IMG/VR virus record: IMGVR_UViG_3300010160_000240
Coordinates: 1 to 22,688 of that record
Length of the DNA: 22,688 bases
Strand: one strand, 5' to 3'
From: a virus
Notes under the pieces: model-generated
Database searches by the model: none
What the model saw: the letters and a program-made list of their open reading frames with translations, nothing else
What the model was told of the DNA's origin: nothing
Position numbers and translations under genes: made by a program
Shown: piece after piece, positions 1-22,688 of the stretch
How positions within the stretch are numbered: the stretch's first letter is position 1
Layout of the letters: every line of letters begins with the position of its first letter

Positions 1-771
1 TGGAATTGCATCTTTTTTATCCTCTTCTGCCAATATCTCGCTAATGATTTGGTTTCGGATTAGGTCGTTCGTGTATGGCTTTCCGTCTGCGGCGGGTTTC
101 AATTCTTGCTTCAACAACCAATCAAGATAGTCCAATCCCTTCCCACTTGGGAGTTGGCCGATCTCTCGGAGGCTTGAGCCTTTATGCTTTCCGAACTTCA
201 AGACCATATCCCGCTTCTCTGTGGCTGGTGCTTGCTCGCTCACCAGTTGAGCCGTGATCTCGGCCACTTCTGCTTTCGTTATCTTGGCGGGCGGTGGCTC
301 GTTCTTGATTGTGTTTAGCGGTTCGTTGTCGAACCCGCCGTGAGGAACTTCTTCCGCTGGCGTTGTGCTTAGGTTGCGGTCGATGAGTACCACGATATGA
401 GCAAAGGCAGAGCGGCAAGCCCGACTGATTGCCCTCGTCTGGCACATTGCCCGCTTGGCGTAGGTCGGGCGGGTTGCCCACATCGGCTCGTCATCACCCA
501 AGAACCCCTCGGCACTTGATATGACTTGGCCATTATCCATCCGCTTTACTTCACCGATGCACCGATACCCATCTTCGAGCCTCTCAACATCTCTTGCGCT
601 TGCTACGCATCCGTGGGCTACTGCGATTGCTTGCCATCCCTCGACTCGCACATAATCCTTTTGGCCTATGCGCTGGCAAGTCTGCTTTACTATTTCTCTA
701 CAAGCTCCCGCCACATCCGTTGCTTGTCGTATATGATTGGAGACTCCGTTGGTGGTTGTTGCTAATTCCAT
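1..771 (-). CDS. Recombination-type phage protein with ExoX-like C-terminal motif, 3' end cut by window
   Basis: I translated this frame by hand. It is open from an ATG at 771 to the window edge (257 residues, no stop), so the C-terminus is missing. Residues 20-130 hold a conserved-looking block: YVRVEGWQ at 40-47, then a short beta-rich stretch, then the basic helix KRAMCQTRAISRACR at 106-120. This resembles phage proteins with a K/RVEGWQ motif and an R-x-x-x-QTRA helix, which I tentatively associate with single-strand annealing or recombination functions; that link is inference. Residues about 190-221 (LKFGKHKGSSLREIG, later LDYLDWLL) match the small FGKHKG...YL.WL module found at the C-terminus of ExoX-like nucleases and in phage recombination proteins. 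A low-complexity proline/lysine linker lies between the two. The start is fixed by the leader AAAGGAATAACCAA directly before ATG. It is the last gene visible in the early-type run. Moderately sure of the gene, less sure of function. Confidence 0.72.
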   Translation of the reverse strand, partial: MELATTTNGVSNHIRQATDVAGACREIVKQTCQRIGQKDYVRVEGWQAIAVAHGCVASARDVERLEDGYRCIGEVKRMDNGQVISSAEGFLGDDEPMWATRPTYAKRAMCQTRAISRACRSAFAHIVVLIDRNLSTTPAEEVPHGGFDNEPLNTIKNEPPPAKITKAEVAEITAQLVSEQAPATEKRDMVLKFGKHKGSSLREIGQLPSGKGLDYLDWLLKQELKPAADGKPYTNDLIRNQIISEILAEEDKKDAIP

Positions 772-785
772 TTGGTTATTCCTTT
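772..785 (-). promoter_or_regulatory. Ribosome binding leader of the shared AAAGG..AACCAA type
   Basis: AAAGGAATAACCAA sits directly before the ATG at 771. AAAGG can serve as a Shine-Dalgarno sequence, and the AACCAA next to the start is shared with three other genes in this region. It decides the start of the recombination-type gene. Confidence 0.6.
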
Positions 786-789
786 AGGT

Positions 790-966
790 TCAATAGTTGG
801 GGTTGCTGTTGTAGTGTCCGTATTCCTCACGCTCTCGCCGAACTGAATCGGGGAAGCGCATGAAAGAAAAGTCTTTCTTCTGGTCATGCTCCGTGTCGGG
901 TATGGACTCTGCTTTGACTTCCGTCTTTGGTTCTGTCGTTGCTTTTGTATTCTTTGGTTTCTTCAT
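790..966 (-). CDS. Small hydrophilic phage protein, 58 aa
   Basis: I do not recognise this protein. It is 58 residues long. The N-terminal half is rich in K, T and E (MKKPKNTKATTEPKTEVKAE) and probably disordered. A denser charged segment follows at 28-50 (DQKKDFSFMRFPDSVRRERE), and the end is polar. An upstream in-frame ATG at 1011 would add 15 residues. I chose 966 because AAAGGAACAACCAA lies immediately before it and because its ATG overlaps the stop of the upstream nuclease gene in an ATGA, as at many junctions here. It lies 18 bases upstream of the recombination-type gene, so the two are probably co-translated. Possible roles include a small DNA-binding or host-takeover protein, but nothing in the sequence proves this. 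Confidence 0.62.
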   Translation of the reverse strand: MKKPKNTKATTEPKTEVKAESIPDTEHDQKKDFSFMRFPDSVRREREEYGHYNSNPNY

Positions 967-1286
967 TTGGTTGTTCCTTTGGTTATGGTTTCTACTATCG
1001 GGGAAAGCCATTTGTGGGAGATATCGTGGGAGGGGATGCGGAAAACAAGGATGCCTTTCGACGCGGCGAGGTTGTACTTTTCCATGTCACGAAGGAACCC
1101 GCTTGGCCGGGTGTGTCTCCCCTTGCTCCAAACTCCCCCTTCGAGTTCAACGGCTACCTTTAATCCATTCGACTCCACATAGAAGTCGAATCGGAACTTC
1201 CGCTTGGCATCAAACTTGAACTCGGGGATGAGCTTCGGCCCACGGAGAACCATCCAAAGCAACTCGAACTTGCCCGAAGGTTTCAA
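963..1286 (-). CDS. PD-(D/E)XK / Vsr-like phage nuclease
   Basis: This 107-residue protein looks like a small restriction-endonuclease-fold nuclease. FRFDFYV at 31-37 supplies an acidic residue (D34). VAVELEGG at 44-51 supplies the E-x-E of a PD-(D/E)XK core, and GRHTRPSGF at 56-64 with D67, K70 and N72 completes a pattern I know from small phage nucleases annotated as Vsr- or DUF559-like. Such enzymes cut or nick DNA with a metal ion; whether this one acts in recombination, junction cleavage or host DNA degradation cannot be told. The start is TTG, chosen because TTGA overlaps the stop of the upstream membrane protein gene by four bases. The stop overlaps the next gene in an ATGA. It sits between a ligase-like gene and a recombination-type gene, which fits a DNA-processing role. 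Confidence 0.72.
   Translation of the reverse strand: MKPSGKFELLWMVLRGPKLIPEFKFDAKRKFRFDFYVESNGLKVAVELEGGVWSKGRHTRPSGFLRDMEKYNLAASKGILVFRIPSHDISHKWLSPIVETITKGTTK
967..980 (-). promoter_or_regulatory. Ribosome binding leader of the shared AAAGG..AACCAA type
   Basis: AAAGGAACAACCAA stands directly before the ATG at 966, preceded by a further AACC. It lies inside the 3' end of the nuclease gene and decides the internal start of the 58-residue gene. Confidence 0.6.
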
Positions 1287-1498
1287 TTTCTACCCGCCCA
1301 ATTCTTTGATGGCAAAAATAGCTCTGGCTCTTTAGGTTGGTTGCCCTCAGACACGATCTTGTCTAACCGATCTAGGTCGGCGGCCACGCTCAAATAAAAT
1401 CGCCGTCTCTCATAGTTCTGTTGGTCGATGTTCTTTGCAAGTAGCCTCACCCCTTGAAGGATGAGAAGCCCGAAGAATATTGCGAGGCCAAAGATCAC
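1283..1498 (-). CDS. Small single-pass membrane protein, 71 aa
   Basis: I do not recognise the family. The first 20 residues after the start (IFGLAIFFGLLILQGVRLLA) form one membrane segment. A basic, coiled-coil-prone region follows (YERRRFYLSVAADLDRLDKI), then a short polar tail. A GTG at 1522 could extend it by eight residues. I prefer the GTG at 1498 because it overlaps the stop of the ligase-like gene in a GTGA and has GAGG eight bases upstream. Its own stop overlaps the nuclease start as TTGA. The positive charges after the membrane segment suggest the C-terminus stays in the cytoplasm. The role is unknown. Confidence 0.62.
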   Translation of the reverse strand: MIFGLAIFFGLLILQGVRLLAKNIDQQNYERRRFYLSVAADLDRLDKIVSEGNQPKEPELFLPSKNWAGRN

Positions 1499-2067
1499 CA
1501 GCGAATCCTCATCTTGTGCCACTCGGGGGAGCAGTAGCTAGGGTTAGAAATCCAAGGATATTTCTGATCGTCCTTTGAAACGAATCCTTCCCAAAGAACT
1601 TCCCCCGCCTTTTGATTCTGGTAATCCATCTCAGCCCAACACGCTTTGAGTTTGTCGTGATCGAGGCGAGGCATCCGTAAGAGGGCGTTGGCCTTGACCT
1701 CATAAGATGCGGGTTCGATCTCTTCGATCAGCTTGAGCCGTTCTGCAATCGGCTTCGGATTGGCTGGGTCGAAAGCGTCAATCAAGATGATTGTTCCCTT
1801 TGCCGCCTTTGTCCTCATCCCCATTATCTCGCCATCAATATATCGTGCGTTGATCTCGACTCCCTTGAGTCGTTCCAAAACTAGCTCTGCGTTCTTGGCC
1901 TTCACGCCGTGGCGATTCATAACCAATCCGGTAGATTGGTCGAATAAGAATCTCCATCCGTTCGCTTTGGGCTGGTGGATGTGATTGCGATACTCTTTTC
2001 CGTACACGCTCACCGCACAAGGAACTGGCCTAGCGGGTTTCGGGGATATCATTTGCGTATTATTCAT
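1495..2067 (-). CDS. Compact DNA ligase-like nucleotidyltransferase, adenylation domain only
   Basis: The 190 residues carry an ordered set of motifs like those of ATP-dependent ligases. KANGWR at 34-39 corresponds to motif I (KxDGxR) with N for D. NRHG at 51-54 resembles the RNG turn. IDGEIMGMR at 77-85 resembles motif III, LIDAFD at 95-100 motif IIIa, WEGFVSKD at 159-166 motif IV (EGxVxK), and HKMR at 184-187 motif V. There is no following OB-fold domain, so the protein is about as small as an adenylation domain can be. It may seal nicks, or be a related nucleotidyltransferase using K34. The start is uncertain: ATG 2067 and ATG 2052 both lack a good Shine-Dalgarno, and an AT-rich inverted repeat (AAAGA/TCTTT near 2084-2097) lies just upstream. 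Extending to 2211 would run across two other small genes, so I rejected that. The stop overlaps the next start. Confidence 0.7.
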   Translation of the reverse strand: MNNTQMISPKPARPVPCAVSVYGKEYRNHIHQPKANGWRFLFDQSTGLVMNRHGVKAKNAELVLERLKGVEINARYIDGEIMGMRTKAAKGTIILIDAFDPANPKPIAERLKLIEEIEPASYEVKANALLRMPRLDHDKLKACWAEMDYQNQKAGEVLWEGFVSKDDQKYPWISNPSYCSPEWHKMRIRW

Positions 2068-2096
2068 AGGATTTCTGGGGAGTAAAGATAAATCTT

Positions 2097-2186
2097 TTAC
2101 CTTGTGAATATTATTTCCACAATGGCCAGTACCGAGCCAGCCCCGATCACGAGGCCAGCGATATAGTATAGGAGTGGTTTGTTCAT
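2097..2186 (-). CDS. 29-residue membrane microprotein
   Basis: This hand-read frame encodes MNKPLLYYIAGLVIGAGSVL, then nine residues ending IIFTR. It is nearly all one hydrophobic helix with a G-x-x-x-G-like stretch (AGLVIGAG) and a basic C-terminus. Two things argue it is real: AAAGGCAAAACCAA directly before its ATG is the same leader as at three other genes, and the ATG overlaps the stop of the 47-residue gene as ATGA. Its stop is 29 bases before the ligase-like start. The function is unknown. Small single-helix phage peptides often target host membrane proteins or act as lysis or superinfection factors, but that is only a possibility. Confidence 0.55.
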   Translation of the reverse strand: MNKPLLYYIAGLVIGAGSVLAIVEIIFTR

Positions 2187-2326
2187 TTGGTTTTGCCTTT
2201 CTTTGATTCAAGATAAGAGGTCAGAAACTTGCGATCTTTTGTTGATATTTGTTTTCTTTGCTTTAGGTCTGCCACTAGATCGCTAGCGAGCGATTCCATT
2301 TTTGCCGTGATTGATTCTAGTTTCAT
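2183..2326 (-). CDS. Small charged phage protein, 47 aa
   Basis: This hand-read frame gives a 47-residue protein beginning MKLESITAKMESLASDLVAD and ending in a lysine-rich tail. The first 25 residues look like an amphipathic helix with heptad-like spacing, and the remainder is strongly basic. I do not recognise it. Support comes from the leader AAAGAACCAACCAA directly before the ATG and the ATGA overlap at its end with the membrane microprotein. The preceding gene ends at 2354, leaving 27 bases that hold the leader. It could be a small DNA- or protein-binding factor; the sequence does not say. Confidence 0.55.
   Translation of the reverse strand: MKLESITAKMESLASDLVADLKQRKQISTKDRKFLTSYLESKKGKTK
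2187..2200 (-). promoter_or_regulatory. Ribosome binding leader of the shared AAAGG..AACCAA type
   Basis: AAAGGCAAAACCAA immediately precedes the ATG of the 29-residue microprotein. It also encodes the last residues of the upstream 47-residue protein. Confidence 0.58.
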
Positions 2327-2340
2327 TTGGTTGGTTCTTT
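2327..2340 (-). promoter_or_regulatory. Ribosome binding leader of the shared AAAGG..AACCAA type (variant)
   Basis: AAAGAACCAACCAA lies directly before the ATG at 2326, with another AACCAAAG just upstream, as at the 966 start. It is the weakest Shine-Dalgarno of the four because AAAGG is replaced by AAAGA. Confidence 0.5.
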
Positions 2341-2353
2341 CTTTGGTTGATGG

Positions 2354-2581
2354 TTAGCGTCCATTAAGAAACTTGCAGAACTTGGAGTATTCGAGGGTCG
2401 GCATATACACCTCCCCAAGATCGCCCATCTCGGTTGGGCGGGTCACTCGCACTTCGCCGAAGGTGGTTTCGATGTAGCAACTCTCAGCCGCACTATCCTC
2501 GAAAACTTTTGAGGCGATAGCACGAATTTGGTTGAGGGTGGAGGGAAGGGTTTCCGTCTTTTCCGCTGTGGTTGTTTCCAT
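2354..2581 (-). CDS. Small hypothetical protein, 75 aa
   Basis: I do not recognise this protein of 75 residues. It opens with a polar threonine/glutamate-rich stretch (METTTAEKTETLPS), continues with a likely helix (LNQIRAIASKVFEDS), and then has a compact beta-like region with ESCYIETTFGEVRVTR at 33-48, ending in a helix (LEYSKFCKFL). There is no Shine-Dalgarno before the ATG. Instead the sequence immediately upstream looks like an extended -10 promoter, so this gene may be the first of the leftward early-type transcript and could be translated leaderless. It is separated from the upstream winged-helix gene by a 48-base gap, the largest in this part of the window. Confidence 0.6.
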   Translation of the reverse strand: METTTAEKTETLPSTLNQIRAIASKVFEDSAAESCYIETTFGEVRVTRPTEMGDLGEVYMPTLEYSKFCKFLNGR

Positions 2582-2589
2582 ATTGCGAA

Positions 2590-2616
2590 TCTATACCACC
2601 CCACCCGATCTGTAAA
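2590..2616 (-). promoter_or_regulatory. Candidate sigma70-type promoter with extended -10 for the early-type genes
   Basis: On the minus strand TTTACA (2616-2611) is followed after 15 bases by TATAGA (2595-2590), preceded by TG and one base, which makes an extended -10. The spacer is shorter than the usual 17, but an extended -10 can compensate. A start about seven bases downstream would fall within two or three bases of the ATG at 2581. It lies in a 48-base gap between genes. Sequence-only inference. Confidence 0.4.
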
Positions 2617-2629
2617 GGATTATTTAATC

Positions 2630-2962
2630 TTATCTTGACGATTGTTTGTAACTCTTTGATGCTGGGGGCTTTATAGGAGGGGAAATAAGGCGAAAGTATG
2701 GGGTTTTGCGGAGATATTTTTGCCTTGGCCCACATCGTAGTGACTCGTTGTGCTTCTTTCGTTGAGCGCAAATAGTTCCCTTGAACTTTTTCATTTCCGC
2801 TTTGCCAGCCCGAACCATCTGCGAAATAATTCTCGAAGTTGTGGTGGGTGTGCGGTTAAAAAGTTTTGCTATTTGTTTTGTTGTGAGCCAACCCGGAGGG
2901 ATTTCTTCTTCATCCCTTTTCAAAATATGATCGGCAAGTGCCTTGACCCACTCGCTACTCAT
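2630..2962 (-). CDS. Winged-helix/HTH DNA-binding protein
   Basis: This is a 110-residue protein. Residues about 24-52 (PGWLTTKQIAKLFNRTPTTT, then SRIISQMVRAG) read as a helix-turn-helix of the winged-helix kind, followed by KAEMKKFKG as a possible wing. The C-terminal third is basic and proline-rich (RKTPYFRLISPPIKPP) and probably disordered. It most likely binds DNA and could regulate the adjacent early-type promoter at 2616-2590, which lies just beyond its stop. The start at 2962 was chosen because ATG overlaps the upstream stop (TGATG); a longer frame upstream would run through the metallophosphoesterase gene. No strong Shine-Dalgarno is present, so translation probably depends on coupling. 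Confidence 0.66.
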   Translation of the reverse strand: MSSEWVKALADHILKRDEEEIPPGWLTTKQIAKLFNRTPTTTSRIISQMVRAGKAEMKKFKGTICAQRKKHNESLRCGPRQKYLRKTPYFRLISPPIKPPASKSYKQSSR

Positions 2963-3705
2963 CAGAATGTCTTCATGTTGGTAGGCACGATGAACTTTCC
3001 GTTGCGCTCCTTGGCTTGAAACACATCGTGGCCATGTTCGTGAATCAATCCGAAAGCCCAACCATGTTGCCAGCGCAGTCTCCGCATCTGGCCTCTCGTA
3101 TATGATGGGGTCTTGTTGGAACAGCATCCGATATTGTAAGCCTCTCGGCTATCGAGGCTCACGCTTTTGAAATAGTCGATGGCGTGGGTGTGACCGAACA
3201 GAACCGCCCCTGCTCCGTAAGCATCGGCGTGTTGTTTCGCTCCATGCATCGAAGCTCCGTAGCCGTGAACGAATGTAAGCGAGCCGTTCTTGTAAACTCC
3301 CGCTGTTGAATCGTAGGGATACATCTTCCCTCTCGTCTCCTTCATTATGGTTTCGATATTGTTGCACCCATCCAGAGCGTAGTCCCTCGCCACTCCGCTC
3401 CTTACATTCGTGGACATATCAAAGATGCGTTCATCGTGATTGCCTCTTAGGAATATCCTCTCCTGTCCAAACTTAAAGAACGCCCTCATAAATTCCTCGC
3501 CCTCATCCCAATCCCTTTGAAGCGAAGAGGCTTGGTCGGTATCGTCTGCCCCTCGGCGTATCGCTCGAAAATCCCAGTTGTCTCCTATGTTTACCACGAG
3601 GTCGGGCTTATAGTCTGCACAAAAAGCAAGCAGAGCCTTGATCGTAGTCGGGTCTTGCTCATCGCCGTGCACATCGCCGGCGGCCACGAACTTTATTGGC
3701 TTCAC
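2962..3705 (-). CDS. Calcineurin-like metallophosphoesterase
   Basis: This 247-residue protein has the full motif ladder of the binuclear metallophosphoesterase family. GDVHGD at 10-15 gives D11 and H13, GDNWD at 41-45 gives D42, GNHDE at 88-92 gives N89 and H90, VHGYG at 146-150 gives H147, and GHTH at 171-174 completes the site. The length is normal for a single-domain enzyme. Members hydrolyse phosphomonoesters or phosphodiesters with Mn, Fe or similar metals; phage versions are variously thought to act on nucleic-acid ends, nucleotides or protein phosphates. The substrate cannot be read from the sequence. It starts with GTG in a GTGA overlap with the MazG-like gene, preceded by GGTGGGA. 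Co-translation with that gene suggests a nucleotide-related task, which is inference. Confidence 0.9.
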   Translation of the reverse strand: MKPIKFVAAGDVHGDEQDPTTIKALLAFCADYKPDLVVNIGDNWDFRAIRRGADDTDQASSLQRDWDEGEEFMRAFFKFGQERIFLRGNHDERIFDMSTNVRSGVARDYALDGCNNIETIMKETRGKMYPYDSTAGVYKNGSLTFVHGYGASMHGAKQHADAYGAGAVLFGHTHAIDYFKSVSLDSREAYNIGCCSNKTPSYTRGQMRRLRWQHGWAFGLIHEHGHDVFQAKERNGKFIVPTNMKTF

Positions 3706-4046
3706 TTAATCCCACCCATCATATCAAAGATTTGTTTGCACGAACTTCTTGCTGTCGTGGCACATAAATCTTGATCCTCCATTCCAAGCCTTGCCAGCTC
3801 TAAAATTATTTTGATCTGCCCTCGGAGCGTCATAAGATAGGTCACTTGGTCGATTGATTCTTCTATTGCGTTCTCTGTTACTCGAATGGTGGGCATCGTC
3901 CAAAGGGGGCCAGCCTCGCCGTGTTGAGCTTGGCCTTTGCGATACTTAATTTCTATTGCCTCGATCGTTGCAAGTTGAATCTGGCTAAGGTGGTAGGCGT
4001 GTTTCTCCGTGAATTCATTACTCGCCACAACCTTCACGCCTGTCAT
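3702..4046 (-). CDS. MazG-like small helical protein
   Basis: This 114-residue protein is predicted mostly helical. The central part, HGEAGPLWTMPTIRVTENAI at 42-61 followed by EESIDQVTYLMTLRGQI, resembles phage all-alpha NTP pyrophosphohydrolases, in which acidic residues of an EExxD-type helix bind magnesium. The first ExxE pair of classical MazG is less clear (ATIEAIEIKYRKGQ at 27-40), so the assignment is moderate. If correct, it would hydrolyse nucleoside triphosphates to monophosphates. The ATG is four bases past the stop of the endopeptidase gene, with only an A-rich AAAAAG before it, so translation probably depends on readthrough of ribosomes. It overlaps the metallophosphoesterase start by four bases. 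Confidence 0.55.
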   Translation of the reverse strand: MTGVKVVASNEFTEKHAYHLSQIQLATIEAIEIKYRKGQAQHGEAGPLWTMPTIRVTENAIEESIDQVTYLMTLRGQIKIILELARLGMEDQDLCATTARSSCKQIFDMMGGIK

Positions 4047-4050
4047 CTTT

Positions 4051-4554
4051 TTAACGACTAGACCAAGGATTTTTTTTCACAATACTTTTCTTTGCAATTA
4101 GTGTCGCTTTCTGTGGAGTGACAAGCTCTCGCCACCCAGAAATCAAAGCATCTTCTAGGTGAGGTTCTTCCCATTCGAGATGTCGAAGCTGATACTTCTC
4201 ACCTATCTTTTGGCAAATGGCATATGTCTCGGAATCGTCCCATGCGACGATAAACGAGCCTGTAGAGCTTAGGGATAGGGGAACATAGTCTATTGCGTGT
4301 GCTCCCTTGCCTTGGTCAATGTGGAGCGATTGCGGGGGTATTCCTCGGGCGTTGGTGACTTTCATCCCTGCCTTTGTTCTTCCTTGGGCATATAACTCTT
4401 CTTGCTCCTCGGGCGTTCTGGATGAGCAGTAGATCAGAACCGGAATCTTTTTGCTTATCAGTTCCGAATACCAGCGTGAAACTCTATCCCCGAAACTAGG
4501 TTCGAGGTTTTTGATATGTCCCCTCGATCTTTCCGAGGCTTCTTTGATGGTCAT
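4051..4554 (-). CDS. Endolysin, M15-type peptidase (L-Ala-D-Glu or D,D/L,D-like)
   Basis: The 167 residues match small VanY/CwlK-like peptidases that cut peptide cross-bridges in peptidoglycan. Markers are SSRTPEEQEELYAQGRTKAG at 44-63, SLHIDQGKGAHAIDY at 76-90 carrying metal ligands H78 and D89, and LEWEEPHLE at 126-134 with a catalytic acid and ligand H132. The GKGAHAIDY spacing is slightly longer than the usual SxHxxGxAxD. There is no signal peptide or membrane segment, so release needs a holin, and candidates lie directly upstream. The ATG overlaps the stop of the lipoprotein gene as ATGA. The C-terminal 20 residues are lysine-rich and may contact the wall or membrane. Confident about family, less about the exact bond cut. 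Confidence 0.86.
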   Translation of the reverse strand: MTIKEASERSRGHIKNLEPSFGDRVSRWYSELISKKIPVLIYCSSRTPEEQEELYAQGRTKAGMKVTNARGIPPQSLHIDQGKGAHAIDYVPLSLSSTGSFIVAWDDSETYAICQKIGEKYQLRHLEWEEPHLEDALISGWRELVTPQKATLIAKKSIVKKNPWSSR

Positions 4555-4826
4555 TTATTTTCGGCTCTTGCCCTCCACCGCTCCTGTTCTGCGATGGCGT
4601 TGCTGAGTGCTTTAAGTGCTTTTGCGTATTGTTCACGAAACTCGGGCTTCACTAGGCCGATGGTTCTTTCGAGTCGATCCCACTCCATAATGAGTTCGGG
4701 GATGTCGGCAGGGGAAGGGGCGGTGTAGGTGTAGCTGGTCGAAGCGCAAGAACTAAGGACGAGACCTCCACCAATTATCAAGATCAGCATCACGAACCCT
4801 GCGGCGATATTCAATCTCTGCATCAT
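4551..4826 (-). CDS. Small lipoprotein, o-spanin candidate
   Basis: The 91 residues begin MMQRLNIAAGFVMLILIIGG and reach a lipobox LSSC at 24-27, with A and S after the cysteine, so the mature lipoprotein probably goes to the outer membrane. After the cysteine comes a short proline/threonine stretch (TAPSPADIPE), then a charged helix. The start is one of two adjacent ATGs at 4826/4823, preceded by AAGGACGGAAAGAG; a longer frame upstream is arginine/serine-rich and looks like out-of-frame reading of the neighbouring gene. The first 74 bases overlap, in another frame, the gene ending at 4753, and the end overlaps the endolysin start. That overlap recalls Rz/Rz1 spanin pairs that fuse inner and outer membranes at lysis. 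The lipoprotein is solid; the spanin role is inferred. Confidence 0.72.
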   Translation of the reverse strand: MMQRLNIAAGFVMLILIIGGGLVLSSCASTSYTYTAPSPADIPELIMEWDRLERTIGLVKPEFREQYAKALKALSNAIAEQERWRARAENK

Positions 4827-4917
4827 CTCTTTCCGTCCTTGTCTTAGCACGATTTTTAAGCCACCAGAAAACAATCCCAACAACTCCTGCAAGCGAGGCG
4901 ATGGTGGCCTCAAGCAT
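4753..4917 (-). CDS. 54-aa membrane protein overlapping the lipoprotein gene
   Basis: This hand-read frame gives 54 residues: MLEATIASLAGVVGIVFWWL as one membrane segment, then a strongly charged tail with KNRAKTRTERDDAEIEYRRR and DNWW near the end. The ATG follows the holin candidate stop after three bases, with GAAGAAGTAGG as a possible ribosome site. More than 40% of the gene overlaps the lipoprotein gene in a different frame. By position it could be an inner-membrane spanin, but it is very short for that, and the cluster of positive charges right after the membrane segment suggests a cytoplasmic C-terminus, the opposite of a spanin. A holin partner or antiholin is an equal alternative. 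Confidence 0.6.
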   Translation of the reverse strand: MLEATIASLAGVVGIVFWWLKNRAKTRTERDDAEIEYRRRVRDADLDNWWRSRP

Positions 4918-4920
4918 GGC

Positions 4921-5091
4921 CTACTTCTTCGAGAACTTGCTGAGGAACGAAACGATCTTGGTGAGGGTCGCTTCTGGCTCGTCACCGGGAATCAGGGAAG
5001 CAATCGCAATCACCGCCGATAGCAAGGCAACCAAAGCACCCACCCAAGCAAAGACATCCTGTGACTGAATGAAGGTTAAGATTTGTTGCAT
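4921..5091 (-). CDS. Small holin candidate, 56 aa
   Basis: This hand-read frame encodes 56 residues. A short polar N-terminus (MQQILTFIQSQ) is followed by one long hydrophobic segment at about 13-34 (VFAWVGALVALLSAVIAIAS) and then a mixed-charge tail (GDEPEATLTKIVSFLSKFSK), which may be an amphipathic helix. The layout and position, at the head of the lysis cluster and upstream of the peptidase, fit a holin that opens the inner membrane, although most holins have two or three segments. There is no purine-rich ribosome site before the ATG; the 15 bases ahead are C/T-rich. The gene starts 15 bases after the preceding stop. The role is inferred from context. Confidence 0.6.
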   Translation of the reverse strand: MQQILTFIQSQDVFAWVGALVALLSAVIAIASLIPGDEPEATLTKIVSFLSKFSKK

Positions 5092-5106
5092 AACAAGAGG
5101 GGGGTG

Positions 5107-5649
5107 TCAAAGGCGAGAGCCAGTAGATGTGTCGTATGTGCCATCATAAGACCAATAAGATATTGGGGTGATTGAAAAAGACGAAGCGCCTCCACTTGTT
5201 CCGTAGAATGTCATGCCTTCAAAGTCAAATGATTGTTCATAACCAGAATAATTTTGGGAAGTTATTGCAAGCCCCCCACCACCACCATCATCGTATAGTG
5301 CGGATATTTGGTAATCTGGAACAATCAAGTTACCATATGAATAGAATTGTCCACCACCGTACCAAGAGCCATTGATCGAGTTTAACGAGGAAGATGACAA
5401 AATTGTCCAGCTTGGATTACATACAATATCTTTTTCTTCTAATGCAGAGTTCTCCAAAACAATGCTAAAGGTTAGGGTTGAATCATCTTGGCCTGTGTAA
5501 GACCCGGTTATCGAGAATGAGCGCAACACCCAATACATTTTCATTGAATCTTCTACGCTTGCGGCTGTAAAACTAGATGCGCCACCCGAAAAGACTGGAA
5601 GGCAAAACGGAAAATAACCGCTGTAGCTAGCGTGTAATACTTTACCCAT
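5107..5649 (-). CDS. Hypothetical Gly/Ser/Tyr-rich virion protein, 180 aa
   Basis: I do not recognise the family. The 180 residues are unusually rich in S, G and Y, with a glycine run (YDDGGGGGLAI around 118-128), few lysines and no membrane segment. The alternation of aromatic and small polar residues suggests beta structure, as in tail-tip or fibre-accessory proteins. It sits between the giant fibre-like gene and the lysis cluster, a usual place for fibre tips, chaperones or receptor-binding accessories. ATG 5649 is preceded by AAAGACATCCT, not a recognisable Shine-Dalgarno, and an intercistronic hairpin lies just upstream. The role is inferred from position only. Confidence 0.6.
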   Translation of the reverse strand: MGKVLHASYSGYFPFCLPVFSGGASSFTAASVEDSMKMYWVLRSFSITGSYTGQDDSTLTFSIVLENSALEEKDIVCNPSWTILSSSSLNSINGSWYGGGQFYSYGNLIVPDYQISALYDDGGGGGLAITSQNYSGYEQSFDFEGMTFYGTSGGASSFSITPISYWSYDGTYDTSTGSRL

Positions 5650-5658
5650 AGGATGTCT

Positions 5659-5676
5659 TTAGGGCATCAGCCCCAA
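5659..5676 (-). promoter_or_regulatory. Intercistronic hairpin between fibre gene and next gene
   Basis: TTGGGGC-TGAT-GCCCTAA forms a seven-pair stem (one G-T) with a four-base loop, four bases after the fibre-gene stop and ten bases before the next ATG. No T-run follows, so it is not an intrinsic terminator. It might modulate initiation or protect mRNA ends. Confidence 0.35.
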
Positions 5677-5679
5677 GGC

Positions 5680-8600
5680 TTATTCTAAAACTCGCTTGGC
5701 GAGGCTGACCGTGGCCTGTGCGACAACTTGTTCATTCGTTCCGTCAGTCTCAAACACTTCCATCAGAATATCCTTTTGGGTTGCTGTGGACAGGATGGCG
5801 TTAGCTGAGGCAGTTGTGATGTTAAAGGTTAGGTCTAACTGATTTCTTTGTAACTGTAAGGATTGTGGTATGGGAGGCTTGGGGAAAATAATTGCTGGGT
5901 TATTTGTAAAGCCATAACCCCTATCCAAAACATTGATATTTTGCAACTGCCCATTCTGTATTGTCGGATTATCTAATCTAACACCAAGTCCAGTTGCGTC
6001 TTGTATTGTTGCGCTATAATTGTTGCTGGTATAATAAGAGCCAGCACAAGTGATAGAAATAGAGGAAATAATAGACCCCGCTGGCGTTGGGACAGAAATG
6101 GCTGGTGCTGAAGTATATCCTTCGCCGCTTTCGACAATTACATAGTTACCGCTAAGGTTGTTATCAACAATATAATTTACCTTGGCGGTCTGTCCTCCAA
6201 CGGGGGCTGTGCCAACCGTGGCCTCGTATGTTCCCGGTGCATACCCAGCCCCCATAGTCGTTATGGCTACTGACGAAAGCAAGCCATTAGGTGCGTCTGG
6301 GCTTGGTGCGGTAACAATAGGCACAGAGGTATATCCTGCACCAGCATTGACTATCTGAAATACATATTTTGATTCTGATTCTTTAATAAGATTTGCAACT
6401 GCATTTCCCCCCGATTGTGGGCTTTGTTGGATTTGCAATGAGTAGGCTTGTCCAACCTTATATCCGTTGGGACTATTTTGCAATTCAAGGGTATTTAAGA
6501 ATCCAGACTCTAATCTCCTATCTGGGTCTGGTGCTGTGGCAACTTGCGTTGTTTGATAGCCAAAGCCGGGGTTTTCAATAACTACGCTTACAGACCCAGA
6601 GCTAGATTGCGTGAACAGAACAGAGGCTTGCCCTCCGTCTATTGGGCTGGTCGGAACAGAAAGAGAGAATGATTGCCCTATGGAATATCCTTGAGGTTGA
6701 GTTAAAACAGAAACACTTTTTACTTGCCCACTAATAAAGTTTGGTGCTGGGGCGGTTACAATAGGAGCAGAGGTGTATCCGCTACCACCACCTACAACTA
6801 CAATTTGAGATTTTGTCCCCCCCCTACTCACAATTAAATCTATTTGTGCCGCCGTTCCGGAGGCGGGGGATTGCACAGAACAGCTATATGTCCCATCTGA
6901 ATACGAGGCTGGCGCATTAAGCAGGGTGGCAGAACGAACTAGGCCAAGAGTTTGAACGGTTTGAAATCCAATGTTTACGCTTTTTGTGTATCCAACTCCA
7001 CCGCTTCCTAGCAGATATTGAACAGAGGCTGGGCCGGGTCGAGTTGTAATAGAGGCGGGTTGCGAGAAGGGCGAATCAATAAATCCAAGATTGAAAGTAG
7101 CTGGCATAGTATAGACAGTTGCCCCACTATACTCAAAGATAACTGGGTCGCTGGTTAGTGTGCCTAACTCAACAATATCAAACCCCTCTCTATATGTGGA
7201 TGGATACCCCGCCCCTGCATCTAATAGCCTAAACTCTGGCGTAAATCTGCCTCCTCCAAAGTCTTGAAAGCCAAATTCTGAGCCGTTAACGCCTATATCT
7301 ACAACAGCTACTTGATACGATGTGTCTCTAGGCGGGATTACAATTTCCATAACTGCGTATCGGGTCGGAGCAAAATTCCTATTTTTTGGAACAATGGCAA
7401 CTCGTGCGCTTTTGCCAGCAAATTTTTCGTGTTGTGGGTTGGCATATTGATCTGGGGTATTTCTAATGGTGCTTAAAATTTGCTTGCTGGTAGGCGTTGC
7501 GTTTATATTCAAAAGTCTTTGGGGATTTATTGTCCCAATAATTGCAACGCCGTACATAAGCACAGGCGTTCCACGGGGAAAATATGTGGCGTATGCCTCT
7601 GATGTAATTTGACCGCCGCTGGGCAAGCCAGAAGATTCTGCTGGTCTAAATACTCTGGTTTGCTGGGGATCAAATATTGACCCAGTTACAACAACCCCAA
7701 TATTATTTAATAATTGTGTGCCATACCTAATAACTTTTGCGGTATTCCTCCGAAGTTCTGCTTTATCGTTGCCTCTTGAACTGAAATTCTGATTGAGGCC
7801 TCCAAATCTGCCACCATCCCGCCCCAGCCCACCAGTAATAAATTTACACATATCGGGGAAAATGCCCGACCCATTCCCAAACCTAACATTAAGGCCGCCA
7901 AGATTGATCTTTGTTGCGGTTTCAGAAAAGGTGGTTACTGGAGTTCTAATCATTCTCCCAAATTCGCCACCTCCAACAATAGTTTTATCAACAACGCTAG
8001 AGTACCATGCATTTACATCAGTCGTTTGACCTTCACTAAACCCCACCCTTGCAACAGGCAAGAACGCTAGAATATCGTCGTGCGATACGGTTGGAGTGGT
8101 TGTTGTAGAATATCCATATCCCACATCAGTAATCGTGGTTCTCCATAAAGTACCCGACCCAGTATATGCTATTGAGGCAACTGGTCTTTTGGATGTCGGG
8201 GGTGTTTGTGCACCATCTGGGTCGCTAAATATAAGAGAGGTTTCGTTTGTGTTTACTCCCTTACACCCCAGATCAACAATCCCTGTGCCAGTTGCATATA
8301 ACGATCTTGTTGGTCTAAAAAGCGTTACAGCCGGAGCGGAAAGATAACTAAACCCCCCGCTTGTAATTGTTACTGACTGAATAAATCCTCCGCTTGCTAC
8401 GACAGTTGCTACAGCAGTTCCCGGTGTTGGCGCATCAAGGGTGACGCTGGGTGCAGTTAAATAGTTAGTTCCTCCATTAGTAATAGTTATTTTATTGATT
8501 GAGCCATTAAGTGAAGATGCAGTTGCCGCCGCCGAAGTTCCAGTTGTTGCGCTAAATACTAAATTAAATGGCCCAACTCCGTAACCAAAACCGCCAGTCA

Positions 8601-9363
8601 CGATTGATATTGTTGTAACTACGCCAGCCAATACTGTCGCAGTAAAAGTAGCTCCCGCAGTTGTAGGTGATGCTATATTTAGGCTGTATGTTCCGCTTGG
8701 ATAACCAGAACCTCTATTTACAATATCTAAATCAACAAGCTCACCGCCAAGTATGCCCGAGGAAAATGTTGCCGTTACTGTGGTTCGAAGTCCTTGTGCC
8801 AAATCTGGGTTAATCAATATTTGGTTTTCTGCAAACTCGTAGCTGTTAGCAATATTAACGCCACCAACGCCAGAATCTATATATCCAAGTGGCCTAGTAA
8901 TAATGCTGGGGGTTGGTATTACAAACCCCGCTGTAACACTTGCTGTGACTGGTGCAACATAATCAACATTTAATCCAAAGATTCCTGTTACTATTGGGAA
9001 AGTTGCTATGGAAGAAATCAGATTTGCGGTAACTGGCGTGTAGGTAAATATCCGAGCCGAACCAACTGTCCTAGATGCTGGTGATGTGACTATTGTTGCA
9101 GTAGCCCTAATCGTGCTGATCGGCTGTGTGCTTGCGGCTTGACCATCTGCTAATTTTAATGCTGAGGTTCCGAGTCTAGCCTTAAAAGAACTATCATCTG
9201 CTGGTTGCTTTGAGCTAACAACATTTTTAACCACTTGAAGAACGTTAATTTTTATATTTCTTTGTTCGTCGGAATAAATAGTTGGCTTTGTAATGGGAAT
9301 TGCACTTGCACCATCTAAGAATCTCCCACTCGCAACATCCAGAAATAGCTCTTGAGAGTTCAC
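5680..9363 (-). CDS. Giant repeat-rich tail fibre/adhesin-like protein, 1227 aa
   Basis: This is the largest gene here. Much of the protein is made of degenerate repeats with cores such as GGGSGYTSAPIVTAPAP, NAGAGYTSVPIVTAPSP, GYTSAPAISVPTP and NGGTNYLTAPSVTLDAP. I count at least eight recognisable copies at irregular spacing, from about residue 210 to 1150. Such GY(T/L)(S/T)AP beta-repeats are typical of long phage and marine-virus fibre or surface proteins. About residues 400-770 hold a non-repeat region (for example FGRMIRTPVTTF, and DKAELRRNTAKVIRYG) that may be an inserted domain. The C-terminus (LDLTFNITTASANAI onward) is a separate beta-like domain. The start is GTG with AAGGAACT upstream. 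Its place after the tape measure and tail-tip genes and before lysis fits a host-recognition fibre. No enzyme motif was seen. Confidence 0.75.
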   Translation of the reverse strand: MNSQELFLDVASGRFLDGASAIPITKPTIYSDEQRNIKINVLQVVKNVVSSKQPADDSSFKARLGTSALKLADGQAASTQPISTIRATATIVTSPASRTVGSARIFTYTPVTANLISSIATFPIVTGIFGLNVDYVAPVTASVTAGFVIPTPSIITRPLGYIDSGVGGVNIANSYEFAENQILINPDLAQGLRTTVTATFSSGILGGELVDLDIVNRGSGYPSGTYSLNIASPTTAGATFTATVLAGVVTTISIVTGGFGYGVGPFNLVFSATTGTSAAATASSLNGSINKITITNGGTNYLTAPSVTLDAPTPGTAVATVVASGGFIQSVTITSGGFSYLSAPAVTLFRPTRSLYATGTGIVDLGCKGVNTNETSLIFSDPDGAQTPPTSKRPVASIAYTGSGTLWRTTITDVGYGYSTTTTPTVSHDDILAFLPVARVGFSEGQTTDVNAWYSSVVDKTIVGGGEFGRMIRTPVTTFSETATKINLGGLNVRFGNGSGIFPDMCKFITGGLGRDGGRFGGLNQNFSSRGNDKAELRRNTAKVIRYGTQLLNNIGVVVTGSIFDPQQTRVFRPAESSGLPSGGQITSEAYATYFPRGTPVLMYGVAIIGTINPQRLLNINATPTSKQILSTIRNTPDQYANPQHEKFAGKSARVAIVPKNRNFAPTRYAVMEIVIPPRDTSYQVAVVDIGVNGSEFGFQDFGGGRFTPEFRLLDAGAGYPSTYREGFDIVELGTLTSDPVIFEYSGATVYTMPATFNLGFIDSPFSQPASITTRPGPASVQYLLGSGGVGYTKSVNIGFQTVQTLGLVRSATLLNAPASYSDGTYSCSVQSPASGTAAQIDLIVSRGGTKSQIVVVGGGSGYTSAPIVTAPAPNFISGQVKSVSVLTQPQGYSIGQSFSLSVPTSPIDGGQASVLFTQSSSGSVSVVIENPGFGYQTTQVATAPDPDRRLESGFLNTLELQNSPNGYKVGQAYSLQIQQSPQSGGNAVANLIKESESKYVFQIVNAGAGYTSVPIVTAPSPDAPNGLLSSVAITTMGAGYAPGTYEATVGTAPVGGQTAKVNYIVDNNLSGNYVIVESGEGYTSAPAISVPTPAGSIISSISITCAGSYYTSNNYSATIQDATGLGVRLDNPTIQNGQLQNINVLDRGYGFTNNPAIIFPKPPIPQSLQLQRNQLDLTFNITTASANAILSTATQKDILMEVFETDGTNEQVVAQATVSLAKRVLE

Positions 9364-9385
9364 TTTAGTCTAGTTCCTTGTCAAT

Positions 9386-9661
9386 TTACCTACCCAAGAC
9401 CGTGATTGTGTCGGGAGTTCCGTTGCTACATACCGTAAGGGTGATTTCTCTAAACCCAGCCACCCCTCCCCCAACATTTGCTCCTGCCGTAGCAGATATT
9501 ACATAGCTTCCATCAGTTACCTTGATTGTGATGTTGTCCCCAGCTATCGGGGTTCGTTGCTTTACGGCGGTCTCCATGTCGTGCAGATAGGTTTTTGTGA
9601 TAAGCCCATTATCGGCCAATATCGGAACGCCAACAAAGGATGTTCCTGTTCCATTTTTCAT
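9386..9661 (-). CDS. Small tail-associated protein, 91 aa
   Basis: This 91-residue protein was not recognised. It has a short polar N-terminus, a helix-like stretch containing LHDMETAVKQRTP at 27-39, then a beta-like domain with DNITIKVTDGSYVISA and a glycine-rich turn (GANVGGGVAG), ending in further strands. The form recalls small trimeric fibre or baseplate connector proteins. Its ATG overlaps the stop of the preceding gene as ATGA, so it is coupled to it, and the fibre gene follows 22 bases after its stop. It could be a short adapter linking the tail tip to the fibre; that is inference. Confidence 0.6.
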   Translation of the reverse strand: MKNGTGTSFVGVPILADNGLITKTYLHDMETAVKQRTPIAGDNITIKVTDGSYVISATAGANVGGGVAGFREITLTVCSNGTPDTITVLGR

Positions 9662-10320
9662 AGGATTGCTTGCATCTGACCCTTGGTTGCCGAGGCTCGC
9701 ACCCGATATAATCCGCCAGCCTTCTCAACGGACGAGCCAGTTATGTTTATTGCATTAACATCTATGCCAAAGCCGAAGACTGGGTATTGAACCGTGCCAA
9801 TTATGGCTGTTGTGCTTGGCTTGTTCCGAATGACTTGCACCTCTAGGTTGGCCACAAAAGCCCTCACTTGATTCTGTACGGCAGTTATATCTTCGCTTTG
9901 GCTGTTTGTCGTAATAGTGGCTGTTGGAGAAAGCCATTCGCACACATAGTTAATTGCGGCATCTAGGGCTGGTAGCTGAACAAACCCGCTCACGATCTCC
10001 TTTTGGTATTGGTAGCTTGTTTCTAGTACATAAAGAGAGTTGTCCCCAGTACCGCCCTCTGCCGAAACTTCTAGTCGATAAAGCCCTGTGCCTGTATCCC
10101 CCGCTATGTGACTCATGTTTCTACGAACAACTCGGAAGTTGCCCGGAGGCTGGTCTGGCACTCCGCTTAGATTTTCGTCTAGTGAAAAACTTGAACTAAG
10201 GGCAGAGAACGAGCCAACAACGGAAAACTGGAAGGACGAAATCCCATCACGCCCATTGTCTGTTGTGATGTCTGGTTCGTATTCAAAAGATGTAATGTTT
10301 GATAAAATTGTGGCTGACAT
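9658..10320 (-). CDS. Tail-tip/distal tail-like protein, 220 aa
   Basis: This 220-residue protein lies immediately after the tape measure gene, where distal tail and tail-tip proteins are encoded in siphovirus modules. No membrane segment is present. The N-terminal half is beta-rich with polar loops (for example FQFSVVGSFSALSSSFSLDE at 31-50). A middle helix (LPALDAAINYVCEWLSP) separates it from a C-terminal part with TAVQNQVRAFVANLEVQVIR. I do not see a diagnostic motif, so the role rests on position. ATG 10320 has a good ribosome site (AAGGAAAC). The stop overlaps the following gene by four bases. Confidence 0.6.
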   Translation of the reverse strand: MSATILSNITSFEYEPDITTDNGRDGISSFQFSVVGSFSALSSSFSLDENLSGVPDQPPGNFRVVRRNMSHIAGDTGTGLYRLEVSAEGGTGDNSLYVLETSYQYQKEIVSGFVQLPALDAAINYVCEWLSPTATITTNSQSEDITAVQNQVRAFVANLEVQVIRNKPSTTAIIGTVQYPVFGFGIDVNAINITGSSVEKAGGLYRVRASATKGQMQAIL

Positions 10321-10329
10321 ATTGTTTCC

Positions 10330-11784
10330 TTATTTTGCAACAGCGGCTGGTATTTTGCTTGAGAGTGCTTCGATTGCTTTAAGCAGGGCTGAAAATGCTT
10401 CTTCCTTGGGTGCTTTCACTCCTTTTGTTTCCATCCCAAAGGGCTTCCTCTGATCTTCAAATCTTTGAGCGGCGTTTGTTGCGGCCAGCTCGGCTGGGTT
10501 CACGCCAGTTCGTTGTCCTTGAATCTGCTCCATAAGACTAGGAGCATTTGCGGCCGCTTGTTGGGCGGCGAGCTTCTCTCTGTCTCTTTGCTGCCCAACT
10601 CGCATTGGCCCAAGCGATCCTCCCTGAACTTCAGTTCCTGTAAGCTGATCTGCGGTGCGAGCGTTTTCAGTCTTTAGCTCTCTCTCTCGCCTTTTTGTGG
10701 CCGTGGCCATCGCTTGCCTACCCGCTGGGGTTGCTCCAAGTACTCCCCCAACCGCCTCTCTTGCGGTTTCTTTCTTTTGTTTGTTTTCATCTCTAGTCCT
10801 TACCGCATCTCTTAAAAGTCTTGAGAATTTTCTATCATCAGCATCGCTCTCCATCCTAATCTTTTCGTCTAGGTTGTAGCGCTCTTCCCTATAAATTCTT
10901 TTATTGTTATCTATCTTTCTCTGCACTCGTTCTTGCTCTGTCTTTTTCTCTCTTGCCTCTGATTGGTTCGCCAACTTTTGTTCTGCATCAAAAACCATTT
11001 TATCAAACTTGATCTGTTCCTCCGCGCTTTTCTTGGATTGTCTATCTAGCTCTGCCCCTCGGTCTCTTGCAAACTTTGATGCACTTGCGCTACTAAACTC
11101 CTCTCGGGCTTGTGGGTCTTTTATGCTTTCTTGGAATTTCTGCCTTTCCCTATATTGTTGGCTAATTTCCTCTAGCTTTTTCCCTTCTTCATCTAGCCCA
11201 GACAACCTTTCTTCGTTTATGTTCTGGCTTATCATTCCAGCCGCAAGCTCTAAATCCCTTAGTCGTTGTTGCGATTGCTGTAATTCTTCGATGGATTTTC
11301 TTGTTCCAGTTATACCAGCAATAAAGTTCTTAAGTGGGCTTCGGTCTAGCTCGGCCAATGTTTCGGTTATCGATGATATGTTTGCCTCTAGTCCTTTGAC
11401 TTGTGATTGAGCCTCGGCAAGACTGATCGCACCACCCGCATTGTCTATGTCTTGAAATGCCTTAGATGCGGATTGGGCAACCCCCCTTGCAATCTCTCCC
11501 ATCTTTTCAATTTGATCTGTAAAGATTTTAACAGAACCAACTGCGACAGCCCCGACAAGAGATTTTCCTATAATGTGGGCAAGACTATCAGCCGCCCCAG
11601 CCGCTACATCTGCCCCAGTTCGTGCCTCTGCTAGTGTTCGGCTGAAATTGCTAAATGCTCCCCTTGCTTTCTCCCCACTTATATGAAGTCTTTTAACTGC
11701 ATTTGCCGTATCGTTGACGGCCTTGTCTGCTCCTCTGTTGTCCCCTCGAACCCTAAGCATTAGTTCTTGTGATGCGTCTGCCAT
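10330..11784 (-). CDS. Short tail tape measure protein, 484 aa
   Basis: The protein is mostly helical and highly charged, with long coiled-coil stretches from about residue 150 to 430 rich in E, K, R, Q and A (for example QQSQQRLRDLELAAGM). A hydrophobic alanine/glycine segment lies at about 62-85 (AAGAADSLAHIIGKSLVGAV). These are the marks of tape measure proteins, which set tail length and later pass through the membrane. At 484 residues it is short; using the general rule of roughly 0.15 nm per residue, the tail would be near 70 nm. It lies downstream of the frameshifting chaperone, with one gene between, and upstream of tail-tip genes, as expected. ATG 11784 follows the previous stop by one base and has AGGG upstream. 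Confidence 0.75.
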   Translation of the reverse strand: MADASQELMLRVRGDNRGADKAVNDTANAVKRLHISGEKARGAFSNFSRTLAEARTGADVAAGAADSLAHIIGKSLVGAVAVGSVKIFTDQIEKMGEIARGVAQSASKAFQDIDNAGGAISLAEAQSQVKGLEANISSITETLAELDRSPLKNFIAGITGTRKSIEELQQSQQRLRDLELAAGMISQNINEERLSGLDEEGKKLEEISQQYRERQKFQESIKDPQAREEFSSASASKFARDRGAELDRQSKKSAEEQIKFDKMVFDAEQKLANQSEAREKKTEQERVQRKIDNNKRIYREERYNLDEKIRMESDADDRKFSRLLRDAVRTRDENKQKKETAREAVGGVLGATPAGRQAMATATKRRERELKTENARTADQLTGTEVQGGSLGPMRVGQQRDREKLAAQQAAANAPSLMEQIQGQRTGVNPAELAATNAAQRFEDQRKPFGMETKGVKAPKEEAFSALLKAIEALSSKIPAAVAK

Positions 11785-11785
11785 A

Positions 11786-12571
11786 TTACAACCCTATCTT
11801 GTCACTTGATTCTTTGTTTTTTCTTCCAAGATATACATTCATGTCTTTCATAACTTTCTGTACTGCCTCAGCAAGTCCGGGGCCACCGATCTTAACCGCC
11901 CCAGATATGGCTCTCTTCCTTACTGGATAAAATCTAGTGTCCTTATCGCCGGCACGATTAAAAATAATGCCTTCCATCAATGCTTTTTTGTTGTCTGCTT
12001 TTGTTCCCCCACCAAGCCTCATTATTGCTTGCTTGCTATAATCACCCCTTGTAAGAGACGCTTTCTTGCCAAATACGGAGGCCGCCGCCGCCCATCCGTT
12101 CCTTATATAGTTAACAGACCGCTTGCGACCAGCTACGAGCCTTCTTGCTAGATGGCCAATCGTGGTTGGTTTTCCACCCATTCCAAGCCCACCCACCCCA
12201 ATTTTCGTTTTCCCAAGAGTTGCAAGCCCTCTATTTTTAAGCAACCAATTTACTAGCTTGTATGTTCCAGCATAGCTTTCGTTTCTTGCAAAAAATTTCT
12301 TGGTTTCTCCAATTTTGCGTTTTATGATTTTACCATTCTTACCAACTCCGATAGGCTTATAGATGCCCTTGGTTTTTACAGAAGAAACAATGCGCTCTAG
12401 TTCAGAAGCTATTTGTGCTGAGTTACTTCGGTATGTTGTCCCAATGGCTGTAATTGCTACATCGCCAAGTTTGCTATTGATAACATCGGCCATATTCTTT
12501 CGGCTTACACTTTGATATTGTTGTAGTTTATGAGCAAATTGAGCTTGGTTCAAAAGGTCAATCGTTATCAT
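11786..12571 (-). CDS. Basic tail-module protein of unknown role, 261 aa
   Basis: This 261-residue, strongly basic protein lies between the tail chaperone and the tape measure, which are more commonly adjacent. The first 60 residues look helical (LNQAQFAHKLQQYQSVSRKN). The middle is lysine/glycine-rich (YKPIGVGKNGKIIKRKIGET, and IGVGGLGMGGKP). The C-terminus again looks helical (LAEAVQKVMKDMNVYLGRKN). I do not recognise the family. Candidates are a minor tail or tape-measure-associated protein; a virion DNA-contacting protein is also possible given the charge. The ATG at 12571 has a clear GGAGAG ribosome site inside the end of the frameshift extension, which stops four bases earlier. Confidence 0.65.
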   Translation of the reverse strand: MITIDLLNQAQFAHKLQQYQSVSRKNMADVINSKLGDVAITAIGTTYRSNSAQIASELERIVSSVKTKGIYKPIGVGKNGKIIKRKIGETKKFFARNESYAGTYKLVNWLLKNRGLATLGKTKIGVGGLGMGGKPTTIGHLARRLVAGRKRSVNYIRNGWAAAASVFGKKASLTRGDYSKQAIMRLGGGTKADNKKALMEGIIFNRAGDKDTRFYPVRKRAISGAVKIGGPGLAEAVQKVMKDMNVYLGRKNKESSDKIGL

Positions 12572-12574
12572 ATA

Positions 12575-12781
12575 TCATTTCTCTCCGTCAAGAATAGTAT
12601 CTATAATGCTATTAGCACCAACGCTTTGTCTCCTAACCTCGAAGCCTTTGTTGATCATAATGGCGTGTTCAATTTGGCCGATCTGACATTCGGATAGTTC
12701 CCAAATAATATAGTCTCTTTCCCACCCAAACTCCTTTGCAAAAAGCCAGACGGTAGAAGCTATCCCGGCTGGCCTTATTGT
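12575..12781 (-). CDS. Frameshift extension (gpT-like part) of the tail assembly chaperone
   Basis: This frame has no convincing start of its own but is open from inside the 3' end of the chaperone gene, one base back, to a TGA at 12577-12575. After a -1 slip on CCCAAAA, translation continues TIRPAGIASTVWLFAKEFGW, then ERDYIIWELSECQIGQIEHA and on to ILDGEK. That adds 68 residues to the first 126, giving a 194-residue fusion. The W..AKEFGW.RDYI..L.....Q..A pattern resembles the T part of lambda G/GT-type chaperones, which binds the tape measure or tail tube during tail assembly. The short product alone is made by normal termination. The downstream ribosome site for the basic protein is embedded in its end. 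Confidence 0.8.
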   Translation of the reverse strand, partial: TIRPAGIASTVWLFAKEFGWERDYIIWELSECQIGQIEHAIMINKGFEVRRQSVGANSIIDTILDGEK

Positions 12782-12787
12782 TTTGGG
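12742..12787 (-). promoter_or_regulatory. Programmed -1 frameshift signal: CCCAAAA slippery site plus hairpin
   Basis: The heptamer C CCA AAA (12787-12781) fits X XXY YYZ in the chaperone frame (GAC CCA AAA). Four bases later a hairpin can form: AAGGCCAG (12776-12769) pairs with CTGGCTTT (12749-12742), with one G-T pair. It continues after a single mismatch with CGG/CCG and, past two unpaired bases on one side, TAG/CTA around a CTT loop. The zero-frame stop TAA lies just past the slippery site. Confidence 0.82.
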
Positions 12788-13158
12788 TCTGAATCTCCTC
12801 CACCCGTAGTCACCCTAGAATCGGCAATCTCTTTGAAGGTTTCTTCTACAATCCTAACCGCCTCTGTGAAGTCCTCCTCCTTGAATGAATCTGCCCAATC
12901 AAGAACCGCACCCCGAAACTTTGCCTTGTCCCAGCCTAGCGAGATTAGTTTCGTCCTATCATTGACCAAGGCAAATAGGGTTGACCAAATAAAGAACTCG
13001 GTTGAATCAGAATCTTCCCTAACTTGCCCCAAGATGATCCTGTGCCCAAGGCTGAACTTGTTTAGCTTCTGTCCCTTAAAGGTCTTTTCTGTCATCACAA
13101 AAGATTTGTCGAGGGATTTGTTTATGATCTCTTCATCGTTTACTAAGTCGTGGTTCAT
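12775..13158 (-). CDS. Tail assembly chaperone, short form (gpG-like)
   Basis: This is the zero-frame product of 127 residues ending GGGDSDPKQ. It is acidic and mostly helical (for example AKFRGAVLDWADSFKEEDFT at 79-98, then EAVRIVEETFKEIA) and has a flexible tail carrying the slippery site. The features match the first part of G/GT-type chaperones: location downstream of the tail tube genes and upstream of the tape measure, a glycine-rich C-terminal linker, and a second frame that continues. In such systems the short form is made in large excess over the fusion, and the ratio matters for tail assembly. ATG 13158 overlaps the stop of the preceding gene as ATGA and has no strong ribosome site, so it is probably coupled. 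Confidence 0.8.
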   Translation of the reverse strand: MNHDLVNDEEIINKSLDKSFVMTEKTFKGQKLNKFSLGHRIILGQVREDSDSTEFFIWSTLFALVNDRTKLISLGWDKAKFRGAVLDWADSFKEEDFTEAVRIVEETFKEIADSRVTTGGGDSDPKQ

Positions 13159-13541
13159 AGGTATTTGCTCAACTTTCTGCGAAGTTCTGGTGAGGCCGAT
13201 TTGCTAATTAGTAGTGTTGCCTTGCCAAACTGCTTTCTCACTAAAGGAGTTGCGTTGTTCATCGCATCTAATAGACGCTCACGATTCTCTAGAACGGCTC
13301 GGCAATAGGCCAAGGGGTCATCTAGGTTTGTGATTGCACCCCAGCCCTTTTCCCATAGGTCAATGATTCGCCCACCCGTACCATCTGGAAGGTCGTTAAA
13401 GAAGAATGTAACGCTCCGCTTGTTGCCGTTGTCTGCATCCTCGATAACAGCCATAGGCTCTGTCTCTCGAAAGGGGATGCCAAAGGTGGCGAGAACCGAG
13501 GCTAGTTTGATGTTGCGTGTATAAAGGATTTTTTCTTGCAT
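13155..13541 (-). CDS. Hypothetical tail-module protein, 128 aa
   Basis: I do not recognise this 128-residue protein. It begins with a possible strand-helix unit (KILYTRNIKLASVLATFGIP), followed by SVTFFFNDLPDGTGGRIIDL at 43-62, then a helical, basic C-terminal half ending RRKLSKYL. The gene sits between the tail tube-like genes and the chaperone, a place often used for a small tail-completion or chaperone-accessory protein. The ATG at 13541 is preceded by AAGAAATCCTT with no standard Shine-Dalgarno. The end overlaps the chaperone start by four bases, so its translation probably sets chaperone output. Confidence 0.58.
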   Translation of the reverse strand: MQEKILYTRNIKLASVLATFGIPFRETEPMAVIEDADNGNKRSVTFFFNDLPDGTGGRIIDLWEKGWGAITNLDDPLAYCRAVLENRERLLDAMNNATPLVRKQFGKATLLISKSASPELRRKLSKYL

Positions 13542-13559
13542 AAGGATTTCTTGGGTGAA

Positions 13560-13913
13560 CTAACTTATTCCATCGTATCGAACTGCCGTAAAGCTGACTT
13601 CCTCGAAGTTATCTGCGCTTCGGTTTCTAGAAACTTCCGTCACATAGGCCGCACCAGCAAGATCAAAAGAGCTTCCGTTGGCTACGGTTATGACTGCACC
13701 AACCAAGGCACTGAAAGTTGTATAAGCACCCGACACGGAGTGAGTAACTTTCTTATTGCGGAAGGCAACCGCAGTAACATCCCCGCTTTTGTTTTTTAGC
13801 TCAACAGAATCAGCAGAAGCAGAGGAGGAAATGGATTTGATAACCATTCCGGTCTGGTCGCTCGTAGCTCCAAACTTGAGGTTCGTGCCAGTTCCGATAA
13901 TTGTGGCGGCCAT
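13560..13913 (-). CDS. Tail tube-like protein, second copy, 117 aa
   Basis: This 117-residue beta-rich protein starts MAATIIGTGTNLKFGATSDQ. It is related to the next gene upstream in transcription: both begin MAAT-IG, then have FG, a G-hydrophobic-VI-S-S segment, an A-E/D stretch, G...AVAF at about position 45-52, a following (V)SG and a final beta-like part. Small, beta-sandwich-like, non-membrane proteins just upstream of the chaperone and tape measure are usually major tail or tail tube proteins. Two in tandem suggest either a mixed tube or one tube plus a decoration or tail-end variant. ATG 13913 has AGGAA nearby and begins one base after the previous stop. Confidence 0.65.
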   Translation of the reverse strand: MAATIIGTGTNLKFGATSDQTGMVIKSISSSASADSVELKNKSGDVTAVAFRNKKVTHSVSGAYTTFSALVGAVITVANGSSFDLAGAAYVTEVSRNRSADNFEEVSFTAVRYDGIS

Positions 13914-13914
13914 A

Positions 13915-14271
13915 TTAAGTTCCTAGTCCGTTGTAGGCGGTTGCGCTTAGATCGAATGTAGCAAACCCATCAGAAGCCTCAGAGAAAGAGGCATCAGTTA
14001 CATAATAAGTTCCAGAGGAAACAGCCGTTGAGTTAGATGTAAGCGCAAGGGTCTGACCAATTCCACTCGATGCAACCGCCGCACTACAATTCCCAGACAT
14101 GCTTATGTTCCTGCGATAACCGGAAAAGGCAACAGCCAAGTGCGTTCCATTGTGTGCCGATACCTCTGTGGCTTCGGCAGTTTGCGCTAAAGAAAAACTC
14201 TGAATTACAATTCCAGACTCAGACGCAAGCCCAAAAGCCAAACCAGTCAATCCGATAGTAGTTGCCGCCAT
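13915..14271 (-). CDS. Tail tube-like protein, first copy, 118 aa
   Basis: This 118-residue beta-rich protein (MAATTIGLTGLAFGLASESG) is paralogous with its downstream neighbour by shared landmarks: N-terminal MAAT-IG, FG, the VIQSFSLAQTAEATEV segment, LAVAFSGYRR at 45-54 and NISMSGNCSAA. The copies differ enough that the duplication is not recent. The position before the tail chaperone fits a major tail protein. There is no enzyme motif. ATG 14271 is preceded by AAAGAAATAGCAA, an A-rich site without clear pairing to the 16S tail. The gene lies 16 bases after the coiled-coil gene stop. Confidence 0.65.
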   Translation of the reverse strand: MAATTIGLTGLAFGLASESGIVIQSFSLAQTAEATEVSAHNGTHLAVAFSGYRRNISMSGNCSAAVASSGIGQTLALTSNSTAVSSGTYYVTDASFSEASDGFATFDLSATAYNGLGT

Positions 14272-14287
14272 TTGCTATTTCTTTGTG

Positions 14288-14557
14288 TCAAACATGCCTG
14301 CCAAGGAAGCGAGCCTTGATCAATTCCCACAGAGTAGAACAGACTGCACCGGAGATCAAAGCGACCAACCATAGCTTAGTCTTAATGGTGTGAGCGTCAG
14401 TCTCTAGCTTTTGTAGCCTTAGATGATATTCAACAATTCCTAGCTGACTCTTCTCTAAGAGGCCAATCACAAGTCCCTGCCTCTCCTCAATTCTTGCCAC
14501 AGAAATTCTTACCTCGGATAGACGCTCCGAAAGTTCCGCTACTTGATCTGCGCTCAC
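14288..14557 (-). CDS. Coiled-coil protein with C-terminal membrane segment (XhlA/holin-like), 89 aa
   Basis: The protein has an N-terminal heptad-rich region (QVAELSERLSEVRISVARIE, about 5-24) and a second helix around LRLQKLETDAHTIKTK. A C-terminal hydrophobic segment (LWLVALISGAVCSTLWELI) and a basic end (KARFLGRHV) follow. The arrangement is like that of XhlA-type membrane-associated proteins and some holin partners. In this virus, however, the gene lies in the structural module, far from the lysis cluster, so it may do something else. I chose the GTG at 14557 because it overlaps the stop of the previous gene as GTGA; TTG 14566 and GTG 14563 are in frame and possible. The role is uncertain. 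Confidence 0.58.
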   Translation of the reverse strand: MSADQVAELSERLSEVRISVARIEERQGLVIGLLEKSQLGIVEYHLRLQKLETDAHTIKTKLWLVALISGAVCSTLWELIKARFLGRHV

Positions 14558-14724
14558 TTCCACCAATCTGCTGAGTCTTTAGCCAGTCCTAGAATCGCTT
14601 TCTGTGCGTCTGCAAGGCTCGTGGTGAGGAATACGGAGGGCTGGCCATCAATGTAACCTAACGAGATGAATCCTTCGTCTAGGAGGTATTGGAGGGCTTT
14701 GATTGCTTGTTCGTCCTTGCTCAT
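14554..14724 (-). CDS. Small hypothetical protein, 56 aa
   Basis: This hand-read frame encodes 56 residues: a helix (MSKDEQAIKALQYLLDEGFI), a short strand-turn (SLGYIDGQPSVFLTT), then a second helix (LADAQKAILGLAKDSADWWK). There is no membrane segment. I do not recognise it. The ATG at 14724 has no strong ribosome site, but nothing else uses this 160-base stretch and the next gene overlaps its stop in a GTGA, which supports real coding. A weak hairpin lies between it and the preceding gene. Confidence 0.55.
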   Translation of the reverse strand: MSKDEQAIKALQYLLDEGFISLGYIDGQPSVFLTTSLADAQKAILGLAKDSADWWK

Positions 14725-14731
14725 AACATTT

Positions 14732-14754
14732 AATAAGAAAAGCCTTATTTAAGG
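14732..14754 (-). promoter_or_regulatory. Weak intergenic hairpin/palindrome
   Basis: The 30-base gap between 14755 and 14724 holds CCTTAAATAAGG, a perfect 12-base palindrome, overlapping an alternative hairpin AATAAG-GCTTTT-CTTATT. Neither has a good T-run after it, so it may be only an attenuating or mRNA-end structure. Low confidence that it is functional. Confidence 0.25.
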
Positions 14755-15057
14755 TTACGCATCATACCGAATCGCATCCACTTCTTCGTTTGTTGTGCAG
14801 GCAGAGGCGGCGGCTTTGCAGGCGAGGTACTTGTTTCGGCACTCGTTAATCCAGCCCAAAATCTGTGCCTTTTTTTCGCCTTGATAGATTCCATTGGCGC
14901 AGTTGCGTTCGTCCGTTTCTGTCACCTTTGTGCGAATAAGTTTGGTGGTTTGCTCTCCCCAGATTTGCTTCCTTTCTTCGATAGTCTCGGAAAGGGTGCG
15001 GGTATCTTCCCGAGAAATTAACTCGCCCAGATGGTTGTAATTTTCAAAAGATGGCAT
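14755..15057 (-). CDS. Hypothetical protein, 100 aa
   Basis: I do not recognise this 100-residue, polar, mainly helical protein (for example TRTLSETIEERKQIWGEQTT at 19-38). It has four cysteines, at C53, C73, C80 and C87 (ERNCANG, NECRNKYLACKAAASACTTN), unusual for phage proteins here, and no membrane segment. The cysteine pattern could bind metal or form disulphides in the virion. ATG 15057 follows the previous stop by one base and has AGGA upstream, a normal ribosome site. It lies between a surface-like protein and the small proteins upstream of the tail tube genes. Function unknown. Confidence 0.6.
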   Translation of the reverse strand: MPSFENYNHLGELISREDTRTLSETIEERKQIWGEQTTKLIRTKVTETDERNCANGIYQGEKKAQILGWINECRNKYLACKAAASACTTNEEVDAIRYDA

Positions 15058-15058
15058 T

Positions 15059-15679
15059 TTATTGTCCTAAGAAAAAGCCCAAAGCACTTTGACTATTTCC
15101 ACCTCGGCCATCTGCCGATGAGGTAAAGTCGGTAGAAAGATGCGCTGAATTGCCAGGACTTAATTGTATCCAACCAGCGGTATTGTATTGAGCGATGGGG
15201 CTTTTGAATCCTGCGAACTGGCCCATAAAAGACTGAGATTGCTGGTTAAAACTACGAATCCCGAAATCTGAGTTACTGCCAGTCGCAAGATATGTTTTTA
15301 CGACGAGTAGCGTAAGGCCAACTGGCAAAATCCAAGATGATGCAAAAGAAGCACTCTTTACTCCTGTCGAGGCGGTAGATAATCCGCTGACATATGAGTT
15401 AGTAATTTGTGTGGTGGGTTGAATGTAGTCTGGGTGGGAATTGTAGGCGGCAATTTCGAGGGTGGGTGTGTTGGTTTGGGTGGCGGCAGTGGTCACCTCG
15501 TATTTTACGGTGGCGATTGTTTTTGCTACATTCGTCCAAAACGGAAGGACATAACCGTAAAAAGAGTTCATAGCTATAGTATCGTCCAGCCTTCCGTAGC
15601 CAATGATGGGCGAAATTAAATTTGCCGATTGAACTGAGATATTTCCAAATATCTTATTCCCAGCCTTGTAGATCGCCAT
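15059..15679 (-). CDS. Hypothetical virion protein, beta-rich, 206 aa
   Basis: This 206-residue protein is rich in S, T, G, A and aromatic residues with few charged ones, typical of a beta-sandwich virion protein. Landmarks are IGYGRLDDTIAMNSFYGYVL at 26-45, a threonine-rich stretch (TTAATQTNTPTLEIAAYN), and a C-terminal SADGRGGNSQSALGFFLGQ. I see no enzyme motif or signal peptide. It lies directly downstream of the ISGTVT-repeat protein gene, so the two may form a surface structure together (decoration, head fibre or tail fibre). ATG 15679 has AAGGATTAGG before it, a usable ribosome site. Role inferred from composition and place. Confidence 0.6.
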   Translation of the reverse strand: MAIYKAGNKIFGNISVQSANLISPIIGYGRLDDTIAMNSFYGYVLPFWTNVAKTIATVKYEVTTAATQTNTPTLEIAAYNSHPDYIQPTTQITNSYVSGLSTASTGVKSASFASSWILPVGLTLLVVKTYLATGSNSDFGIRSFNQQSQSFMGQFAGFKSPIAQYNTAGWIQLSPGNSAHLSTDFTSSADGRGGNSQSALGFFLGQ

Positions 15680-15689
15680 TGCCTAATCC

Positions 15690-16775
15690 TTAATGACTGA
15701 CCCAGCTAGCCGTTCCAGCGGTGGCGAAGATTGCGGACAAAGTCGTAGTCGTGAATCCGCACTCAAAATAATCACCGCTAGATAGTGCCACCATAAATCC
15801 CCCGCCAAGGGTAGTGGCCGTTGCCCCAGCGTTCACGAATAGTTGCCCTGCCCCAAGGTTGTACACCGTGGCCATTTTGCGGGCGGTATTGGCAGGGACG
15901 AGTGTGGCTGATGTGAGGGACGAAAAACTTCCAGAGGTGATGGCGCTGGATGAGATGGCGATGTTAGCCGTGACCGTGCCAGAGATTGCAGGAAGGGAGC
16001 CGATTGTGACGCTGTTGCCAATGGTGACGGAGGAGATGCTTACGGGAACCGTGCCAGAAATGGATGCGGTGACTGAGCCGATCTGTGCCGTTCCTGCTGT
16101 AAGTTCGGTGCTTGTAAAAAGTTTTGACGTTGCATTATCTACTGCAAGAAAGCTAGCAACGCCACTTTGAGTTTTTGCGGGTTTTACAGTCCCAATTTCT
16201 GCCGTCCCTGCAGAAAGGGATGCCGTGACGCTCCCGATCTGTGCCGTCCCTGCTCCGATGGTGACCGTGCCAGAGATGGGGAATGGTGCATTTAGACTTG
16301 AGTTATCTCTTGGATAAACAGGGATTCCTCCACCCTCTTGAATAATCGTTGGAGTCGAATTACTATCTACACCCGTAATATTAATGCCATACCCATCCCC
16401 ACCAGTTACTTTTATTGCTTGAGTTCCCCAGAAAGAATCTGTTGTTACAACATTAGCAAGATTCGCCGTTACCGTGCCAGAGATGGGCTGAGTGGAGGCA
16501 GAGGCATCCACTTTCATCGCTCCAACGGAAGAAACATGGACTATGTTTCCTGTCGTAGCCGTTCCAGTATGACCGCCAATTTTAACAAAGGCAATATTGG
16601 CAACGCTTCCTTGTGTTGCAACTGCGGATTGTAATAGGCCAACTGCGGTTGAAATATCTGTAACTGCTTGAGTGCCTAGAGATACAACCGTATGAGCGGT
16701 AATATGTTGACCGCTTGTAACAATGGTTGAAAGAGTTGTTGCTGTCTGCGTTCCGTCTAAAATTGCTAAGGCCAT
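15690..16775 (-). CDS. ISGTVT-repeat virion surface protein, 361 aa
   Basis: The 361 residues include many short degenerate repeats of the ISGTVTANL and GTAQIGSVTAS kind. Examples are PISGTVTANLANV near 97, FPISGTVTIGAGTAQIGSVT near 165, LTAGTAQIGSVTASISGTVP near 225 and AISGTVTANIAISS near 264. The composition is almost free of lysine, arginine and cysteine. Such beta-strand repeats occur in phage decoration and fibre-like proteins. The last 80 residues (SATLVPANTARKMATVYNLG onward) are non-repetitive and look like the small beta domain seen at the end of such proteins. The N-terminal 90 residues are also alternating T/S/V. ATG 16775 is preceded by AAGAAACCTACCAT, without clear Shine-Dalgarno. 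Likely outside the capsid or tail. Confidence 0.68.
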   Translation of the reverse strand: MALAILDGTQTATTLSTIVTSGQHITAHTVVSLGTQAVTDISTAVGLLQSAVATQGSVANIAFVKIGGHTGTATTGNIVHVSSVGAMKVDASASTQPISGTVTANLANVVTTDSFWGTQAIKVTGGDGYGINITGVDSNSTPTIIQEGGGIPVYPRDNSSLNAPFPISGTVTIGAGTAQIGSVTASLSAGTAEIGTVKPAKTQSGVASFLAVDNATSKLFTSTELTAGTAQIGSVTASISGTVPVSISSVTIGNSVTIGSLPAISGTVTANIAISSSAITSGSFSSLTSATLVPANTARKMATVYNLGAGQLFVNAGATATTLGGGFMVALSSGDYFECGFTTTTLSAIFATAGTASWVSH

Positions 16776-16790
16776 ATGGTAGGTTTCTTG

Positions 16791-17279
16791 TTAAATGGTG
16801 GGCAGATAGAAGCTGTTGAGGGCATCGCTAAAGTCATAATCCCTAAGCCCATCAGCATTTGCGTCTGGGGTGACGATAAAAGATAGGGTCAAGCCCCTTT
16901 GCCAAGCTCTTTTGCTCGCCCTTATGCTTGGGGATTGGGAGGTGATTCTGCCCATAAATATCTTCAAATCAGTTACATTGTCTTGAACTTTAGTGACTAG
17001 AGTATTGTTGTCGCTGTATAGTGCGGAAAATATGCTGTAATAAGTATCATCAAAAACAGACTGGGTAGTGCGAGCGGTTGAATCGGAGTAGTTAAGTTCA
17101 ACGCTTATCTCGAATACACCGGAATATGGAACGATCTGTTGGCTTCCAATAGATGCATTGATTGACGCATAAGGGAACAACCTTAGCCCTGTTCTGTTCG
17201 TAGTATATACATTCAGCCCCGAGACTGGGGTTAGTAGGCTCGCCAAGGCATCTTCAACTTTGAACTGGGGAGAGGTCAT
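16791..17279 (-). CDS. Tail-terminator/neck-like protein, second paralogue, 162 aa
   Basis: This 162-residue protein is a paralogue of the previous gene product. Shared landmarks in order are MTS, a helix with ALASLLTPVSGLNVY, a TGLRLFPYASI segment, IGSQQIVPYSGVFEISVELN, FDDTYYSIFSALY, LKIFMGRITSQSPSI, and an R.W...L.L end. The size and alpha/beta layout suit a tail-completion or terminator protein that caps the tube, but the assignment is by shape and place, not by a diagnostic motif. A longer frame starting at 17321 exists; I use ATG 17279 because it overlaps the upstream stop as ATGA. It has an extra C-terminal segment (TPDANADGLRDYDF) not seen in its partner. Confidence 0.62.
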   Translation of the reverse strand: MTSPQFKVEDALASLLTPVSGLNVYTTNRTGLRLFPYASINASIGSQQIVPYSGVFEISVELNYSDSTARTTQSVFDDTYYSIFSALYSDNNTLVTKVQDNVTDLKIFMGRITSQSPSIRASKRAWQRGLTLSFIVTPDANADGLRDYDFSDALNSFYLPTI

Positions 17280-17683
17280 AGCGATGTGCAGGTTGTCTCT
17301 AGGGAGATTGTTTTTGACCAAGTACGATTGGCAGACAGCACGGCGGGGGATTCAGAGACTACATTAGCAATAAACACCTTGAGCGTGGCCGTGGTTAGAA
17401 CACTAGCCAAGTTTGGGCTTTGATACATTACTTGCAAAATCTCTTGGAACTTAGAATCAAAGGCCGCTCTGGTTGTGGTGTCTGCTCTGGTCGAATAGGT
17501 GACTGAGATTGGGCATTTGAAAACCCCGCTGTAAGGAATGATCTCCTCCGAGCTAATAGAAGACTCAACCACTAGGCTAGGCAATAGTCGAAGTCCCTCC
17601 GTGTCCCTCTTGAAAATGTTTAGGCCGGTTGAGGAGAGGGCGGTTGCCATTCCGTTCTCTAACTGCCTCTCAATGGAAGTCAT
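17276..17683 (-). CDS. Tail-terminator/neck-like protein, first paralogue, 135 aa
   Basis: This 135-residue protein begins MTSIERQLENGMATALSSTG and contains EGLRLLPSLVVESSISSEEI, IPYSGVFKCPISVTYS, FDSKFQEILQVMY, LKVFIANVVSESPAV and a final RTWSKTISLE. All of these correspond in order to segments of the next gene, so the two arose by tandem duplication. The alternating helix-strand layout and 130-160 residue size resemble small phage neck and tail-terminator proteins; I have no decisive motif. ATG 17683 lies one base after the preceding stop and has no Shine-Dalgarno, so it depends on coupling with the upstream gene. Confidence 0.62.
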   Translation of the reverse strand: MTSIERQLENGMATALSSTGLNIFKRDTEGLRLLPSLVVESSISSEEIIPYSGVFKCPISVTYSTRADTTTRAAFDSKFQEILQVMYQSPNLASVLTTATLKVFIANVVSESPAVLSANRTWSKTISLETTCTSL

Positions 17684-17684
17684 T

Positions 17685-18005
17685 TTAAGTTGTTGGGTCG
17701 GCTACATCAATGGTGTATGAAATTCCGTCCGTGCTTTGTGAGTATCCAGCGATCATTCGTTCAGCCGTTGCGATGGTAATATAAGAACCCACGACAGGAG
17801 GGGCAGAGATAGCGGAGGCATCCACAACAAGGCTCTGGGTTATTTTTAGAACTTCACCGCCAATGTCTAGCTCCACCGCATAGGCTAGGTCTGTTACAGA
17901 GGCCGAAACAGCAGAAGTAGCAAGGCCAGTTACCGCCGTGTATAGGTCGGAAATCATCGAATTTAAGTCTGTCTTAAAATAGGAAGTTTGGATATTACCA
18001 GCCAT
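17685..18005 (-). CDS. Hypothetical head/neck protein, 106 aa
   Basis: This 106-residue protein was not recognised. A first helix (FKTDLNSMISDLYTAVTGLA) is followed by beta-like segments (AYAVELDIGGEVLKITQSLV, SYITIATAERMIAGYS, ISYTIDVADPTT). It is acidic with no cysteine or membrane segment. Position, as the first gene after the glycosylation cassette and before the neck-like paralogues, suggests a head-completion or connector component. ATG 18005 has the best ribosome site of this stretch (AGGGGTGA). It begins 16 bases after the stop of the GT9-like gene, so transcription probably continues from the cassette. Confidence 0.6.
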   Translation of the reverse strand: MAGNIQTSYFKTDLNSMISDLYTAVTGLATSAVSASVTDLAYAVELDIGGEVLKITQSLVVDASAISAPPVVGSYITIATAERMIAGYSQSTDGISYTIDVADPTT

Positions 18006-18021
18006 AAACTCACCCCTAGTG

Positions 18022-18693
18022 TCAATCTGCTTTTATCATGCCGTCAAAGTCCCAAACATTCTGCACCGCAAACTGGTTTCTCTCTGGAAAGAACATGGTT
18101 TCTTTCTCCCTTCTAACTGAGGATGCCAAGATCATAGGTGAACTATTGATGCCCCAGAAGTTCTCTGCCCCCCGAATCGCCCTTGCCATTTCTGCAACGC
18201 TTGATGCCGTGTAGGTATCTAACCCCGCTATCTTAATATCTGCCGTTGTAAGCACATAGAAGTTGTCTTTGCCTAGCTGTTGCCTTGCATCCTTTATGAG
18301 TGCAAGGGGGTCTCGGCGGTCGCTTTGGCTTATCCCGAAAGGTGCGACTAGGTTGTACTTTTCTGGAAGTCCTTTGGCTGGCTTATCGTCTAACAGATCG
18401 AGGACGATGTTTGTCTTGTCTGCATCCTTAATTTCTGGGTGTGAATAAACAAACTCGTGCCAAGGGATTTTGCTTGCCATAAATGCCTCATACCGAGTTG
18501 GCCATATTTCTAGGTCTATCTTATCGCCTTTGTTTCCTCGCTTACAATAAGAGACCATTTCAAAGACTCCCGCATATTGCTCGTAACAATCAATGAAAAC
18601 CTCGTGGCCTTTGTCGGCTAGAAACTTGGCGGCGGGTAGGCATCGAAGGACATCCCCAAGACGCTCCCGGTAGATAATGGTTTTAGCGGTCAT
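18022..18693 (-). CDS. GT9/heptosyltransferase-like glycosyltransferase (GT-B fold), 223 aa
   Basis: The protein resembles a shortened ADP-heptose:LPS heptosyltransferase-type enzyme. RERLGDVLRCLPAAKFLADK at 9-28 is the typical N-terminal GDxxxxLPA helix, followed by GHEVFIDCY as the first strands. KYNLVAPFGISQSDRRDP at 112-129 begins the second domain, and WGINSSPMILASSV at 180-193 corresponds to the donor-binding loop usually read as GxDSGPxHLAxA. At 223 residues it is shorter than the usual 300 or more, so the GT-B fold is minimal. The start ATG 18693 overlaps the previous gene by 11 bases; a longer frame upstream reads through that gene and is not needed. It probably transfers a sugar in the same pathway as its neighbours. 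Confidence 0.66.
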   Translation of the reverse strand: MTAKTIIYRERLGDVLRCLPAAKFLADKGHEVFIDCYEQYAGVFEMVSYCKRGNKGDKIDLEIWPTRYEAFMASKIPWHEFVYSHPEIKDADKTNIVLDLLDDKPAKGLPEKYNLVAPFGISQSDRRDPLALIKDARQQLGKDNFYVLTTADIKIAGLDTYTASSVAEMARAIRGAENFWGINSSPMILASSVRREKETMFFPERNQFAVQNVWDFDGMIKAD

Positions 18694-19450
18694 CAGCCAC
18701 GCTCTTGTCTTGGAGATGGTGAAAGTATTCGGATAATCTGACTGGGCCAGTTGTTTTTTGCAGTTCCTTCCATCCATCCACCAACCCGCTATACCCATAG
18801 AAATCTTGCTTAAACTCAACTTGTTTCTGGATGGCGTAGGCATAGTGATCGAACACTAGCCCCCAAGTTTCCGTCACTCCCCTTGGCACTAGCCTAGATT
18901 GAATGTTGAGCCGCGGGGGTTCGTGACTCGTAAAGCATACGCCCTTGCCCCACTTCCAAGCTCGCATCCATTCATACCAGTTAGACCCGAATCCTTCCCT
19001 TGTAACCACTCGCTTGTTTTCGCCTACGAAGAAATTGCAATGAAACTGCATCGTACATCCATCCTCCGCTCCCTTTAGACATTCATAGATTCCCTCGATC
19101 TGTTCTGCTCTCCACATTTCGTCGCAGTCCACTTCCATAACTACACCGGAATCTACTCCAAAGAGGGCTTGTTGAATCATCTCTAGCTTCCCGCTGAATG
19201 GTTTGCCCTGCGAATAAACAACAACATTCCCGCCTTGGATGCTTTCAATATATTCGTGCGTTCCGTCTATGCTCTTAAAGTCCTTGTGCCACTTGTCGGG
19301 GATTTGCTTGCACCATCGAGTACATCCTAGAGGCTCGCTCACCCCCTCTACAATTCTCCATTGCCAAGGGATTTTTAACTTCTGAAACTCTGCAAGATGC
19401 TTCTCTATAAAGGGCATCCCATTGAGAACGATGGTGAAGATGGTCAACAT
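18683..19450 (-). CDS. GT-A-like glycosyltransferase, 255 aa
   Basis: The N-terminus, FTIVLNGMPFIEKHL at 5-19, is the typical opening of family-2-like glycosyltransferases. VVMEVDCDEMW at 103-113 supplies the DxD-type motif (D108, D110) that binds metal and the nucleotide-sugar phosphate. The region between is compact, and the C-terminal part is rich in W, Y and H (for example YEWMRAWKWGKGVCF, RGVTETWGLVFDHYAYA), probably the acceptor side. No membrane segment is present. The ATG overlaps the end of the methyltransferase gene by seven bases, and its stop overlaps the start of the GT9-like gene by 11. The donor sugar cannot be inferred. Confident in fold class, not in substrate. Confidence 0.75.
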   Translation of the reverse strand: MLTIFTIVLNGMPFIEKHLAEFQKLKIPWQWRIVEGVSEPLGCTRWCKQIPDKWHKDFKSIDGTHEYIESIQGGNVVVYSQGKPFSGKLEMIQQALFGVDSGVVMEVDCDEMWRAEQIEGIYECLKGAEDGCTMQFHCNFFVGENKRVVTREGFGSNWYEWMRAWKWGKGVCFTSHEPPRLNIQSRLVPRGVTETWGLVFDHYAYAIQKQVEFKQDFYGYSGLVDGWKELQKTTGPVRLSEYFHHLQDKSVADDR

Positions 19451-20055
19451 AACTGAAAGATGGCCGCACCATTCCTACAAGACATATCTTCCCAGAGAAG
19501 GGTGGCTGTTCGCTTTAGCTTTTCATAGTTTGCGTGGTTCTTAATGTCGTTCACATCGTCTAGGGCGATGATTGTTTTCTCCGCTAGGAAGGGTCGGACG
19601 CAACGCAGTTCCGATTCCCCAGAGAAAGGCGAGCCATCAATCAATACAAAGTTAAAATCCACTTGATGATCAAAGTGAACATCCTCGATTGCGCTTGTCT
19701 TATATTGGTAGGCGGTTTCAAGGCAGACATTGTGCCAGCCCAAGACTTGCTCTAGTGGGTACTGGTTTAGTTTGGTTTTGGTGTTTTGATAGAACTCCTC
19801 AATATCTTTCTTGTTCAGCCATAGGCTCGATATAGTTGCCGTTCCGTTGATCGCAACACCCCCTCTAGCAGATAGGTTCATAGCGTGTCGGCCTATATGA
19901 TCTGGATGGTTCTCTATGCTGAATAGTTTCTTGGTCTTGATACATTGTGTTGAGCCGTCCCCTGTTCCTCCTCCAATCTCTAACCCTACATCTAGCCCCT
20001 CGCTATATTTTTGGAGGGCTTGGCCGAATGAATCGTGGATGGTTATTTCTTGCAT
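19444..20055 (-). CDS. Class I SAM-dependent methyltransferase, 203 aa
   Basis: GLEIGGGTGDGSTQCIK at 24-40 is a good motif I for S-adenosylmethionine binding. LFSIENHP at 44-51 resembles motif II with the acidic residue that holds the ribose. FNFVLIDGSPFSGESE at 135-149 and KTIIALDDVND at 160-170 look like later strands of a Rossmann-type methyltransferase, similar to those acting on sugars or small acceptors. There is no DNA-methyltransferase NPPY or DPPY motif. Flanking glycosyltransferase genes suggest it methylates a sugar or caps a glycan; a protein acceptor remains possible. I start at ATG 20055, preceded by GAGATGG and overlapping the previous gene by 13 bases, because the 27 residues upstream look non-coding. 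Confidence 0.72.
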   Translation of the reverse strand: MQEITIHDSFGQALQKYSEGLDVGLEIGGGTGDGSTQCIKTKKLFSIENHPDHIGRHAMNLSARGGVAINGTATISSLWLNKKDIEEFYQNTKTKLNQYPLEQVLGWHNVCLETAYQYKTSAIEDVHFDHQVDFNFVLIDGSPFSGESELRCVRPFLAEKTIIALDDVNDIKNHANYEKLKRTATLLWEDMSCRNGAAIFQLC

Positions 20056-20375
20056 TTTGCCATCTCTAATAATGCCTTCTTGATCACATATTGAATTACG
20101 GCTTCTGGGTCTTGCTTTAGGGCAAGCATCCCGCACTCAAACAACTCTTTCTCTGCCTTCTTGTCATAGGTAATATCAACATCAACGAACTTGGTTTTGC
20201 AGGGTCGGAACTTACCAAAGGTGACTATACCGATCTTATATGGGGTTAGCCTATCGAGGCAAGATTGATTCCAGTAAGTTTTTTTAGCCCACCCACTATC
20301 TTCCCGAGAGTGCCCCTTGGTATCCTCGCCCTTTTTGGCTTTCCTACATCCAATTATTTGCTTTGCGCTTTTCAT
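20043..20375 (-). CDS. Hypothetical basic protein in the glycosylation cassette, 110 aa
   Basis: This 110-residue, lysine-rich protein was not recognised. The first 35 residues are very basic (MKSAKQIIGCRKAKKGEDTK). KIGIVTFGKFRPCKTKFVDV at 47-66 and the next residues are beta-like, and the C-terminus looks helical (AEKELFECGMLALKQDPEAV, then IQYVIKKALLEMAKCKK). Five cysteines, including CRK near the start and CKK at the end, might bind metal. It starts at ATG 20375, which overlaps the large glycosyltransferase gene by 32 bases and has AAAGGCAAAGCC upstream. Overlaps on both sides tie it to the cassette, perhaps as an adapter or accessory. Confidence 0.6.
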   Translation of the reverse strand: MKSAKQIIGCRKAKKGEDTKGHSREDSGWAKKTYWNQSCLDRLTPYKIGIVTFGKFRPCKTKFVDVDITYDKKAEKELFECGMLALKQDPEAVIQYVIKKALLEMAKCKK

Positions 20376-21999
20376 ATATGGCTTTGCCTTTCTCGTAGTA
20401 TTCTGGTTTATTGTGGTTCTTAAGCTGGTCGTCTGGGTTGCCCCCTGCAAACATAGGATTTTCGTGTTTGAAAACTAAGTCCCGAGCTTCGATAACTACA
20501 TCATCAGCATAAGCCCTGTCGGTGTGCTCGTTGTCTCCGTAAATCCCATCGCTCTCTTGGTAGTCGGGGTGGAACATATGCCCCCCTTGCTTCCTTAGTC
20601 TCTTTTGCGTTAGGATGGCCATACAAAGGAGTTTATCTGTCCTAAGCCCATCTGATACTGCCAACACTCTTTCAGCCTCTAGGTTGCCAATCCTGCTCAA
20701 AATTAGGGCATCCCAATATCTAGGTGGACTCCAATCATCGCTCATTTGAACTATCACCTCGCTTTTGGCTAGTTTAGCCCCAGCGTTCCAAGCATTGACT
20801 ATGCCGCCCGGATTCACCCTAATTCCATTGTGAGGCGTGTAGTCCACCTTCTCGTCCTCATCCACCATAAACAACCACTCAACCGCAAGTGGTTCTTTCG
20901 CTAGGGCGAGCCATTGCATCTTCCGCTGAAAAGCTATGTGTGGCCTTCCCCTTGTAGCGTGGATAATGCTGATCTTTGGCTTTGGGTACATATTGCCTAG
21001 CTTCTGCGCTTCTTCCTTTTGCCCATAACAAACCGAGGCTATCCGATAAGCGTCCAGAGCTTGCCAATCGTAGATGCCGTGAACTTGATTCCAGTAGTGA
21101 AGGGTTGGCCTTGGCATCGCCATACAAGCCCTTCCAGAGTGCCAAGCCTTAGGCCAATCGCCCCTAGCTGAATACTCGGCCATCAAATAGAAGTATGCCT
21201 CCCTGCGAATCGGGTTTATGGCAATCGCTTCCCCTAAGTATCTGAATCTCTTTTCATTTGGTGAGCATCTCCCAAGGTTACAGAGAAGTTCATATTTAAG
21301 AGTCTCGTCTAGGTCTTGGAATACCAAAGCTCTTTCCCCTACTTCAATGGCCTTGTCTATCTGTCCCCTTAAGAAAAACTCTTGGTGTTGATAGTAAAGA
21401 TTGAATGGGGCAGAGGTTAGTTCATCGGCTAAAATGCGATGGTTTCTATCGGCTGAATCTGCCTTGCTTGTGATTGGTCTATGAATCCTAAGTATCTTAT
21501 CAATGGCCAAGAGCTTCCCCCTATCATTCGGCTCAAGGGCTTCATGAACTCTGTTCCTCCACCTACCGCATCCCTTCCGCAAGGCCATCTCCCTAATAGG
21601 GTTGAGGCCAGCGTTCTCAACCAGATATCTAAAGCAAACAATTTCAGCCCCCACCTTCTCGGCTTGTTCTAGCCCTTCCTCTAAAATCTTTTCTCCATCC
21701 TCTGCCATTATATCGTCAGCATCTACCCATATCGACCATTCATTTTTACAGGCTTCTAGGGCGGTGTTTCTAGCCGAGGCGAAGTCATCTATATGAGGCC
21801 AATCCAGTTTTTTATTTTGATAATGAATAACTCTAGCACCGAGAGAAAGTGCGATCTCTTCCGTCTTGTCGGGCGTAGCTGTCCCCCGAGCCATACATAC
21901 AACAACCTCCTCTGAGATTGGCTTAAACGATTCAATGACTCGCTTGATGTGGGCTTCTTCATTGCCAGCAATTAGATAAAGGGATACAGGGATTTTCAT
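20344..21999 (-). CDS. Two-domain glycosyltransferase with a central helical (TPR-like) region, 551 aa
   Basis: Residues 1-190 form a family-2 glycosyltransferase: VSLYLIAGNEEAHIKRVIES at 5-24, and WVDADDIMAED at 91-101 with the DxD-type metal motif (D93, D95). Residues about 195-335 read as helical repeats (FRYLGEAIAINPIRREAYFY, LMAEYSARGDWPKAW), TPR-like and possibly an acceptor platform. Residues 340-551 begin with KISIIHATRGRPH, a second family-2 opening, and include VIVQMSDDWSPPRYW at 415-429 as the DxD-like site. Two catalytic units in one chain suggest that it adds two sugars in turn, or one active and one binding unit. It is the first gene after the capsid terminator; ATG 21999 follows GAAATCCCAA with no standard ribosome site. 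Targets are unknown. Confidence 0.8.
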   Translation of the reverse strand: MKIPVSLYLIAGNEEAHIKRVIESFKPISEEVVVCMARGTATPDKTEEIALSLGARVIHYQNKKLDWPHIDDFASARNTALEACKNEWSIWVDADDIMAEDGEKILEEGLEQAEKVGAEIVCFRYLVENAGLNPIREMALRKGCGRWRNRVHEALEPNDRGKLLAIDKILRIHRPITSKADSADRNHRILADELTSAPFNLYYQHQEFFLRGQIDKAIEVGERALVFQDLDETLKYELLCNLGRCSPNEKRFRYLGEAIAINPIRREAYFYLMAEYSARGDWPKAWHSGRACMAMPRPTLHYWNQVHGIYDWQALDAYRIASVCYGQKEEAQKLGNMYPKPKISIIHATRGRPHIAFQRKMQWLALAKEPLAVEWLFMVDEDEKVDYTPHNGIRVNPGGIVNAWNAGAKLAKSEVIVQMSDDWSPPRYWDALILSRIGNLEAERVLAVSDGLRTDKLLCMAILTQKRLRKQGGHMFHPDYQESDGIYGDNEHTDRAYADDVVIEARDLVFKHENPMFAGGNPDDQLKNHNKPEYYEKGKAIYEKRKANNWM

Positions 22000-22047
22000 T
22001 TGGGATTTCAGTTGTTAAGGATTTCTTAAGTCATAGGGATGTCAATT

Positions 22048-22087
22048 AAAAAGAAAAGGGGGGAGTAGGCTTTCACCCGCTCCCCCC
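22048..22087 (-). terminator. Strong intrinsic terminator after the capsid gene
   Basis: GGGGGGAG (22087-22080) pairs perfectly with CTCCCCCC (22065-22058) across a 14-base loop, followed directly by TTTTCTTTTT (22057-22048). It lies 24 bases after the capsid stop. Together this is a textbook rho-independent terminator. The 48 bases up to the next ATG contain a TTGACA (22045-22040), but I see no convincing -10 at the right spacing. Confidence 0.9.
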
Positions 22088-22111
22088 ATTTCAGGAATCA
22101 ACCACCAATCT

Positions 22112-22688
22112 TTATGCGAAGTTCGTGGTGATACGAACAGCGGCGTTCGGATCAATAATAACTTCGTCCGTATTCATACGAACCCGGAGCACTTGGCTAC
22201 GGCGAGCTTCGTCACGATAGCTCTCTGAAACGAATCCACCAGCCGCATCGCCAGTCCAAACCAAGGTGCGTCCCATTCCACCAGCGGTGAACTCACCACC
22301 GGAGACTTGGCCAACCACGATTTTCGCTGAGGAGACAACGAACGAACCGGTATACGATTTGTTCTTGCCAGCGGTGTTAATTGCCGCACGACCTACGAGG
22401 AGGTTCGTCACACCGAGAGCCGCCGCAATCTCCGCTTCGGAGAGCAAGCGAGCACCCGTGCTAGAAATCACTCCAAAGAACTGATTCTGTAGGAGGGTTG
22501 AACGACGAATCAACTCAAACACATTGGCCGACATCGCAACGCAATTCGCTTCGTAACCATACTGGGCGAGGGCGAGTTTGGCGGTAGCCACATCACGAGC
22601 GATGTCGCAAGTTGCAACAAGGGCTTGTGTGTAGTTAACGGCAGGGCTTTGATCAGCAATAGTGAAGGGAGTCGAACTCGCCCACACA
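22112..22688 (-). CDS. Putative major capsid protein, C-terminal part (gene continues past window)
   Basis: The frame is open to the window edge, giving the last 191 residues. It includes a helix region (VATCDIARDVATAKLALAQY), the stretch YEANCVAMSANVFELIRRST, LLQNQFFGVI, GVTNLLVGRAAINTAG, and a C-terminal strand-rich end with RSQVLRVRMNTDEVIIDPNA followed by AVRITTNFA. This resembles the late part of phage major capsid proteins, where a test-point helix, an inserted loop and a terminal VxIDPNAAVRI-like strand occur. A strong terminator directly after it also fits a highly expressed coat protein. The N-terminus is not visible. Another abundant virion protein is the main alternative. Confidence 0.72.
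   Translation of the reverse strand, partial: VWASSTPFTIADQSPAVNYTQALVATCDIARDVATAKLALAQYGYEANCVAMSANVFELIRRSTLLQNQFFGVISSTGARLLSEAEIAAALGVTNLLVGRAAINTAGKNKSYTGSFVVSSAKIVVGQVSGGEFTAGGMGRTLVWTGDAAGGFVSESYRDEARRSQVLRVRMNTDEVIIDPNAAVRITTNFA

Follow-up and report, generated by a model that had tools for sequence, protein, structure and literature searches.

In phage lambda, a low-level -1 shift yields gpG and gpGT at a ratio of about 30:1; the partner of G is the tape measure protein, and that of T is the tube subunit (PMC5009743). The G/GT arrangement is conserved widely among long-tailed phages despite low similarity, and in E. coli C_CCA_AAG is prone to shifting (PMC5009743). Chaperone genes of the HK97 type gave 6-7% shifting in reporters (PMC3711429). 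The records of HK97 and P2 also annotate -1 shifts.

The DNA analysed here (the window) is an entire virus record of 22,688 bases. From its sequence and those of its relatives we hold, with high confidence, that one gene of this long-tailed phage would specify two products through a -1 slip, a 127-aa G-like protein and a 194-aa GT-like protein.

The locus resembled G/GT of lambda in the size of the short form (140 aa in lambda), in the heptamer near its 3' end, in a -1 extension that lacks a start codon, in its place between tube-like and putative tape measure genes, and in an A.E[MF]G motif close to where the T part begins. On the other hand, lambda slips on G_GGA_AAG, its T extension is 144 aa long against 68 aa here, and its tape measure gene follows directly, whereas here a 261-aa ORF intervenes. 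Sequence similarity to lambda was not significant.

In HK97 (gp13/gp14) the short form is 128 aa, and an extra gene (the gp15 moron) likewise lies between the chaperone and tape measure genes. The HK97 T motif can be aligned by eye with that of the window without gaps, but homology was not detectable. P2 E/E+E' is similar in that a small chaperone, extended briefly by a -1 shift, is encoded ahead of the tape measure gene, and in the form of its T motif. It differs in its contractile tail, another slip site and a shorter E, again with no detectable homology.

Slip site and reading frames

The features of the locus are collected in Table 1. The final codons of the 127-aa ORF are GAC CCA AAA CAA TAA, which places the heptamer in the X_XXY_YYZ register. 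The sequence-only reading had proposed a slippery heptamer in the frame of a chaperone gene, a zero-frame stop just past it, a -1 frame open for 68 codons and a fusion of 194 residues. Each of these was found as described, and its coordinates and counts were right to the base.

Table 1. Features at and around the G-T junction of the window
Feature	Coordinates	Strand	Remarks
Probable tape measure protein	10330..11784	-	484 aa, two genes downstream; named from position and sequence character
261-aa ORF between T part and putative tape measure gene	11786..12571	-	conserved place, highly diverged, 230-267 aa
-1 frame T-like extension (predicted)	12575..12781	-	68 aa, begins TIRPAG; no start codon of its own; stop ends at 12575
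3' stem-loop (candidate stimulator)	12742..12776	-	AAGGCCAG 12776..12769 pairs with CUGGCUUU 12749..12742
Inner hairpin pairs	12767..12765 with 12753..12751	-	CGG with CCG; three further pairs
Zero-frame stop TAA	12775..12777	-	single sense codon CAA between heptamer and stop
Slippery heptamer C_CCA_AAA	12787..12781	-	P-site Pro CCA, A-site Lys AAA
Shine-Dalgarno-like GGAGG	12797..12801	-	9 nt upstream of heptamer; candidate 5' stimulator
Zero-frame ORF, G-like short form of putative tail assembly chaperone	13158..12775	-	127 aa, ends DSDPKQ*
Two tandem paralogous tail-tube-like proteins	13560..14271	-	117 and 118 aa, upstream of G

Among the window's own ORFs, X_XXY_YYZ occurred in register at 0.0034 per codon, or about once in 300, and CCCAAAA occurred in register a single time. 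Taken alone, the window made only a moderate case for a frameshift signal beyond chance.

Scanning IMG/VR with the T and G parts yielded 32 contigs, of which 31 contained the entire junction. These contigs came from many samples and, with the window included, represented 28 distinct G-T sequences. An additional scan with a broader T alignment returned these 32 contigs again, and it brought up no relative in which the slip site varied or T was a separate gene. Searching an annotated phage collection with both parts by tblastn gave no match, and no relative was found in bacterial or archaeal genomes.

All 31 contigs that cover the complete region carried CCCAAAA unchanged and in register. This was decisive in placing the putative frameshift signal far beyond chance. 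The 28 sequences are mutually related, and the number of independent events is therefore smaller than 28.

Conservation of the heptamer went beyond that of the protein. Fifty codons of G had an invariant residue and could vary silently; three were fixed in DNA, and two of the three were the CCA and AAA of the heptamer. The usage of CCA and AAA in these phages is only about half. The base preceding CCA was always C, yet four different codons supplied it. By the fixed codons and the constant C, the slip site is selected as DNA or RNA.

Immediately 3' of the heptamer stood UAG in all relatives except the two nearest the window. This adjacency, together with the ability of AAA to re-pair fully with AAA in the -1 frame, would fit slippage of a single P-site tRNA at a slowly decoded stop (AAA then UAG), in place of tandem slippage, in most relatives. 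In the window and its two nearest relatives, however, CAA precedes the stop, and the DNA invariance of CCA and the C before it is explained by tandem slippage but not by slippage of a single tRNA. We regard single-tRNA slippage as unlikely. The CAA UAA of the window (12775-12780, minus strand) and of these two relatives offers a natural test of whether slippage gains from an adjacent stop.

The T extension was 65-70 aa long in all relatives. Downstream of the slip site, the -1 frame showed a pN/pS of 0.27 and no stop within 60 codons in any sequence. In the two remaining frames, pN/pS was 1.15 and 2.18, with medians of four stops. Upstream of the slip site, the pN/pS of the zero frame was 0.22 (28 sequences). 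By these ratios, both sides of the junction are under purifying selection. The 207-base stretch said to look non-coding unless frameshifting was assumed is thus coding, by the selection in its -1 frame.

A gene seen split in just one metagenome contig always leaves room for a sequencing or assembly error, or for a decaying gene interrupted by an indel. Assembly error was excluded because contigs with the same arrangement, 31 in all, came from many samples, and the purifying selection on both sides of the junction also speaks against a gene in decay. The probability of such an origin is negligible. A run of four A residues is too short for transcriptional slippage of the known kind.

A T frame that is so clearly coding might instead be translated as a separate T protein, through independent initiation or reinitiation within the overlap, and a G-rich stretch does lie upstream of the junction. 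Ahead of the conserved core, however, the T frame contained no ATG, GTG or TTG in the window and in 30 of the 31 relatives; the sole exception was L032, with one GTG upstream. This scarcity of starts makes independent initiation unlikely. None of the 31 homologues had an independent T gene with a conserved start, the arrangement named in the sequence-only reading as contrary to frameshifting. Separate translation also leaves the DNA-fixed codons of the slip site unexplained, and we consider it highly improbable.

Sequences flanking the heptamer

An 8-pair hairpin four bases past the heptamer, with further pairs inside, had also been proposed, and it was present as such. It contains one G-U pair and has a minimum free energy of -15.6 kcal/mol. 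Compared with dinucleotide shuffles it was not exceptional (z -0.8 and -1.2). This unconvincing comparison was replaced by a control that preserves the protein, in which synonymous T codons were chosen at random. In such shuffles of the window, the energy of the hairpin was reached in 0.6% (p = 0.006) and its pairing score in 0.2%. For eight other sequences, the pairing score was reached in at most 2.6% and the energy in 0.6-25%.

The pairing was kept across the family. Positions 12774..12765 and 12744..12753 formed nine of ten standard pairs in every sequence, and the odd mismatch in this ten-pair stem shifted between clades. Sliding the partner by 1-3 columns lowered the pairing from 90% to 19-48%. 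One pair, and no more than one, was compensatory, with C-G replaced by U-A through changes on both sides.

The kept pairs, the sliding control, the compensatory pair and the strength relative to synonymous shuffles make it likely that the hairpin serves the RNA, with few independent events behind it. We interpreted the downstream stem as a conserved stimulatory RNA structure of the predicted signal, with a single compensatory pair.

Upstream of the heptamer, pairing with the anti-Shine-Dalgarno sequence of 16S rRNA was strongest at 5-9 nt before the heptamer across the family, with a mean of -9.3 kcal/mol. Synonymous shuffles of the window matched the pairing of its GGAGG in 76% of trials, and those of other sequences in 3-75%. 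The G-rich stretch encodes a glycine linker, and in the window the glycine codons account for the pairing. It is a possible extra stimulator of the frameshift.

This layout recalls E. coli dnaX, in which a hairpin lies a few nucleotides downstream of the slip site and a G-rich stretch that pairs with the anti-Shine-Dalgarno sequence lies about 9 nt upstream. The window differs from dnaX in that glycine codons explain its upstream element, and in that its gene starts mostly lack a strong Shine-Dalgarno site. That the family, unrelated in sequence to known G/GT, uses a dnaX-like signal of three parts (GGAGG, C_CCA_AAA and hairpin) to reach an unusually high share of the extended form is a tentative and rather unlikely suggestion.

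On the minus strand most ORFs, and G with them, have no strong Shine-Dalgarno site ahead of the start. The scarcity of such sites may reflect a host that makes little use of them.

Taken together, the invariant heptamer, the selection on the T frame, the scarcity of starts, the DNA-invariant codons and the hairpin make ribosomal -1 frameshifting a very well supported prediction.

Gene order and identity of the products

In eight relatives examined, the genes followed the order of two terminator-like genes, two tail-tube-like genes, a 128-aa gene and G-T, continuing with a gene of 230-267 aa, a tape-measure-like gene of 430-484 aa and a gene of 200-225 aa. These neighbours were labelled from position, length and weak hits: no significant match was obtained in Pfam, and the PHROG and PDB searches gave only weak hits.

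The 484-aa putative tape measure protein matched no family, and its role was assigned by position; its place was kept in the eight relatives as an ORF of 430-465 aa. The 261-aa ORF had no family match in the Pfam and PHROG searches. One relative, L068, carried an additional 247-aa ORF after T, at 5587-6330.

The two tail-tube-like paralogues were 33% identical to each other (E 4e-13), and the pair was conserved in the relatives. The 118-aa copy gave a weak PHROG match to a major tail protein (E 0.013). An adjacent pair of tube-like proteins is unusual in a simple long-tailed phage. Tandem paralogous terminator-like genes of 162 and 135 aa, 33% identical and also conserved as a pair, lay at 16791-17683 (minus strand). 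The doubling of both the terminator-like and the tube-like genes suggests that a tail module was duplicated. Inside the structural module, at 18022-21999 (minus strand), lay several ORFs (551, 255 and 273 aa) that were named glycosyltransferase-like or sugar-related from sequence character only.

The T parts of lambda, HK97 and P2, taken from their records, share A..[MF][GH], 8-10 residues and M[ST]..E[LY]. This motif in a slightly wider form, the widening having been made after the data were seen, was present in 17 of 18 T sequences of the family. It occurred in at most 0.015% of shuffles (three sequences tested) and not once in 32,102 residues of single-frame ORFs from the window and its relatives. 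Profile and ungapped alignments to the T parts of lambda, HK97 and P2 were not significant (shuffle p 0.86, 0.35 and 0.72). The pattern in the -1 frame had been called typical of T; it held up fairly as a T-like motif but does not amount to proof.

Neither the G part nor the T part gave a significant match to any family in Pfam, PHROG or PDB. The nearest was phrog_33493, a tail assembly chaperone family, with a weak E of 0.27. Homology to a curated chaperone family is common but not required, and such families often lack detectable similarity to one another.

AlphaFold models of both parts were mostly helical, with a reasonable pLDDT of 78.5 for G and a moderate 72.4 for T. The G model matched no solved structure in PDB, chaperone chains included, and G is therefore without detectable resemblance to solved chaperone folds. 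It gave one significant viral match, to A0A6J5S158, a phage protein of 137 aa (E 1.3e-4).

From position and gene order, size, architecture and the T-like motif, we infer a tail-chaperone (G/GT) identity. The G/GT label of the sequence-only reading was thus upheld in position and architecture, and direct homology was not found for it.

With no homology to named chaperone families, and with a gene intervening between T and the putative tape measure gene, the frameshift could be real and its product some other two-product phage protein of the structural module. Against this stand the gene order, beside the tube-like paralogues and a tape-measure-like gene, as well as the sizes, the mostly helical G and T models and the T-like motif. 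G/GT frameshifting is, moreover, widely conserved at this place in long-tailed phages (PMC5009743). We consider a product other than a tail chaperone unlikely. The gene very probably encodes a short and a frameshift-extended tail-assembly protein.

Proposed mechanism and meaning

In the mechanism that we propose, the majority of ribosomes would stop at UAA and release the 127-aa G-like protein. A minority would move back by one base at C CCA AAA, the Pro and Lys tRNAs slipping in tandem to CCC AAA, and the hairpin a few nucleotides downstream would aid the slip. The slipped ribosomes would read 68 further codons to give the 194-aa GT-like fusion. On the lambda model, the portion common to both products would coat the tape measure protein, and tail-tube subunits would be recruited by the extension. 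The slip site, the frame-specific selection and the conserved hairpin stand at the level of sequence; the slip itself, its rate and the chaperone function are what we infer.

The general picture of phage tail assembly is unchanged by these results. They correct an annotation, in that the 68-residue T part would escape a gene caller. The 28 natural variants can be used to test which parts of the -1 signal matter. Frameshifting is a textbook phage trick, predicted here in a protein family without a name in the libraries searched. The locus would add a well-conserved frameshift of the G/GT type to a group of uncultured phages whose tail genes are without a family match in those libraries.
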